This document shows, in pieces, positions 1-64,000 of a stretch of DNA of 64,000 nucleotides. Source of the stretch: Trueperaceae bacterium (GTDB lineage Bacteria > Deinococcota > Deinococci > Deinococcales > Trueperaceae); NCBI GenBank assembly GCA_013697735.1, contig JACCWH010000201.1:1-64000 (forward strand), given 5' to 3'. The translations under genes and the position numbers were made by a program. The notes under the pieces were generated by a model. It was given only the letters and a program-made list of their open reading frames with translations, searched no databases and was not told the origin of the DNA. Every line of letters starts with the position of its first letter. Position 1 is the stretch's first letter.

Positions 1-34
1 GCTCCGAACGTAGCGTACGGGCCGCCACCCGCGC

Positions 35-40
35 TATACT
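35..40 (+). promoter_or_regulatory. candidate -10 element for tRNA-Pro
   Basis: TATACT lies 9 nt before the mature 5' end of the tRNA-Pro gene, a suitable place for a -10 box. No convincing -35 is visible at 16-18 nt spacing, so the call rests on the hexamer and its position only. Confidence 0.35.
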
Positions 41-49
41 CTTCGGCGA

Positions 50-126
50 CGGGGCGTGGCGCAGCCTGGTAGCGCACCTGCTTTGGGAGCAGGGGGTCGT
101 CCGTTCGAATCGGTCCGCCCCGACCA
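50..126 (+). tRNA. tRNA-Pro (anticodon TGG)
   Basis: Full cloverleaf. The 7-bp acceptor stem CGGGGCG/CGCCCCG opens with the C1:G72 pair typical of bacterial tRNA-Pro. The anticodon loop is TTTGGGA (anticodon TGG) on a CCTGC/GCAGG stem, and the T-loop is TTCGAAT. The discriminator is A and the CCA end is encoded at 124-126. One T:T mismatch is present in the T stem. Confidence 0.95.
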
Positions 127-220
127 CCTATACATACCTGGGTCCCTTCTGGGTTGGCGGAAGCAAACACCACGTCGACACGTTCGCGGGTGAGACACGC
201 CGCGTAAGGCGGTCTTCCGG

Positions 221-226
221 TATCAT
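221..226 (+). promoter_or_regulatory. candidate -10 element for tRNA-Gly
   Basis: TATCAT in the context CCGG-TATCAT lies 27 nt before the tRNA-Gly gene. It resembles the -10 elements before livK (TATCAT) and treS (TATGAT) in this window. No clear -35 was seen. Confidence 0.3.
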
Positions 227-253
227 CGTCGCGTGGCCGCGCGGCAAGCGCTC

Positions 254-329
254 GCGGGAGTAGCTCAGCTGGTAGAGCGACAGCCTTCCAAGCTGTATGT
301 CGAGGGTTCGAATCCCTTCTCCCGCTCCA
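254..329 (+). tRNA. tRNA-Gly (anticodon TCC)
   Basis: Acceptor stem GCGGGAG/CTCCCGC, D-arm with GGTAGAGC, anticodon stem ACAGC/GCTGT with loop CTTCCAA (anticodon TCC), and T-arm GAGGG-TTCGAAT-CCCTT. The discriminator is T and the encoded CCA is at 327-329. It lies 127 nt after tRNA-Pro and 50 nt before tRNA-Arg. Confidence 0.95.
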
Positions 330-379
330 TGAGACAGCGGCGGCCCTTCGGGGCCGCCTTCGTCACCGCGCACGATCTC

Positions 380-455
380 GCACCCGTAGCTCAGTGGATA
401 GAGCAGCCGCCTTCTAAGCGGTCGGTCCCAGGTTCGAATCCTGGCGGGTGCACCA
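380..455 (+). tRNA. tRNA-Arg (anticodon TCT)
   Basis: Acceptor stem GCACCCG/CGGGTGC, anticodon loop CTTCTAA (anticodon TCT, reading AGA/AGG), T-arm CCAGG-TTCGAAT-CCTGG, discriminator A and encoded CCA at 453-455. It is the last of three tRNA genes and probably shares a transcript with tRNA-Gly. Confidence 0.95.
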
Positions 456-491
456 TGCGATGCGGCCTCCCACACGGATGGACGACGACGA

Positions 492-528
492 CGAATCCCG
501 TGCGCCTGAATGCTGCGCACGGGATTCG
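492..528. terminator. perfect 14-bp hairpin between tRNA cluster and convergent ABC gene
   Basis: A perfect inverted repeat (CGAATCCCGTGCGC at 492-505 and its complement at 515-528, 9-nt loop) lies between tRNA-Arg and the end of the minus-strand solute-binding-protein gene, which stops at 561. It could end both transcripts. There is no T-run on either side, so it is either a U-less terminator or a 3'-end stabiliser. Confidence 0.6.
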
Positions 529-560
529 CGATGGTGCTAGGGAGGCAGTGCGGCCGGGCG

Positions 561-2120
561 TCAGTCCCGGATGGTCACGCCTCGCAGGTCGAGGGAATCC
601 TGGGGATCGACCACGAAGCCTTCGATCGTGTCCTTGGCGCCGATGTTGCTTTGGACGTGGAAGAGCGGGTGGCGGTGCTGCCAGAGCTTGTTGTACTCAC
701 CCATAACCTCATAGGCGGCGAGGCGCTCCTCGAGCGAGGCGGGCGACTGCGAAATCGCGAACGCCTCGTCGTACTCGGGCGTGCAGTCGATGGCGTACCA
801 GGCGCGAACGGTCTGGAAGCACAGGGGCCGGTTCTGAAGGTACCCGACCTCACCGGTGCGGATGCCGGAGCCGGTGGTCCACATCTCGGTGAGGGGCGGC
901 AGTCCCTCCTGCTTCCAACGCAGCGCACCGTTGTTGACGGCGGACGTGAAGGCCGCCGCGTCGACCCGCTCAAGCGTGACGTCGATGCCAACGCGTCGGA
1001 GCTGGAGTTGCACGACCTGGAGGGCGTCGAGCTCACCGGCGGTCACGCCACGCGTGAGCACGTTGAGCGTCAACCGCTCGCCATCGCGCGAGCGAATGCC
1101 ATCGGAGCCGACGACCCAGCCGTCTTCGTCGAGCAGGCGTCGGGATTCCTCGAGGTCGAAGGGGAGCGTGTGGTCGTAGTATCCGACCGATTCGGGGGGA
1201 CCGTGCCCGAACGCCGGAACGCCGTTCTCACCGATCACGGTGCTGATCTGGTCGCGATCGATCGCGTGCGCGATCGCGTAGCGGACGTTCTCGGTGAGGC
1301 GCGGGTGCTTGGTATTACTCTCGAGGAAGAGCGTCCGGAACGTCGGGGTGCGGAACACTTGGGTCCCCTGCGCCCGCTCGATGAGGCCCATCTGGTCGGC
1401 AGGCACGGTGAACGCCATGTCGATCTCGCCGGTCAGCAGTGCGAGCACGCGTGCGCTCTCATCGGGGATAGCTTGGAATACGACGCGATCGACACCGGCA
1501 CCGACGGGGCCCCAGTAGTCGTCGTTGCGCTCGAGGACCACTCGCTCACCCGGGTCCCAGCGCACGAACTTGAATGCGCCCGTACCGCTTGGGCTCTGGC
1601 CGTAGTTCGCCTCGCCGACCTCGAGGTAGTGCTCCATGTCGACGATCATGAAGAGCGCCGCGCCGAGGATGTTGAGGAAGATGAAGTTCGGCTCGCTCAG
1701 CGTGACGTCGAGCGTGTACTCGTCGACCACCTCGAGCGATTCGAAGGCGGTGAGGAGTCCGGCTGCGATGCCGGGGGCGTCCGGGTCGAGCATCGTCTCG
1801 AAGTTCCACTTCACGACCTCCGCGTTGAAGGCGTTCCCGGTGTGGAACATGACGCCCTCCTGGAGGTGGAAGCGCCAGGTGACGCCATCCTCGAGGAGCT
1901 CCCACTCGCGCGCGAGCATGGGCACGAGCTCGAGATCGGGACCGTAACGCATGAGCCCCTCGTGGATCTGATACGTGACCTCGGCGGTGAGGTTGTTGGC
2001 CTGGCGGAACGGGTTCATGTCGTTCACGTCGCCCGCGCGGCCGATCGTGAGGGTGGTCTGGGCCACGGCTGAGCCGAGGACCAGCAGAGCGCTTGCTAGG
2101 ACGAGCAGTCTACGCGTCAT
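561..2120 (-). CDS. family-5 ABC transporter solute-binding protein (copy 1)
   Basis: 519-aa SBP_bac_5 (peptide/nickel/opine) binding protein, expected outside the membrane to bind and deliver substrate to a DppBC-type permease. A hydrophobic signal peptide (about residues 1-20, ending near SAVA-QT) precedes the conserved lobe beginning LTIGRAGDVNDMNPF. It is closely similar in length and motifs to the copy at 5115-6692. The start is supported by AGGAGG 9 nt upstream. It stands alone downstream of the SDR gene at 2322, with a candidate IclR operator 75 bp upstream and a strong hairpin after its stop. Substrate cannot be read from sequence; family and cluster suggest a short peptide, opine or N-acyl amino acid. 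Confidence 0.93.
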   Translation of the reverse strand: MTRRLLVLASALLVLGSAVAQTTLTIGRAGDVNDMNPFRQANNLTAEVTYQIHEGLMRYGPDLELVPMLAREWELLEDGVTWRFHLQEGVMFHTGNAFNAEVVKWNFETMLDPDAPGIAAGLLTAFESLEVVDEYTLDVTLSEPNFIFLNILGAALFMIVDMEHYLEVGEANYGQSPSGTGAFKFVRWDPGERVVLERNDDYWGPVGAGVDRVVFQAIPDESARVLALLTGEIDMAFTVPADQMGLIERAQGTQVFRTPTFRTLFLESNTKHPRLTENVRYAIAHAIDRDQISTVIGENGVPAFGHGPPESVGYYDHTLPFDLEESRRLLDEDGWVVGSDGIRSRDGERLTLNVLTRGVTAGELDALQVVQLQLRRVGIDVTLERVDAAAFTSAVNNGALRWKQEGLPPLTEMWTTGSGIRTGEVGYLQNRPLCFQTVRAWYAIDCTPEYDEAFAISQSPASLEERLAAYEVMGEYNKLWQHRHPLFHVQSNIGAKDTIEGFVVDPQDSLDLRGVTIRD

Positions 2121-2194
2121 ACGGTGTACCTCCTAATGGATCGCGTCGTGATCCGGATCGTTCATGGGCGCCGCCCCAGCCCCGGGAGCCCACG

Positions 2195-2209
2195 TAAAAC
2201 CGTGTTTCA
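2195..2209. promoter_or_regulatory. candidate IclR-family operator upstream of copy-1 binding protein
   Basis: TAAAACCGTGTTTCA differs at only two positions from the palindrome TGAAACCGCGTTTCA found beside the iclR-type gene (8849-8863). It is 75 bp upstream of the binding-protein start, in an otherwise featureless 200-bp gap. The arms match the TGAAAC/GTTTCA type known for IclR/KdgR-family sites. Confidence 0.55.
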
Positions 2210-2321
2210 CTCAGCAAGAGCAAGCCTAGCGCTGCCCGGGCGGGTCGTCAACGCATCGCTCGCGCGGTGCGTACACACCTCGGGCGGGATGCGTGCGAGG
2301 GATCGCGAGAGTCACGGACGG

Positions 2322-3143
2322 TCAGGTCCGTTTCGTTCCCGTCACCCAGTCGTAGCGGACGTCCTCGTCGACGATTTCCTTGGGCGCACGGGAACCGACG
2401 CCGGCGGCACCATCGACTTCCCAGACCGCGCCCGTGACGTAGCTCGAGAATGCCGAAGCCAGGAAGAGCACCACGTTCGCTACCTCTTCGGGTTCGCCCG
2501 GACGCGCTAGGGGCAGCATCGGGATGCGCTTCTCGAGGCCCGCCTTCATCGCCGGCGGAAGCGGCTTCGGCTGTGTGTCGATCAGGCCGGGACTGACCGT
2601 GTTCACGAGAATGTCGTACGGTCCCAGTGCAATTGCGGCGACACGACCGAGCGCCTCAGTCGCAGCGCGGCTCGACGCATATGCGGCGGCGCCGGCGCCA
2701 CCGGTCTTGGCAGACCCGGACGAGAAGTTGACGATGCGACCCTTGCGCTCGCCGGCAATCATCGCGCGCCCGGCCGCCTGGGTCATCAGGAATGTGCCGC
2801 GACAATTCACGGCGTAGACAGTGTCCCAGACATCGACGGAGTAGTCGAGGAACGACTGCATGGGCGCAACGGCGGCGTTATTGACGCAGACGTCGAGGCC
2901 GCCGAAGCGATCGACGGCCGTGTCGACGATCGTATTCGCACCTTCTTGCGTGCTGACGTCGGCCACCACGCTCACGACGTGGTCCTCGTGCCCGGTACAC
3001 GTCTCGAGGAGCCCCGCCTCGTCACGATCGGCGGCGACCAACGTCGTGCAGCCAGACGCGAGGAACGAGTGGACCAGTGAGCGGCCGACGCCGCGAGCGG
3101 CGCCGGTGACGATGACGGACTTGCCTTCGAAGCTGATCTGCAT
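2322..3143 (-). CDS. SDR-family oxidoreductase (copy 1) with Tyr-x3-Arg active site
   Basis: 273-aa classical-type short-chain dehydrogenase with an N-terminal Rossmann fold: TGAARGVG at residues 13-20 for NAD(P), NNAA at 88-91, and the active-site Ser at about 142. The catalytic tetrad is unusual: Tyr155 is followed by Arg159 (YASSR) where the family normally has Lys. The copy at 7923-8747 shares this change. GGAGG supports the start. The gene follows dppC by 42 nt, so it is probably the last gene of the transporter operon and may oxidise or reduce the imported compound. Exact substrate unknown. Confidence 0.9.
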   Translation of the reverse strand: MQISFEGKSVIVTGAARGVGRSLVHSFLASGCTTLVAADRDEAGLLETCTGHEDHVVSVVADVSTQEGANTIVDTAVDRFGGLDVCVNNAAVAPMQSFLDYSVDVWDTVYAVNCRGTFLMTQAAGRAMIAGERKGRIVNFSSGSAKTGGAGAAAYASSRAATEALGRVAAIALGPYDILVNTVSPGLIDTQPKPLPPAMKAGLEKRIPMLPLARPGEPEEVANVVLFLASAFSSYVTGAVWEVDGAAGVGSRAPKEIVDEDVRYDWVTGTKRT

Positions 3144-3185
3144 GGGTGACCTCCAGGTCGGTGAACGGTGAAAAAGCGCGTGCGA

Positions 3186-4049
3186 TCACTCGCTCGAAGA
3201 GGTCGCCTTACGCAACTGCGGATTGAGTGCGTCGCGGAGGCTGTCGCCGAGCATGTTGAGCGCCAGGACGAGGACCATGATGGCGAGGCCGGGGTAGATG
3301 GCCATGTAGGGGGCGGACAGAAAGAAGCGCTGACCGCTCGCGATCATGCCGCCCCACGAGGGGAACGGTGGCTGCACTCCGAGGCCGAGGTAGCTGAGTC
3401 CGGCTTCGGCGAGCACCGCGCGTGCCAACTGCGCCGTCGAGAACACCAACAGCGACGAGAGGAGCATGGGCGTGACGTGCTTGAGGATCACGCGCATGTG
3501 GTTTGCGCCGAGCGATCGGGCCGCGGAGATGAAGTCGCGCTCGAGGACGGCAAGCACCTCGCCACGCACGAGGCGGGCGTAGCCCGGGATACCACCGATG
3601 CCGATGGCGATCATCGTATTGGTCAGTCCAGGACCGAGGAAGGTGATCACGGCCAACGCGAGCAGGATCCCGGGAAACGCGAGCAGCACGTCGACCACGC
3701 GCATGAGCGTGGCATCGACCCAGCCGCCGAAGTAGCCCGCGAGGACGCCCATGACGAAGCCGAACACGAGGCCGATGGCCACCGCAACGAAGCCGACGGT
3801 CATCGCTACCCTCGCGCTCACCAGCATGCGGCTGAAGATGTCTCGACCGATCTCGTCGGTCCCGAAAAGATGCTCGGCCGAGGGTGCCTGTCGCGGCAGC
3901 GTCAGCATCTCTATCTCGCTGTGGGGAGCGAGCTGCGGCCCGAACGCCGCGACCACCAGGTAGACGATCGTGATGAGCGCCGAGAGCTGCGCGATGCGGC
4001 TCCGGGCGACCTCGCGGATGAGTGGATTCGAACGCATCGCGGTGAGCAT
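3186..4049 (-). CDS. DppC/OppC-type ABC transporter permease
   Basis: 287-aa inner-membrane permease of the peptide/opine transporter family. A first membrane segment (about residues 20-40) and an OppC N-terminal region precede the binding-protein-dependent transport domain with the EAA-type loop (ARSLGANHMRVILKHVTP). Its ATG overlaps the stop of the upstream permease gene by one base (TGATG), showing translational coupling. It would form the channel with the 4049-4966 product. No ATPase subunit (DppD/DppF) is encoded nearby. Confidence 0.93.
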   Translation of the reverse strand: MLTAMRSNPLIREVARSRIAQLSALITIVYLVVAAFGPQLAPHSEIEMLTLPRQAPSAEHLFGTDEIGRDIFSRMLVSARVAMTVGFVAVAIGLVFGFVMGVLAGYFGGWVDATLMRVVDVLLAFPGILLALAVITFLGPGLTNTMIAIGIGGIPGYARLVRGEVLAVLERDFISAARSLGANHMRVILKHVTPMLLSSLLVFSTAQLARAVLAEAGLSYLGLGVQPPFPSWGGMIASGQRFFLSAPYMAIYPGLAIMVLVLALNMLGDSLRDALNPQLRKATSSSE

Positions 4050-4966
4050 CAGTACCGGATCCTCGGATCGACGACGGCGTAGAGCATGTCGACGAGCAGG
4101 TTGACGACGACGTAAATGACAGCGATCACCAGGATCGCACCCTGGACGGTCGCGTAATCACGGTTGAAGATGCTGTTGACGAGCAGCCGGCCGATGCCCG
4201 GAAATGAGAAGACCGATTCGGTCAGAACCGAACCGGCAAGGAGGTTGCCGAGGTTGAGGCCGAGCACGGTGACGATCGCAATCCCGGCGTTGCGGAGGCC
4301 GTGCTTGTAGACCACGACCCAACCCGCGAGCCCCTTTGCTCGCGCCGTGCGGATGTAGTCCTGCTCGAGCGTGTCGAGCATGCTCGAGCGCGTGAGACGC
4401 GCGATCAATCCCGTCGAAAAGGTGCCCAGGGTGATGCCGGGCAGGATCAGGTGGCGCCATGTCCCCGTGCCGAACGAGGGTAGCCATCCCAGATAGAGGC
4501 TGAACAGCAAGATCATGAGCAGGCCGAAGAAGAAGTTCGGGATCGACACGCCGATGAGCGCCACGAGCCGTGCGACGCCGTCGATCGCGGTGTCGCGCCG
4601 CACCGCCGAGATGATGCCGAGCGGTACCCCGAGTAGGATCGTGACCACCATCGCGACGGCTGCGAGTTGCCCTGTGGGGATCAGCGCCTGGCCGATGAGC
4701 GTCGTGACCTTGTAGCCGAGGATGTACGACGTTCCGAGATCGCCCTGCACAGCGCGAAGCACGTAGAGCCCGAACTGCACGGGGAGGGGCCGGTCAAGCC
4801 CGAGGCGCGCGCGCGTGGCTTCGATCATCGCCAGCGTCGCGTCCTCGCCTGCAGCCATCTCGGCGGGGTCGCCGGGCGTGAAGCGCGTGACGGCGAAGGT
4901 GATGAGGAGGACCCCGAAGAGCACGGGGATCAGTTGGAGCAGTCGCTTGCCGATGAAGACCAGCAT
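4049..4966 (-). CDS. DppB/OppB-type ABC transporter permease
   Basis: 305-aa inner-membrane permease. The start is placed at the ATG giving MLVFIGKRLLQLIPVLFGV, the classic DppB N-terminus, with an AAGGGGAA ribosome site upstream; a longer in-frame extension (to 5053) looks non-coding. It contains the TPGDP motif after the first helix and the transport-domain loop near RTARAKGL. It lies 148 nt downstream of the copy-2 binding protein, separated by a strong hairpin, and is translationally coupled to dppC. Confidence 0.93.
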   Translation of the reverse strand: MLVFIGKRLLQLIPVLFGVLLITFAVTRFTPGDPAEMAAGEDATLAMIEATRARLGLDRPLPVQFGLYVLRAVQGDLGTSYILGYKVTTLIGQALIPTGQLAAVAMVVTILLGVPLGIISAVRRDTAIDGVARLVALIGVSIPNFFFGLLMILLFSLYLGWLPSFGTGTWRHLILPGITLGTFSTGLIARLTRSSMLDTLEQDYIRTARAKGLAGWVVVYKHGLRNAGIAIVTVLGLNLGNLLAGSVLTESVFSFPGIGRLLVNSIFNRDYATVQGAILVIAVIYVVVNLLVDMLYAVVDPRIRY

Positions 4967-5050
4967 CGGTCGTTCCCCTTCGTCACATGGTGATTGTATG
5001 CCGTAGTATCGGGCGCCTAGGCGAGCCAGATCTCGCCGGTGAGCCGCAGC

Positions 5051-5085
5051 CACGCGCGTGGAGCCCGGAAGGCTCCACGCGCGTG
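5051..5085 (-). terminator. intercistronic 15-bp hairpin after copy-2 binding protein
   Basis: Perfect 15-bp stem (CACGCGCGTGGAGCC at 5051-5065 with its complement at 5071-5085) and a 5-nt loop, 30 nt after the binding-protein stop and before dppB. No U-tract follows on the minus strand, so it more likely attenuates readthrough or protects the upstream mRNA than ends all transcription. Confidence 0.6.
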
Positions 5086-5114
5086 GGAGAGGCGAGAGAG
5101 AGCGTTGCCCGGCG

Positions 5115-6692
5115 TTAGTTGCCGAGCGAGACGCCGCGGAGGTCGAGCGCGTCCTGCGGGTTCACGACGAATCCCTCCACGGAGTCCTTGGCCGCGATGT
5201 TGGATTGGACGTGGAAGAGCGGCACGCGAGCCTGCCACTCCATCGTGTACTGTCCGAGCACCTCGTACGCGGTCTGGCGCTCGTCGAGGTCGAGCGGCAT
5301 CTGTGAGCGGGCGAACGCCTCGTCGTACTCGGGCGTGCACTCGATCATCGTCCAGTTCCGGATCGTCTGCTCGCACTTGGGACGGTTCATAAGGTACCCG
5401 ACCTCACCCGTGCGGATTCCGGCCGCGGATGTCCACATCGAGTGTGACGGGACCGTCCGGTTCTCGGCCCAAGCAACGGCGCCGTCGTTCATCGTGCCCG
5501 TCCAGGCGGCGGCATCGACGCGCTCGATCGTCATCTCCACGCCGACGGCGCGCAGTTGGAGCTGGAGGACCTGGAGCGCCTCGATCTCGCCCGGTGTCAC
5601 GCCGCGAGCGAGGTTCGACACGCTCAGGCGCTGTCCGTCCTTCGTGCGGAAACCGTCGTTGCCGAGCGTCCAGCCTTCGCCCTCGAGCAGTTCCGCAGCT
5701 CGCTCGACGTCGTACGGGAACGTGTGATCGAAGAAGCCGAGGGTTCCAGGCGGGCCGTGGCTGTAGGCAGGGCTGCCGTTGTCGCCAATGATCGCGCTGA
5801 TCTGGTCACGGTCGACGGCGTGCGCGATCGCATGCCGGACGTCGCGGGTGAGGAACGGGTGTTGCGTGACCATCTCCAGGAACACGGTGCGCAGGGTCGG
5901 CGTACGCCACACTTGTAGGCCCGACGTTGCGTCGAGGGCGTCCATCTGCTCGGCCGGTACGCCGAAGATCATGTCGACTTCGCCTGTGCGGAGAGCGAGC
6001 ACGCGCGAACTCTCTTCGGGGATGACCTCGAACACCACGCGATCGACCTCGGGTCCGACGTCGCCCCAGTAGCCTTCGTTGGCTTCGAGCACGACGCGCT
6101 GCCCCGGGCTCCAGGAGACGAAGCGGAAGGGGCCGGTTCCACTCGGTGACTGCTGAGAGTACGCCGTCTCACCGACCTCTTCGTAGTGGAGCATATCGAC
6201 CATCATCAGCAGCGGAGCGCCGAGTGTCGCCACGAACACGACGTTCGGTTCGTGGAGGGTGACGTCGATGGTGTACTCGTCGACGACCTCGACCTCGCGG
6301 AACGCAGCGAGGAGGCCGGCGGCGACGCCGGGATCATCGGGGTTCATCATCGTCTCGAAGTTCCACTTGACCACTTCGGCGTTGAACGGGTTGCCGGAGT
6401 GGAAATTCACGCCCTCACGCAGGAAGAACCGCCAGGTGACGCCATCGTCGAGTAGCTCCCAGGAGGTGGCGAGCTGCGGGACGAGCTCCAGATCCGGCGT
6501 GAAGGTGACGAGCCCCTCGTGAACGGTGTACGTGACCTCGCTCGTCGCGTTGTTGGCTTGCCGAAACGGGTTCATATTGGTGATGTCGGTCGCGCGACCG
6601 ATCGTCAGGGTCGATTGCGCCATCGCGAACGACGCGAGCACGATACCCGTGGCGAGGAGCAGGCGTACGAGTGCTCGTGGGGATATCAGCAT
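5115..6692 (-). CDS. family-5 ABC transporter solute-binding protein (copy 2)
   Basis: 525-aa SBP_bac_5 protein with a signal peptide (about residues 1-25, ending near SFAMA-QS) and the same opening motif as copy 1 (LTIGRATDITNMNPF). The two copies keep the same layout throughout and end in near-identical VNPQDALDLRG / VDPQDSLDLRG segments, so they are recent or functionally related paralogs. GCAGGAGG precedes the ATG. It heads the dppB-dppC-SDR operon and has its own candidate IclR site 80 bp upstream. Likely the binding component for the adjacent permeases; substrate unknown. Confidence 0.93.
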   Translation of the reverse strand: MLISPRALVRLLLATGIVLASFAMAQSTLTIGRATDITNMNPFRQANNATSEVTYTVHEGLVTFTPDLELVPQLATSWELLDDGVTWRFFLREGVNFHSGNPFNAEVVKWNFETMMNPDDPGVAAGLLAAFREVEVVDEYTIDVTLHEPNVVFVATLGAPLLMMVDMLHYEEVGETAYSQQSPSGTGPFRFVSWSPGQRVVLEANEGYWGDVGPEVDRVVFEVIPEESSRVLALRTGEVDMIFGVPAEQMDALDATSGLQVWRTPTLRTVFLEMVTQHPFLTRDVRHAIAHAVDRDQISAIIGDNGSPAYSHGPPGTLGFFDHTFPYDVERAAELLEGEGWTLGNDGFRTKDGQRLSVSNLARGVTPGEIEALQVLQLQLRAVGVEMTIERVDAAAWTGTMNDGAVAWAENRTVPSHSMWTSAAGIRTGEVGYLMNRPKCEQTIRNWTMIECTPEYDEAFARSQMPLDLDERQTAYEVLGQYTMEWQARVPLFHVQSNIAAKDSVEGFVVNPQDALDLRGVSLGN

Positions 6693-6772
6693 GGATGGAA
6701 CCTCCTGCGGTGGTGAGATGTTCGTGAGACGCTAGAAGCGGGTCGAGTGGACTCTACGGGCGCCGTGAATCG

Positions 6773-6787
6773 CAAAATTGCGTTTCA
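6773..6787. promoter_or_regulatory. candidate IclR-family operator upstream of copy-2 binding protein
   Basis: CAAAATTGCGTTTCA keeps the right arm GTTTCA and matches the copy-1 site at 11 of 15 positions. The left arm is weaker. It lies 80 bp upstream of the binding-protein start, about the same distance as the copy-1 site from its gene. Confidence 0.4.
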
Positions 6788-6897
6788 CTCCTTCGTAAGC
6801 ATAGCGAGTCGCGTCGAGTGCGGAGCGAACCCCACCTGTGTACTTCGCTAGGCTGCGCACGTTCCGCCCGTGGCCGGGCGGCTCTCACCCACCGTGA

Positions 6898-7926
6898 CTA
6901 GTACTCACGTTCGTGTACGTAGTGGTTGCGGAGGGCCTCGCCGCGCATCAGTCGGCCCAGATTGTCACAGAAGAGGTCGGTGAGGCGCTCGTTCTCGCGC
7001 GTGGAGGTGCTCGCCGAGTGCGGGAACACGATGACGTTGTCCATCGACCAGAGCGGGTGCTCGGCGGGAAGCGGCTCGACCGGGGCGACGTCGAGTACGG
7101 CACCCGCGAGCGGTCCCTCGCGCAGTGCGTGAACCAGCGCCTCCTCGTCGACGAGCGAGCCACGACCGATGTTGACGAGTACGCTGCCGCTGCGCATCGC
7201 CTGCAACGCCTCGTGGTCGAGCAGCCCGACCGTCTCCTTCGTATGTGGCACGGCCAGACAGACGTAGTCGGCTTGCGCGATCATCGGCACCACCTCGTTG
7301 GACGGGAAGAGCCGCTCGACGAACAAGGAGGCGGGATCGACGCCGTCGATCGTGCGCTTCGAGCCGATCACACGCATGCCGATCGCACTGGCGAGCCGCG
7401 CCACGGTGCGACCGATGCTGCCGAGCCCGACCACGGCCAGCGTCTTTCCCTCCACCTCGCCGCGCGCGAACCGTTGCCAGCGCCCGGCGCGCTGTTGCCT
7501 GCGCGCCGTCGGGTACTCGCTCGCAAAAGCGAGCATGCCCCAGAGCGCAAACTCCGCAAGCGGTCGGGCGTGCACACCCGCGGCCGTCGTGAACTGCGCC
7601 TGGGAGCGCTGCAGTTCGTGATGGGCGACGAACTGCCCGATGCCGGCGCTCGTCGCCTGCACCCAGAGAACCTTCGCCCCGTCGCGCAGTAGCGACGTCG
7701 GATCGCTGTAGTCGAAGTCGAAGAGCACATCGGCGTTGCGCATGCGCTCGCCCCAGGCGCGCCGCTGCTCCGTGTCGCGCTCGAGGCGCCTTCCGACGTG
7801 ATCACAGGCGTATCGCGGTTCGGCGATGAGCGACGGCTCGAAGGTCACGCGCACGGTCGGGTCGACCGCCTCGATGCGTTGCCGATGCTCCTCCTCGAGA
7901 TAGCTGCAGATGAGGACGTCGGTCAT
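6898..7926 (-). CDS. D-isomer-specific 2-hydroxyacid dehydrogenase
   Basis: 342-aa NAD(P)-dependent oxidoreductase of the D-2-hydroxyacid dehydrogenase family, interconverting a 2-hydroxy acid and a 2-keto acid. The NAD-binding GLGSIG motif sits in the second domain. The expected catalytic residues are visible: Arg in NIGRGSLVDEEAL, Glu in DVAPVEPLP and His in FPHSAS. The ATG (MTDVLICSYLEE) overlaps the stop of the upstream SDR gene (ATGA), so the pair is co-translated. Together they could carry out successive redox steps on a compound brought in by the transporter. Specificity (glyoxylate, hydroxypyruvate or other) cannot be fixed. Confidence 0.92.
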   Translation of the reverse strand: MTDVLICSYLEEEHRQRIEAVDPTVRVTFEPSLIAEPRYACDHVGRRLERDTEQRRAWGERMRNADVLFDFDYSDPTSLLRDGAKVLWVQATSAGIGQFVAHHELQRSQAQFTTAAGVHARPLAEFALWGMLAFASEYPTARRQQRAGRWQRFARGEVEGKTLAVVGLGSIGRTVARLASAIGMRVIGSKRTIDGVDPASLFVERLFPSNEVVPMIAQADYVCLAVPHTKETVGLLDHEALQAMRSGSVLVNIGRGSLVDEEALVHALREGPLAGAVLDVAPVEPLPAEHPLWSMDNVIVFPHSASTSTRENERLTDLFCDNLGRLMRGEALRNHYVHEREY

Positions 7927-8747
7927 GCGCGCGTGCGACCGGTGACCCAGTCGTAGCGGATGTCCTCGTCGACGATGTCGCCACTGGGCCGAACGCCGAC
8001 ACCGGAACCGCCATCGACGGCGTAGACGGCGCCCGTCACATAGCTCGAGGCGTCCGACGCGAGCCACATCACCAGCTGCCCCACCTCCTCGGGCTCGCCC
8101 GGTCGCGCCAGGGGCAACGTCGGGATCCGCCGTTCGAGGCCGGCCTTCATGCTCGGTGGCAGCGGTTTCGGCTGCGTGTCGATGAGGCCGGGGCTTACGC
8201 AGTTGACGAGGATGCCGTGCGGCGCGAACTCGATGGCGGCCACGCGTGTGAAGCTCTCGGTCGCGGCGCGGCTGCTGGCGTACGCGGAAGCACCGGCCGA
8301 TCCGCGCTTCGACACGCCCGACGAGAAGTTGACGATCCGCCCCCCCTCTCCCTGCTCGACAAATACTCCGGCGGCCGCTTGCGTCATCAGGAAGGTACCG
8401 CGACAGTTGACGCCGTAGACCGTGTCCCACACATCGACTCGCTCGTCGAGCAACGCGGCGTGTGGCGCCACCGCAGCATTGTTCACGCACACGTCGAGTC
8501 GCCCGAAGTGCTCCATCGAGCTCGAGACGATGTCGGCGGCGCCGGCCTGGCTGCTGACATCCCCCTCGGTGGCGACCACGTCGTCGCCGAGGCCGGCGCA
8601 CGTCTCCGCCAGACCCTCTGCGTCGCGATCGGCAGCGAGCACCCGTGCGCCCGCCCCATGGAACTGGCGGACCATCGCCCGGCCGACGCCGCGGGCGGCC
8701 CCAGTCACGATCACGACTCGACCCGTGTAGTCGTAGTGCACGTTCAT
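7923..8747 (-). CDS. SDR-family oxidoreductase (copy 2) with Tyr-x3-Arg active site
   Basis: 274-aa short-chain dehydrogenase paralogous to 2322-3143, with TGAARGVG for the cofactor, NNAA, and the shared C-terminal DEDIRYDWVTG signature. As in copy 1 the active-site YxxxK reads Tyr156-x3-Arg160. The start is taken at MNVHYDYTG, preceded by AAGGGAG; a 41-residue in-frame extension is Pro/Ser-rich and looks non-coding. First gene of a two-gene unit with the 2-hydroxyacid dehydrogenase, and divergent from the IclR regulator with a palindromic operator between them. Confidence 0.9.
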   Translation of the reverse strand: MNVHYDYTGRVVIVTGAARGVGRAMVRQFHGAGARVLAADRDAEGLAETCAGLGDDVVATEGDVSSQAGAADIVSSSMEHFGRLDVCVNNAAVAPHAALLDERVDVWDTVYGVNCRGTFLMTQAAAGVFVEQGEGGRIVNFSSGVSKRGSAGASAYASSRAATESFTRVAAIEFAPHGILVNCVSPGLIDTQPKPLPPSMKAGLERRIPTLPLARPGEPEEVGQLVMWLASDASSYVTGAVYAVDGGSGVGVRPSGDIVDEDIRYDWVTGRTRA

Positions 8748-8848
8748 CGATGACTCCCTTCGGCTCGCGCGCGAGCCCTCGGTTCCAGGTGGTGTCGTCG
8801 GGGCGGCAGGGGGTGGCATGGACTCATCCACCTCTGTGCCCACGCTGC

Positions 8849-8863
8849 TGAAACCGCGTTTCA
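8849..8863. promoter_or_regulatory. palindromic IclR-family operator
   Basis: TGAAACCGCGTTTCA is a perfect inverted repeat (arms TGAAAC/GTTTCA, 3-nt centre). It sits in the 273-bp divergent region, 102 bp from the SDR start and 158 bp from the iclR-type start, so one site could control both directions. It is the strongest of three related sites. Confidence 0.65.
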
Positions 8864-9020
8864 TCGGCATGCTACCGTGGGCATCGCATCAGCGAGACCC
8901 GCCACGGCGCCAGTACGGTAGCCTGCGGGCGTCGATAGAGGGCGACATTTCCGACCCCGGTACCGACCGTGGGTCGCGCATCGCGGCGCAGCCTCGCGGT
9001 CGCCGCTCGGAGGAGTGGGC

Positions 9021-9848
9021 ATGGCAGTGAGCACCACGCAAGGGCACGATCCGAAGTACACCGTGCAGGTCCTGACCCGCGCCGTCACTGCACTCGCCGC
9101 CTTGGCCGAGGCCGAGGGGCCGCTCAGTCTCGACGACCTCGGTAGCGCGACGGCGATCAACAAGCCTTCGCTCCTGCGGATACTCCGAACGCTCGAGAGC
9201 GAACGGCTCGTACGGCGGAGCGAGAGCGGCTACGCGCTCGGACCACGCGTCCTCGAGTTGTCACACGGGTACCTCCGAGGTCTCGCACTCGACGACGTGG
9301 CGCGGCCGTATATGGCCGACCTCGCGCGCCACACGCGGCAGACCGTTTCCCTCGCGATCCGCGACGGTCTCGACGTCGTCTACGTCGCGATCGAACAGGC
9401 CCAGCAGGAGATCGGGATTCAGGGATCGGTGGGCGCACGCCATCCGGTGAACGCCACCGCGCTCGGCAAGGTCCTGCTCGCGGGCCTCGACGACGACACG
9501 CTCCGCGCGACCCTCGACGGCCAGCCCCTCCCCCGTCTCACGCACCGCACCATCACCGATCCCGACGCACTCGTACGGCATCTCGTCCTCGTGCGCGCGC
9601 AGGGCTACGCCGACGACGACGAGGAGCGGGGCATGGGCATCCGCTGCGTGGCCGCGCCCATACGGCGCGCCGACGGGCGGGTGATCGCGGCGATGAGCAT
9701 CGCGGGGGCGATCTTCCACATGACGGAGGACGTAGTACCCGAGGCCCGGGCGCGACTCGTCAAGGCCACCGACGACATCTCCGCCGCCTTCGGCCGGCGC
9801 TCGAGCGAAACGACGGACCGACCTCACGCGCTAGGAGCCACGACGTGA
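9021..9848 (+). CDS. IclR-family transcriptional regulator
   Basis: 275-aa regulator with an N-terminal winged helix-turn-helix (about residues 12-75, containing the SLDDLGSATAINKPSLLRIL recognition region) and a C-terminal IclR effector-binding domain (about 90-265, with the GARHPVNATALGKVLLAG motif). ATG 9021 is chosen over an in-frame GTG at 9015 because GGAGGAG ends at 9015. It probably controls the flanking transporter/dehydrogenase genes and itself through the palindromes at 2195, 6773 and 8849. The effector is likely the imported substrate or a metabolite of it. Its stop overlaps the next start (GTGA). Confidence 0.93.
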   Translation: MAVSTTQGHDPKYTVQVLTRAVTALAALAEAEGPLSLDDLGSATAINKPSLLRILRTLESERLVRRSESGYALGPRVLELSHGYLRGLALDDVARPYMADLARHTRQTVSLAIRDGLDVVYVAIEQAQQEIGIQGSVGARHPVNATALGKVLLAGLDDDTLRATLDGQPLPRLTHRTITDPDALVRHLVLVRAQGYADDDEERGMGIRCVAAPIRRADGRVIAAMSIAGAIFHMTEDVVPEARARLVKATDDISAAFGRRSSETTDRPHALGATT

Positions 9849-10783
9849 CCCCCTTGAACGACACCATCCGATCCGCACTCACCTGGTCGACGACCGCACT
9901 TCCGGGGGACCCGTCCGCCGGCTCCGTCGCGCTCCGTCACGCCGAAGTCGTCGGACCCACCGACGGCCCGACCGTGACCATCACCTGCGGCGTCCACGGC
10001 GACGAGGGCCCGTGGGGAGCACTCGCCGTGCAGCGTGTGCTCGAGCGGCCGCTCGTCGAATTGCGCGGTCGCCTGCGGCTGGTGTTCGCAGCAAACCCGA
10101 CGTCGGTGGCGGCGGACACGCGCGGGTCTCCTCTCGATCACCTCGACCTGAACAGGTGCTTCCCCGGTGCGGAGTCGGGATCGCACAGCGAGCGGCTCGC
10201 CGCCGTACTTGCCAGGATCGTTGCGGGGAGCGACGTGCTGATTGACCTCCACGGCGGGGGAAGCTGGTGCGTCAACGCCTTCGCCTTTCGATTCCCGGGC
10301 TCGGAAGACCTGGCAAACGCCGTCGGAGCGCCGTTCGTGGTCGACATGGCAATCCGCACCGGCAACCTCGCGGGGCACGTGTCGGCAGCCGGTACACGCG
10401 TCGTCGCGATCGAGATGGGGGGCCGATCCGTCGACGAGCTGCTCTGGCGCGATCGGCTCGGAGACGGCGTTGAGCGCGTCCTCGGCGTGGCCGAGTCGCT
10501 CCCGCGGAGGCTGAGTGAGCCCGAACCCTCGACTCCCGTCACTGACCTCTCGGTGGTGCGCCCGAGCATCGGCGGCGTGCTCGTACCGGCCGTCCGCCAG
10601 GACGCGATCGGGACCGTCGTTCCGAAAGACACGCTTCTCGGCGTCGTGCACGACCTCCACACGATGGAACCCAGCGAGTCGCTCACTGCCCCATTCGATC
10701 GCACGGCTCTGCTCCTCATCCGACCGCACGTCGCCGTGCTCGAGGGTGGCGCGATGACGTACGTCGTCGGCCGACCGGGGTAG
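9845..10783 (+). CDS. AstE/AspA-family zinc deacylase (succinylglutamate desuccinylase-like)
   Basis: 312-aa M14-type metallohydrolase of the succinylglutamate desuccinylase/aspartoacylase family, which remove an acyl group from an N-acyl amino acid. Zinc ligands are visible as His and Glu of GVHGDE and His of DLHGGG; LNRCFPG is the family substrate-binding motif. The GTG start overlaps the iclR-type stop by 4 nt, so regulator and enzyme are made from one message. The pairing with a peptide/opine-type transporter suggests cleavage of an imported N-acylated amino acid or related amide. Exact substrate not determinable. Confidence 0.88.
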   Translation: MTPLNDTIRSALTWSTTALPGDPSAGSVALRHAEVVGPTDGPTVTITCGVHGDEGPWGALAVQRVLERPLVELRGRLRLVFAANPTSVAADTRGSPLDHLDLNRCFPGAESGSHSERLAAVLARIVAGSDVLIDLHGGGSWCVNAFAFRFPGSEDLANAVGAPFVVDMAIRTGNLAGHVSAAGTRVVAIEMGGRSVDELLWRDRLGDGVERVLGVAESLPRRLSEPEPSTPVTDLSVVRPSIGGVLVPAVRQDAIGTVVPKDTLLGVVHDLHTMEPSESLTAPFDRTALLLIRPHVAVLEGGAMTYVVGRPG

Positions 10784-10865
10784 AGGCACCGCGGCCGCGC
10801 CCCCCGGTCACCTGCCGCAGACTCGTTGCACACAGTGGTGTCATGCTCGCGTTGCAGGGGGCTTC

Positions 10866-13800
10866 ATGCGGGCCGACGACGAGCGCGAACAGACCAGCAC
10901 CAGCACCAGCACATCGGTGGCACAGGAGGAGCGTGTCGCCGCCGACACGCCGCACGCGCACGGTGGCGACCTCCGCGGCGACGAGCCGACGGCGGTCGTC
11001 GCGATCGGCGCCTCGGCCGGCGGCCTCGGCGCCCTCAGGCAACTCCTCGGCGGCATGCCCGGCGATGCGGGACTCGCCGTCGTGGTGGTGGTCCACCTCT
11101 CCCCCGACCACGAGAGCCACCTCGTGCACCTGTTGCAACCGCTTTCGACGATGCCGGTGCGGCAGATCTCGGAGACCACGACGCTCGAGCGCGACCACGT
11201 CTACGTGATCCCGCCGGGTGCGAACGTCTCGAGCGTCGACTCGCACCTGCGACTCTCGAAGCTCGAGCACGATCGGCGCGACCGGGCGCCGATCGACCAC
11301 TTCTTCCGAACGCTCTCGCAGACGCACGATGGGCACTCGATCGGCGTGGTGCTGACCGGCACCGGCAGCGATGGAGCGCTCGGGCTCCGGAGGATCAAGG
11401 AGCGCGGCGGGCTTACCATCGCCCAGGACCCGAGCGAAGCGGAATACGACGGCATGCCTCAAGCCGCGATCTCCACCGGCATGGTCGACCTCATACTCAC
11501 GCTCGACGCCATCCCCAATGCGATCGCTTCCTATGTCGCGACCGAGCCGCAAATAGTCGGAGACGACGGCGACGGCGACACCGCGACGAAGGAGGCAACG
11601 TTGCAGGCCCTCTTCGCGCTCATCCGCTCCCGAACGGGGCGGGACTTCTCCCGCTACAAGCGCTCCACGCTCCTCAGACGTATCGCGCGGCGGATGCAGA
11701 TCCACCGCAGCGAGCGGCTCGAAGAGTACCTCGACTACCTCCGCAGGCACCCCGCTGAAGTCGAAGCGCTGGCGGACGAGTGCTTGGTGTCGGTGACCGA
11801 ATTCTTCCGCGACGCCGCCGTCTTCGCGGAGCTCGAGCGTAGCGTCGTTCCGAAGCTCTTCGAAGGCAAGGGGTCCGAGGACTCGGTGCGCGTGTGGTCG
11901 GTCGGGTGTTCCACCGGCGAGGAAGCCTACTCGGTTGCCATCCTCCTGCTCGAACACGCGGCCACGCTCGACGAACCACCCGCCGTCCAGGTATTCGCCA
12001 CCGATCTGCACGAGCCGTCGCTCCGTCGCGCTCGCGAGGGAACCTACCCGGAGACGATCGAGTCGATCGTGCCGCAGGAGCGGCTTCGACGCTACTTCAC
12101 CAAAGAGCGCGGCGCGTACCGGATCCGGAAGGAAGTGCGCGACGCGATCGTCTTCACATCGCACAACGTGCTCTCCGATGCGCCATTCTCGCGCCTCGAC
12201 CTCCTGCTCTGCCGCAATCTGCTGATCTACTTGGATCGGGGTGTCCAGCGCGACGTGGTCAACCTCTTCCTCTACGCCCTCCTTCCGCGAGGGTACCTGC
12301 TGCTCGGCTCGGCGGAGTCCCTCGACCGCGATGACGCGTTCGCCACGGTGCACATCGGTTACGCCCTCTTCCAGAAGCGGGGCGACGCCGTCAAGCCGGC
12401 CGTGCCCGTGTTCCCGCTGGCGCCGCGACTGCTCCATCCAACTCCGGAACCCGCACGCACCCGGCGCCTCACAGGCTTCGCCGATGTGCACAGCGAACTG
12501 CTCGACCGGCTCGGTCCGCCGAGCGTGATGATCGACGACGACGATTCGGTCCTCCATCTCTCCGCACGAGCGGGTGAGTACCTCCGCCACCCCGGCGGAG
12601 GACTGACGAACGACGTCCTGAAGCTCGTGCGCGAAGAGTTCCGTTTGGAACTGAGAAGCGCCCTCCACGTCGTGCGGAGCGAGGGGCATCCGATGCGAAC
12701 GGCGAAGGTCCACTTCGAGCGTCACGGGACGGAGCACACAGCCGTGATCGACGTCCGCCCTGCGGACGATGCGCACCACAAGGGCGTCATCCTGCTCCTC
12801 TTCGAGGAGGGAGACCCCACAGACGGCGACGTCGTCACGTTCGCGAACGCGACATCCAACGGGGAGCCCTACGACCTGCACGTGACTGCTCTCGAGCGCG
12901 AACTCCAGCTGACGCGTGGACGACTGCAGCACGTGCTCGAGAACGCGGAGTCGACGAACGAGGAGATGCGTGCGAGCAACGAGGAGCTCCAGTCGATGAA
13001 CGAGGAGCTCCGATCCGCGATGGAGGAGTTCGAGACGTCGAAGGAGGAGCTGCAGTCCGTCAACGAAGAGCTCTTGACGGTGAACGAGGAGAATCAGCAC
13101 AAGGTCGAGGAGCTCGCACAGATGAGCAGCGACCTGCAGACGCTCATGAGTGCGACGGAGATCGCGACGCTCTTCCTCGACCGAGAGTTGCGCATCCTCC
13201 GCTTCACGCCACGCGTCGGGACGGTCTTCAACGTGCGGCACAGAGATCGCGGGCGCGCGATCGGCGATCTCACACACCGGTTCGGCTCGCACGACCTGAT
13301 GGGCGACGCAGCCCGCGTCCTAGAGCGGCTCGTTCCGACCGAACGGGAGCTCGTGACGGACACGGGCGAGTACTTCCTCACTCGTGTGCACCCGTACCGC
13401 TCGAGCGACGATCGGATCGAGGGCGTGGTCATCACCTTCGTCGACATCACGCAGCACAAGGAGGCGGAACGGCGCGTCCGAGAGGTGAACACGAAGCTCG
13501 AGCAGATCGTGGCCGAACGCACCACGCAACTCCGCCACGCGAACGAGGAACTCGAGGCGTTCAACCAATCCGTCTCTCACGACCTACGCGCCCCGTTGCG
13601 TGGCATCGAGCGCTTCACCACGGCCACCCTCGCGAAGTATGGCGACGCCCTCGAGGAAGACGGCCGCGACCTGCTGCACCTGGTGGTCAGCGGTGCGAAA
13701 CGGATGACGGAGCAGATCGACGGGCTCCTAGACCTCTCGCGCGTGGGGCGGGGAGAATTCCGGTGGGAGCGCGTCGATCTCGCGGAGATCGCCGAACAGG

Positions 13801-14231
13801 TCGTGCGCGAGCTTCGAGCACGAGAACCGGAACGCCGGGCCGACGTCGTGATCGCGCCCGTCCTAGTGGCCTACGGCGACGAGCGCCTGCTGCGGATCGT
13901 CGTGTCGAACCTCCTCGAGAACGCCTGGAAGTTCACTCGTGGCGAGGACGCGACGCGAATCGAGGTCGGCGAGCAGCTCGTCGGCGGGGAACGTGCCTTC
14001 ATCGTGCGCGACAACGGCGCCGGCTTCGATCCCCGCGGCGCGCACCGGCTCTTCGTGCCGTTCCAGCGACTCCATGATCCAGATTCCTTCGAGGGCTCCG
14101 GGATCGGTCTGGCGCTCGTGCACCGGATCATCACGCGGCACGGTGGCACGATGGGGGCCGAGGGCGAGGTGGGGGCCGGTAGCTCGTTCACGTTCACGCT
14201 CCCCCCTGCCCCGACGGATGCAGCGAATTGA
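10866..14231 (+). CDS. CheB-CheR-PAS-histidine kinase fusion protein
   Basis: 1121-aa cytoplasmic signalling hybrid. Order: CheB methylesterase (about 42-225; catalytic Ser50, His77, Asp169) without an N-terminal receiver; CheR methyltransferase (about 245-500; SAM site VGCSTGEEAYS near 346-356); a coiled coil rich in NEE(L/M) repeats (about 675-758); a PAS-like segment (about 760-880); and a histidine kinase with phospho-acceptor His905 (VSHDLRAP), N-box (NLLENAWKF), G1 (DNGAGFD) and G2 (GSGIGLAL). No chemoreceptors or CheA/CheW are nearby, so a chemotaxis role is not supported. The output may be the receiver/HD-GYP protein encoded convergently next door. Confidence 0.93.
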   Translation: MRADDEREQTSTSTSTSVAQEERVAADTPHAHGGDLRGDEPTAVVAIGASAGGLGALRQLLGGMPGDAGLAVVVVVHLSPDHESHLVHLLQPLSTMPVRQISETTTLERDHVYVIPPGANVSSVDSHLRLSKLEHDRRDRAPIDHFFRTLSQTHDGHSIGVVLTGTGSDGALGLRRIKERGGLTIAQDPSEAEYDGMPQAAISTGMVDLILTLDAIPNAIASYVATEPQIVGDDGDGDTATKEATLQALFALIRSRTGRDFSRYKRSTLLRRIARRMQIHRSERLEEYLDYLRRHPAEVEALADECLVSVTEFFRDAAVFAELERSVVPKLFEGKGSEDSVRVWSVGCSTGEEAYSVAILLLEHAATLDEPPAVQVFATDLHEPSLRRAREGTYPETIESIVPQERLRRYFTKERGAYRIRKEVRDAIVFTSHNVLSDAPFSRLDLLLCRNLLIYLDRGVQRDVVNLFLYALLPRGYLLLGSAESLDRDDAFATVHIGYALFQKRGDAVKPAVPVFPLAPRLLHPTPEPARTRRLTGFADVHSELLDRLGPPSVMIDDDDSVLHLSARAGEYLRHPGGGLTNDVLKLVREEFRLELRSALHVVRSEGHPMRTAKVHFERHGTEHTAVIDVRPADDAHHKGVILLLFEEGDPTDGDVVTFANATSNGEPYDLHVTALERELQLTRGRLQHVLENAESTNEEMRASNEELQSMNEELRSAMEEFETSKEELQSVNEELLTVNEENQHKVEELAQMSSDLQTLMSATEIATLFLDRELRILRFTPRVGTVFNVRHRDRGRAIGDLTHRFGSHDLMGDAARVLERLVPTERELVTDTGEYFLTRVHPYRSSDDRIEGVVITFVDITQHKEAERRVREVNTKLEQIVAERTTQLRHANEELEAFNQSVSHDLRAPLRGIERFTTATLAKYGDALEEDGRDLLHLVVSGAKRMTEQIDGLLDLSRVGRGEFRWERVDLAEIAEQVVRELRAREPERRADVVIAPVLVAYGDERLLRIVVSNLLENAWKFTRGEDATRIEVGEQLVGGERAFIVRDNGAGFDPRGAHRLFVPFQRLHDPDSFEGSGIGLALVHRIITRHGGTMGAEGEVGAGSSFTFTLPPAPTDAAN

Positions 14232-14279
14232 CGCACGTGTGCGGCGTGCGGGGCGCGGCGCCTTCGGCACTCGAATTCG

Positions 14280-15875
14280 TCAGGGGGCGAGGAACGCGTC
14301 GACGACGTGCGGATCGAAGAGTCGTCCGGCCCCTTCGGCGATGAAGCGCCGGGCACGCTCGTCGTCCCATGCCCGGCGGTAGGGTCGATCAGTGGTCAGC
14401 GCGTCGTAGACGTCGACCACCGCGAAGATCCGAGCCGCGAACGGTATCTCGGTGCCGCCGATCCCCCGGGGATAGCCGCTCCCGTCCCAGCGTTCGTGAT
14501 GCGCATAGGGTATGTCGAGCGCCGACCGTAGGTAGGCGATCGGTTCGAGCAGGTCGCGAGCGAATTCCGTGTGCCGCTGCATCGTACTGTGCTCTTCCGG
14601 CGTGAGCGGCGCTCGCTTCCCCAGAATCGCGTCGGGCACAGCAATCTTTCCGATATCGTGGAGCAGCGCGCCACGCCGTAGGTCGTTCAAGGCATCGTCC
14701 TCGTGGACGCCGAGTCGTCGCGCGAGGTCGAGCGTCGCCGTCGCGACGCGCGCGCTGTGCTCCTTCGTCTCGTGGTCGCGGAGGTCGAGCGCGCGCGACC
14801 AACCCGCGATCGTGGCGTCGTAGGCGTGCAGGAGCTCGTCGTTGGCGCTCATCAGCCGGGAGCGGAGCCGACGGGCGTCGATCGCCGACGCGGCGAGGGC
14901 GCACTGCGTCCCCACGAACTCGAGCCAGTCCAGTCGACCGGACTCCGGAGGGGTGCTCGCGTAGAGCTCGAGTAGTCCGACCGGCTCCTCGCGCACCTTG
15001 AGGGCGATGGCGTGATACGACACCGCCCCCACCGCGCGCATCACCTCGCGCCGGGCGAAGTCCAGATCCGCACCGCCCTCGGGCGCGAGCTCCAGGGTCA
15101 CCTGGCCCCCATCGACGGCCCCGCGCGCCGCGGGATCGGTCTGCGAGAGCGGCCCCCGCCGCAGATCGTCGGCTGCGAGGCCACGGGATGCGACCGGGAC
15201 GAAGGAGCCTCCGCGGAGGAGCGAAAAGCTTGCCGCATCCACCGGAATGAACGGTACGAGGGCGTCGAGCACCGCTTCGAGCAACTGCTCGAGGGGAAGA
15301 TCCGCGACGATCGCCGCGTCGATTCCGCGCAGCGCACGGAGCCTCGCGAGCGACACCTCAAGCCTGTCCTGAGCGCTGCGACGGACGGCGACCTCGTGCT
15401 CGAGGCGGTGCTCGGCGGCGTCCATCGCCGCCTCGTGGGCATCCGTGGAAGCGGCGCGAGCGCTCTCCCGCTTCGCCAGCGAGAGCGCACGCTGACGACC
15501 CACCGCGTACCGCAGCACGCGTTGGAGGACGTTGGCATTGATCGTGTCCTTCACGAGGTAGTCCTGCGCGCCGAGCGAGACCGCTCGCACGCCGAGTTCT
15601 TCGTCGCGGTACCCCGTCAGCACGATGACGGCGACGTCGTCTGCAGCAGACAGGACGCGTTCGACGGTCGCGATTCCGCCGCTATCGGGCAGGTCGAGAT
15701 CGAGGAACACGAGGTCGATCTCGGCGTGCGCGAGCACCACGAGCGCGGCCTCCACACTCCCGACGAGGCGGACGCTGTCGGCTGGGACATGGAGCTCGTC
15801 GAGCATCATGCCGAAGAGCCGGGCGTCCGTCGGATCGTCTTCTACGAGCAGGAGTCGGTAGTGCTGTGTCGACAT
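14280..15875 (-). CDS. receiver/HD-GYP response regulator (c-di-GMP phosphodiesterase)
   Basis: 531-aa response regulator. The N-terminal receiver has the acidic pair in VEDD (13-14), phospho-acceptor Asp59 (VFLDLDLP) and the Lys of YLVKD. A middle region (about 150-320) looks like a GAF-type sensor. The C-terminal HD-GYP domain has LLHDIGK (about 402-408) and the GYP motif in GSGYPRG (about 465), so it should hydrolyse c-di-GMP. It converges on the histidine kinase gene with 48 nt between stops and is divergent from the GGDEF gene, which suggests opposing control of c-di-GMP. Confidence 0.92.
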   Translation of the reverse strand: MSTQHYRLLLVEDDPTDARLFGMMLDELHVPADSVRLVGSVEAALVVLAHAEIDLVFLDLDLPDSGGIATVERVLSAADDVAVIVLTGYRDEELGVRAVSLGAQDYLVKDTINANVLQRVLRYAVGRQRALSLAKRESARAASTDAHEAAMDAAEHRLEHEVAVRRSAQDRLEVSLARLRALRGIDAAIVADLPLEQLLEAVLDALVPFIPVDAASFSLLRGGSFVPVASRGLAADDLRRGPLSQTDPAARGAVDGGQVTLELAPEGGADLDFARREVMRAVGAVSYHAIALKVREEPVGLLELYASTPPESGRLDWLEFVGTQCALAASAIDARRLRSRLMSANDELLHAYDATIAGWSRALDLRDHETKEHSARVATATLDLARRLGVHEDDALNDLRRGALLHDIGKIAVPDAILGKRAPLTPEEHSTMQRHTEFARDLLEPIAYLRSALDIPYAHHERWDGSGYPRGIGGTEIPFAARIFAVVDVYDALTTDRPYRRAWDDERARRFIAEGAGRLFDPHVVDAFLAP

Positions 15876-15970
15876 GCTTCACCAAATTCCGACCACACCA
15901 TCCGAACAACGCATGCTCGACCGGTGGCGGCGATCGTGATGAATGGTAGCGGACGTCGAACGTTTCTCTC

Positions 15971-17758
15971 GTGACAGCCGGTACGCCCTGGTATCGTGCC
16001 GCGGTGGAGGACCTCACGACCGAAGCCCTGCCGCAGGAGTACGCCCAAAAACTCATCGACGAACACGGAGCCGCGCCGGCGGCCCCGGCTCGAACCTCGA
16101 GACCGACCGAAACGGCCGCCACCCTTGCGCTCGGCGCTGCGCGATCCGCCGCAGCGGGCGACGTGGCCGGATACGTCGCGGCCGCCGAGCTGGCGGTGGC
16201 AGCGTGCAGCGCGGACGGCGACCCCACTCGCCTCGCCGGGGCCCTCGTCGAGGCCGGCAACGCCGCCCGCATGGCTGGTGCCCACCAGCGAGCGCTGGAA
16301 CTCCTCGCACGCGCGATCGCAGTGCCGGGCCTCGACGACGCGGCCGACAGCCACACCCCCATCCTCGCCACCGCCCATCACCGGATGGCCATCGTCTACG
16401 ACGCCATGGGTGACGCTGCGACGGCACTCTCCCACCTCCGCGAGGCCGAATCCGCGTACGTGCACATCGACGACCGACCAGGCCTGGCGCGGGTGCGCAA
16501 CAGCCTCGGCATCATCTATTCCCGCACGGGTGATCTCGAGCGCGCGCTCGAGTTCTTCGGTGCGTGCGTCGCCGAGGCCGAGCGTGTACGTGACGCCGAG
16601 CGCCTCTCCGCCGGCCTCTCGAACATCAGCATCACCACTCGCCTCCTCGGCCGCTACGACGAGGCCGTGGCGAACGCCGAGCGGGCGACTTCGATCGCGG
16701 CCGAGCACGGCGAACGGAGTTCGATGGCGTCGTCTCGCTCGAATCTCGCGCTCGCCTACGCTGCGGCCGGCCGCAGCGACGAGGCCCGGGTCGCCTTCGA
16801 AGACGCCCGTTCGCTGCACGAGGCGCTCGGTGATCGCTTCTTCCTCGCCGAGCATCTCCGTGCCTACTCCGAATTCCTCGCCGCCCAAGACGAGACGTCC
16901 AGCGCCCTCGAGCAGGCGCACGCGTCACTCGCCCTCGCCGTCGACATCGATGCGCTCGCTCTCGTGCGCGACGGACACGAGGCACTCGCCGGCCTCCACA
17001 AGCGTCGCGGCGAGTTCGGCCTCGCGCTCGAGCACTTCGAGCGCCACCACGAGATGTCCGTTCGGCTCGACGCCGAGGCGGCCGCTCGCGACCTCCGAAC
17101 CCAGAAGTGGCAGTACGAGCTCGACCAGGCGCAGCGCGCGACGGACGTGGCCCGAGCGGAGCGTGCCACGCTGGCGAGCGGCTATGCCCGTCTTGAGGCC
17201 CTCCACGAGCTCCTCGCGCGGCAGACGCGTGAGCTCGAGGCTCGGAGCCGCATCGACGATCTGACGCGGATCGCGAATCGCGGCGCATTCGAAGAGCGTC
17301 TGCACGAGGAGTCGGCGCGCGCCGCACGGCAGATGACGCCCTTCGCGCTCGTCTTCGTCGATCTCGACGCCTTCAAGGCCGTGAACGACACCTTCGGGCA
17401 CGGCGTGGGCGACGACGTCCTCAGGATCGTCGGCGACGTGTTGCGGAGGGCCGTGCGCGAGACCGACTGCGCAGCACGCATGGGGGGGGAGGAGTTCGCC
17501 GTCCTCCTCACGGGCACGAGCGGGGCCGGCGCCGTGCGCGTCGCCGAGAAGCTGCGGACCGCCATCGCGCACCACCCTTGGCACGCGCTGCGACCCGGGC
17601 TCCGAATCACCGCCAGCTTCGGCGCCGCCACCTCGGACGAGGTCGACGCCGACCCCACGCGCCTCCTCGAGCTCGCCGACGCGCGCCTCTATCACGCCAA
17701 GGCCGCTGGACGGGATCGGGTGGTGGCGACCGCGCCGACGCTCGCGGCTCTCGAATGA
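15971..17758 (+). CDS. TPR-repeat diguanylate cyclase (GGDEF)
   Basis: 595-aa protein with tetratricopeptide repeats (about residues 50-380), a helical linker and a C-terminal GGDEF domain (about 425-590). The active site reads GGEEF near residue 505. An RxxD inhibitory site (RETD) lies five residues before it, so product feedback inhibition is expected. It should make c-di-GMP under control of a TPR-mediated interaction. The GTG at 15971 is uncertain; another GTG at 16004 is in frame and neither has a good ribosome site. Divergent from the HD-GYP gene across 95 bp. Confidence 0.9.
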   Translation: MTAGTPWYRAAVEDLTTEALPQEYAQKLIDEHGAAPAAPARTSRPTETAATLALGAARSAAAGDVAGYVAAAELAVAACSADGDPTRLAGALVEAGNAARMAGAHQRALELLARAIAVPGLDDAADSHTPILATAHHRMAIVYDAMGDAATALSHLREAESAYVHIDDRPGLARVRNSLGIIYSRTGDLERALEFFGACVAEAERVRDAERLSAGLSNISITTRLLGRYDEAVANAERATSIAAEHGERSSMASSRSNLALAYAAAGRSDEARVAFEDARSLHEALGDRFFLAEHLRAYSEFLAAQDETSSALEQAHASLALAVDIDALALVRDGHEALAGLHKRRGEFGLALEHFERHHEMSVRLDAEAAARDLRTQKWQYELDQAQRATDVARAERATLASGYARLEALHELLARQTRELEARSRIDDLTRIANRGAFEERLHEESARAARQMTPFALVFVDLDAFKAVNDTFGHGVGDDVLRIVGDVLRRAVRETDCAARMGGEEFAVLLTGTSGAGAVRVAEKLRTAIAHHPWHALRPGLRITASFGAATSDEVDADPTRLLELADARLYHAKAAGRDRVVATAPTLAALE

Positions 17759-17831
17759 CGTCGCTCGGGTCGATGTGGTAGCATCCCGCGGGTCGGCATC
17801 GTGCCCTCGGGCGCGCGCCGCCCGGGTCTGC

Positions 17832-17837
17832 TAGACT
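17832..17837 (+). promoter_or_regulatory. candidate -10 element for tRNA-His/tRNA-Leu
   Basis: TAGACT lies 15 nt before tRNA-His, a fitting position for a -10 box. No clear -35 is seen, so the call is tentative. Confidence 0.3.
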
Positions 17838-17852
17838 CGTCGACGCGAGCGT

Positions 17853-17930
17853 GGTGGATGTAGCTCAGTAGGTTAGAGCACCTGATTGTGGTTCAGGGGG
17901 TCGAGGGTTCAAATCCCTTCATCCACCCCA
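17853..17930 (+). tRNA. tRNA-His (anticodon GTG)
   Basis: Acceptor GTGGATG/CATCCAC with the His-specific extra G(-1) at 17853 facing discriminator C at 17927. The anticodon stem CCTGA/TCAGG carries loop TTGTGGT (anticodon GTG). The T-loop is TTCAAAT, and CCA is encoded at 17928-17930. Confidence 0.95.
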
Positions 17931-17970
17931 CCGTCTCCCCGGGGCACACCCTCGGGTCGTCGGGCTGCGC

Positions 17971-18054
17971 GCGAGGATGGCGGAACTGGTAGACGCGCCA
18001 GACTTAGGATCTGGTGTCTTTGACGTGCGGGTTCAAGTCCCGCTCCTCGCACCA
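17971..18054 (+). tRNA. tRNA-Leu (anticodon TAG)
   Basis: Type II tRNA with a long variable arm. Acceptor GCGAGGA/TCCTCGC, D-loop with CTGGTAGACGCG, anticodon stem CCAGA/TCTGG and loop CTTAGGA (anticodon TAG). The T-arm GCGGG-TTCAAGT-CCCGC is perfect. Discriminator A, CCA encoded at 18052-18054. It lies 40 nt after tRNA-His. Confidence 0.95.
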
Positions 18055-18167
18055 CGTCCCGACGCAGCTCCGAGTCCCGCCCCGGGACCACCGTCAGGAG
18101 ATCCACGAGCGCGTCGTGCGCCCGACCCAATGGGATCGTGCGCCTCGGACCGCCGGAAGAGGCCAGT

Positions 18168-19622
18168 ATGCACGTCCAACTCGTCGACAAGCAGGCCGTC
18201 GCCGCGACCTTCACCGTCACCATCCCCGCAGCCGAGGTCGACGCAGCGTTCGAGCAGGTCCTCTCCCAACTCGCCCGACAGGTCAAGGTCCCCGGCTTCC
18301 GCCCCGGGAAGGCGCCACGGGGTGTGCTCGTCCAGCGCGTGGGAGCCGACGTCCTCGCGGGCGAGGTTCGCGAGGTGCTCGTCGACGACCACTACCCGAA
18401 GGCGGTGCGTGAGCTCGAACTCCTACCCGTACACGCGCACTTCCACGGCGACGACCCCGTCGCGGGCGCCGACTTCACCTTCGAGGTGCGCGCCGACCTC
18501 TACCCGCAGTTCGATCTCCCCGATCTCGACGCCATCACCATCGACACACCTATTCCCACGCTCGAGGAGACCCAGGTCGAAGCGACGATCGCCCGCCTGC
18601 GCGACGAGCACGCCACGCTCGTCCCCGCCGACCGGCCGGTCGAAGCGGGTGACGTGGTCTTCGTCGAGACCCTCGGCGAGGGCGGCGGGTCGAGCATGCC
18701 GATCGACCTCTCCCGGACCGAAGCGAACCTCGTTGAGCAGCTCCTCGGGAAGCGTGCCGGCGACGAGGTCACACTGGAGCTCGGGCCCGACCCGACGGAT
18801 CGTGAGGGCGACGCCGACGACGACTCGGCCGGCGACGACGCGCCTGCCGACGACGCGCCTGCCGACGAAGCGCCTGACGCGGACGCAAACGGTGGCGCGG
18901 ACGCCGACGGAGCCTCCGCGGGCGCCGCCGAGTCGCCGGACGGCGGCGCTCCATCGGACGCTGCTCGTCGTCGGCTCGCGGTCCGCATCGACGACGTGAA
19001 GGTCAAGGAGCTGCCGGAGGCAGACGACGCCTTCGCGCAGACCCTCGGCTTCGAGGCGTGGAGCGACGCCCTCGCGGAGATCCGCAGCGGCCTCACGAAG
19101 CAACTCGAGCGGGAGGCGGAGAGCGCCCAACGCGACGAACTGGTCGACAAGCTCGTCGGAGCAACCGAAACCGAGCTTCCGAAGTTCCTCGTGAACCGCC
19201 GCAAGGTCGGTCTGCTCGAGGAGCTCGGTGAGGACCTGCGTGAGCGGCAGCACACGACGCTCGAGGTGTATCTGGCCGCCCTCGACGAGCACGGGAGGCG
19301 CGCGAAGTTCGACGCCGAGCTCCAGGAGGCGGCCGAACGCGCCGTGAAGCGCGACCTGGTACTCGAGGCCCTGCTCGAGAGGCGCGGCGCGAGCATCAGC
19401 GACGCGGAGTTCGACGTCGCCGTGCGGCACATGGCGCAGCGCGATCGCAAGGACCCGCGCCGCTTCCGCGACGAGATGGGCGAGGAGTGGCTCCGCAACT
19501 ACCGGTTCCTACTCGAGCGTGACCGCGCCGTTCGCGTCCTCGTGGCCGAGAAGACTGGCCGTGGAGCGAGCGGGGCAGCACCCGAGGACTCCGCGCCCGA
19601 TGCCGAGCGTGCCGCCGACTGA
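18168..19622 (+). CDS. tig: trigger factor with acidic Ala/Asp-rich insertion
   Basis: 484-aa ribosome-associated chaperone. The N-terminal ribosome-binding domain has the signature GFRPGKAPR (residues 43-51). It is followed by the FKBP-type PPIase domain and a C-terminal helical chaperone domain. The PPIase region is interrupted by a low-complexity Asp/Ala/Gly segment at about 206-270, with repeated DDAPAD units; this makes the protein about 50 residues longer than usual (about 430). ATG 18168 follows GGAAGAGG; an in-frame ATG ten codons upstream has no such support. First gene of tig-clpP-clpX, a conserved order linking nascent-chain folding and proteolysis. Confidence 0.95.
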   Translation: MHVQLVDKQAVAATFTVTIPAAEVDAAFEQVLSQLARQVKVPGFRPGKAPRGVLVQRVGADVLAGEVREVLVDDHYPKAVRELELLPVHAHFHGDDPVAGADFTFEVRADLYPQFDLPDLDAITIDTPIPTLEETQVEATIARLRDEHATLVPADRPVEAGDVVFVETLGEGGGSSMPIDLSRTEANLVEQLLGKRAGDEVTLELGPDPTDREGDADDDSAGDDAPADDAPADEAPDADANGGADADGASAGAAESPDGGAPSDAARRRLAVRIDDVKVKELPEADDAFAQTLGFEAWSDALAEIRSGLTKQLEREAESAQRDELVDKLVGATETELPKFLVNRRKVGLLEELGEDLRERQHTTLEVYLAALDEHGRRAKFDAELQEAAERAVKRDLVLEALLERRGASISDAEFDVAVRHMAQRDRKDPRRFRDEMGEEWLRNYRFLLERDRAVRVLVAEKTGRGASGAAPEDSAPDAERAAD

Positions 19623-19692
19623 GCCGACTGCTCGCGAGCGCGGGCGTACTCCCGGGAGCGCGGCGCCGACGAGCCCCTGGTAAGGTGGACGC

Positions 19693-20304
19693 ATGCCGCT
19701 GATCCCCTACGTGATCGAGCAGACCGGCCGTGGCGAGCGGATGTACGACGTCTACAGCCGCCTGCTCAAGGAACGCATCATCTTCCTCGGCACGCCGATC
19801 GACAGCGAGGTCGCGAACGTCATCGTCGCCCAGCTGCTGCTGCTCGAGTCGCAGGCCAGCGAACAACCGATCAACATGTTCATCAACTGCCCGGGCGGAG
19901 AGGTCTACGCCGGCCTCGCGATCTACGACGTGATGCAGTACATCAAGGCGCCCGTACACACGAACTGCGTGGGGATCGCGATGAGCATGGGATCGGTCAT
20001 CCTGATGGCGGGCGAGCACGGGCACCGTGTCGCGCTCCCGAACTCGCGCATCATGATCCACGCCGGATCGGCAGGATTTCGTGGCAACACGCCCGATCTC
20101 GAGATCCAAGCGCGAGAGGTACTGGCCCTGCGCGACATCCTCGAATCGCTCTACGAGCGCCACACGAGTCACCCGCGCTCGCAACTGCGCCGAGACATGG
20201 AGCGCGACAACTTCATGAACCCGGAGGAGGCGGTCAGCTACGGAATCATCGACCGTGTCGTGGCGCCGAAGTCGATCGGCCGCTTCGGGCCGGAGGAGCC
20301 GTGA
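19693..20304 (+). CDS. clpP: ATP-dependent Clp protease proteolytic subunit
   Basis: 203-aa serine peptidase forming the ClpP barrel. The catalytic triad is Ser98 (GIAMSMGS), His123 (MIHAGS) and Asp172 (ERDNF), at almost the same positions as E. coli ClpP. Residues around His are [11 protein letters not shown] rather than the common MIHQPLGG, a lineage variant that should not affect catalysis. AAGGTGG precedes the ATG. It sits between tig and clpX with only 1 nt to the latter's start, so it partners the co-encoded ClpX. Confidence 0.96.
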
Positions 20305-20305
20305 G

Positions 20306-21505
20306 GTGACGGCACACGCCTGCAGCTTTTGTGGCGCCTCGGGCGGCGACGTCAGGCGCTTGGTAGCTGCGGAGGGCGGTGGAGCCATCATCTGCGAGCA
20401 GTGCGTCGCTCGCTATCACGACGCATTGCACGAGCGTTCGACCCGACCCAAACGCCCGGTGCGGGTTCCGACGCCACGCGAGATCAAGAGCCTGCTCGAC
20501 GCGCACGTGATCGAACAGGAGGCAGCCAAGCGCGCCCTCGCCGTGGCCGTCTACCAGCACGTTCGCCGCCTGCAGCACCCCGAGGCCGACCTCCAGAAGG
20601 CGAACATCCTGCTCGTCGGTTCATCCGGGACGGGCAAGACACTCCTCGCGCAGACGCTCGCGAAGATCCTGAGCGTGCCGTTCGCGATCGCCGACGCCAC
20701 CACGCTGACCGAGGCCGGGTACGTGGGCGACGACGTCGAGAACATCGTGCTCCGGTTGCTACAGGTGGCCGACTACGACGTCGCGAGCGCCGAGCAGGGC
20801 ATCATCTACATCGACGAGATCGACAAGATCGCCCGCAAGTCCGAGGGCGCATCGATCACCCGCGACGTGTCTGGGGAAGGCGTGCAGCAGGCGCTCCTGA
20901 AGATGATCGAGGGCACGCTCACCACCGTCCCACCGCAAGGGGGCCGGAAGCATCCACATCAGGAGCTCATCCCCGTCGACACGAGCCAGATCCTCTTCAT
21001 GTGCGGCGGCGCCTTCGAGGGGCTCGAAGACATCGTGCGCCGCCGCGTCGCCGTATCGCGCGTCGGCTTCCAAGTCCACGCCGACGACGGCGATGGTGCC
21101 GTGAAGGACGCCGAGATCCTACCGGAAGACTTGATGGCCTACGGGCTCATTCCGGAGTTGATCGGACGATTGCCGGTCGCCGTTCGCCTCCACGACCTGA
21201 GCGTCGACGCGCTCGTCGATGTGCTCACGCGCCCCCGGCACGCGCTGCTGCGCCAGTACCGTGAGCTCTTCGCGCTCGAGGGTGTCTCGCTCACGATCTC
21301 CGAGGCCGCGCTGCGCGAGGTCGCGATCCGCGCGGTCGGCCGCGGTACGGGCGCGCGTGGGCTTCGCTCCGTGATGGAACGAGCGGTCGGAGATCTCATG
21401 TTCGAGATCCCCGGGAGCGACGTCAGCGAACTCCACATCGACGTCGACGATCTCGACGATCCCATGGGGGCGTTCGAGCGGGCACCACGGCGACGCACCG
21501 CCTGA
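20306..21505 (+). CDS. clpX: ATP-dependent Clp protease ATP-binding subunit ClpX
   Basis: 399-aa AAA+ unfoldase that feeds ClpP. An N-terminal zinc-binding domain has Cys6, Cys9, Cys30 and Cys33. Walker A is GSSGTGKT (about 108-115), Walker B is [10 protein letters not shown], and the C-terminal domain ends in the sensor-2 region [17 protein letters not shown] 20306 is selected because it follows GGAGGAG and starts just before the zinc finger; the ATG at 20255 would lie inside clpP. Confidence 0.95.
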
Positions 21506-21515
21506 CGCCGACGGG

Positions 21516-22664
21516 TCAGACGGGGACGGCGCGCGTGCGCTCGATCGCTCGCACGATGCGTGTCGCGGCGCGCGCGACGTCGGCGTGATCGAGGTGATCA
21601 TCGAGGCTGAACCGCACACTCGACGCCGCCTCGACGCGTGATAGCCCCATCGCCATGAGCACGTGACTCGCCTCGATGCTCCCGGCCGCGCAGGCCGAAC
21701 CCGCGCTCGCCAGGACCCCCTCGCCATCGAGGTTGATCAGGAGCGCTTCGCCATCGACCGCTGCGATGCGCACGTTCAGGTGCTTGGGCCCGCGCGGCGC
21801 GCCGGCGCCATTCACCAGCACGCCCTCGTGTGCGGCGATCGCCGCCTCGAGCGCGTCGCGGAGGGCAGCCACGCGCCGTGCGCGATCGGGCGCGCCGGTC
21901 GCGGCGAACTCGGCTGCGACCCCGAACCCCACGGCGCTCGCCACCGCCGGCGTGCCGGCGCGAAGCCCCCGCTCCTGCGCCCCGCCTAGTGTGACGCCCT
22001 CCAGCCGTAGCCCGGGCCGAACGACCAGCGCACCGATGCCCTTCGGACCCTCGACCTTGTGCGCCGAGAGCGCGATCATGTCCGCCCGGAACGCGTCGAG
22101 CGACACCTCCTCCATGCCGAACGCCTGCACGGCGTCGACGAGCAGCGCGCCACGGCGCTCGCGCACTGCGTCCCCGACACGCGCCACGTCGGTGATCACA
22201 CCCGTCTCGTTGTTCACGCGCATGAGCGCGACGAGCGCCGTATCGTCCCGGAGGGCGCGGACGACCTCGTCGGGATCGATCACGCCATCCGCATCGGGTT
22301 CGATCCACGTGACCTCGGCCCCGCGCCGCTGCGCCGTTCGAACGGCGGCGAGTGTCGCGGCATGCTCGGTCACGGCCGACACCACGTGCGCCCGCTCGCC
22401 GCGGGCGGCGAGGGTCCCGAGCACGCCGAGGTGGAGGGCTTCGGTGGCGCCGCTCGTGAAGATCACGGCCGACGGGGCCGCCCGGAGCGCGGCCGCGACC
22501 CGTTCGCGCGCCTCCTCGAGCCCGCGTCGAGCCACGCGCCCGGCGGCGTGGATCGACGACGGGTTCCCGGCGCGTTCGCGAAAGTACGGCAGCATCGCGT
22601 CGAGCACGTCGACGTGCACGGGGGTCGTGGCGGCGCGATCGAGGTCGATGTGGTCGTGGCTCAC
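21516..22664 (-). CDS. cysteine desulfurase (NifS/IscS family)
   Basis: 382-aa PLP enzyme that removes sulfur from cysteine to give a persulfide for Fe-S cluster or thiolation pathways. His101 stacks on PLP, Lys203 (SAHKVEGPKG) holds the cofactor, and Cys325 (SAGSACAAGS) is the active-site cysteine on the mobile loop. Its ATG overlaps the stop of the upstream Rrf2 regulator gene (ATGA). No scaffold gene (iscU/sufU) is adjacent, so the sulfur acceptor is unknown. Convergent with clpX, 10 nt between stops. Confidence 0.93.
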   Translation of the reverse strand: MSHDHIDLDRAATTPVHVDVLDAMLPYFRERAGNPSSIHAAGRVARRGLEEARERVAAALRAAPSAVIFTSGATEALHLGVLGTLAARGERAHVVSAVTEHAATLAAVRTAQRRGAEVTWIEPDADGVIDPDEVVRALRDDTALVALMRVNNETGVITDVARVGDAVRERRGALLVDAVQAFGMEEVSLDAFRADMIALSAHKVEGPKGIGALVVRPGLRLEGVTLGGAQERGLRAGTPAVASAVGFGVAAEFAATGAPDRARRVAALRDALEAAIAAHEGVLVNGAGAPRGPKHLNVRIAAVDGEALLINLDGEGVLASAGSACAAGSIEASHVLMAMGLSRVEAASSVRFSLDDHLDHADVARAATRIVRAIERTRAVPV

Positions 22665-23110
22665 GCGTCGGAGGCGAAGGACGCCGGCAACGGTTCGATG
22701 TTCAAGAACGTGCGCTGGCGAACGAGGTCGGCCAGCGTGGTCCGGCGCAGCACCTCGCGCACGGCTGCGTCGACGTCACGCCACAGACCCTCCGTCGAGC
22801 ACGCGCCGGTCCGGTCGCAGGCATCCTCGTCGTCGATGCACGACACCGGCGCGACGCTCCCCTCGAGCAGTTCCACCACTGCCAACGCGTCGACCTCGTC
22901 GAGCGGGCGAGCGATGCGATAGCCGCCGTGGGCGCCGCGAACCGAGTCGACCACGCCGGCGCGCCTCAGCGCGGCGAAGATCTGCTCGAGGTACTGCTGC
23001 GAGAGCTGCAAGCGATCGGCGACCGTCTTCAGGCTCGTGGGCCTGTCGCCGGCGATCGCGATCTCGACGAGCGCGCGCATGCCGTACTGAGCTTTGGTCG
23101 AGACCCACAT
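22661..23110 (-). CDS. Rrf2-family regulator, IscR-like with three cysteines
   Basis: 149-aa winged-helix regulator. The start at MWVSTKAQYGMRA fits the family N-terminus and has GGGGGG upstream; an 18-residue in-frame extension is discarded. The HTH is at about 25-65 (SLKTVADRLQLSQQYLEQIF). Cys91, Cys98 and Cys104 match almost exactly the positions of the [2Fe-2S] ligands of E. coli IscR (92, 98, 104). It is translationally coupled to the cysteine desulfurase, which suggests iron-sulfur-responsive autoregulation. Whether it binds a cluster is not shown by sequence alone. Confidence 0.9.
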   Translation of the reverse strand: MWVSTKAQYGMRALVEIAIAGDRPTSLKTVADRLQLSQQYLEQIFAALRRAGVVDSVRGAHGGYRIARPLDEVDALAVVELLEGSVAPVSCIDDEDACDRTGACSTEGLWRDVDAAVREVLRRTTLADLVRQRTFLNIEPLPASFASDA

Positions 23111-23176
23111 GTCGCCCCCCGGTCGAGATCGTTCGCGCCCGGCGCGGCGAGAGCCGCCCGCCACACCGTTGCGCCG

Positions 23177-23182
23177 AGTATA
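23177..23182 (-). promoter_or_regulatory. candidate -10 element for the Rrf2-desulfurase operon
   Basis: On the minus strand TATACT lies 66 nt upstream of the Rrf2 start, in the gap before the M23 peptidase gene stop. No matching -35 was found. Confidence 0.35.
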
Positions 23183-23232
23183 GGGGGCGAACGGCTGCGG
23201 GCGCGTCGGGTGGGGTGTTCGCCGCCAGCGCG

Positions 23233-23847
23233 CTAGCGCCCGAGGTAGGCGAGCGGGTCGAGCGCGCGGCCCTCGTGTCGGACCTCGAAGTGCAGGTGCG
23301 GACCGGTGGACGCACCCGTGGAGCCCACGAGGCCGATCACGCCTCCCTGCCGGACGCGTTCACCGACCGTCACGTCGACGCGACTCAGGTGCGCGTAGCG
23401 CGTCTCCCACCCCGCGCCGTGATCGAGCACGACGTGGTAGCCGTAGACGCCTCCCCAACCCGTGCGGGTGACGATGCCTCCGCGAGCCGCCGCGACGGGC
23501 GTCCCGGTATCGGCGACGATGTCGAGGCCACCGTGGAAGCGGTTCCCGCCGACCGAGATCGATCGCCACCCGAAGAGTGAACTGATCGGCCCCTCGAGCG
23601 GCCGCACGAAGCCGTCACCGACGCGGTCGATTGCCACGATCAGGTCGCTGGCGCGCGCCAACACCGCGAGCTGCTCGGCGGCGTGCGCCGCGCGTGGCGG
23701 TGGCGCCGCGCCGCCTTGGCCGTGCGCGGGTGCCGCGGCCACCACGAGTGCGAGCGCGAGTGCACGCACGGCGGCCGAGCCCGGTCGGCGCTCACCCACG
23801 GCGCAGGCGGGCGTGCCGACGCCGACGGGGCCGCGCCCCGGCCGCAC
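23233..23847 (-). CDS. secreted M23-family peptidase (LytM-like)
   Basis: About 204-aa protein with a hydrophobic signal segment (AVRALALALVVAAAPAHG) and a C-terminal M23 domain. The zinc ligands are in HGGLD (H-x3-D) and HLHFE (HxH), so it is predicted to be an active peptidoglycan endopeptidase. The start is uncertain: GTG 23847 lies two bases after the rho stop and would be coupled to it; GTG 23799 would give a tighter signal peptide. It is co-directional with and immediately after rho. Confidence 0.85.
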   Translation of the reverse strand: MRPGRGPVGVGTPACAVGERRPGSAAVRALALALVVAAAPAHGQGGAAPPPRAAHAAEQLAVLARASDLIVAIDRVGDGFVRPLEGPISSLFGWRSISVGGNRFHGGLDIVADTGTPVAAARGGIVTRTGWGGVYGYHVVLDHGAGWETRYAHLSRVDVTVGERVRQGGVIGLVGSTGASTGPHLHFEVRHEGRALDPLAYLGR

Positions 23848-23849
23848 GC

Positions 23850-25766
23850 TCAGCCGTGCCCGAGCGTCGAGAGGAACTCGGCGTTGTCCTTCGTGCGGTT
23901 GAGCCGCGAGAGCAGCATCTCCATCGCCTCCGAGGCGTCCATGTCGGAGATGACCTTCCGCAGCAGCCACATCTTCGCGAGGATGTCCTCGCCGAGCAGC
24001 AGGTCCTCGCGGCGTGTACCCGACTTGAGGATGTCGATCGCCGGGAAGATGCGACGCTCCTCGAGCCTGCGCGACAGGTGGAGTTCCATGTTGCCGGTGC
24101 CCTTGAACTCCTCGAAGATCACGTCGTCCATTCGCGAGCCGGTCTCGACGAGGGCCGTTGCGAGGATCGACAGCGATCCCCCGCCCCGGATGTTGCGCGC
24201 AGCGCCGAGGAAGCGCTTCGGCCAGTGGAGCGCGTTCGAGTCGAGTCCACCGGACAGCGTCCGGCCGGTCGCCGGCGTCACCAGGTTGTTGGCGCGAGCG
24301 AGCCGCGTGATGGAGTCGAGCAGGATCATCACGTCGCCGCCATCCTCGACGATTCGACGTGCGCGCTCGTGCACGAACTCCGCTACGCGAATGTGGTTCG
24401 CGGGCGGCTCGTCGAAGGTGCTGGCGATCACTTCGACGCCATCGACGCTCTCGCGGAAGTCCGTGACCTCCTCGGGGCGCTCGTCGACGAGCAAGACGAT
24501 GACCTTGATCGACGGCTCGTTGGTCACCACGGACTTGGCGATCGCTTTGAGCAGCGTCGTCTTACCGGCCTTCGGCGGCGCGACGATGAGCCCGCGCTGT
24601 CCGCGCCCGATGGGGGCGAGGAGGTCGATCACTCGCGCCGACAACTCGTTGACGGTCGTCTCCAGCTTGATTCGCCGATCGGGGAACGTCGGAACGAGAT
24701 CGTCGAAGCGTGGGCGTTTCGCTGCCTGGAACGGATCGACCCCGTTGACGGCCTCCACACGGATGAGGGTGCCGTAGCGTTCGTTGTCGCGCGGACGGCG
24801 CGCCTTGCCCATGATGGCGTCGCCCGTGCGGAGCTTGAACTGCTTGATCAGACCGGCGGAGACGATGACGCTGCGCGTGTTGTTCTGCAGCAGCGACTCC
24901 TGCAGGAACCCGTACCCATCCGACGAGATCTCCAGATAGCCGCTCACCAGTCGCAGCCCCTCGGCCTCCGTCGACCGCTCGAGGATCGCCTGCACGAGGT
25001 CTTCCTTCTCCATCTCGCGGAAGGCGTCGAGCCCGACCTCCTTCGCGAGGAGGTGGAGCTCAGGCACGATCTTGCCGGTCAGGTCGCGATAGTTCATCCC
25101 CGCTTTGCGCTGACCCCCACGGTTTCGGCGCGAACGCTGCTGCTGCCGATCCCGGCCACCGTCGCGCCCGTCACGGGAGTCGCCACCGTCGTCGCCACTT
25201 TCGTCGCGGCCATCGTCGCGGCCTTCGTCCCGGCCCTCCTGGCGAGCGTCCGCATCGCGTGCCTCGGCACGCCCGTCGGCCCCATCCGACGCTCGGTCGT
25301 CATCCGTGCGACCATCGCCGTCGTCGCGAGCGGCGCCGCGTCCACGACGCTGCCGCCGAGCACCCGACGCGCTCTCGCCGTCGCCGCCGGCTGCGCTCTC
25401 GCCGTCGCCGGCCGCTGCGGGCGCGACTGCGGCGGATGCGCCGTCGTCGCTCCGGGCGGCGCGCGACGACTTCGCCCGCGACGAAGACTGCGCTGGAGCG
25501 GACGTGCTCGTGGCGACCGCGTCCTCGGTCGGCGCCGCCTCGCTCGGAGCGCCCCCGCGCGCCGCCGTGCCCTTCGGCGCCCCGTCGCGGGGCGCGACGT
25601 CGTTCGTGGCCGTGTCGGCGACGGGGACCTTGCGGGGTCGACCGCGCTTCTTCGGCGGCGCTACCGTCTCGGCGACGGCGGTGTCGGCGACGGCAGCATC
25701 GGCGACGGCAGTATCGGCGTCGCCCGTGCCTTCGGCGTCGGTCTTCTTGCGTGCTCGTGGACTCAT
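23850..25766 (-). CDS. rho: transcription termination factor Rho with long disordered N-terminus
   Basis: 638-aa RNA-dependent ATPase that releases transcripts. Residues 1 to about 223 form a low-complexity region: VAD/TAV repeats, a KKRGRPRK AT-hook-like motif, Ala/Ser-rich stretches and an Arg/Gly/Asp-rich segment. The regular Rho fold starts near residue 224 (MNYRDLTGKIVPEL) with Rho_N, the RNA-binding cold-shock-like domain, Walker A (PPKAGKTTL, about 395-403) and the VDERPEEVTD motif. The start at MSPRARKK has GAGGAG upstream. Such extensions are known in some actinobacterial Rho proteins and add RNA binding; a similar role here is inferred. Confidence 0.95.
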   Translation of the reverse strand: MSPRARKKTDAEGTGDADTAVADAAVADTAVAETVAPPKKRGRPRKVPVADTATNDVAPRDGAPKGTAARGGAPSEAAPTEDAVATSTSAPAQSSSRAKSSRAARSDDGASAAVAPAAAGDGESAAGGDGESASGARRQRRGRGAARDDGDGRTDDDRASDGADGRAEARDADARQEGRDEGRDDGRDESGDDGGDSRDGRDGGRDRQQQRSRRNRGGQRKAGMNYRDLTGKIVPELHLLAKEVGLDAFREMEKEDLVQAILERSTEAEGLRLVSGYLEISSDGYGFLQESLLQNNTRSVIVSAGLIKQFKLRTGDAIMGKARRPRDNERYGTLIRVEAVNGVDPFQAAKRPRFDDLVPTFPDRRIKLETTVNELSARVIDLLAPIGRGQRGLIVAPPKAGKTTLLKAIAKSVVTNEPSIKVIVLLVDERPEEVTDFRESVDGVEVIASTFDEPPANHIRVAEFVHERARRIVEDGGDVMILLDSITRLARANNLVTPATGRTLSGGLDSNALHWPKRFLGAARNIRGGGSLSILATALVETGSRMDDVIFEEFKGTGNMELHLSRRLEERRIFPAIDILKSGTRREDLLLGEDILAKMWLLRKVISDMDASEAMEMLLSRLNRTKDNAEFLSTLGHG

Positions 25767-25965
25767 GGTACTCCTCGGAAAAGGGTCAGCAGGTACCTGA
25801 CGGGGGGCGCCGCCGGCGTGGCGGCGCGGAATATCGGAGCGTCTCGGACGCGGTTCCGGTCGGTATGCGTGCGGACTGAGGACGCGATTCGCTGTACCCC
25901 ACACCTGTGCACGCGCTCTGCAAGTACCCGGCCGGACAGGTTGTTCGAGGAGGTGCAGTGGCGTC

Positions 25966-25995
25966 TTGACGCTCCAGATTGCCGACTGCTACCGT
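25966..25995 (+). promoter_or_regulatory. candidate promoter for the ileS leader
   Basis: TTGACG (25966-25971), 18-nt spacer and TACCGT (25990-25995), 133 nt upstream of the T-box stem I. The -35 is good, the -10 weak. A perfect palindrome lies just downstream at 26006. The rest of the 25767-25965 gap shows nothing I can name beyond the rho ribosome site. Confidence 0.4.
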
Positions 25996-26005
25996 AAGTG
26001 TACAC

Positions 26006-26019
26006 GTGCATGCATGCAC
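26006..26019. repeat. 14-bp perfect palindrome GTGCATGCATGCAC
   Basis: Perfect dyad in the rho/ileS divergent region, about 4 nt downstream of the predicted transcription start of the ileS leader. It is a candidate binding site for a dimeric protein. No second copy was noticed in the window. Confidence 0.4.
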
Positions 26020-26128
26020 CGTGTCAAGCGGTGCCGCACGTGACGGTCGCGACCTCGAGGCGGGTCGGGCCGGGTCGCGTAGGCACGTGCGGCCGAACGG
26101 CGGCGCGGTCATCACCGCGACGCACGCA

Positions 26129-26414
26129 GGGGGAACGAGTACGCGACTGCGAGTCCCAGGAGCGAGCCGGGGGCGGTGCGAGCCCGGCGGCAGACCGATC
26201 GCGGAAGATCCTCCCCCAGCCGCGCCTTCGAACCCGGCCGTGCCGTCGGCACGACCGTGCAGTAGTCGGCGCCGCGCGACGCGCGACACAGCGTCATCGC
26301 AATCGCTCGGGTACGCACCGGGTGGCGGCGAACGAGGGTGATCCCGCGAGGGGCACCGAAGTTGGGTGGTACCGCGCTCACCGGCGCCCCAACGCGACGT
26401 CGCGAGGGGCGCCG
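26129..26414 (+). promoter_or_regulatory. T-box riboswitch (Ile-type) upstream of ileS
   Basis: Leader RNA that senses uncharged tRNA-Ile. Stem I base: GGGGG (26129-26133) pairs with CCCCC (26213-26217). It contains the AGTA loop motif (26138-26141), the distal GAG bulge (26164-26166) and GGTGCGAG (26175-26182). CGCGA (26142-26146) pairs with TCGCG (26199-26203), leaving the Ile codon ATC (26208-26210) in the specifier loop. The T-box TGGTACCGCG is at 26367-26376. The antiterminator folds exactly: GTTGGG (26361-26366) with CCCAAC (26388-26393), 7-nt TGGTACC bulge, GCG with CGC. The bulge UGGU matches an A73-CCA tRNA end. A competing hairpin (26382-26414, 9-bp outer stem) uses the same CGCCCC strand. 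Stem II/III are not resolved. Confidence 0.93.
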
Positions 26415-26427
26415 TGTCCGTGAGGCA

Positions 26428-26463
26428 CACCTCCACGTCGACACCCAGTACGCCACGGAGGTG
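26428..26463 (+). promoter_or_regulatory. Shine-Dalgarno-sequestering hairpin of ileS
   Basis: CACCTCC (26428-26434) is fully complementary to GGAGGTG (26457-26463), the ileS ribosome site. The 7-bp stem would hide it. Following directly on the T-box, this suggests the switch can act on translation as well as, or instead of, termination. Confidence 0.6.
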
Positions 26464-26467
26464 GCCA

Positions 26468-29400
26468 GTGAACGCGCCGTTCCTCGAGGTCCCGAGCGAC
26501 CTGCACATGCCCGACGTCGAACGCGACGTCCTCGCGTTCTGGAAGCGCACGCGCATCTTCGCCCGCACGCTCGACAAGCCGGCTCCGAAGGGCCCCTGGG
26601 TCTTCTACGAGGGTCCGCCGACCGCCAACGGGCTCCCCGGTGTCCATCACGTCAGTGCCCGCGCCTTCAAGGATCTCTTCCCACGCTTCAAGACGATGCA
26701 GGGGCATCGCGTCGGCCGCAAGGGAGGGTGGGACACGCACGGCCTCCCGGTCGAGATCGCGGTGGAGAAACAGCTCGGCATCACCGACAAACGGCAGGTC
26801 GAGGACTACGGCATCGTCGAGTTCAACCGCCTCTGCCGCGAGATCGTCTTCTCCAACATCAAGGACTGGAACGCGTTGACCGATCGGATCGCCTATTGGG
26901 TCGACCTCGAGGACGCCTACGTCACCTTCGAGAACGACTACATCGAGTCGTGCTGGTGGGTGATGAAAGCGCTCTTCGACCGCGGCCTGCTCGAGGAGGA
27001 CTATCGCACCACCTGGCATTCGCCCTCGTCGAACACCACGTTGGCCTCGCACGAGGTGTCGCTCGGCTATCGCGACGACACCGTCGACCCGAGCGTCTTC
27101 CCGCTCTTCCGCGCCGACGAGGACGACCTCCGCGCGCGCGGCCTGCTCGGCCACGACGAGGAGCGGCCGGTCGCCTTCATGGCCTGGACCACCACGCCGT
27201 GGACGCTGCCGGCGAACACCGGGCTCGCCGTGCTCCCGCACGCGACGTACGCCTTCGTGGCCGGTCCCGAGCGCCGTGGCGGGAGCGGCGCGAGCGCCCT
27301 GCACGTACTCGCCGCCGACCTCGTTTCGAGCGTCTACGGCGACACGCCGCACGAGATCGTGGCGACGGTGTCTGGATCGGAACTCGTCGGCGTGCGCTAC
27401 CGACCGATCATGCACGGACGGCTCGAAGGCGATTCCGAGGTCGAGGGGGCGAGCGGTTGGCGGGTGGTCGGCGACGACTTCGTGACGCTCGACGACGGCA
27501 CCGGGGTCGTGCACCTCGCGCCCGCCTACGGCGACCTCGAGGTGGGGCGACGCCACGGCCTGCCGACCGCGTGGTCCGTCGACCTCACCGGTCAGGTCGT
27601 GTCGGAGGTGCGCCCGACCGACCACGACGCCGGGGGCGACGGACCCTACACAGGCATCTGGTTCAAGGACGCCGACGCCGCCATCACCAGCGACCTCGAC
27701 GCGCGCGGCGCGATGTTCGCCAGCACCACGATCACCCACACCTATCCCTTCAATTGGCGCGACGGCAAACCGCTCATGAACGTCGTCAAGAAGAGCTGGT
27801 ACATCCGCACGAGCCGCTTCCGCGACCAGCTCCTCGCCACCAACGACGCCATCGGCTGGCATCCCGATCACGTGCGCACGGGACGCTTCGGCCGTTGGCT
27901 CGAAAACAACGTCGACTGGGCGCTCTCGCGCGAGCGCTTCTGGGGCGCGCCGCTGCCGATCTGGCAGGGGGACGACGGCTCGTTCGTCTGCGTCGGCAGC
28001 GTCGCGGAGCTCGCGGAGGCCGCCGGACGCGACCTCACCGGCCTCGACCTCCACCGACCGTACGTCGACGAGATCACGTTCGTCCGGGACGGCGTCAGCT
28101 ACCGCCGTCTCCCCTACACCGTCGACGTCTGGTTCGAATCGGGCGCCATGCCCTACGCGCAGTGGCACTTCCTGGGCGAGGAGGGAGCTGCCGCCGAGGC
28201 GCTCGAGCGGAACTTCCCCGCCGATTTCATCTGCGAGGCGATCGACCAGACGCGCGGGTGGTTCTACAGCCTCCACGCCCTCGGCACGTTGCTCACCCAC
28301 GACGGCTCCGCGGGCCTCCCGCGCGGCCCCCTCGCCGACCTCGCCCCCAACACCAGCGCCTTCAAGAACGTGATAGTGCTCGGGCACATCGTCGACGAGA
28401 AGGGCGAGAAGATGTCGAAGTCGAAGGGGAACGTGGTCGACCCCTTCGACGTGCTCGACGCGCAAGGGGCCGATGCCCTGCGGTGGTACCTCTACGCCTC
28501 CAGCCCGCCCGAAGCGACGAAGCGATTCAGCCAGGCGCTCGTCGACGAGACGCTCCGCGACTTCTTCATGACGCTGTGGCACACGACGGGCTTCTTCACG
28601 CTCTACGCGAACCTCGACCGGCCCGACCTCGCGAACGTCCCGGGGGTGGCGCAGCGACCCGCGATCGACCGTTGGCTCGTGTCGCGCGTCCACAGCCTCG
28701 TGCGCGACGTCACGGCCTCGCTCGAAGGGTTCGACGCGACGAACGCGTGCCGCGCGGTGCGCGACTTCGTGGTCGACGAGCTGTCGAACTGGTACGTGCG
28801 CCGCAACCGGCGCCGCTTCTGGAAGGGGGACGCCGGCCCCGACGCACTCGCCGCCTACGGCACGCTCTACGAGACACTCGTGATCGTCACCAAGCTCATC
28901 GCCCCGATGGCGCCGTTCACGAGCGAAGCGCTCTACCAGAACCTCGTGCGGCAGCAAGACGAGGGGGCGCCCGAGTCCGTCCATCTGGTCGACTGGCCCA
29001 CCTTCGATGCTGCGCTCCTCGACGAGGAGCTCATGCGCGACATGGCGGTGTTGATGCGGGTTGTGGAGCTCGGTCGATCGGCCCGCGCGTCGAGTGGGCA
29101 CAAGGTCCGGCAACCGCTCCCGGAGGTGCTGGTGCGAGTCCGCAGCGCGGAGGAGGCGCGTGGACTGGCGCGGCTCGAGGATCAGCTCGCCGACGAGCTG
29201 AACGTGAAGTCGGTGCGGTTCCTCGACGTCACCGCCGACTTCGTCGACTACACCGTCAAACCCAACCTGCCGCTGCTGGGCAAGCGCTTCGGCAAGCGCA
29301 TCCCTGCGCTCCGCGCGGCGCTCGACGCGATGGACGGCCGCGAGGTCGCACGCCTCGTCCGCGAGGGACGGCCGATCGTGCTCGATCTCGAGGGCGAGCG

Positions 29401-29800
29401 GGTCGAACTCGATGGTGCAGCCGTCCTCCTCGACGCCCGCTCGCCCGAGGGGTACGTCGCGGTGGAAGACCGCGGCTACCTCGCTGCGCTCAACACCGCG
29501 CTCACCCCGGCGCTCGTTCGCGAGGGCACGATGCGCGACGCGGTGCGGCTCGTGCAGGATGCGCGCAAGCAGGCGGGCCTCGCCGTTTCCGACCGCATCG
29601 TGCTCGGCCTCGAGACCGAGGGTGCCGAGACCGGCGCTGCGCTCACCGAGTATCGCGACGCGGTGGCGCTCGAGACCCTCGCCACGGCGGTGCAAGCAGG
29701 CGCGGTGGCGCCCGCCCTCGTCGACGTGCGGGTGCCGCTCGGCGACGGCTCGGTTCGCATCACGCTGCGCCGTGCCGAGGGCGAGGGACGGGTCGACTGA
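26468..29800 (+). CDS. ileS: isoleucyl-tRNA synthetase
   Basis: 1110-aa class I synthetase that charges tRNA-Ile. The signature HIGH region reads PGVHH (about 57-61), within GPPTANGLPGVHH; this variant also occurs, from memory, in actinobacterial-type enzymes. The CP1 editing domain contains AWTTTPWTLPANTG, and KMSKS is at about 647. The anticodon-binding region has VDELSNWYVRRNRRRFW, placing it in the longer eukaryal-like (IleRS2) clade, members of which are often mupirocin-resistant. GTG 26468 is chosen because GGAGGTGG precedes it and the leader before it is the T-box. Confidence 0.95.
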   Translation: MNAPFLEVPSDLHMPDVERDVLAFWKRTRIFARTLDKPAPKGPWVFYEGPPTANGLPGVHHVSARAFKDLFPRFKTMQGHRVGRKGGWDTHGLPVEIAVEKQLGITDKRQVEDYGIVEFNRLCREIVFSNIKDWNALTDRIAYWVDLEDAYVTFENDYIESCWWVMKALFDRGLLEEDYRTTWHSPSSNTTLASHEVSLGYRDDTVDPSVFPLFRADEDDLRARGLLGHDEERPVAFMAWTTTPWTLPANTGLAVLPHATYAFVAGPERRGGSGASALHVLAADLVSSVYGDTPHEIVATVSGSELVGVRYRPIMHGRLEGDSEVEGASGWRVVGDDFVTLDDGTGVVHLAPAYGDLEVGRRHGLPTAWSVDLTGQVVSEVRPTDHDAGGDGPYTGIWFKDADAAITSDLDARGAMFASTTITHTYPFNWRDGKPLMNVVKKSWYIRTSRFRDQLLATNDAIGWHPDHVRTGRFGRWLENNVDWALSRERFWGAPLPIWQGDDGSFVCVGSVAELAEAAGRDLTGLDLHRPYVDEITFVRDGVSYRRLPYTVDVWFESGAMPYAQWHFLGEEGAAAEALERNFPADFICEAIDQTRGWFYSLHALGTLLTHDGSAGLPRGPLADLAPNTSAFKNVIVLGHIVDEKGEKMSKSKGNVVDPFDVLDAQGADALRWYLYASSPPEATKRFSQALVDETLRDFFMTLWHTTGFFTLYANLDRPDLANVPGVAQRPAIDRWLVSRVHSLVRDVTASLEGFDATNACRAVRDFVVDELSNWYVRRNRRRFWKGDAGPDALAAYGTLYETLVIVTKLIAPMAPFTSEALYQNLVRQQDEGAPESVHLVDWPTFDAALLDEELMRDMAVLMRVVELGRSARASSGHKVRQPLPEVLVRVRSAEEARGLARLEDQLADELNVKSVRFLDVTADFVDYTVKPNLPLLGKRFGKRIPALRAALDAMDGREVARLVREGRPIVLDLEGERVELDGAAVLLDARSPEGYVAVEDRGYLAALNTALTPALVREGTMRDAVRLVQDARKQAGLAVSDRIVLGLETEGAETGAALTEYRDAVALETLATAVQAGAVAPALVDVRVPLGDGSVRITLRRAEGEGRVD

Positions 29801-29870
29801 GCGTGCCGGCCGGTGCGCGCGAAGCGTGCCGGTCGTGGCAGGCGCCGCCGGAGCCACGCCGGCGCTACGG

Positions 29871-31000
<1,130 letters not shown>

Positions 31001-31020
31001 ACGGCGCATCGGAAGGCGGC

Positions 31021-32223
31021 ATGCGCGTGCGCGTCCCCACCCTCGACGACGTCGACGTGGACGGGAAGCGCGTGCTGGTTCGGGTCGACTTCAACGTCCC
31101 CCTGCAGGAGGGGGGTGTGGTCGGCGACGACACGCGCATCCGCGCCACGCTCCCCACGCTGCGCGAACTCCTCGACGCCGGAGCCACCCTCGTGCTCGCG
31201 AGCCATCTCGGGCGACCGAAGGGACCCGACGACGAAGCCCGCCTCGCCCCCGTCGCCGAGCGACTCGCCGAGCTGCTCGAGCGACCCGTGCGCTACACCC
31301 CCACCTCGGGTCCCGGCGCGAGCGAGCAGCAGACCTTCGTGGCCGCCGGCGAGTCGGGCTCGATCACGCTCCTCGAGAACACGCGTTTCGACGCGCGCGA
31401 GACGAAGAACGACCCCGAGCTCGCGAAGGTGCTCGCCGGGTACGCCGACCTCTTCGTCAACGACGCCTTCGGCGCTGCCCATCGCGCGCACGCCAGTACC
31501 GAGGGCGTGGCGCGCCTGCTGCCGTCGTATGCCGGGCGGTTGCTCGAGCGCGAGCTCACTGCGCTCGGCGCGCTGCTCGACGACCCCGAGCGCCCCTTCG
31601 TGGTGGTGCTCGGCGGTGCCAAGGTCTCCGACAAGATCGGCGTGATCAGCAACCTCCTCGGTGTCGCCGACACCATCCTCATCGGCGGAGCGATGGCGTT
31701 CACGTTCGCCAAGGCCGCTGGCGGGCGCGTCGGCGATTCACTCGTGGAGGACGACAAGCTCGACCTCGCACGCGATCTGGTGACCGAGGCGGAGGAGCGT
31801 GGCGTGCGGCTCCTCGTTCCCGACGACGTCGTCTGCGCTCCGCGCGTCGAGCGAGGGATCGAGATCGCCGTGCACGCGATCGACGACATTCCCGACGGTC
31901 AGAAGGGGCTCGACGTGGGCCCAGACACGATCCGTCGCTTCGAGCGGATCGTGCTCGCCGCGCGCACGGTGCTCTGGAACGGACCGATGGGCGTCTTCGA
32001 GATCCCGCCGTTCGACGTCGGCACCCGAGCGATCGCCCATGCGGTCGCCGAGTCGGGCGCGTCGAGCGTCATCGGCGGCGGCGACTCGGTCGCGGCGGTG
32101 AATGCGATCGGTGTGGCGGACCGGATCGGCCACGTCTCGACGGGCGGCGGTGCCTCGCTCGAATTCCTCGAGGGCCGCACCCTACCCGGCGTGGCGGCGC
32201 TCGGGAGCGTCGGAGGCGCGTGA
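31021..32223 (+). CDS. pgk: phosphoglycerate kinase
   Basis: 400-aa kinase making ATP from 1,3-bisphosphoglycerate. N-terminal RVDFNVPLQ and the ASHLGRPKGP loop bind substrate; the C-terminal GGGDSVAAV region binds nucleotide. It starts 20 nt after gap at MRVRVPTL; an upstream in-frame extension lies inside gap and is discarded. Its stop is followed after one base by the TTG start of the RLAN-type gene. Confidence 0.97.
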   Translation: MRVRVPTLDDVDVDGKRVLVRVDFNVPLQEGGVVGDDTRIRATLPTLRELLDAGATLVLASHLGRPKGPDDEARLAPVAERLAELLERPVRYTPTSGPGASEQQTFVAAGESGSITLLENTRFDARETKNDPELAKVLAGYADLFVNDAFGAAHRAHASTEGVARLLPSYAGRLLERELTALGALLDDPERPFVVVLGGAKVSDKIGVISNLLGVADTILIGGAMAFTFAKAAGGRVGDSLVEDDKLDLARDLVTEAEERGVRLLVPDDVVCAPRVERGIEIAVHAIDDIPDGQKGLDVGPDTIRRFERIVLAARTVLWNGPMGVFEIPPFDVGTRAIAHAVAESGASSVIGGGDSVAAVNAIGVADRIGHVSTGGGASLEFLEGRTLPGVAALGSVGGA

Positions 32224-32224
32224 G

Positions 32225-32872
32225 TTGAGCCGCGCACCGGGCCTCCTCCCCCTCGAACCGGCGCTCATCCCCACCTCGTGGGACTTCGACCTCGAGAGGC
32301 CGGTGCTCGCGAACCTCCACGGCGACTACGGCTACCTCGGTGAGGGCTACTACCGTTCCCTCGACGCCGAGTTCGCCGGCCACCAGGTCGTCCCGAGCGT
32401 CCGCGACGCCCTCGACGCCTTGGTGGTGCCCATCGCCCTGCTCCGGGCCGCCGCGCACGACGTCGGAGTACCCGAGTCGGAGATCGTGACCGACCGGTTC
32501 CCTCCCGCACCGCTGCTGGCCTACCCGGTCAACCCCTTCTCCACCCACGGTGAGCACCTCGAGGACGCCGCCGCCATCGAGTCGCGTCGCAAGGGCCTGA
32601 CCTACACCGGGAAGTACGCCGTGCACTGCCAGCTTCTCCCTCCCGACCATCGCATCGACGTGGTCAAGGTGGTGGTCGGTCGCTGCACCGTCCCCGAGTA
32701 CGAGGCGTTCGCGCGCTCCCTCTTCGCCTGCTTCCGACTCCCCCTCATGAAGGTGCGCGTGATCGTCACCACCCCCGCCTACCTGCTCTCGGCGATAGAA
32801 CCGCTGCCGTTCCGACAGCTCGCACCCGTCGACCGCGCGTTGCTCGAAGGGGCCGTGCCATGGCCCGGCTAG
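32225..32872 (+). CDS. RimK-like ATP-grasp N-terminal (RLAN) domain protein
   Basis: 215-aa protein without catalytic motifs I recognise. Its position and features (DFDLERPVLANLHGDYGYLGEGYY, LLAYPVNPFSTHGE) suggest the RLAN domain, usually the N-terminal half of RimK-like ATP-grasp proteins of predicted peptide-tagging systems. Here it is a separate gene overlapping the ATP-grasp gene by 13 nt. TTG 32225 starts one base after the pgk stop and follows GGAGG; it is the only start that fits. The two products probably form one ligase. Domain identity is from memory of the family and needs a profile search. Confidence 0.7.
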   Translation: MSRAPGLLPLEPALIPTSWDFDLERPVLANLHGDYGYLGEGYYRSLDAEFAGHQVVPSVRDALDALVVPIALLRAAAHDVGVPESEIVTDRFPPAPLLAYPVNPFSTHGEHLEDAAAIESRRKGLTYTGKYAVHCQLLPPDHRIDVVKVVVGRCTVPEYEAFARSLFACFRLPLMKVRVIVTTPAYLLSAIEPLPFRQLAPVDRALLEGAVPWPG

Positions 32873-33756
32873 CGATCTTCACGGAGCGCTACACCATCCG
32901 TTCGTCCATCGAGCTGACCGCGCTCTCGAACTTCCGCATGGCCGCGTTCGAACTCGACCACGAGCTCGACTTCATCTTCAAGAACGAGCTGAAGTACCTC
33001 AAGAACTACGACGCCGTCCTCATCCGCGCGCTGACCGATCCGCTCAACACCTCCTACGTGGTCGCGCGCGCCGTGGAGATGCTCGGCAGGCGCGTGCTCG
33101 ATACCTCCGACTCGATCCGGATCTGCTGCGACAAGGTGAACATGTACGGCCGCCTCGACGCTGCGGGTGTCCCGATCCCCGTCACGCGCTATCTCGCTCC
33201 GGCCGAGGTGACACCGGCGGCGGCGACGCTGCTCTTCGAGACGCTCGGTTCGCCGCTCGTGCTGAAGGCACCGAACTCGAGCTTTTCGGCCTACGTCGAC
33301 AAGGTGACCACCACCGAGGCGTTCGTGCGGGTGGGGCGCCGCTTCCTCCGTCGCGCCGACCGCCTGGTGGTGCAGCAGTACCTCCCGAGCGAATTCGACT
33401 GGCGCGTGATCACGCTGCACGGGCGGGTGCTCGCCGTCGTGCAGTACCGCTTCGCGCGCGACGCCTGGAAGGCGATGCAGCGAGGCGACGCGGGCGAGAG
33501 CGCGGTCACCACCTGTATGTCGCGGCACGAGGCGCCCGCGCGCCTGCTCGAGGTGGCGATCAAAGCTGGAGCGGCCATCGGCGACAGCCTCTACGGTGTC
33601 GACCTCAAGGAGATCGACGGCGACTTCGTGGTGATCGAGGTGAACGACAACCCGACGATCGCCGCGACGGAGGAGGACCAGGCGAACCCCGAGATCTACA
33701 CCGACATCGTGCGCTACCTCGTCGATGGACCGGCGTCGTTCGCGGGGCGCGACTGA
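32860..33756 (+). CDS. RimK-like ATP-grasp ligase
   Basis: 298-aa ATP-grasp enzyme. Features: CCDKVNMYGRL entry to the ATP-grasp fold, nucleotide-binding LVLKAPNSSFSAYV, VVQQYLPSEFDWRV, and the metal-binding end GVDLKEIDGDFVVIEVNDNP. RimK-type ligases join amino acids or peptides to a carboxylate through an acyl-phosphate. It overlaps the RLAN gene and lies in the gap-pgk operon. A GNAT/C39-peptidase fusion gene ends 25 nt away on the other strand, a partner type associated with these ligases elsewhere. It is distinct from LysX, which would be expected with the lys genes. Substrate unknown. Confidence 0.85.
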   Translation: MARLAIFTERYTIRSSIELTALSNFRMAAFELDHELDFIFKNELKYLKNYDAVLIRALTDPLNTSYVVARAVEMLGRRVLDTSDSIRICCDKVNMYGRLDAAGVPIPVTRYLAPAEVTPAAATLLFETLGSPLVLKAPNSSFSAYVDKVTTTEAFVRVGRRFLRRADRLVVQQYLPSEFDWRVITLHGRVLAVVQYRFARDAWKAMQRGDAGESAVTTCMSRHEAPARLLEVAIKAGAAIGDSLYGVDLKEIDGDFVVIEVNDNPTIAATEEDQANPEIYTDIVRYLVDGPASFAGRD

Positions 33757-33781
33757 GGGCGGCCACAGCTCGCAACCGGGG

Positions 33782-34903
33782 TTAGGGAGACGGCGCGAGC
33801 ACGACCATGGCGCGATGGCGGGCGCGCCCGTAGCGCGAGAGCGCGGCGAAGTCGCGCCGCGGCAACGCCAGGTGAACGCCATCGGCCCGCTCGGTTCCGT
33901 CCGGGAGGTGCGGATCGTGGACGTAGAGGTGGTCGTCGTCGTAGCCCGTGATCACCACCCAGTGCGGCGCACGCTCGGCGTGGAGGCGCGCGGCCGAGAC
34001 GAGGACCACCGGCACCTCGCCACGAGCGAGCGCTCCGACCACGTCGTGCACGGTGAACTCGCCCACCCTGACCGCATCGGGATCGCTCGCGAGCTCACTG
34101 GTGAACGCCCGATGGGCGAGCTCGATGACCGCCTTCTTGCCCGCATCGCGCACGGAATCGACGAAGGCCGCAGCGGCCGTATCGACCCAGACCCGCGCCC
34201 GCACCCCCCGCCGCCGCGCCGCGACCGCCAGCCCGTGCGCGCTCGTGCCACCGTGGCCGGCGAGCATGTAGACGGTGGTCGCCTCGCGCCAGATGGCGAC
34301 CTCCTGCTCCTGACCGATCGTCCCCTCCCACCCGACGGCGCGCATCGCCATGAGCAGCGCGGCCGGCCCGCACGTGAAGTCGAGGGTCTGGGCGTAGTAC
34401 GGGACGCGCAGCAGGTGCGCGTCGGCACCGACGAAGCGCTTGCGGAGACGCAACGCCGCGCTGCCGTCCTCGTAGTAGTCGGCGGTCCGCCCGACCACCT
34501 CGTAGCCGGAGCGACGGTAGAGGGCGATGGCGCTCTCGTTGTCGTCGCGTACCTCGAGGCGGAGCGTGACGCAGCCACGCTCGCGCGCCCCGCGCTCGGC
34601 GTGCGCGAGAAGCGCCTTCGCCACCCCGGTCCCTCGAGCGTGCTCGGCCACGACCAGGGTGTAGATGCGAGCGCTCACGAACCCACGCCGGTAGACCACG
34701 ACCGCGTCACCGATCACCTCGGCGTCACGCTGCGCCACCCACACGTCGGTGGCGGTGTTCGCCACGAACCGTGCGAACGACGCCCGCGAAATCCGGTCGC
34801 CCGGGAAGGCGCCCTCGAGGGCTTCGAGCGCATCGAGGTCGGCGCGTTCCGCGCGCCGCACCACGAAGGGCGCCACCGTGGCGACGTCGAGCGACGCGTT
34901 CAA
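33782..34903 (-). CDS. GNAT acetyltransferase fused to C39-like papain-fold peptidase
   Basis: 373-aa two-domain protein. Residues about 12-155 are a GNAT domain with acetyl-CoA motif ARGTGVAKALL (89-99). Residues about 165-373 are a papain-like domain with Cys178 (FTCGPAALLMAM), His314 (PHWVVITGY) and Asp330 (VHDP), so the triad is intact. There is no transmembrane or ABC part, unlike bacteriocin-exporting C39 proteins. TTG 34903 overlaps the etfA stop (TTGA); in-frame GTG codons downstream are alternatives. It is at the end of the acyl-CoA dehydrogenase/etf operon but converges on the RLAN/ATP-grasp pair. Confidence 0.86.
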   Translation of the reverse strand: MNASLDVATVAPFVVRRAERADLDALEALEGAFPGDRISRASFARFVANTATDVWVAQRDAEVIGDAVVVYRRGFVSARIYTLVVAEHARGTGVAKALLAHAERGARERGCVTLRLEVRDDNESAIALYRRSGYEVVGRTADYYEDGSAALRLRKRFVGADAHLLRVPYYAQTLDFTCGPAALLMAMRAVGWEGTIGQEQEVAIWREATTVYMLAGHGGTSAHGLAVAARRRGVRARVWVDTAAAAFVDSVRDAGKKAVIELAHRAFTSELASDPDAVRVGEFTVHDVVGALARGEVPVVLVSAARLHAERAPHWVVITGYDDDHLYVHDPHLPDGTERADGVHLALPRRDFAALSRYGRARHRAMVVLAPSP

Positions 34904-35865
34904 CCCTCGCCGGCCACGGCCTCCCGGATCGCCGGGACCACTTCGAGCACGTCGCCGACGATGCCATAGTCGGTCACTCTGAAGATCGGTGCGTCGGGGT
35001 CCTTGTTCACGGCCACGATCACCTTCGAGCGGTTCATGCCGGAGAGATGCTGCACTGCGCCCGACACGGCGAGCGCCAGATAGAGCCGCGGCGCCACGGT
35101 CTTCCCCGTCTGCCCGATCTGCTCGCCGTACGGACGCCAGCCGGCGTCGACCACGGCGCGCGTCGACCCGACGCCGGCCCCGAGGGCCTCCGCGAGCCCG
35201 ACCACCAACTCCTCGAAGCGCTCCGCACTACCGAACCCGCGCCCGCCGCTCACGACCACGTCGGCATCCTCGAGCGCCACGCGGCCGCGCGTCACGGCGC
35301 GCCGCGCTGCGACCCCCACCCTCACGTCGTCCGCTTCGAAGGTCACCTCGAGGGGCTCGACGGAGCCCGCCCCCTCCGCGCCCTCGGCCACCGGGGCCGC
35401 CCCCGCCTTCACGCTCACCACCACGGGCGTCCCGTGCGCGGCGACCGTCTCCGTGACCCGCGCCAGGTAGGAGAGTCGGGTGGCGACGATCGCCTCGCCG
35501 TCACGAGTGAGGCTCGTGACGTCCTCGAGCAGCGGTGCTCCCAGGCGCATCGCGACGCGGGGCGAGTACGACAACCCGGCGCGCGATCCGCTCACCAGCA
35601 CCAGCTCGGCCCCCAGCTCGCGCGCGGCGTGCTCGACGGCTCGCGTCATGGTCTCGGCGCGCGGCGGGGCGAGCTGCGGATCGCGCACGACCACGACGCG
35701 CGGGACGTAGTTCGCCAGCTCCTGCGCGACGGCGTCGGGGTCGTCGCCGACGACGAGCGCGGCGATCGAAGTCCCCTCGGAGGCGAGTTCGCGTGCGAGC
35801 GAGACGAGCTCGTAGGCGCTCTTGCGTGGCGCGCCGTCGGCGTGTTCGATCACGATCAGTATCAT
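34900..35865 (-). CDS. etfA: electron transfer flavoprotein alpha subunit
   Basis: 321-aa FAD-binding subunit that takes electrons from acyl-CoA dehydrogenases. The C-terminal FAD domain carries the signature [14 protein letters not shown] and [18 protein letters not shown] lies 8 nt before the ATG. It follows etfB by 10 nt. Confidence 0.96.
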
Positions 35866-35875
35866 CTCGGGCTCC

Positions 35876-36646
35876 TCACAGGACCTTCGCTTCGTCGCGG
35901 AGTCGTCGCACCAGTTCGGCCGCGGCGCTCGCCGCGTCCCCCTCGATCATCACGTTCCGACGGGCTCTCGATTCGATGACGGCGCTACGCAGCTCCGTCG
36001 TGCTCGTGGCGCTCACGCCGGCCGCCGCAGCGACCTCGTCGAGTGCCCGGGTGTCGAGGGTCTTGCGCTTCGCCTTCATGATGTTCGGCAGTGTCGGGTA
36101 GCGTGGCTCGTTGAGCCCCTGTTGTGTGGTCACGACGGCCGGGAGCGGCAGCGTGAGCGTCTCGCTCCCGTCGTCGACGTCGTGGATCACCTCGAGGGCG
36201 CCGTCGCCGAGCGTGAGCGACGTCGTCCAGTCGCTATGCGGCCAGCCGAGCGCCTCGGCGAGTGCCGGTCCGAGAGCGGCGCTGTCCCAATCGGCTTGCT
36301 TGCCGCCCACGAAGACGAGGTCGGCGCCTTCGTCGCGCACCAGGGGCGCCAGCACGCGAGCGGTCGCGAGTGCGTCGAGCGGCTCGTCGCCGAGCACGTG
36401 CACGGCGCGGTCGACGCCCATCGCGAGAGCGGTACGGATCGCTTCGGCCGTGCGTTTCGGCCCGAATGCGAGCGCCACGATCTCGGCGTCGGCGCCCCCC
36501 TCGCGGATCCTGAGCGCCTCCTCGACGCCGTACTCGTCCATGCCGTCGATCACGAACGTGGCTCCGGAGAGGTCGAGCGTTCCGTCTTTCGAGCGCACGC
36601 GCGCCTCCGCGTCGGGAACCTGCTTGAGAATGGTGACGATCTTCAT
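35876..36646 (-). CDS. etfB: electron transfer flavoprotein beta subunit
   Basis: 256-aa partner of EtfA, with the N-terminal [16 protein letters not shown] and central [23 protein letters not shown], typical for EtfB and its AMP site. GGAGG precedes the ATG. It lies 66 nt after the acyl-CoA dehydrogenase gene and presumably accepts electrons from both dehydrogenases encoded upstream. Confidence 0.96.
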
Positions 36647-36712
36647 GGGGCCTCCAAGGGCACGGGTCGCGCGCTTCGACGTCGCGATCGCCCGGTCATG
36701 TCCTCGTCGGCA

Positions 36713-37852
36713 TCATCGCATGACACTCCGAGCGATCACCACGCGTTGGATCTCGTTCGTCCCCTCGTAGATCTGGTTGAGCTTGACGTCGCGCATCAGC
36801 TTGCCGACCGGGAACTCGTCGACGTAGCCGTAGCCACCGTGCACGTGCAACGCCTCCTCCGCCGCGCGGAAGGCGACGTCGGAGGCGTAGCACTTCGCGA
36901 TCGCCGACGCTTCGGTGTGGGGGAGGCCGCGATCGATGAGCCAGGCGGCGCGATAGGTCATCCAGCGGGCGGTCTCGAGCCCGATCTTCATGTCGGCGAG
37001 CTTGAATTGGATCGCCTGGAATCTCGTGATCGGCCCACCGAACGCCTGGCGCGTGCTCGCGTACGACACCGCCTCGTCGAGCGCGCGTTGGGCGACGCCG
37101 ACCGACCCGGCGGCCACCGGCACGCGCGTCCGGTCGAGCGTCCGCATGGCGATCTTGAAGCCGTCACCGACCTCACCGAGCACGTTCTCCTTCGGTACGC
37201 GCACGCCCTCGAGGACGAGCTCCGCCGTCGGGCTGGCGCGTTGGCCGAGCTTGCCGTGGATCGGCACCGCCCGCAGTCCCGGGGTGCCCCCCTCGACCAC
37301 CACGGCGACGGTCCCCTTGTGCCCGGCAGCGGGATCGACCGTCGCGAAGAGCACCAGCACGCTCGCCGCTTCGCCGTTGCTGATCCACATCTTGGTGCCG
37401 TCGAGCACCACCTCGCCGTCCTCGAATCGCGCGCGGGTGCGCAATCCCGACGCATCGGAGCCGTTGTCGGGTTCGGACAGCGCGAACGCCGCGAGCCGGG
37501 CCCCCGTGGTGAGCGGCGTCAAGAAGCGGCGCTGCTGCTCTTCCGTGCCCGCGAGGACGATCGGCGTGAGCCCCAGATCGCTCGCCATGAGGATGGTGTA
37601 GAAGCCCATGCACGCGTAGGCGAGCTCTTCGGCCACGACGATCTCGTCGAGCATGCCGAGCCCGAGACCGCCCACGCTCTGGGGAATGCCGACGTTGAGG
37701 AGGCCGAGCTCCGCTGCGGCCGCGACCACCCCCTCGGGGTAGCTCGCCTCGCGATCCCACTGCGCGGCGTGCGGGAGCACGTGCTCGCGGGCGAACGCAC
37801 GCGCCAGCGTCTGGATCTGCTTCTGCTCGTCGCTCGGTTCGAAGTCGATCAT
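36713..37852 (-). CDS. acyl-CoA dehydrogenase (copy 1)
   Basis: 379-aa flavoenzyme introducing the alpha-beta double bond into acyl-CoA thioesters and passing electrons to EtfAB. FAD/substrate motifs are FALSEPDNGSDASG and KMWISNG; the likely catalytic base is Glu in QIYEGTNEIQR. The start MIDFEPSDEQ is supported by GGAGG. It follows the copy-2 gene by 12 nt in the operon. Chain-length preference is not evident. Confidence 0.94.
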   Translation of the reverse strand: MIDFEPSDEQKQIQTLARAFAREHVLPHAAQWDREASYPEGVVAAAAELGLLNVGIPQSVGGLGLGMLDEIVVAEELAYACMGFYTILMASDLGLTPIVLAGTEEQQRRFLTPLTTGARLAAFALSEPDNGSDASGLRTRARFEDGEVVLDGTKMWISNGEAASVLVLFATVDPAAGHKGTVAVVVEGGTPGLRAVPIHGKLGQRASPTAELVLEGVRVPKENVLGEVGDGFKIAMRTLDRTRVPVAAGSVGVAQRALDEAVSYASTRQAFGGPITRFQAIQFKLADMKIGLETARWMTYRAAWLIDRGLPHTEASAIAKCYASDVAFRAAEEALHVHGGYGYVDEFPVGKLMRDVKLNQIYEGTNEIQRVVIARSVMR

Positions 37853-37864
37853 GACTGCCTCCGC

Positions 37865-39016
37865 TCAACGCCCCTGCTCGCGATAGAGCTGACGCCCGAT
37901 CACCACGCGTTGGATCTCGCTGGTCCCCTCGTAGAGCTCGGTGACGCGCGCGTCGCGGAAGAGGCGCTCGACGGGGAAGTCCGTGCTGTAACCGTACCCG
38001 CCGAACACCTGCACCGCGCCGTCCGTCACGAACGACGCCGCTTCGCTGGCGAAGAGCTTCGCCATGCTCGCCTCCTTCGTCACACGGTAGCCGCGATCCT
38101 TGAGCCAGGCGGCGCGCCACGTCAGGAGGCGAGCGGCGTCGAGGCGCGTCGCCATGTCGGCGAGCTTGAACGACACACCCTGGAACTCTCGGATCGGCTG
38201 ACCGAACGCCTCGCGGTCGTCGGCGTAGGCGATGGCGGCGTCGAGCGCGGCCCGAGCGATCCCGACGGCCTGGGCGGCGATGCCGATCCGCCCCCCGTCG
38301 AGCGACGTCATCGACATGACGAAGCCTTGCCCCTCGTCGCCGAGTCGCGCCTCCTCCGGCACGAAGAGGTCGTCGAAGGTGACGCTCGTGGCGATGGCGG
38401 CGTGCTGCCCGAGTTTCCCTTCGGGAGGGCCGAAGTGGAGCCCCTCCGCCCCTTTCTCGACCAGGAAGCACGAGACGCCACGGGCGCCGGCGTCGGGCTC
38501 GGTCTTCGCCATCACCAGATAGAGCTGCGCCTCCCCCCCACCCGTGATCCACGCCTTCGTGCCGCGCAAGAGGTAGCCGCCCTCGACACGATCGGCCCGT
38601 GTGGTGATGGCGGCGGCGTCGCTGCCGCAGTGCGGCTCGGTGAGGCAGAACGCTCCGATCCATTCCCCGGATGCGAGCTTCGGGAGGCAGCGCGTGCGCT
38701 GCTCGGGGGTGCCGTACCGCAGGATCAGTTGCTGCGGGAGGCCGTTCGTGACGCTCATGATCGTCGAATGCGAGGCGTCGGCGGCGGCGATCTCTTCGAG
38801 CAGCACCACGTACCCGAGGGTGTCGATACCGGCGCCGCCATACTCCTCGGGACTCATCAGGCCGAGCAACCCCAAGTCGCCCATGCGCCGCAACGTCTCC
38901 CATGGGAACCGTGGTTCCCGATCGAGCGTCGCGGCGATCGGCGCGATCTCGTTGCGGGCGAAGTCGCGCACGGCGAGTTGCATGGCGATCAGATCCTCTG
39001 AGAGAGCGAAGTCGAT
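37865..39016 (-). CDS. acyl-CoA dehydrogenase (copy 2), apparent AUC start
   Basis: About 383 aa. Motifs FCLTEPHCGSDAAA and KAWITGGGEA, and catalytic Glu in ELYEGTSEIQR, mark a full acyl-CoA dehydrogenase. No ATG, GTG or TTG occurs where the family begins. The codon at 39014-39016 is ATC (IDFALSEDL, aligning with MIDFEPSDE of copy 1), placed 6 nt after GGAGG and about 22 nt after a likely transcription start. Initiation at AUC is therefore possible; the alternative is the ATG at MQLAVRDF. The longer in-frame extension to 39169 lies upstream of the -10 box and is unlikely. Confidence 0.85.
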   Translation of the reverse strand: MDFALSEDLIAMQLAVRDFARNEIAPIAATLDREPRFPWETLRRMGDLGLLGLMSPEEYGGAGIDTLGYVVLLEEIAAADASHSTIMSVTNGLPQQLILRYGTPEQRTRCLPKLASGEWIGAFCLTEPHCGSDAAAITTRADRVEGGYLLRGTKAWITGGGEAQLYLVMAKTEPDAGARGVSCFLVEKGAEGLHFGPPEGKLGQHAAIATSVTFDDLFVPEEARLGDEGQGFVMSMTSLDGGRIGIAAQAVGIARAALDAAIAYADDREAFGQPIREFQGVSFKLADMATRLDAARLLTWRAAWLKDRGYRVTKEASMAKLFASEAASFVTDGAVQVFGGYGYSTDFPVERLFRDARVTELYEGTSEIQRVVIGRQLYREQGR

Positions 39017-39044
39017 GGGGAGCCTCCAGTCTCGTTTCGGCGCG

Positions 39045-39050
39045 ATCGTA
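39045..39050 (-). promoter_or_regulatory. candidate -10 element of the acyl-CoA dehydrogenase/etf operon
   Basis: Minus-strand TGG-TACGAT-CGCGCC, the same block as before treS and gap. It predicts a transcript starting near 39038, so translation must begin at or after 39016. Confidence 0.45.
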
Positions 39051-39129
39051 CCATCGGCACCCGAGGTCGCCGGGGTCAGGTACGGGTTCAGGTCACCGAC
39101 CCGGGCGGCGCTTCGGCGTACAACAAGGC

Positions 39130-39486
39130 ATGACTGCCAAGGAACTCCTCCTCCGCATGCCAGAGGCACTCGATGCCACCGCCGCCGGCGCCACGAGCGC
39201 CGTCGTCCAGTACGAGATATCCGAACCCGTCCATCACGTGCTGGCGGGGGGTGAGCTGCAGGCGCTCGAGGGGCGCGCCAGCGAGCCCGACCTCACCGTC
39301 ACGATCGCCGACACCGACCTCGTCGAGTTGTTCCACGGCCGGCTGAATCCGATGACGGCGTTCATGTCGGGGCGGCTCAAGGTCGGCGGCGACATCGCGC
39401 TCGCGCAACGCCTCGTCGGGTTCTTCGATCAGGAGGCGATGACGTCGTGGGCGCCCGAAGCCGAGGCGGCCGAAGCGTCTGCGTAG
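39130..39486 (+). CDS. SCP2 sterol/lipid-binding domain protein
   Basis: 118-aa single-domain protein of the SCP2 fold, with the pattern EPDLTVTIADTDLVELFHGRLNPMTAFMSGRLKVGGD typical of bacterial members (quoted in part: DLVELFHGRLNPMTAFMSGR). It binds acyl chains or lipids in related systems. Divergent from the acyl-CoA dehydrogenase genes, consistent with a fatty-acid role. The ribosome site is weak (AAGG close to the ATG). Its last 58 nt overlap the end of the opposite-strand Nudix gene. Confidence 0.85.
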   Translation: MTAKELLLRMPEALDATAAGATSAVVQYEISEPVHHVLAGGELQALEGRASEPDLTVTIADTDLVELFHGRLNPMTAFMSGRLKVGGDIALAQRLVGFFDQEAMTSWAPEAEAAEASA

Positions 39487-39941
39487 AAGACGACCTCGTG
39501 GTCGCGATAGCGGCCTTCCTCATAGCGGAAGCGCGCGCTGAAGAGTCCTGGCCGCTCGAGCCAGGGCAGGAAGACCACGTCGCCTGACCAGAGGTCGAGG
39601 TCGGCGACATCGTGGGTGGCGATCCAGTGCAGCGTCCCCTCGGGCCCCTCCGGCACGAGGGTCCCGCTCCACGCTCGGATCACGTAGACGAACGTCATGA
39701 CGTCGTCGCCACCGGGCGTGAACGCCGGGAAGGTGATGATCCCCTTGAGCTCGGCGTGTTCGACCTCGAGCCCCGACTCCTCGCGTACCTCGCGTCGTAC
39801 GCATCGCTCCGGAGATTCCCCCGGCTCGAACTTGCCGCCGAGCCCGTTCCACCGTCCGCCGAGGCGGGCCGGCGCATCCGGACGACGAAGCATGAGCGTG
39901 CGCTCGCCGTCCCGGACGTAGGCGAGCGTGGTGAGGATCAC
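39429..39941 (-). CDS. Nudix hydrolase (MutT-like)
   Basis: 170-aa pyrophosphohydrolase. The Nudix box is complete: GGKFEPGESPERCVRREVRE followed by ESGLEV, fitting G-x5-E-x7-REUxEExGU. The WNGLGGK start of the box and the tryptophan-rich C-terminal half suggest an oxidised-nucleotide (8-oxo-dGTP type) hydrolase, but specificity is unproven. Its ATG overlaps the stop of the small upstream gene (ATGA). Confidence 0.9.
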   Translation of the reverse strand: MILTTLAYVRDGERTLMLRRPDAPARLGGRWNGLGGKFEPGESPERCVRREVREESGLEVEHAELKGIITFPAFTPGGDDVMTFVYVIRAWSGTLVPEGPEGTLHWIATHDVADLDLWSGDVVFLPWLERPGLFSARFRYEEGRYRDHEVVFYADASAASASGAHDVIAS

Positions 39942-40237
39942 GAATCGCTCTCGGAACGGCGCTCCGCCCGGTACGACTCGAGGAGTTCCTTGGCGAGCGT
40001 CGACTCGTCGTGCAGCGCGCCGGCTCGTTCGACGCGGAGGCGGAAGCCGCCCGCGCGTACCGCGGTGCCCGAGCGCGCCAGGTGGCGCCCGAGCCGGCGT
40101 GCGGCGGCGAGCGGGTCGTCGTCGACGAGTGGCAGCGTCGTGCGCTCGCGCATCCCCGTCTCCACCTCGATCACCAGGAGCGCCTCCATGCGACCGCCGC
40201 TCCGGCGCAGGAAGACCTGAGCGAGCGCACGCCGCAC
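39938..40237 (-). CDS. hypothetical protein, 99 aa
   Basis: Not recognised. A small Arg-rich alpha/beta-looking protein (ALLVIEVETGMRERTTLPLV, RRLGRHLARSG). GTG 40237 starts one base after the aspartate kinase stop, and its end overlaps the Nudix start by 4 nt, so its tight packing between two real genes supports it being translated. No membrane segment or signal peptide. Function unknown. Confidence 0.65.
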   Translation of the reverse strand: MRRALAQVFLRRSGGRMEALLVIEVETGMRERTTLPLVDDDPLAAARRLGRHLARSGTAVRAGGFRLRVERAGALHDESTLAKELLESYRAERRSESDS

Positions 40238-40238
40238 G

Positions 40239-40739
40239 TCAGGGTGTCGCCGTGGGACGTGCCAGACCGAAGGCGTCGTGCACGGCCTGGAGCGCGTCGT
40301 GGGCGTGGCTACGAGGGATCACGACCGAGATGCGGACCTCGCTCGTGGCGATCATCTCGATGTTGGCTCCCACCGCCGAGACCGCGGCGAACATCCGGCC
40401 GGCGAGACCCGGCGTGGAGCCGATGGCGATGCCGACGATGGAGAGCTTGGCGACGTCGGGATCGGCGCTCACCGAGCCCCCCCCGATCGCTTCGAGCACG
40501 GGTCGGACCGCGTCGACGGCGTCGTCGGCGAGGTCGCGGGGGACGGTGAACGACATCTGCTGGCGGCTGTCGAGCGCACCCGGGACGCCTTGGATGATCA
40601 TGTCGGCGCTCACGCCCGCCTCGCCGAGGGCGGCGAAGATCGCCGCCGCGACGCCGGGCTGGTCGGGCACCCCCACCACGTTGATGCGGGTGTGCTCGGT
40701 GTCGAGGGCGACGCCGGTGACGGGTCGGTCGGTCTGCAT
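40239..40739 (-). CDS. lysC: aspartate kinase beta subunit (internal in-frame start)
   Basis: 166-aa product beginning at Met257 of the alpha chain (MQTDRPVTGVALD) and covering only the ACT domains. AGGAGG lies 5 nt upstream of this internal ATG, stronger than the site of the full-length start. Overlapping alpha/beta subunits from one gene are established for alpha2beta2 aspartate kinases of Bacillus, Corynebacterium and Thermus. Confidence 0.7.
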   Translation of the reverse strand: MQTDRPVTGVALDTEHTRINVVGVPDQPGVAAAIFAALGEAGVSADMIIQGVPGALDSRQQMSFTVPRDLADDAVDAVRPVLEAIGGGSVSADPDVAKLSIVGIAIGSTPGLAGRMFAAVSAVGANIEMIATSEVRISVVIPRSHAHDALQAVHDAFGLARPTATP

Positions 40740-41507
40740 GGCGGCCTCCTGGCCCCGTGGCGCCCGGGTCACGATCGTGCCCGGAGCGTTCGTGAACGAC
40801 GAGCGGACGTGGATGCGCACACCATAGCGGCGCGCGTACCAGACGCTCCGAGGGTGCAGCACACGGGCCCCGAGCGCGGCGAGCTCGAGCATCTCGTCGT
40901 AATCGATGGTCTCGAGCTTGCTCGCGTCGGGCACCTGGTGAGGGTCGGTGGTGTAGACACCGTCGGTGTCGGTGTAGATCTCGCACTCCTCCACTCCGAG
41001 AGCGGCGGCGAGTGCCACGGCGGTGGTGTCGGAGCCGCCGCGTCCGAGCGTCGTGATCTGACCGTGATCGTCGACCCCCTGGAATCCGGCCACCACGGCG
41101 ACGTCGATCTCCTGGAACGCGCGCCGCAGCGGTTCGGCGTCGACCTGCACGATGCGAGCGTTCCCGTGGAGCGAGTCGGTCCGGAAGCCCGCTTGTCCCC
41201 CCGTGAACGACCGCGCGCGTACGCCGAGGTGCGTGAGGGCCATGGCGACGAGGGCGATCGACACCTGTTCGCCGGTGGCCATCAGCATGTCGAGTTCGCG
41301 CCGGTCGGGGCGCGGCGTCACCTCGCGCGCGGTCGCGACGAGGGCGTCCGTCGAGCGGCCCATGGCGGAGACGGTGAGGGCGACGGCGGCACCCTCGTCG
41401 ACGATGCGCTGCACACGCGCCGCGACCTTGCGGATGCGGTCGATGTCGCCGACGCTGGTGCCGCCGAACTTGACGACGCGCACGGGTCGGGGGTGGGTGA
41501 CGTCCAT
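40239..41507 (-). CDS. lysC: aspartate kinase (alpha subunit)
   Basis: 422-aa enzyme phosphorylating aspartate for the threonine/methionine branch. N-terminal kinase domain: VVKFGGTSVG (Lys13), FQGVDDHGQITTLGRGGSDT, and YTDTDGVYTTDP. Two ACT domains follow (about 260-420). Because lysine appears to be made by the LysW route here, control is expected to be by threonine or other products rather than lysine; this is inference. An internal start gives a beta subunit. Start MDVTHPRPV has only a weak ribosome site. Confidence 0.93.
   Translation of the reverse strand: MDVTHPRPVRVVKFGGTSVGDIDRIRKVAARVQRIVDEGAAVALTVSAMGRSTDALVATAREVTPRPDRRELDMLMATGEQVSIALVAMALTHLGVRARSFTGGQAGFRTDSLHGNARIVQVDAEPLRRAFQEIDVAVVAGFQGVDDHGQITTLGRGGSDTTAVALAAALGVEECEIYTDTDGVYTTDPHQVPDASKLETIDYDEMLELAALGARVLHPRSVWYARRYGVRIHVRSSFTNAPGTIVTRAPRGQEAAMQTDRPVTGVALDTEHTRINVVGVPDQPGVAAAIFAALGEAGVSADMIIQGVPGALDSRQQMSFTVPRDLADDAVDAVRPVLEAIGGGSVSADPDVAKLSIVGIAIGSTPGLAGRMFAAVSAVGANIEMIATSEVRISVVIPRSHAHDALQAVHDAFGLARPTATP
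40745..40750 (-). promoter_or_regulatory. internal ribosome-binding site for aspartate kinase beta subunit
   Basis: Minus-strand AGGAGG 5 nt before an in-frame ATG inside lysC. Such a strong site is unlikely by chance within a coding sequence at this exact domain boundary. Confidence 0.65.
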
Positions 41508-41585
41508 GGCCGTCAAGCCTACCCCGGCGCGTCCTGGACGGCAATGCGTGCCGTCGACCCCGACACGTGCATGGTACAAGGGGCA

Positions 41586-42998
41586 ATGCCGCCCCTCTCC
41601 TCGAGCCCACTGGCGGTCGCCGTGATCGGCGCCGGACCGTCGGGCTTCTACGCGGCCGAGAGCCTGCTGAAGGGGCGCGACGACGTCCGCGTCGACCTCA
41701 TCGACCGCCTCCCGACCCCCTTCGGCCTCGTTCGCTACGGTGTGGCGCCCGACCACCAGAAGATCAAGTCGGTGACGCGGCTCTACGAGCGGACGGCGAG
41801 CGACCCGCGGGTGCGGTTCTACGGCAACGTCGAGATCGGTCGCGATGTGCGCGTCGAGGAGCTCGCCCGGCACTATCACGCGATCGTGTTCGCCTACGGT
41901 GCACCCGGTGACCGTCGGCTCGGCGTTCCTGGGGAGGACCTGGCGGGCAGCCTGTCGGCCACGGACTTCGTGGCTTGGTACAACGGTCACCCCGACCACG
42001 CCGAGCTCGAGCCGCCGCTCGCTGGCGCGACGGCCGTGGTGGTGGGCGTCGGCAACGTCGCCGTCGACGTCACCCGCATCCTCGCCAAGACGAACCGAGA
42101 GCTCGCCGCTTCCGACATCGCCGATCACGCGCTCACTGCGCTCGAGGACTCAGGGGTGCGGGACGTGGTCGTGCTCGGACGGCGCGGACCGGCCGAAGCG
42201 AAGTTCACCACCAAGGAGTTGCGCGAGCTCGGGGAGCTCGCCGACGCCGACATCGTGGTCGACGAGCGCGACCTCGACGTAGCGCCCGAGAGCCTCGCAG
42301 CGATCGCGACCGACGCCGTCGCCAAGAAGAACCTCGAGGTGCTCGCGGGGTTCGCCTCGCGGCCGCTCACGGGCAAGGGGAGGCGCGTCCACCTCAGATT
42401 CCTCTCGTCGCCGGTCGAGCTCGTGCCCGACGCCTCCGGCACGCGCGTCGGCAGCGTCGTGATCGAACGCAACCGTATCGAGGTCCGCCCCGACGGCAGC
42501 CTCGCGGCGGTCGGCACCGGCGAGCGTGAGGAGCTATCGGCGCAGCTCGTGCTCCGGTCGGTCGGCTACCGCGGCGCCGCCATGCCGGGGGTGCCGTTCG
42601 ACGAGCGCACGGGTGTGATCCCGAACGAGCGCGGGCGGGTGCTCGACGCCGCCGGCGGAGCGGTCGTCTCGGGGCGCTACGTGGTGGGTTGGATCAAGCG
42701 GGGCCCAACGGGCGTGATCGGAACGAACAAGGCCGATGCGATGGAGACGATCGCGGCGCTCTTCGAGGACGGGCTTCGCGAACCCGAGGACGCTCGCCCT
42801 GAAGCGCTCGACGAACTGCTCCGATCCCGCGGCGTCGAGGTGATCGATTTCGAGCGCTGGTCACGCATCGACAGGGCCGAGCTCGCGGCCGGCGTTCGGG
42901 CCGGGCGCGTGCGCGTGAAGCTCGTGTCGCGCGCGGCGCTGATGACGGCGGCCGAGTCCATCGATGCGCTCGAAGGCGGAAGCGCCGAGGGGCGGTAG
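41586..42998 (+). CDS. FprA-type ferredoxin-NADP reductase
   Basis: 470-aa flavoenzyme of the adrenodoxin reductase/FprA family, moving electrons between NADP(H) and ferredoxin. FAD motif GAGPSGFYAAE near the N-terminus; PTPFGLVRYGVAPDH is a family hallmark; NADP motif GVGNVAVDVTRIL; C-terminal GWIKRGPTGVIGTN. ATG 41586 is preceded by AAGGGG. Divergent from lysC (78 bp). The 7Fe ferredoxin encoded at 60703 is a possible partner. Confidence 0.93.
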   Translation: MPPLSSSPLAVAVIGAGPSGFYAAESLLKGRDDVRVDLIDRLPTPFGLVRYGVAPDHQKIKSVTRLYERTASDPRVRFYGNVEIGRDVRVEELARHYHAIVFAYGAPGDRRLGVPGEDLAGSLSATDFVAWYNGHPDHAELEPPLAGATAVVVGVGNVAVDVTRILAKTNRELAASDIADHALTALEDSGVRDVVVLGRRGPAEAKFTTKELRELGELADADIVVDERDLDVAPESLAAIATDAVAKKNLEVLAGFASRPLTGKGRRVHLRFLSSPVELVPDASGTRVGSVVIERNRIEVRPDGSLAAVGTGEREELSAQLVLRSVGYRGAAMPGVPFDERTGVIPNERGRVLDAAGGAVVSGRYVVGWIKRGPTGVIGTNKADAMETIAALFEDGLREPEDARPEALDELLRSRGVEVIDFERWSRIDRAELAAGVRAGRVRVKLVSRAALMTAAESIDALEGGSAEGR

Positions 42999-43006
42999 CG
43001 TCGGCG

Positions 43007-43744
43007 TCACACCTCGCCGAGGTAGGCGCGCTTCATCCCTTCGTTCTGCAGCAGCTCCTTCGCCGGCCCCGACAGCACGACCTCGCCCGTCTGCAGCACG
43101 TAGCCGCGGTCGGCGATCGCGAGTGCGACGTTGGCGTTCTGCTCCACCACGAAGACCGAGATGCCGCGCTCGTTGACCTGCTTGATGATCTCGAAGATGC
43201 GCTCGACGAAGAGGGGCGCCAAGCCCATCGACGGCTCGTCCATGAGGATGAGCTTCGGTCGGCTCATGAGCGCGCGGCCCATCGCCAGCATCTGCTGCTC
43301 CCCGCCCGACATCGTGCCCCCCTTCTGCTCGAGCCGCTCCTGAATGCGCGGGAAGAGATCGAAGACGTACTCCATGTCTTCGGCGATCGCCCGCTTGTCG
43401 CGCCGCAGGTAGGCGCCCATCTCGAGGTTCTCGCGCACGGTCATCTTCGAGAAGATGCGGCGATTCTCCGGAACCACCGCCATACCACGCTCGATACGGT
43501 CGGCGGTGGTGAGCGTGTCGGCGCGCTCGCCGAGAAAGTCCATCTCCCCTTCGGTCACGCGGACGATGCCGAGGATGGTCTTGAGCGTGGTCGACTTGCC
43601 CGAGGCGTTGCCACCGAGGAGACAGACCATCTCGCCGGGATAGACGACCATGTCGACGTCGTGCAGCACCTTGATGGCGCCGTAGTGCGCGCCGACCTTG
43701 CGCATCTCGAGCAGCGGTACGCGCGGCTCAGGGCTCATCGACAT
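43007..43744 (-). CDS. livF: branched-chain amino acid ABC transporter ATPase LivF
   Basis: 245-aa ABC ATPase. Walker A GGNASGKST, signature MSGGEQQMLAMGRAL, Walker B LILMDEPSMGLAP. The gene order and the VFDLFPRIQERLEQKGGTMSGGEQ context identify LivF. It overlaps livG by 17 nt; an in-frame ATG at 43738 is an alternative start. Last gene of the liv operon. Confidence 0.95.
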   Translation of the reverse strand: MSMSPEPRVPLLEMRKVGAHYGAIKVLHDVDMVVYPGEMVCLLGGNASGKSTTLKTILGIVRVTEGEMDFLGERADTLTTADRIERGMAVVPENRRIFSKMTVRENLEMGAYLRRDKRAIAEDMEYVFDLFPRIQERLEQKGGTMSGGEQQMLAMGRALMSRPKLILMDEPSMGLAPLFVERIFEIIKQVNERGISVFVVEQNANVALAIADRGYVLQTGEVVLSGPAKELLQNEGMKRAYLGEV

Positions 43745-44549
43745 CCTCCAACTCCCCGCGCTTCGCGGCCGCCGCCTTCTTGCCGAGGTATGCCTCGATC
43801 ACGGTGGGGTCGTTCACGACGTCTCGATAGGACCCTTCGGCGATCTTCTGGCCGTAGTCGAGCACGATCACTCGGTCGCTGATCTCGCCGACGAGCCCCA
43901 TCTTGTGTTCGACGAGCACCACCGTGTAGCCGCCCTCGTCGCGCATGCGGCGGATGATCTTGGTGATCTCCTTCGTCTCGCTCGGGTTCATGCCCGCGCT
44001 CGGTTCGTCGAGCAGGAGCAGCTTGGCGCCGGTCGCCATGGCGCGCGCCATCTCGACGCGGCGCCGATTGGCATACGAGAGTACGTAGACGGGCTGGTTG
44101 AGTCGGAAGCTCATCAGACGGGGCCCGAAGAAGGCGAGCTTCTCGGTGGCGATCTCACGCATGCGCGCCTCCTGCCGACGGTACGACGGGGTTCGCAGTA
44201 CCGCCGAGAGCCACGTGGAGTTCAGGGCGTGGTGCTGTGCAGCAAGCACGTTCTGGAGCACGGTGAGGTTCGTGAACAGGCGGAGATTCTGGAAGGTCCG
44301 CGCGATCCCGAGGTCGACGATCTTGTTGGTTCCCGTCCCGACGATCGAGCGTCCTTCGAATCGTATCTCGCCGGCATCGGGACGGTAGACCCCGGTGATG
44401 AGGTTGAAGATCGTGCTCTTGCCGGCCCCGTTCGGACCGATGATCGACACGATTTCGCCCTCGCCGACGTCGAAGGTGACGTCGTTCGTGGCGGTGAGGC
44501 CGCCGAAGGACTTGGTGAGGTGCTCGACCTCGAGCATGGCCACGCTCAC
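43728..44549 (-). CDS. livG: branched-chain amino acid ABC transporter ATPase LivG
   Basis: 273-aa ABC ATPase with Walker [10 protein letters not shown], the LivG-type central insertion, a signature reading [14 protein letters not shown] (Leu-Ser-Gly-Gly replaced by Ser-Tyr-Ala-Asn, as often seen in LivG) and Walker [17 protein letters not shown] 44549 overlaps the livM stop (GTGA); ATG 44537 is an alternative. Confidence 0.95.
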
Positions 44550-46051
44550 CCCCTCCTCTCGTCGTCCGTCGAGTCGTCGCGGGGGTGGCGCTCGTCGCCG
44601 ACATCGAGCTCGCGCGCCGCACTGCGACCGGGCGCGGTGGGGGCGTCGCTCCCCGACGCCACGTCGGCGTCACTCCCGCGTGGATTGAGCACGGGATTCG
44701 TCAACCAGGCGTCCTGCGTTCGTTCGTCGTCGGTGGGCCCGCTCCGACGCTCCCCGAGGAGGCCCGACCAACTGAACTCCGCGCGTCCGATCATCCCCTC
44801 GGGCCGGAAGACCATGATGGCGATGAGCAGCACCGACAGGAAGATGGCGCGCATGCCGAACCCGCGGAACGTTCCTTCGAGGAACGCGGGGTCGATCGCG
44901 GCGACCACGAAGGCGAGGACGGCGGCGCCGGCGAGCACGCCGGCACTCCAGTGGAAGCGTGGTCGCAGGCGCCGCAGCGACCGGAAGAGCACCGCGAGGC
45001 CGGTCATCAGCACGAGCGTCGCGCCGGCATACGTGAGCCACTGTTGCAGCGTGTAGGTCTGCTCGAGCGGGTCACCGTACTGCCGCACGAACACCACGAG
45101 CGCGGTGCCGAGCAGCACGCCCGTGATCGACCCGGTGCCACCGGCCGAGATCGCCACGAGGAAGAAGAAGGTGAGCTGGAAGAGGAAGAAGTCGAGCCGT
45201 ACGCCGCCGAGCCACGAGACCCAGAGACCGCCGGCAACGCCCGCGAAGAACGCCGAGATCACGAACCCGAGGACCTTGTTGTACGCGAGGTTGATGCCCA
45301 TCGCCTGCGCCGCGACCTCGTCCTCGCGGATCGCCTGCATGGCGCGACCGTACGACGAGAACTTGAGCTTGCTCATCACGAACACCGTGAAGGCGAGGAT
45401 GCCGAACGTCCACCAGACGCTCTTGCCGAACTCGCTCGTGAGACCGGGAAACCCGAGCGCACCGTTCGTGTACTCCGCGAAGAGTCGCGTGGAGGCTGAG
45501 AGCCGGATGATCTCGCCGAAGCCGAAGGTGACGATCGCCAGGTAGTCCCCGCGTAGACGGAGGCTCGGGATGCCGACCAGCAGTCCGGCGAACGCCGCCA
45601 TGAGGCCGCCGAGGAAGATGGCGATCAGGAAGCGGACCCACAGCGTGTCGGGCGTGGTCAAGGCGTCGAGGCCGATGCCGCGCAACATGTTCGTGACGGA
45701 GATGGCCAGCGACTCCTCGGTCATCGTCGAGCGCGCCGAGGTGAGGATCCGCGCACGCGCCGCTTCGTCGAGGATGAGCAGGCCGGTGGTGTACCCGCCG
45801 ATGAGCATGAAGCCGTGGTGTCCGAGCGACAGGATGCCGAGCGTCCCGTTGATGAGGTTGAGGCTCACCGTCGCCACGCCCCAGATGGCGAAGAGCGCCA
45901 GCGATTGACTCAACTTGCTGGAGCCGAGCGATTCGAGGAACATGAGCACCAGCACGCCGACGCCGATCGCGACGAGCGTGAGCGCCACGTTGCGCACGCG
46001 CCGCTTCGGATCGACGTCGTCGAAGGCGGTGGGCGTGCCCGCGCGCGCCAT
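44546..46051 (-). CDS. livM: branched-chain amino acid ABC transporter permease LivM
   Basis: 501-aa multi-spanning permease. Family motifs include [19 protein letters not shown] and [16 protein letters not shown]. Residues about 425-501 form a hydrophilic, Asp/Ser/Arg-rich tail after the last membrane segment, making it longer than common LivM proteins. The ATG overlaps the livH stop by one base (TGATG). Confidence 0.93.
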
Positions 46052-47226
46052 CAGACCTTCTCCGAGAGGTCTTCACCGACGATGCCGCTCGGCCGGATCA
46101 GCAGCACGATGATGAGCAGCACGAAGGCGAAGGTGTCCTTGAACTCGGTGACACCGAGGAAGGTCGGCGTGCGCGGAAAGAGCGCGCTGAGGAAGTTCTC
46201 GGAGAAACCGATGATCATCGCGCCGATCACGGCTCCGGGCAAGCTGCCGATGCCGCCGATGACGGCCGCCGCGAAGGCCTTGATGCCCGGGAGGATGCCC
46301 ATGATCGCCGGTTGGTTGAGCGAACCGAAGTTGAGTCCCCACATCGCCCCGCCGGCGGCGGCGAGGATCGAGCCGAGCAGGAAGGTGGTGGCGATCACCT
46401 TGTTCACCGAGACCCCCATCATCTGGGCGACCTCGGCGTCCTGCGCGGAGGCGCGCATCGCCTTGCCGAGACGGGAGCGATTGACGAAGCTCGTGAGCGC
46501 CAGGACCAGCACCAGCGTGATGACCGGAATCGCCACCAGGAGGTTGTTGGTGAGCACGGGCTGCCCCATCACGTCGAGCGTGAAGGGGTCGTTGAGCACC
46601 GTGTCGGGACGGAAGGGCGTCTGTCGATTCGTGAACACGAGGAGGCCGAGGTTCTGCAACAAGAAGGAGACGGCGATGGCGGTGATGAGGAGCGAGTTAC
46701 GCGGCGCGGTGCGCAGGGGCACGTATGCGACGCGATCGATCGTCAGACCGAGTACGCCCGTGGCCAGCATCGACCCCACCAGCGCGGCCCAGAAGGGCCA
46801 TGTGAACGTCGTCAGCGCCCATACGAGGAGTAGGAAACCGCCGCCCCCGACCCCGAGCACCACCGGGTCGCGAAGGCGCCCGCGGAAGAGCTCCGTGACA
46901 CGCATGAGGGCGTACGCCATCACGATGGCGAGCGCAGCGCCGCCGACCAGCGAGTAGGGCGTGAGCGTGAAGAGGAAATAGGTCGCGAAGGCCCCGACCA
47001 TGAAGACCTCGCCGTGAGCGAAATTGATCAGTCGGATGATCCCGTAGACCATCGTGTAGCCGAGCGCGATGAGCGCGTAGAGACTGCCGAGCTTGATGGA
47101 GTCGATGGCGGCCCGAGCGAAGAAGGCGCCGTTGAAGCGCTCGGAGACGGTTCCTAGATAGAGCATGCGCCAGACGATCAGCACGATCAGACCAGCGAGA
47201 ATGGCCCATGGGAGCCAGCGCTTCAA
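46051..47226 (-). CDS. livH: branched-chain amino acid ABC transporter permease LivH
   Basis: 391-aa permease with the LivH motif GYTMVYGIIRLINFAHGEV, the RASAQDAEVAQMMGV loop, and GGIGSLPGAVIGAM near the end. TTG 47226 is the best start (MKRWLPWAILAG), with a modest ribosome site. It has an additional central hydrophobic part relative to the common 290-aa form. It lies about 280 nt after livK, with a strong hairpin in the gap. Confidence 0.92.
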   Translation of the reverse strand: MKRWLPWAILAGLIVLIVWRMLYLGTVSERFNGAFFARAAIDSIKLGSLYALIALGYTMVYGIIRLINFAHGEVFMVGAFATYFLFTLTPYSLVGGAALAIVMAYALMRVTELFRGRLRDPVVLGVGGGGFLLLVWALTTFTWPFWAALVGSMLATGVLGLTIDRVAYVPLRTAPRNSLLITAIAVSFLLQNLGLLVFTNRQTPFRPDTVLNDPFTLDVMGQPVLTNNLLVAIPVITLVLVLALTSFVNRSRLGKAMRASAQDAEVAQMMGVSVNKVIATTFLLGSILAAAGGAMWGLNFGSLNQPAIMGILPGIKAFAAAVIGGIGSLPGAVIGAMIIGFSENFLSALFPRTPTFLGVTEFKDTFAFVLLIIVLLIRPSGIVGEDLSEKV

Positions 47227-47428
47227 CTGGGGCGCACCTATACGGACACGGGTACCTCTCAGCGTCGATGCCTCGTTTCTACTCGCCGGCCGCGCGCGTT
47301 CTCACGACGTGCCGACCGTGCCTTGGCGGTGTGATGCGGCGTATCCTACCCCGTTCCGAGCTTCGTGCGCGGGGGTGGTTCGCAGCGTCACCCGAACGCC
47401 ATGGAGCACACGACGGTGGAGCACAGGA

Positions 47429-47456
47429 CGAGGGCGGGAGTTTCCTCCCGCCCTCG
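47429..47456 (-). terminator. intercistronic 12-bp hairpin after livK
   Basis: Perfect 12-bp GC-rich stem (47429-47440 with 47445-47456, loop TTTC), 51 nt after the livK stop. No U-tract follows on the minus strand, so partial termination or mRNA protection is likely. The rest of the 47227-47506 gap holds only a minus-strand TAGGAT (47343-47348) that could be a weak -10 for livHMGF. Confidence 0.6.
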
Positions 47457-47506
47457 CTTCGTGCTGCGTTCGTTCGAACATCGTTCCGGGAGCGTTGAGG
47501 CGAGCG

Positions 47507-48649
47507 TTACTCGCCGGTGCCGATGCCGAAGAGCGGCGTGGACGACCACGGCGCGCCGTCGGCGCCCGGTACCTGGTACTGGAAGAAACCGATGGTGCGG
47601 TCGGCGGGCGTGCCGTCGGTGCCGGCGTAGGTGATCTCGCCAGACACGCCGGCGTAGCCCTCGATCGACTGCAGCGCTTCGAGGACTGCCCCCATCTCGG
47701 TCGAGTCGGCGTTGCGCACCGCCTGGGCGATGACGTTCATGCTGTCGGCGCCGGCGAGGGTGAAGCCGTTGAAGTCGGTGGCGCCCGGGTTCTGGACGCG
47801 GAAGAACGACTGGAACTCCGAGGCGCGAGCCGCTGCCTCGCCAGTGAGGACCTCGGAACCACCGAAGCCGGTGAAGATGTACTCGTTGAAGGCGGCGCCG
47901 CCGCCCACGGGGCACTGAGAGTCGTCGGACGCGTCGGCGCCGAGGATCTGCTGGTTGAAGCCGGCGGCGCGGAGCGCGGGCACGAGGGCCGCACCTTCGG
48001 CGCAGAAGCCGGAGTAGTAGATCACGTCGGCCGGGAGACCGAGGACGTCGCTGATCTGGGCAGAGAAGTCGACGGTGTTGGCCACGAAGTCGACGACGAC
48101 GGTGGTGCCACCGAGGTTCTCGAACTCCTCGGCGAAGAAGCCGGCGAGGCCGAAGGAGTAATCGTCGTCCTGCTGCCGGAAGACGACCGCATCGCGGGCG
48201 TCGAGGTCGTTGTAGGCGTAACGCGCTGCCACGGTGCCTTGGAAGTCGTCGGTGTATGCCATGCGGAAGATGTACTCACCGATCTGCGTGGTGGCGGGGT
48301 TCGTCGAGCTCGTCGAGATCATGATGATGCCGGCGTTCTGGAGTACCTCCGCTGCCGGGATCGACATACTGCTCGAAATCGCACCGAGCACGGCGGTGAC
48401 GCCCTCGTCGACGAAGCGGTTGGCGCACGCGACCGAGTTCTCCACCAGGGTGGCGTTGTCGCAGATCGACAGCTCGAAGCGATCGCCGTCGGGCATCTGC
48501 GCGAGCGCAGTCTCGATCCCTTGCAGCGTCGACGTGCCGATGGTCGCGAAACGACCCGAGAGTTCGAGGTTGACACCGATGCGTACGGTCTGTGCGAACG
48601 CACCACCGGCCAGCATCAGGACGACGAGCACCAAAACGATTCTCTTCAT
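47507..48649 (-). CDS. livK: branched-chain amino acid ABC transporter substrate-binding protein
   Basis: 380-aa periplasmic binding protein (Peripla_BP_6). Signal peptide about 1-20 (MKRIVLVLVVLMLAGGAFAQ). Typical features: GVNLELSGRFATIG, Ser/Thr-rich ligand loop SSSMSIPAAEVLQNAGI and STSSTNPATT. GGAGGAGG precedes the ATG; a 20-residue in-frame extension is discarded. It should bind leucine, isoleucine, valine or a related ligand and deliver it to LivHM. First gene of the operon, with a strong promoter upstream. Confidence 0.94.
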   Translation of the reverse strand: MKRIVLVLVVLMLAGGAFAQTVRIGVNLELSGRFATIGTSTLQGIETALAQMPDGDRFELSICDNATLVENSVACANRFVDEGVTAVLGAISSSMSIPAAEVLQNAGIIMISTSSTNPATTQIGEYIFRMAYTDDFQGTVAARYAYNDLDARDAVVFRQQDDDYSFGLAGFFAEEFENLGGTTVVVDFVANTVDFSAQISDVLGLPADVIYYSGFCAEGAALVPALRAAGFNQQILGADASDDSQCPVGGGAAFNEYIFTGFGGSEVLTGEAAARASEFQSFFRVQNPGATDFNGFTLAGADSMNVIAQAVRNADSTEMGAVLEALQSIEGYAGVSGEITYAGTDGTPADRTIGFFQYQVPGADGAPWSSTPLFGIGTGE

Positions 48650-48696
48650 GAATTCCTCCTCCGTGTGGGGTAGTTCACGCTTGGCGGGGCTTCTGG

Positions 48697-48725
48697 ATGA
48701 TACCCGCACCCCAGTGGGGTGTCAA
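48697..48725 (-). promoter_or_regulatory. strong promoter of livK with palindrome in the spacer
   Basis: On the minus strand TTGACA (48725-48720), exactly 17 nt, then TATCAT (48702-48697): near-consensus sigma-70 type. The spacer contains CCCCACTGGGG, an 11-bp palindrome (48709-48719) able to bind a repressor. Predicted start about 48690. Confidence 0.75.
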
Positions 48726-48883
48726 CGCGCCGTGCCCATGGAAGCTTCATTCTCGTGCGGCTGGTGCGGCCCGTACGGCAGCGGAATGCGCTCGACCGGA
48801 TGCGCCGGGTCCGCTCGAGGGCGTGGACCCACGTGCGCGACCCCACTCGGCCTTGCGTGCATCATGTTCGATACATCTCGACA

Positions 48884-48911
48884 TTGACAGGACCATATTC
48901 TTGGGTAATGA
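48884..48911 (+). promoter_or_regulatory. promoter of glnA
   Basis: TTGACA (48884-48889), 16-nt spacer, TAATGA (48906-48911), about 100 nt upstream of the glnA start. The 48650-49009 gap thus holds divergent promoters for livK and glnA. Confidence 0.65.
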
Positions 48912-49009
48912 TCGCCACAGACGGCCAGATGTGCATCCGTTCGTGCACAGGTGGCCGATTTTTCCGCCACAGCGCTCTGGTGCGCGGGCGGCGCTCGTCC
49001 GGAGGTTCC

Positions 49010-50350
49010 ATGCCGTTCACCCGCGAAGACGTCAGCAAGCGCCTCGAAGAGCAGAACGTACGCTTTCTGCGCCTCCAGTTCAGCGACATCATGGGCCACA
49101 ACAAGAACGTGGAGGTCCCGACCTCCCAGTTCGAGAAGGCCCTCGACGGCGAGATCATGTTCGACGGCTCTTCGGTGCAGGGTTTCGCCCGCATCGAGGA
49201 GTCCGACATGCTCCTCAAGCCCGACTTCGACACGTTCCTGGTCTTCCCGTCGATCATCGAGGGCGACGCCCGCGGCAAGGTCGCGCGGCTGATCTGCGAC
49301 GTGGCGCTGCCCGACGGCACACCCTTCGAAGGCGACCCACGCTTCGCCCTCAAGCGCCAGATCGAGCGTCTCGCCGCGCTCGGCTACGACAACATGTCGG
49401 CGGGGCCCGAGCCCGAGTTCTTCCTCTTCGCCCGCACCGCCGACGGCGCCCCGACCACCATCACGCACGACTCCGCCGGATACTTCGACCTCGCACCCGT
49501 CGACCGCGGCGAGGAGGCTCGGCGCGACGTGGTGAACGCCCTCGTCGAGATGGGCTTCGAGATCGAAGCTGCCCACCACGAGGTCGCTCCGGGCCAGCAC
49601 GAGATCGACTTCAAGTACGCCGACGCACTCACCACCGCCGACAACATCGCCACCTTCCGGCTCATCGTGAAGCGGATCGCCCTCCTCCACGGCCTCCACG
49701 CCACGTTCATGCCGAAGCCGGTGGCCGGGATCAACGGGTCGGGCATGCACGTCCACCTCTCGATCTTCAAGGACGGCGCCAACGCCTTCTTCGACGAGGG
49801 TGCCGAACATCAGCTCTCCCACGTCGCCAAGAACTGGATCGCCGGTCTGCTCGAACACGCCCAGGGCATGGTCGCGGTGACGAACCCACTCGTGAACTCC
49901 TACAAGCGCCTCACGCCTGGCTACGAGGCGCCCACGAACATCGCCTGGTCGGCGAGCAACCGCAGCGCCATGATCCGTATCCCGGCGCGGCGCGGCATCG
50001 GCACGCGTTGCGAACTCCGCATGCCCGACCCCTCGTGCAACCCCTACCTGGCGTTGGCAGCGATGATGGCCGCGGGCATCGATGGGATCGAGCGCGACCT
50101 GACGCCGCCGCCCGCCATCCAGCGCAACATCTACGAGATGAGCGTCCGCGACCGCCGCACCCACAAGATCAAGGAACTCCCCTACACGCTTCGCGAAGCA
50201 CTCGGAGCGCTCGCCAAGGACAAGGTCATCCAGGGCGCACTCGGTGAACACATCACGGAGCGCTTCCTCGACGCGAAGACCGCGGAGTTCGATGCCTACC
50301 GGATCACCGTGCACGACTGGGAGCTCGACCAGTACCTGGCGGAGTACTAG
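49010..50350 (+). CDS. glnA: glutamine synthetase type I (alpha subtype)
   Basis: 446-aa enzyme making glutamine from glutamate, ammonia and ATP. Motifs: MFDGSSVQGFARIEESDM, GPEPEFFLF, NGSGMHVHLS, NPLVNSYKRLTPGYEAP and RMPDPSCNPYLA. The adenylylation-site region reads QRNIYEMS instead of the beta-type NLYDLP, and the length is about 446, so this is GSI-alpha, expected to be controlled by feedback inhibition rather than adenylylation. ATG 49010 follows GGAGG. Confidence 0.96.
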   Translation: MPFTREDVSKRLEEQNVRFLRLQFSDIMGHNKNVEVPTSQFEKALDGEIMFDGSSVQGFARIEESDMLLKPDFDTFLVFPSIIEGDARGKVARLICDVALPDGTPFEGDPRFALKRQIERLAALGYDNMSAGPEPEFFLFARTADGAPTTITHDSAGYFDLAPVDRGEEARRDVVNALVEMGFEIEAAHHEVAPGQHEIDFKYADALTTADNIATFRLIVKRIALLHGLHATFMPKPVAGINGSGMHVHLSIFKDGANAFFDEGAEHQLSHVAKNWIAGLLEHAQGMVAVTNPLVNSYKRLTPGYEAPTNIAWSASNRSAMIRIPARRGIGTRCELRMPDPSCNPYLALAAMMAAGIDGIERDLTPPPAIQRNIYEMSVRDRRTHKIKELPYTLREALGALAKDKVIQGALGEHITERFLDAKTAEFDAYRITVHDWELDQYLAEY

Positions 50351-50357
50351 CGCCGGC

Positions 50358-50912
50358 GTGCGTATCGTCGGGGTCGACCCCGGCCTCGCGAACCTCGGCC
50401 TCGGCGCGATCGAGGCCGAGGGGTCCGAGGTGCGTCACGTCGGCAGCGAGCTCGTGCGCACCCGCGCGAGCGACGACGAAGGGGTGCGCCTCGCCGCCAT
50501 CCACGACGCCTTCGACGCCTTCCTCGATACGCACAGACCGGCGGCGGTGGCGCTCGAGGGGCAGTTCTTCCACCGCCAACGCGAGACCTCGCTGAAGGTC
50601 GGGCAGGCGCTCGGGGTGATCGTGCTCTGCGCGCACCGGCGCGGTGCGCCGACGTTCTCCTATGGACCGCTCCAGGTGAAGCAGACGCTGGTCGGCACCG
50701 GCCGGGCGGACAAGGCGCAGGTGGCCTACATGGTGCGCGCACTGCTCGGGATGCCCAGCGCCCCAGAACACCACCACGTCTCGGACGCGCTCGCCCTCGC
50801 CCTCACGCACTGGAGTTCGCACCGGCTCAACGCTTCGGGGGCCGCCCTGCGCGCCGCCGACGCTGCCTCCGCGTCCCCTTCCGGGCGGCGGCGGCGGCGC
50901 GGGGGCGCCTAG
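50358..50912 (+). CDS. ruvC: Holliday junction endonuclease RuvC
   Basis: 184-aa nuclease cutting Holliday junctions in recombinational repair. Metal-binding acidic residues are visible: Asp in GVDPGLANLG, Glu in ALEGQFF and Asp in HHVSDALALAL. GTG 50358 starts 7 nt after the glnA stop with no clear ribosome site. The C-terminal tail is Arg-rich and its last 86 nt overlap the convergent GH13 gene. ruvA and ruvB are not in the window. Confidence 0.92.
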   Translation: MRIVGVDPGLANLGLGAIEAEGSEVRHVGSELVRTRASDDEGVRLAAIHDAFDAFLDTHRPAAVALEGQFFHRQRETSLKVGQALGVIVLCAHRRGAPTFSYGPLQVKQTLVGTGRADKAQVAYMVRALLGMPSAPEHHHVSDALALALTHWSSHRLNASGAALRAADAASASPSGRRRRRGGA

Positions 50913-53900
50913 GCTCGACCACCTCGTCAGGCGCGGCGATCGCCTCTCGGACCAGGTACCCGCTCGCCGCCATCGCCTCGTCGACGGCGTTACGCCACGC
51001 GGTGATGCGGCGTGCCGCGCCCGCACCGGGGGCCGCGAACCGCAACGCCGCGGCCGTCACGTCGGCGACGGCGCCGACGCCCTCGCGCCGGAACCAGGTC
51101 TCCCCGCCGTGTTCGTGCCGCCCGAGCCCATCCCCCACGTCGGGGTCCGCGACCAACGAGGCCAGCCAACGGCGCGCCGAGATCACACCCGCGGAGCGTA
51201 GGTGCGCCAACGCGGCCGGCACGGCGGCGACGGCCGCGAGGTCGAGCTCGCGCCGAGCGAGGTCGTGACGCAGCGCCCGGTCGAGCCGGAGGCCACGCCA
51301 TGTCTCCAGGGGCCACGACGCATGCGTGAGAGCGTGCACGGCCAACGCCGCGCGCATCACGCCGGCGCCGTAGGTAATCGCGATGCGCCCGGTAGCGCCA
51401 CGGGCGGGCGCTCGTAGCGGCTGAGCGACGCTCACGGGGCCGGCCCGTGCGAAACGCGCGAACGCGTCGGCCTGCAGTCGCGCCGCCGCCGGTCCACCCG
51501 CCTCGAGCGCGTCGACGAGCGCGATAAAGGACTCGTGCACGTCCCCGAGCCGATCGTCGTCGAGCGCGTCGACGAGCGAGAGCGTGCCGGCGCCGTCGAG
51601 GCGCTCGGCGAGGCGCGCCAGCGCGCCGTCGTGATCGACGAGTTCGTGCACGTCGAGGTAGACCCGCGCTGCGAAGCCTTCGCAGGTGACCGGTAGGCCG
51701 TGATCCGCGACCGACTTCGAGGCGTGGAGGTACGTGAGGCCGCTCGCGAGCGCACGCATGACCAAGAAGCGACGAGCACCGCCGTGGAGGTCGAGCGCTT
51801 CGTGGAGGCGCTCCGTGCGCGGCGTCTCGCCCGCCACCGCCACGAACGGCGCGCTCACGTGGATCCGGCCCGAGGAGCGTTCGTAGCGGTTGTTCACGAG
51901 CACGAGCGAGACCGCGCCCCGGACGACGTTCGTGTAGGCGTAGACGTCTTCGCGCACGGCGCCGTCGTCGCCGATCACGTCGAAGAGGCGGAAGCGCTCG
52001 ACCTCGGCGAACTGCCACCTGCGGTGCATGAGCGGGAAGATCTCCCGCTCGTGACGCTCGAGGAGGTTCGCGTCCGGGGTCTCGTCGACCTTGGCGCGCC
52101 GGTACTCCATGCCGTACTTCTCGGAGTAGCCCTCGACCTGGCCATGGCCGAACATCGGAAGGCCCGGCATGGTGGTGAGCAGCGTCGCGGCGACGAAGTA
52201 CTTGTCGCCGTCGCCGAACTGGGCGCGCGCCGTCTCCTCGTCGGGGTTGTTGAGGAAATTCACGAACCGCTTGAGGACCTGAGGATCGAAGGCGAGCACC
52301 TCCTTGACGAGGGCACGGTGCTCGCCGTTCGACTCCCCCTTCAGCATGTGCATGAAGGCGCTGTTGTACACGCGGTGCATGCCGAGCGTGCGGACGAAGT
52401 ACCCCTCCATCATCCAGAAGGCCTCGGCGAGGAGCAGCGTATCGGGCACCTCGCGGGCCACGCGATCGACCACCTCGCGCCAGAATTCGTGCGGCATGGC
52501 GGCCTCGAACGCGTCGTCGCTCATCGCCCCGTAGCGGGCGCGTGAAGGGATACCGCCGGCTTCACCCTCCGGGGGGTACCAGAGACGGCGGACGTGCTCC
52601 TTGGCGAGCGTCATGGCGGCGTCGAAGCGAATGATCGGGAACTGGCGCGCCACGTGCAAGATGGTGCCGATCACGGCCTCGCGCACCTCTGCGCGTAGGT
52701 AGTCGAGCTGCGCGGTGTCGTTCCACGGCATCGTCGTGCCGTCGTTGCCGTGATAGATGAACGTGGTGTCGCCGGTGTGGCGATCGATGCGCTTGAACAC
52801 CACTGCCGCGTCGGAGTCGTCGTAGTAGTGGTCCTCGAGCACGATCGCGACGTCGGGATGCTCGGAGAGGTCGGGGCCGTCGAACGTGTAGGCCGGGTAC
52901 GGCGGGCGATCGACCTGCACGAACCAGTCGGGGTGCTCGATCACCCAGCGCGCGTCGATGCCGACGTGATTCGGGACCATGTCCGAGGCGAGCCGGATGC
53001 CGTGCCGGGCAGCGCGCTCCCGCAGCCGATCGAGGGCCTCCGGGCCACCGAGGTCGTCGGCGATGACGTAGTCGCGCAGGGCGTACGCCGAGGCGACCGC
53101 GTCGGCCTGTCCCCGCAGCCGCTTGATCGTGCGCGACGCGCTCGAGCGCTCCCAGAGCCCGATGAGCCAGAGCGCGTTGAAGCCACGTCGAGCGAGCTCG
53201 GCGAGCGCCTCCTCGGGGATGGCGTCGAGACGCTCGATCTCCCTGTCGTACTCGCGCGCGAGCTGGCCGAGCCAGACGTAGGTGCTCTTCGCGAGCAGCA
53301 CGACTTGCGGCATCCACGACGCATCGGGACTGAAGCGCACCTCGGCCTCACCGGCACCGGCGCGCGCTCGGATCCCGAACGACGACGGCGGGGGCGGACC
53401 CGGTGGACCCGGGGCGCGCGAGACCTTCGCCTCGCGGAGCACGGCGATGGCGCCGAGGAGCTGGCGCACCAGCTCCGCGAAGGGCTCACCGAGGAGGGGC
53501 GCCCACCGCACCTGCGCGAACCGCAACTGCCCTTCGAGATCGTCCGGAGCCGCACGCATCGGTTCCAGGAGGAGATCGAAGAGCGAGCCACCGTGACCTG
53601 GCAGCCCGGGTCGTTCACGCCAGTACGACCGCGACACCTCGATCAGCTCGTCGTAGGCGCTCTCGGTCGCGAGCACGCGATCGTCGACCAGGGCGCGCGC
53701 CCCGCGCAGCGCAGGGTTGGCGTTCGCCAGATGACAGGTCCAGAGCTCCTCGATAGCGACGTGACGTCCGGGCATCCCGTCGATGGCGCGGCGGAGGTAC
53801 TCGTCGGGCCCATACCGCCCTTGCGCGATCTCGGGGTTCGGGAACCGCGCGAGGAAGCGCGTCAAGGTGTCGGCGAAGCGGTCGCCGAGGCGCTCGGAGA

Positions 53901-54213
53901 GAACGGCTTCGAGCGATTCGAAGGCGTCGGCGTCGACCCGTTCGAGATAGTTCGCGATCACCAGGTGGTAGATCTCCTCGAGCACCGCGCCGGCGTAGAG
54001 GTCGGCGCCCCGCAGCGGGGGCTCGCTGGGGTACCGCGCCGCCGTGACCTTCTGCGCGAGCGCGAGCGCGGCGTCGTGATCGGCCACCAGCACGTCGCCG
54101 CGCACGGTGACGAGCTCGTCGGGCACCTCGAAGCGTTCGCGCGCCTCTCGGCTGACGTGGAATCGCCGCGGCGCGCCTGGAACCCGCCACGGCAGGTGGA
54201 ATCGTCGGGACAC
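50827..54213 (-). CDS. large GH13-family (alpha-amylase superfamily) protein
   Basis: 1128-aa protein. An N-terminal all-helical domain (about 1-340) precedes a GH13 barrel: region I DMVPNHVG, region II IIRFDAAMT (nucleophile Asp about 531), region III LLLAEAFW (acid Glu about 597). Region IV reads NFLNNPDEET, with Pro where most members have His before the Asp. The C-terminal about 300 residues are Ala/Arg-rich. No signal peptide, so probably cytoplasmic. It is divergent from trehalose synthase, pointing to maltose/glycogen/trehalose metabolism, but the reaction is not known. GTG 54213 lacks a ribosome site. Confidence 0.85.
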   Translation of the reverse strand: MSRRFHLPWRVPGAPRRFHVSREARERFEVPDELVTVRGDVLVADHDAALALAQKVTAARYPSEPPLRGADLYAGAVLEEIYHLVIANYLERVDADAFESLEAVLSERLGDRFADTLTRFLARFPNPEIAQGRYGPDEYLRRAIDGMPGRHVAIEELWTCHLANANPALRGARALVDDRVLATESAYDELIEVSRSYWRERPGLPGHGGSLFDLLLEPMRAAPDDLEGQLRFAQVRWAPLLGEPFAELVRQLLGAIAVLREAKVSRAPGPPGPPPPSSFGIRARAGAGEAEVRFSPDASWMPQVVLLAKSTYVWLGQLAREYDREIERLDAIPEEALAELARRGFNALWLIGLWERSSASRTIKRLRGQADAVASAYALRDYVIADDLGGPEALDRLRERAARHGIRLASDMVPNHVGIDARWVIEHPDWFVQVDRPPYPAYTFDGPDLSEHPDVAIVLEDHYYDDSDAAVVFKRIDRHTGDTTFIYHGNDGTTMPWNDTAQLDYLRAEVREAVIGTILHVARQFPIIRFDAAMTLAKEHVRRLWYPPEGEAGGIPSRARYGAMSDDAFEAAMPHEFWREVVDRVAREVPDTLLLAEAFWMMEGYFVRTLGMHRVYNSAFMHMLKGESNGEHRALVKEVLAFDPQVLKRFVNFLNNPDEETARAQFGDGDKYFVAATLLTTMPGLPMFGHGQVEGYSEKYGMEYRRAKVDETPDANLLERHEREIFPLMHRRWQFAEVERFRLFDVIGDDGAVREDVYAYTNVVRGAVSLVLVNNRYERSSGRIHVSAPFVAVAGETPRTERLHEALDLHGGARRFLVMRALASGLTYLHASKSVADHGLPVTCEGFAARVYLDVHELVDHDGALARLAERLDGAGTLSLVDALDDDRLGDVHESFIALVDALEAGGPAAARLQADAFARFARAGPVSVAQPLRAPARGATGRIAITYGAGVMRAALAVHALTHASWPLETWRGLRLDRALRHDLARRELDLAAVAAVPAALAHLRSAGVISARRWLASLVADPDVGDGLGRHEHGGETWFRREGVGAVADVTAAALRFAAPGAGAARRITAWRNAVDEAMAASGYLVREAIAAPDEVVEPRRPRAAAAARKGTRRQRRRRAGRPPKR

Positions 54214-54256
54214 GCGTCAGAATCTAGCACGCACCGGCGACGGTGCCGGGTACCGG

Positions 54257-54262
54257 TATGAT
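54257..54262 (+). promoter_or_regulatory. candidate -10 element of treS
   Basis: CGG-TATGAT-CGCGCC, 30 nt upstream of treS. Shared with gap and the acyl-CoA dehydrogenase operon. A -35 consensus is absent. Confidence 0.5.
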
Positions 54263-54291
54263 CGCGCCGTCCCGAGGAGGCGCCATTCACC

Positions 54292-55962
54292 ATGCCCGAG
54301 CCGACCCCGACCGACCCGCACTGGTTCAAGGAAGCCGTGCTCTACGAACTCTACGTTCGCGCCTTCCAGGACTCGAACGGTGATGGTCACGGCGACCTGC
54401 GCGGCGTCATCGAGCGGCTCGACTACCTGCGTGACCTCGGCGTCGACGTGCTCTGGCTCCTCCCCATCTCGCCGTCACCGCTGCGCGACGACGGGTACGA
54501 CGTCGCCGATTTCATGAACGTCGACGGACGCTACGGCGACCTCGACGATTTCCGGGCGCTGCTCGCCGCGGCCCACGATCGCGGCCTCAAGGTGATCACC
54601 GACCTGGTGCTGAACCACACCTCGAGCGACCACCCGTGGTTCCAGGCGTCGCGCGCACGATCCGCGGGCAAGGACGACTGGTACGTCTGGAGCGACGATC
54701 CCGGCCGCTACGCCGGCACGCGCGTCATCTTCACCGATAGCGAGGACTCGAACTGGACGTTCGACGAGGTTCGCGGCCAGTACTATTGGCACCGCTTCTT
54801 CGGGCATCAACCCGACCTCAACTACGACAACCCCGACGTGCGCGAGGAGATGAAGCGCGTGCTGCGCTTCTGGCTCGAACTCGGGATCGACGGCTTCAGG
54901 CTCGACGCCATCCCCTACCTCTTCGAGCGTGAGGGGACGAACAACGAGAACATCGCCGAGACGCACGCCTTCCTCAAGGAGATTCGGGCGCTCGTCGACG
55001 AGATCCGACCCCACGCGTTCCTCCTCGGTGAGGTCAACCAGTGGCCCGAGGACACGCTCCCGTACTTCGGCGACGGTCGCGACGAGATGCCACTCCTCTT
55101 CCACTTCCCGGTCATGCCGAGGATGTTCCAAGCCGTCGCGCAGGGGCGGGTCGATGCGATCCGCTGGATCCTGGAGCGCACGCCCGCGATCCCCGAGACC
55201 TGCGGCTGGGTCGTCTTCTTGCGGAACCACGACGAGCTGACCCTCGAGATGGTCACGGACGAGGAGCGCGCCTTCATGTACGAGCGGTACGCTCCCGAGC
55301 ATCGGATGCGAATCAACGTCGGAATCCGCCGGCGGCTCGCTCCACTGCTCGATGGAGAGCGCGGCCGCATCGAGGTGCTCCACTCCATGCTCATGACCCT
55401 GCCCGGCACGCCCATCCTCTACTACGGCGACGAGATCGGGATGGGCGACGACCTCTCGCTCCCGGACCGCAACGGCGTGCGAACGCCGATGCAGTGGGAC
55501 GCCAGCCCCGGCGCGGGCTTCACCACCGCCGCCGAACCGTTCGCACCGGTGATCGCCGAGGGCCCGTACGCCGCGGCGCTCGTGAACGTGGCTGCCCAGG
55601 AGCGCGATCCGGAGAGCCTGCTCTGGTGGATGCGTCGACTCGTGGCGCAGCGCAAGCTGCACCCGGCGCTCGGACGTGGCGCCTTCGAGCTACTCGACGC
55701 CCCCGACCCCGCCCTGGCGGTTTTCCTGAACACCTACGAGGGCGACGTCGTGGTCGCCGTGCACAATCTCGCCGAGACGCCGCGTAGCGGCGAGCTACCG
55801 ATCCCGCGACTCGCGGGGCGGACGCTGCGTCTGGTGTTCGGGGGCCGGTCGTGCGCGCCCGCACCCGTCGGAACGGAGTGCGACGGCCGTGCGCTTCCGG
55901 TCGCACTCGGGGCGCACGGGTTCGCCTGGTGGTCGTCCGTGCCGCACGCGGAGGAGCGATGA
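54292..55962 (+). CDS. treS: trehalose synthase (maltose alpha-D-glucosyltransferase)
   Basis: 556-aa GH13 enzyme interconverting maltose and trehalose. TreS-specific block WYVWSDDPGRYAGTRVIF then DSEDSNWTFDEVRGQYYWHR is clear. Catalytic Asp205 (GFRLDAIPY), Glu247 (LLGEVNQW) and the HD pair 313-314 (FLRNHDE) are present. It lacks the fused maltokinase of long TreS proteins. CGAGGAGG lies slightly far (about 10 nt) upstream. Trehalose is a desiccation/osmotic protectant in this group. Confidence 0.95.
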   Translation: MPEPTPTDPHWFKEAVLYELYVRAFQDSNGDGHGDLRGVIERLDYLRDLGVDVLWLLPISPSPLRDDGYDVADFMNVDGRYGDLDDFRALLAAAHDRGLKVITDLVLNHTSSDHPWFQASRARSAGKDDWYVWSDDPGRYAGTRVIFTDSEDSNWTFDEVRGQYYWHRFFGHQPDLNYDNPDVREEMKRVLRFWLELGIDGFRLDAIPYLFEREGTNNENIAETHAFLKEIRALVDEIRPHAFLLGEVNQWPEDTLPYFGDGRDEMPLLFHFPVMPRMFQAVAQGRVDAIRWILERTPAIPETCGWVVFLRNHDELTLEMVTDEERAFMYERYAPEHRMRINVGIRRRLAPLLDGERGRIEVLHSMLMTLPGTPILYYGDEIGMGDDLSLPDRNGVRTPMQWDASPGAGFTTAAEPFAPVIAEGPYAAALVNVAAQERDPESLLWWMRRLVAQRKLHPALGRGAFELLDAPDPALAVFLNTYEGDVVVAVHNLAETPRSGELPIPRLAGRTLRLVFGGRSCAPAPVGTECDGRALPVALGAHGFAWWSSVPHAEER

Positions 55963-56834
55963 GGCGCGTGTATGGGCCCCGGGCGACGATCCTCGCCATT
56001 GCGCTCGGCATTCTCGCCGCTTGCACGGGCGAACTCACGTCGCCGACGGAGCCGCTCAGGCTCCTCGCGACGTCGCTCCCGGCCGTATTCCTAGGGGAGC
56101 GCGTCGACCTGCCGTTGCGGCCGACCGGGGGACTCCGACCCTACTCGTTCACCGTCGTCGACGGTCGGTTGCCGCCGGGGCTATCGGTGGCCGGGGGGCG
56201 TCTCGCCGGCACGCCGAGCGTCGAGGGCCGCTTCGCCTTCACCATCGAGGTGACGGACGCGAACCTCAACCGCACCGTGCAGCGCCTCGAGGTGTTGGTG
56301 CGCCCGCTGCCCCTCCCGGCGTTGCGGATCGACGCGCCGACCACCGACGTGGAGGGTCCCACGGCGCTGCGGCTCCGCCTGCACGAGGGCCGTGGTTGGC
56401 GCGGAGCGAAGGTCGAGCTCACCTGGGACGCGGACGCCTTCGCGCTCGACGAGGGGAGCGTTCGCGCGGCGAACGACTCGTTGGCGACGTTCTGGGAGTA
56501 CGCCGATGGCACGCTCCGGGTCGACGTCGCGACGCTCGGCGGCGCCCTCGACGGCGAGCACGACCTGCTTCGCTTCACCCTGATGCCCGTCGCTCGAGGA
56601 CGGCTCGGGCTCGGCCTCGCGAGCGAGCATCGCTACGTCGGCGGTCACCACTTCGAGACCAGTCGCGAAGGGGCTCCCGTGAGTGCCCCCGCCCAGACCG
56701 CACCCGGTGGAGGCGCCGTCGGGCCCGAAGATCCGGACGGCCTCGACGACTTCGACGACCCCGGCGAACTCGACGACTTCGACGACTTCGACGACGAAGA
56801 CCGCGACGTCGACGACGAGGCGGGCTCCCCATGA
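55959..56834 (+). CDS. lipoprotein with Ig-like and cohesin-like domains
   Basis: 291-aa putative lipoprotein, lipobox LAAC with Cys22. Residues about 40-105 resemble a bacterial Ig-like (He_PIG) domain (DGRLPPGLSVAGGRLAGTPS). Residues about 112-230 look like a cohesin-type beta-sandwich (AKVELTWDADAFAL, DGTLRVDVATLGG, LLRFTLMPVARGRLGLGL). The C-terminus is an Asp/Phe/Glu repeat tail (LDDFDD units). The ATG overlaps the treS stop (ATGA), and its own stop overlaps the next gene. The cohesin-like assignment is inference; together with the dockerin-like protein at 57454 it could form a surface complex. Confidence 0.75.
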   Translation: MRRVYGPRATILAIALGILAACTGELTSPTEPLRLLATSLPAVFLGERVDLPLRPTGGLRPYSFTVVDGRLPPGLSVAGGRLAGTPSVEGRFAFTIEVTDANLNRTVQRLEVLVRPLPLPALRIDAPTTDVEGPTALRLRLHEGRGWRGAKVELTWDADAFALDEGSVRAANDSLATFWEYADGTLRVDVATLGGALDGEHDLLRFTLMPVARGRLGLGLASEHRYVGGHHFETSREGAPVSAPAQTAPGGGAVGPEDPDGLDDFDDPGELDDFDDFDDEDRDVDDEAGSP

Positions 56835-57457
56835 GCGGCCGCGCGAGCAGGTCGACACGGCGGCGGCGTCGAGCGCCTCGGGTCGCGTTCGCGCTCCTCG
56901 CCGCGCTCGCGTGCGCGGCCTCCAGCAGCGTCGCTAGCGCTACCGCCGCCGTCGCGCTCGACCTCGACACGATGCTCTCGCGCTCCGTCGACGCCTTCTT
57001 CGGCGAGGTTCGCGCGGTGCGAAGCGAGGCGTTCGAGGGCGAGCCCTGGACGGTGGTGACGATCACGGTCGAGCGGTGGTTGCGGAGCGGGGGCGCGCCG
57101 GTGGAAGACGCCAGCGACGAGCTCGACCGACGCCCCGACGTGGAGCTCGCATTCCTCGGCGGCGACGCGCCCGGAGTGGCGCGACGGAGCGTGGCGGGGA
57201 TGCCCACGCTCACCCTCGGCGAGCGCGTGTTGCTGCTGAGCTACGGCGTCGGGACGCGCTACGCTTCGAATCTCGTCGGCTTCGATCAAGGCCTCTTCCG
57301 GCTCGTCGACGACGCCTGGACCGACGACGATGGCCGCACCCTCGGACTCGGAGCCGACGGGATCCTCGAACTCGGCGTCGGCGCCTCGACGGCGAGCGCG
57401 AACGACGTGCTCGACGCCGTGATCGCGCGCCTCTCGCAGGTCGGGGTGGCCCCGTGA
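56831..57457 (+). CDS. secreted hypothetical protein, 208 aa
   Basis: N-terminal Arg-rich n-region and hydrophobic segment (FALLAALACAASSSVASA) indicate a signal peptide. The mature part begins AVALDLDTMLSRSVDAFFGEV and contains a probable beta-rich domain (TVVTITVERWLRSGG, LGERVLLLSYGVG). It resembles the secreted proteins found beside matrixin-like proteases in other bacteria, from memory only. ATGA/GTGA overlaps on both sides place it in a tight three-gene set. Function unknown. Confidence 0.75.
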   Translation: MSGRASRSTRRRRRAPRVAFALLAALACAASSSVASATAAVALDLDTMLSRSVDAFFGEVRAVRSEAFEGEPWTVVTITVERWLRSGGAPVEDASDELDRRPDVELAFLGGDAPGVARRSVAGMPTLTLGERVLLLSYGVGTRYASNLVGFDQGLFRLVDDAWTDDDGRTLGLGADGILELGVGASTASANDVLDAVIARLSQVGVAP

Positions 57458-58260
57458 CCTACGGTCGAATGGCGCTCGCTTCCCTCCTCCTGCTCGCTGC
57501 GACGACGCGAGCCCTCACGCTCGACGTCGACCCGACGGGAGGCTCGCTCGTGCTCGAGGAGCGGGTGGCGGCGGCCGTGGCGGCCTGGCGAGCGGCCGGT
57601 CTAGACGTCGAGGCGGTCGAGCGGACGGTCCGCGTCCGCTACGGCGAGCCGAGCCTCCTCGGCCCCGACGTACCGGTCCTCGTCGCGTCGAGCGACGACC
57701 CGGCCGTCGACCTCGACGTGTTCGTGCATCCGGAGCTGTTCGAAGACGCCCCCGGAGCGCTCGTGTACGCGATCGGCATAGCCTTGGGCGGCGAACGCGG
57801 GGAGGGGGCGCTCGACCCGCGGCGCGCGGCGGGAGCGGACGCGGTACTCCCGAGCGCAGCCGACGCCGCCGCCATCGAGGCTACCCGCCTCCTCGATCCG
57901 GCCGACCTGAATCGCGACGGCGTCGTCGACTTCGAAGACCTCCTGCTACTCGCCCTGCGCATGGGTGAGCGGGGCGTGAACATCCCGGGCGACCTGGACG
58001 GTGACGGCGTGGTGGGCGCGACGGACGTGGCGCTGATGCGCGAGCGCTACACGTTCGCGCCCCTCCAGCGCACGCCTCTGGAGGCGCCCGCCGCCGCGCC
58101 ACCAGCCCCGGGCGACCTACCCGCCGTCCCCGGCCCGCTCGAGTCGAGCGACGGGGCGACGGATGATGAGGCGACGGACGCCGAGGACCCGGTCGACGAG
58201 CAGCCCGACGACGACCAGCCCATCGACGAGGAGCCCATCGAAGAGGAACCCGCCGACTGA
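57454..58260 (+). CDS. secreted protein with dockerin-like EF-hand pair and degenerate matrixin-like domain
   Basis: 268 aa. Signal peptide about 1-20. Residues about 22-145 look like a matrixin-type domain in which the zinc motif is lost (VYAIGIALGGERGEGALDPR where HExGHxLG is expected). Residues 151-162 (DLNRDGVVDFED) and 180-191 (DLDGDGVVGATD) are two calcium-binding loops arranged as in type I dockerins. The tail is Pro/Asp/Glu-rich. GTG 57454 overlaps the previous stop (GTGA); ATG 57469 is an alternative. Domain calls are inference apart from the EF-hand loops, which are plain in the sequence. Confidence 0.78.
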   Translation: MTYGRMALASLLLLAATTRALTLDVDPTGGSLVLEERVAAAVAAWRAAGLDVEAVERTVRVRYGEPSLLGPDVPVLVASSDDPAVDLDVFVHPELFEDAPGALVYAIGIALGGERGEGALDPRRAAGADAVLPSAADAAAIEATRLLDPADLNRDGVVDFEDLLLLALRMGERGVNIPGDLDGDGVVGATDVALMRERYTFAPLQRTPLEAPAAAPPAPGDLPAVPGPLESSDGATDDEATDAEDPVDEQPDDDQPIDEEPIEEEPAD

Positions 58261-58305
58261 GCGAACCGCCCGCCGGTAGCGCTGGACAACGGCGCTAATC
58301 TTGGG

Positions 58306-58587
58306 CTACAAGGCTTCGATCGCCTCCGCCAAGGCGACGTCACGCTCGCTCACGGCGTCGTCGGCGTCGTGGGTGCGGAGCCGCAAGGCGACGCGGCCGT
58401 AGACGTTGTGGATCTCGGGGTGGTGGTCCTGGCGCTCCGCCAGCAGCGCCACCTTCGTGAGGAACGCGAACGCCTCCACGAACGAATGGAAGCGGAACTC
58501 CTTGAGGAGCGACGATTCGTCGTGACGCCAGCCCTCTAGACGCGCGAGCGCATCGCCGAGGTCCCGCTCGTTCAGAGGTTGGGTCAT
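58306..58587 (-). CDS. 4a-hydroxytetrahydrobiopterin dehydratase (PCD/DCoH family)
   Basis: 93-aa enzyme recycling oxidised pterin cofactor. The family motif RQDHHPEIHNVYGRVALRL followed by THDADD and SERD contains the two catalytic histidines and later Asp. The start MTQPLNERD has AAGGAGG upstream; a longer in-frame extension is discarded. No aromatic hydroxylase is encoded in the window. Confidence 0.92.
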   Translation of the reverse strand: MTQPLNERDLGDALARLEGWRHDESSLLKEFRFHSFVEAFAFLTKVALLAERQDHHPEIHNVYGRVALRLRTHDADDAVSERDVALAEAIEAL

Positions 58588-58642
58588 GATGCCTCCTTCG
58601 GCCCGCCGCGACGACGCGCACCGGCGCCGAACACCTCGGTCG

Positions 58643-60529
58643 TCAGCGAACCTGGCTGACGTACACGGGTCGGTCGCGAAGGAAGAGTACCGCGAGCTCC
58701 TGGTCGCCACGAGCGCAGATGAGCGTGCCGCCGGCGACGCCTTCGACGAGGAGGTCGGCGAACGAGCCGATCACGTGCCCAGGGAGCATGACGACCATCT
58801 GATCCGGCGCCCCACGGGTCCGACCGCGGTACTGCCGCACCGTGAGCTTGAGCTTGCCGAGTTCGACCGTCACCGGCTCCCCGGTGAGGTGGTAGACGCC
58901 GCCCACCGAGTCTTCCTCACGATCGAGCAGACCGGCGAGATCGGCGGCTTCGATGCTGAGCGCCGTGAGGATCCGCCCGACCAGCCCCAGGACCAGGTTG
59001 TCCTCGAGCGCGACGCTCGCCACCCGAGCCGAGCCGCGGAGCAGTCCCTCGAGCGCTTCGCGGCGGTTGGGTGCACGCGAGGTGATCGCGCCCGCACGGG
59101 CGATCGCACGGCGGACCAACTCGTCGGGGGCGCCGGTCGAACCGTCACCGATGCCGCGCATCACGGCGACGAGATCCTCGTGCCGTTCGTGGTTCAGAAC
59201 GTAGAAGATGGCGAGCCCCTCCGCGAGGCGCGTCGCCAGCGACCGGCCCTCGTCGCGGAAGCGGAGGTGGAGGTAGTCTCCATCGACGTCGACGAGCAGC
59301 CGGCCGCGATCGAGCCGCAGCTCGAGGTGGGGCTCGAGCTCGTGCGGCTTCTCGTCGACGAAGAAGGTACGGCTCGCGCCGCTCCCCATCACCGCCACCT
59401 CGTGCCCGCCGATCGTGAATCGGACCGGACCGGTGACGCGCAAGGTGACCGCCTGTGCGCCGGTCGGGACCTTCTCCCAGCGCAAGGCGGGATTCACCGC
59501 GAACAGCACGCCTCCCGCCAACCTCGGGCCAGGTGCACGCCCTCCGACCCGCGCGGGCAGGTACCGCTCGAGTCGGTCGACCACGGCGTTCGCGGCGGTC
59601 TGCGCGTGGATCACGTCGCGCGCGAAGACCTGCCGCTGGTGGCGCTCGAAGGCCAGGACCTCCGCGAGTCGCGCATCGAGGTCGTTCCGCAGTACGGCCT
59701 TGTGCTGCTCGGGCAGCCGCTCCTTGGCGAGCTCCTGCAGGGCAGAGCGAAGCTCCGAACTCGTCGGGCCGCGGCGCTTGATGGGCGAGAAGCGGCCCGC
59801 GTACGGATCCTTCGCCACGGCCAGGAGCGCGTTGCGCAGGTACGAGGTGGCGCCTGCCTCCGGAATCTCGAGGGTCGGGTAGGCACCGCGACCGTTCCCG
59901 AGCGACATGACGAGATCGATGAGTTCCCGCGCGAGCTCCGAGAGGCTGTCGATGTCGGAGAGCGAGATGAGGGGATCCTCGCGCTCCGGGAGGGCTTCAC
60001 GCACCTTGAACGCGCGCAGGTTGACGTCGGCCCCGAAGCCCTTCTCCTCGGAGTAGCGCTGGACGTTCCGCAGGGTCGCGAACACGAGGCGGGGGGTGAT
60101 CCGATCGCGCTCCGCGCGCCACGCTGCGGACAGCTTCAGCACGACGTCGTCGAGCTCCTCCCACCAGACCCGTTCGGCGAGCCGTTGGAGGACCGCTTGC
60201 TCCTCGCGCACCTCGGGCGTCGGGTCCGGAGCGCCGGGTCCGTCGTCCACTGCGAGGAGTCCCTCTTCGTGCTCGCCGTCGAGTGTGAGGGTCTGCAGAT
60301 CGGCGCGTGGAACGGAGCCACGCGTCGGCAGGTCCGAGATCGCCCTGAGCCGTCTCGCGACCTCTTCGAAGCGTCGACGCTCCTCCGATTCGAGGAGCGT
60401 CGTCCCCTTCGACACGACATCGTGGAGGCTCCACATGCTCGACACGCCGCCACGAACGGTGCGCCGTGACACGAGGGCGTCGATCTTGTACTCGAGCAGT
60501 TCGAGGGCTACGCTCTCCAACGAGGGCAT
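58643..60529 (-). CDS. conserved-looking hypothetical protein, 628 aa
   Basis: Not recognised. Codon use and length indicate a real gene, and the opposite-strand reading frame has no motifs. The start MPSLESVALELLEYK is chosen because upstream in-frame sequence is Arg-rich and non-coding in character; no ribosome site is seen. It is largely helical in the first half and beta-rich in the second (VRFTIGGHEVAVMGSGASRT, LLVDVDGDYLHLRF), with no signal peptide or membrane segment. It sits between the pterin dehydratase gene and a divergent ferredoxin gene. No function can be given. Confidence 0.8.
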   Translation of the reverse strand: MPSLESVALELLEYKIDALVSRRTVRGGVSSMWSLHDVVSKGTTLLESEERRRFEEVARRLRAISDLPTRGSVPRADLQTLTLDGEHEEGLLAVDDGPGAPDPTPEVREEQAVLQRLAERVWWEELDDVVLKLSAAWRAERDRITPRLVFATLRNVQRYSEEKGFGADVNLRAFKVREALPEREDPLISLSDIDSLSELARELIDLVMSLGNGRGAYPTLEIPEAGATSYLRNALLAVAKDPYAGRFSPIKRRGPTSSELRSALQELAKERLPEQHKAVLRNDLDARLAEVLAFERHQRQVFARDVIHAQTAANAVVDRLERYLPARVGGRAPGPRLAGGVLFAVNPALRWEKVPTGAQAVTLRVTGPVRFTIGGHEVAVMGSGASRTFFVDEKPHELEPHLELRLDRGRLLVDVDGDYLHLRFRDEGRSLATRLAEGLAIFYVLNHERHEDLVAVMRGIGDGSTGAPDELVRRAIARAGAITSRAPNRREALEGLLRGSARVASVALEDNLVLGLVGRILTALSIEAADLAGLLDREEDSVGGVYHLTGEPVTVELGKLKLTVRQYRGRTRGAPDQMVVMLPGHVIGSFADLLVEGVAGGTLICARGDQELAVLFLRDRPVYVSQVR

Positions 60530-60625
60530 CGCGCCAGTGTATGCGGCCGGCCCGCGCGCCCGTCGTGAGGTTCGCCGCACGGACGGCCGCCGCCGCCGAG
60601 CGTGCGGGAGGTCGTTCGTGAAGCC

Positions 60626-60654
60626 TTGACGCTCCCCGGGGCCTCGGTCATGAT
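60626..60654 (+). promoter_or_regulatory. promoter of the ferredoxin gene
   Basis: TTGACG (60626-60631), exactly 17 nt, CATGAT (60649-60654), about 48 nt upstream of the ferredoxin GTG. The -10 belongs to the same YATGAT type as treS and gap. Confidence 0.65.
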
Positions 60655-60702
60655 GGCCGAGTAACGCGCCTCGGGGATGCTGGCGCCCCGGAAGGAGCAC
60701 GT

Positions 60703-60939
60703 GTGCCCCACATCATCGCCGAACCCTGCATCGGCACCAAGGACCAGGCCTGCGTCGACGTCTGCCCTGTCGAGTGCATCTACGAAGCCGACGACCAGTT
60801 CTACATCCACCCCGAGGAGTGCATCGACTGCGGCGCCTGCGTGCCGGCGTGCCCGGTCGACGCGATCTTCGTGGAAGAGGACGTGCCCGAGAACTGGGTC
60901 GCGTACATCCAGAAGAACTACGACCTCAGCGGCGTCTAG
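60703..60939 (+). CDS. 7Fe ferredoxin (3Fe-4S/4Fe-4S)
   Basis: 78-aa electron carrier. Cys9, Cys17 and Cys50 fit a 3Fe-4S site; Cys21, Cys40, Cys43 and Cys46 fit a 4Fe-4S site (pattern C-x7-C-x3-CP and C-x2-C-x2-C-x3-CP), as in Thermus ferredoxin. Cys25 is extra. GTG 60703 follows AAGGAG. A possible partner is the FprA-type reductase at 41586. Confidence 0.96.
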   Translation: MPHIIAEPCIGTKDQACVDVCPVECIYEADDQFYIHPEECIDCGACVPACPVDAIFVEEDVPENWVAYIQKNYDLSGV

Positions 60940-60950
60940 CCGAGCACCCG

Positions 60951-62042
60951 TCACGTCGCCAGGCGCTCGAGTGCGAGCGTGAGCACGTCGATCCCCCGAA
61001 GGTACTCCCACTCCTGCACGTGCTCCGCGGGCGTGTGGTCGAGTGCGGCGTCGCCCGGACCGTACGCCACGATCGGCACGGGCCAGGCGGGTGCGACCAC
61101 GTTCATGTCCGACGTACCGGTCTTGAGCGTGAGCCGCGGGGTACCCCCCGTCGCGCGAATCGCGCTGCGGAAGGCGCGGGTGAGGGGTGTATCGCGAGGA
61201 CCGCGGTACGCCGCCTCGCCGGCCGCGACGTGCACCTCGATCCCGACCCCCGTACTCGATGCGACGTCGGCGATGGCGTGACGGAGTTCGAGTTCGGCCT
61301 CGGCGGGGGTGCAGGTGGTCGGCAGCCGCAGACCGATGCGCGCCGAGGCGAACGCCAGCAACGCATCGTCGTGGGCATCGACGTCGAGCAGGGTCGCCTG
61401 GACCGAGTCGAAGGCACCCGCTGCAGCGGTCGAGCGCGACCGCGCCCACGCTCGGACGGCGCTCCAGCCGTCGACCACGGCCTCGAGCGCGGTCGCTTCG
61501 GCGCGCGCGCTGTGCGCGACGCCTTTCGACGCCGCGAGCCGCACCACGACGCGTCCCTTGTACCCGAGGGTCACGCCGTCCCAGCCGGAGGGTTCGCCGA
61601 TCACCACGAGGTCGGGCGGCGCGAGCGTCGCCACGGCGTGGCGGGCACCCCGGCTCGTCGGCGCCTCCTCCTCTACCGCTCCCACCAACACGACAGTGAG
61701 TCGTTCGCGCGCCCGCGCCGAGAGCCGGGTGAGCGCGCTCGCCATGGCGCAGAGAGGCCCCTTGGCATCGACGGCGCCGCGTCCAAGCACGACGCCGTCC
61801 GTACGTCGGACGCTCGGCCAGCCCGGCACCGTGTCGAGGTGCCCGAGGAGCACCACCCGGCGCGCTCCCCGACCGACCGACGCGATCACGTTCCCCACCT
61901 CGTCGAGCGTGGCGTCGGCCGCGAAGGGCGCGAGCGCGTCTCGCAGGTACGCCGCGACCACGGCCTCCTCCCCCGACGGGCTCGGCCGCTCGAGCGCGCC
62001 GACGAGCAGCGCTATCGCACCTTCGTCGTCGAGCGAGTTCAT
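60951..62042 (-). CDS. lysK: [LysW]-lysine hydrolase
   Basis: 363-aa M20-family metallopeptidase releasing lysine (or ornithine) from the LysW carrier protein, the last step of the pathway. Metal ligands: His in LLGHLDTVPG, Asp in GRGAVDAKGP, Glu in VEEEAPTSRGAR. The start MNSLDDEG lies 7 nt after the lysJ stop; an upstream ATG overlaps lysJ. Identification depends on the lysZ-lysJ neighbours. Confidence 0.93.
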   Translation of the reverse strand: MNSLDDEGAIALLVGALERPSPSGEEAVVAAYLRDALAPFAADATLDEVGNVIASVGRGARRVVLLGHLDTVPGWPSVRRTDGVVLGRGAVDAKGPLCAMASALTRLSARARERLTVVLVGAVEEEAPTSRGARHAVATLAPPDLVVIGEPSGWDGVTLGYKGRVVVRLAASKGVAHSARAEATALEAVVDGWSAVRAWARSRSTAAAGAFDSVQATLLDVDAHDDALLAFASARIGLRLPTTCTPAEAELELRHAIADVASSTGVGIEVHVAAGEAAYRGPRDTPLTRAFRSAIRATGGTPRLTLKTGTSDMNVVAPAWPVPIVAYGPGDAALDHTPAEHVQEWEYLRGIDVLTLALERLAT

Positions 62043-62049
62043 CGCGCGC

Positions 62050-63270
62050 TCAGGCTGCGAGCACACGGCGGAGCCGCGACACGACCTCGTCGACGTCGTC
62101 GGCCCCGATCACGAGCGGTGGCACGAGGCGGACGACGGTGGCGCCGGCATTGATCGTGAGTACGCCCGCCTCGCGCAGTGCGGCGACGATCGGCGCCGCC
62201 TTCTCCTTGAGCTCCAGACCGAGCATGAGTCCGAGGCCGCGGACCTCGCGGACGCGGTCGCTACCGATCTCCTCGATCCCACGCCGCAACCGCGCTCCCA
62301 TCGCGGTCGCGTGGGAGAGCAGATCGCGATCGTCGATCTCGCGGAGCACCGCCAGGCCCGCGGCGGCGGCGAGCGGATTTCCGCCGAACGTGGTTCCGTG
62401 TCCACCGGCGGGCATCGCCTTCGCCACGTGCTCACGCATCACGAGGGCGCCGATCGGCACTCCGCCCGCGAGACCCTTGGCGAGCGTGACCATGTCGGGC
62501 ACGACCCCGGTGTGCTCGCTCGCCAAGAAGCGGCCCGTTCGCCCCACGCCGCACTGGATCTCGTCGAAGGCGAGGAGTGCTCCGTGCCGGTCGGCGAGCG
62601 CGCGAGCGAGCTCGAGATAGCGCTCGCTGGCGACGTGGACACCCCCCTCCCCCTGCACGGGCTCGAGCCAGATGAGGGCGGTCTCCTCGGACACGGCGGC
62701 CTCGAGATCGTCGAGATCGTCGTAGCGGACGAAGTCCACCGGCACCGAGAGCGGCTCGAACGGCTCGCGGTACTTCGGCTCCCACGTCATCGCGAGCGCT
62801 CCGAGCGTCCGGCCGGCGAAACCGCGCTTCGCGGCGACGACGCGCCGCCGACCCGTGGCCACGCGCGCCCACTTCAGCGCGGCCTCGTTGACCTCGGCCC
62901 CGGAGTTCGCGAGGAAGACGCGCGACAATCCCTCGGGCATGCGCGCGACGAGCGACTCGAGGAAGCTCGCTCGGGTGTCGTTCCCGAGGTTCTGTGGGCA
63001 GACGATCAAGCGCGAAGCCTGCTCCGCGATGGCGCGCGCGAGCCGAGGGTTGGCATGGCCGACGCTGGCGACTGCGATACCCGCCATGCAGTCGATGTAC
63101 TCGCGGCCGTCGGCGTCCCAGAGTCTCGCGCCGTCGCCGCGAACGAACGCGACGTCTTGCGCCCAGAGGCCCGGGCCGTGCGCGGTCTCGACGCCCAGGA
63201 TCGAGCCGGTGTCGGTGTACGGTCCGCCCGAGATCGTGCGCTGCTCGTGGCCTGCTGCGGTGTCGGTCAT
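62050..63270 (-). CDS. lysJ: [LysW]-aminoadipate semialdehyde/glutamate semialdehyde aminotransferase
   Basis: 406-aa class III PLP transaminase converting LysW-bound aminoadipate semialdehyde to LysW-lysine. Features: NSGAEVNEAALKWAR, DEIQCGVGRTG, PLP-binding Lys in VTLAKGLAGG, and GTTFGGNPLAAAAG. It is ArgD-like; LysJ is preferred because of lysK/lysZ context. Its ATG overlaps the lysZ stop (ATGA). Confidence 0.93.
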   Translation of the reverse strand: MTDTAAGHEQRTISGGPYTDTGSILGVETAHGPGLWAQDVAFVRGDGARLWDADGREYIDCMAGIAVASVGHANPRLARAIAEQASRLIVCPQNLGNDTRASFLESLVARMPEGLSRVFLANSGAEVNEAALKWARVATGRRRVVAAKRGFAGRTLGALAMTWEPKYREPFEPLSVPVDFVRYDDLDDLEAAVSEETALIWLEPVQGEGGVHVASERYLELARALADRHGALLAFDEIQCGVGRTGRFLASEHTGVVPDMVTLAKGLAGGVPIGALVMREHVAKAMPAGGHGTTFGGNPLAAAAGLAVLREIDDRDLLSHATAMGARLRRGIEEIGSDRVREVRGLGLMLGLELKEKAAPIVAALREAGVLTINAGATVVRLVPPLVIGADDVDEVVSRLRRVLAA

Positions 63271-64000
63271 GGCGCCCTCCGTGTTCGTTCGTGCGAGATG
63301 ACGGTACCGCGACCGGCGAGCGCGGCGCTCACGGGCGCGTCGATGCGCGCGTCACCGAGCACCACACGCCCGACGCCGCCGGCGACGGCCTCCGCCGCTC
63401 CCAGGAGCTTCTTCTTCATGCGGCCCTGCGCCAGGTCGAGCGACTCGAGCACGCTCGCCGCGTCGACGTGCGCGATGAGGCTCGACTCGTCCGGAAAGTC
63501 CGCGAGCAGGCCGGGAACGTTCGAGAGCAGTACCAGCGTGCTCGCACCCAAGGCGACGGCGACGGCGGCCGCGGCACGGTCTCCGTCTACGTTCACCGCC
63601 ACGCCCTCGAAGCTCGCGCCCGGCGGCGTGAGCACGGGCAGGTACCCGCCCTCCATGAGCAGGGCGAGCAGGTGGGTGTTCACCCGTTCCACCGTTCCGG
63701 TATGGTCGCCGCGCAGGAGCACCGTCTTGCCGTCCTGCACGGAGCGGACCGTCGCCTTGTGCGCTCCCTCGAAGAGCCGGCCGTCGAGCCCGGAGAGCCC
63801 GACGGCCGGAACGTCGCGTCGCTGAAGGCGCTCCACGATCCCCTTGTTGATCTTGCCGCAGTAGACCATCTCGAAGATCTCGAGCGCTGCGCGGTCGGTG
63901 TAGCGGCTCGTGTAGCCGCTCGGGCTGGTGACGAATCGCGGAGGTCGGCCGAGCGCCTCGGCGACGCGATTCGTCTCGGCGTTGCCGCCGTGCACGAGCA
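63267..64000 (-). CDS. lysZ: [LysW]-aminoadipate/glutamate kinase, partial
   Basis: Amino-acid-kinase-family protein related to N-acetylglutamate kinase. The 5' end lies beyond the window; the visible part starts near the substrate loop VHGGNAETN (the form with NAE rather than acetylglutamate-kinase GGGPEI), then TSPSGYTSRYTD and VNVDGDRAAAAVA. It phosphorylates the LysW-bound carboxylate before reduction. lysW, lysX and lysY are expected further upstream on this strand. Confidence 0.92.
   Translation of the reverse strand, partial: LVHGGNAETNRVAEALGRPPRFVTSPSGYTSRYTDRAALEIFEMVYCGKINKGIVERLQRRDVPAVGLSGLDGRLFEGAHKATVRSVQDGKTVLLRGDHTGTVERVNTHLLALLMEGGYLPVLTPPGASFEGVAVNVDGDRAAAAVAVALGASTLVLLSNVPGLLADFPDESSLIAHVDAASVLESLDLAQGRMKKKLLGAAEAVAGGVGRVVLGDARIDAPVSAALAGRGTVISHERTRRAP

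Follow-up and report, generated by a model that had tools for sequence, protein, structure and literature searches.

T-boxes of the Thermus/Deinococcus group are already described in the literature (PMC3766115), and Wels et al. (2008) listed an ile T-box, with an ile-tRNA ligase as its target, for Deinococcus radiodurans (PMC2494555). The ileS T-boxes that act on translation come from Actinobacteria, and their stem I is truncated (PMC1262725, PMC7583486). The leader analyzed here lies 5' of ileS in a window of 64,000 nucleotides, i.e., the whole stretch of DNA from a Trueperaceae bacterium under study, and its features are collected in Table 1. It resembles class I T-boxes (RF00230, ileS type) in having a stem I with AGTA/GAA and the distal loop motif, a specifier, stem II, a IIA/B pseudoknot, stem III, a UGGN bulge, a mutually exclusive antiterminator and hairpin, and a position 5' of ileS, while its U-poor terminator tail and an RF00230 match below the gathering score set it apart. 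With the ile T-box of D. radiodurans it shares the phylum and the kind of target gene (ile-tRNA ligase), but the window comes from another family, the Trueperaceae, and the likeness is drawn from the published listing. The ileS target, the Ile specifier, the IIA/B pseudoknot and an SD-complementary leader strand are common to the locus and the actinobacterial class II ileS T-boxes; in the latter, however, stem I is truncated and lacks the distal loop motif, whereas stem I in the window is complete and carries GGTGCGAG. The initial annotation had regarded a leader with both outputs in a probable Deinococcota member as noteworthy; an ileS T-box in Deinococcota is not noteworthy in itself, since this type of switch is already known in the phylum: it was listed for D. 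radiodurans in 2008, and RF00230 matches were found in 57 of 61 genomes (the window's genome and 60 relatives).

Table 1 Features of the ileS leader and the ileS gene in the window
Feature	Positions	Strand	Basis
T-box stem I, with AGTA (26138-26141) and distal loop motif GGTGCGAG (26175-26182)	26131..26215	+	RF00230 positions 15-98; covariation in helices 1-3
Specifier codon ATC (Ile), followed by C	26208..26210	+	Place in the RF00230 alignment
Stem II with CGAA/AGTAG S-turn-like motif	26222..26272	+	Helix 4: 96.9% of cells paired, compensatory changes in 4/5 pairs
Stem IIA/B pseudoknot (CGCG/CGCG and GACG/CGTC)	26273..26295	+	Helices 5 and 6: 93.9% and 95.5% paired, double changes
Stem III	26337..26357	+	Helix 7: 7/7 pairs doubly changed, 74.9% paired
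Antiterminator GTTGGG (26361-26366)/CCCAAC (26388-26393) and GCGC/GCGC (26374-26377/26384-26387) around the T-box bulge TGGTACC (26367-26373), which holds UGGN	26361..26393	+	RF00230 positions 183-216; R1; helices 8 and 9: 96.5-100% paired
Terminator-type hairpin GGCGCCCC (26383-26390)/GGGGCGCC (26406-26413)	26383..26413	+	Conserved in Trueperaceae with covariation; homologues in lower-GC members and order-level relatives carry U-runs
Hairpin GTGTC.CGTG.AGG/CCT.CACG.GACAC, which would mask the anti-SD strand	26414..26444	+	Folding only
Potential SD-sequestering helix CACCTCC (26428-26434)/GGAGGTG (26457-26463)	26428..26463	+	Sequence
ileS, isoleucine--tRNA ligase, GTG start	26468..29800	+	TIGR00392, 832 bits (cut-off 621)

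At the Rfam gathering score, no entry other than tRNAs was found in the window. A relaxed threshold revealed two colinear RF00230 pieces in the ileS leader, at 26131-26215 (model positions 15-98, 26.6 bits, genome-wide E 7.7e-4) and 26359-26391 (model positions 183-216, 21.4 bits), which were the only matches in the whole 3.5 Mb genome assembly. The RF00230 search proposed in the initial annotation thus placed all matches of the genome in the leader, although both remained below the gathering score of 93 bits; the accompanying idea that a missing RF00230 match speaks against the switch proved misleading, the T-box being real even though its match lies below that score. A covariance model of the T-box 3' half (R1), built from 32 relatives with the window left out, recognized positions 26260-26394 with 99 bits (E 3.3e-23), while the runner-up in the window reached 19 bits, and genome-wide the ileS leader was found with an E of 1.8e-21. 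The leader before ileS is a genuine isoleucine T-box riboswitch, far beyond chance. The original description was right on this point: the Ile T-box 5' of ileS is complete, it includes an antiterminator/terminator pair, and it belongs to a member of Deinococcota. Genome-wide searches with RF00230 and R1 revealed no convincing second T-box in the window's genome.

Many of the RF00230 matches among the 61 genomes sit immediately 5' of ileS, and eight relatives exceeded the cut-off of the model (best E 2.5e-25), several of them with the match directly 5' of ileS. In five cases (G002:C65, G018:C305, G040:C33, G048:C26 and G044:C430), the T-box is located ~1.3-4.3 kb upstream of ileS on the same contig, as if a gene had been inserted between the two or shared the leader. 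Several Trueperaceae (G015:C79, G016:C32 and others) possess a second T-box 5' of a valS-like gene, which is a distant IleRS match.

To describe the fold, 33 Trueperaceae ileS leaders were aligned (alignment A2) with a 44-pair structure comprising stem I, stem II, stem IIA/B with its pseudoknot, stem III and the antiterminator. Across these leaders, 90.5% of the cells were paired. Compensatory changes on both sides were present in 30 of the 44 pairs, whereas shuffles gave 19, and covariation scored 0.353, with 0.146 for the shuffles; sliding the partner by 1-3 columns lowered the pairing to 40-47%. Stem I is composed of the base helix GGGA/TCCC, the AGTA/GAA specifier-loop motif, the helix CGCGA/TCGCG and the distal stem GCCGG/CCGGC. 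Every motif named in the initial annotation occurs where it had been placed, except that the inner antiterminator helix is one pair longer (GCGC/GCGC) than the GCG/CGC given there. In the ileS T-boxes L098, L100-L102, L107, L109, L111, L113 and L114 (genera g7 and g8) and in L089, the AGTA half of AGTA/GAA is replaced in an otherwise conserved T-box; these leaders may have a different fold of the specifier loop or be less specific.

The ATC specifier is kept in all 33 aligned leaders, and it matches both the downstream synthetase gene, ileS, and the genomic tRNA-Ile(GAT). This tRNA ends in ACCA; its anticodon and end fit ATC and the UGGU of the T-box bulge. The base following the specifier is C in most Trueperaceae leaders and A in the others, so the C in the window, which had been singled out as an oddity, is ordinary for the family. 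As for the encoded enzyme, its best solved match is the Thermus thermophilus IleRS (1ile). Outside Trueperaceae, its identity is mostly 52-55% to other Deinococcota, 55% to the best actinobacterium and 38-45% to most actinobacteria. The earlier label of an actinobacterial-like IleRS is not upheld by these values, in which Deinococcota are about equal to the best actinobacterium, and an actinobacterial origin of the enzyme is not indicated by the best matches.

A key question is how this T-box acts on ileS. The competing hairpin, previously given as 26382-26414, is indeed present at 26383-26413, covaries in Trueperaceae and overlaps the antiterminator 3' strand; GCGCCCC is common to both structures, which are thus mutually exclusive. 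Its stem of 8 G-C pairs is fully retained in the window, and it is followed by the tail GTGTCCGT, with 3 U in 8 bases, which falls short of a class I U-run. In lower-GC Trueperaceae, the homologous hairpin precedes a U-run (e.g., GGGGCGCTTTTTTG in G014 and GGGGCGTTTTTTG in G010), and order-level relatives typically have a U-rich tail. The higher the GC of the leader, the lower is the U content (Spearman -0.49, p 0.007; the relatives are not independent of one another). Termination may be inefficient at a GC-rich hairpin that is not followed by a U-run. A terminator scan that needs 5 T in 8 bases gave no hit in the region of the leader, nor was a sigma-70-like promoter recognized in this region. 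Base rates for the genome were taken from samples of about 280-380 kb, in which 33 hairpins after gene ends had 0-4 T in the first 8 bases. Because the other strong hairpins sampled in this genome also lack U-runs, the U-poor tail is ordinary for it. Judged from the sequence, the 26383-26413 hairpin is best read as an inherited T-box terminator whose tail is degenerate but normal for the genome, and we infer that it still terminates transcription despite this tail.

Tails with dispersed U residues in place of U-runs (e.g., TCGTCGTCGTC, TCGTGTTGG and TCTCGTGTGG) were observed on several strong hairpins of this genome, at 492-528 and 47429-47456 of the window and in L148, L155 and L187. Tails with this type of motif made up 9%, versus 2% at random places; the sample was small, and the motif had been picked after inspection of the data.

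The predominance of U-poor hairpin tails in the sampled part of the genome is also compatible with another scheme, in which the polymerase pauses at the hairpin and is then released mainly by Rho, with the T-box fold as the gate. A rho gene is present as the divergent neighbor of ileS; however, rho is nearly universal, so its presence says little, and the conserved hairpin stem fits hairpin-driven termination. We consider Rho as the main agent unlikely. The rho gene (window positions 23850-25904) adjoins ileS in divergent orientation, and its product has a long low-complexity N-terminal extension.

Another important question is whether the leader also controls translation. The CACCTCC/GGAGGTG helix proposed to cover the ileS ribosome site is present in the sequence, with its SD strand ending 4 bases 5' of the GTG start. 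The only same-genus relative among the genomes compared, G001 (IleRS N-terminus 85% identical), has an SD helix of 9-10 bp despite a changed spacer length; a version with G-U pairs occurs in G034 and G026, and some g8 members have other SD hairpins. Across Trueperaceae, the SD was not paired more than in shuffled spacers, and most other relatives likewise show no such excess. In the window itself, 7% of the dinucleotide shuffles of the spacer closed the SD at least as well. Among the 53 genes with a GGAGG SD that were sampled in this genome, seven form a helix of at least 7 bp with the preceding 50 bases. Taken alone, the SD helix does not clearly exceed chance expectation. It was rejected both as a rare feature, given the seven sampled genes, and as a conserved sequestrator, since it is restricted to G000, G001 and G034/G026 with no family-wide excess over shuffles.

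The U-poor tail and the SD helix, which is found in the genus and also in part of g12, could be taken to mean that the terminator decayed in high-GC lineages and was replaced by the SD helix as the expression platform of a purely translational T-box, as in actinobacterial ileS, where SD sequestration is the mode of action (PMC1262725). Yet the terminator stem is wholly kept, most U-poor relatives lack excess SD pairing, and stem I is full-length, unlike that of actinobacterial class II. In addition, translational T-boxes need a sequestrator that shares a strand with the antiterminator, and the SD helix has none. We regard a purely translational switch as very improbable indeed.

Because the two structures share no strand, any coupling between the SD helix and the T-box must be indirect. 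A candidate relay is the 26414-26444 hairpin. In the terminator state, CTCAC (26377-26381) would pair with a downstream GTGAG and break this hairpin, which would free CACCTCC for closing the SD; with the antiterminator formed, the SD would open instead. The T-box state would in this way set both termination and SD access. We strongly doubt a dual output of this kind.

SD opening was predicted by folding with the antiterminator or the terminator forced, at varied transcript 3' ends. For RNA ending at the start codon, the predicted opening was 0.52 with the antiterminator versus 0.00 with the terminator, and for ends at, or 6 bases past, the GTG start it ranged over 0.52-0.70 versus 0.00-0.04. 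These short transcripts agree with a dual output, as does the maintenance and lengthening of the SD helix in G001. With at least 12 coding bases, however, the sign was reversed: from +18 on, the opening was 0.00-0.06 with the antiterminator and 0.40-0.64 with the terminator (0.01 versus 0.40 with 18 coding bases; 0.00 versus 0.52 with 60). In G001, the 26414-26444 hairpin is not visible, the GTGAGG element is absent, and the SD is predicted to be closed in both T-box states at nearly all transcript lengths. SD pairing also shows no family trend. By folding, the 26414-26444 hairpin and the SD helix are nearly equal in energy (-12.3 versus -13.7 kcal/mol), which would explain the unstable prediction.

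SD access was therefore rejected as a function of the T-box state, its sign depending on the transcript 3' end. In class II T-boxes, the sequestrator replaces the terminator and excludes an antisequestrator, whereas in the window no strand is common to the SD helix and the antiterminator, and predicted SD access does not consistently follow the T-box state. The suggestion that the leader combines transcriptional and translational outputs thus gains no consistent support, as the SD helix does not occur beyond the genus and part of one other genus, and SD access is untied to the T-box state; the helix exists but is not supported as an output of the switch. It is best seen as a feature in its own right, restricted to certain lineages, whose effect in either state would at most be to lower the translation of read-through mRNA. 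Its retention and greater length in G001 leave room for a translation role. A genus-level two-tier control, in which a weak U-poor terminator is combined with an SD helix steered by the 26414-26444 relay hairpin on read-through transcripts, is quite improbable.

The leader is probably a class I isoleucine T-box that controls ileS by transcription attenuation, with a U-poor tail. Because this tail lacks the class I U-run, class I is the likeliest mode rather than a proven membership. In such a mechanism, the ATC in stem I would read the tRNA-Ile anticodon, and stems II, IIA/B and III would assist in placing the tRNA. When the tRNA is uncharged, pairing between its ACCA end and the bulge TGGT would hold the antiterminator, allowing the polymerase to read into ileS; with charged tRNA, the GGCGCCCC/GGGGCGCC hairpin would form and transcription would stop early. 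Termination at the U-poor tail may be helped by Nus factors or Rho. The sequence data show the conserved and covarying T-box fold, the specifier with its matching tRNA-Ile, and two structures that exclude each other; the response of the leader to tRNA is an inference.

A dual output would matter if true, but the evidence does not support it. The data document that ileS T-boxes are nearly universal among Trueperaceae and related genomes; many of these T-boxes, including that of the window, are missed at the Rfam gathering score. Moreover, Trueperaceae have leaders with canonical U-runs as well as leaders with eroded tails, which makes a test of T-box termination at high GC possible.
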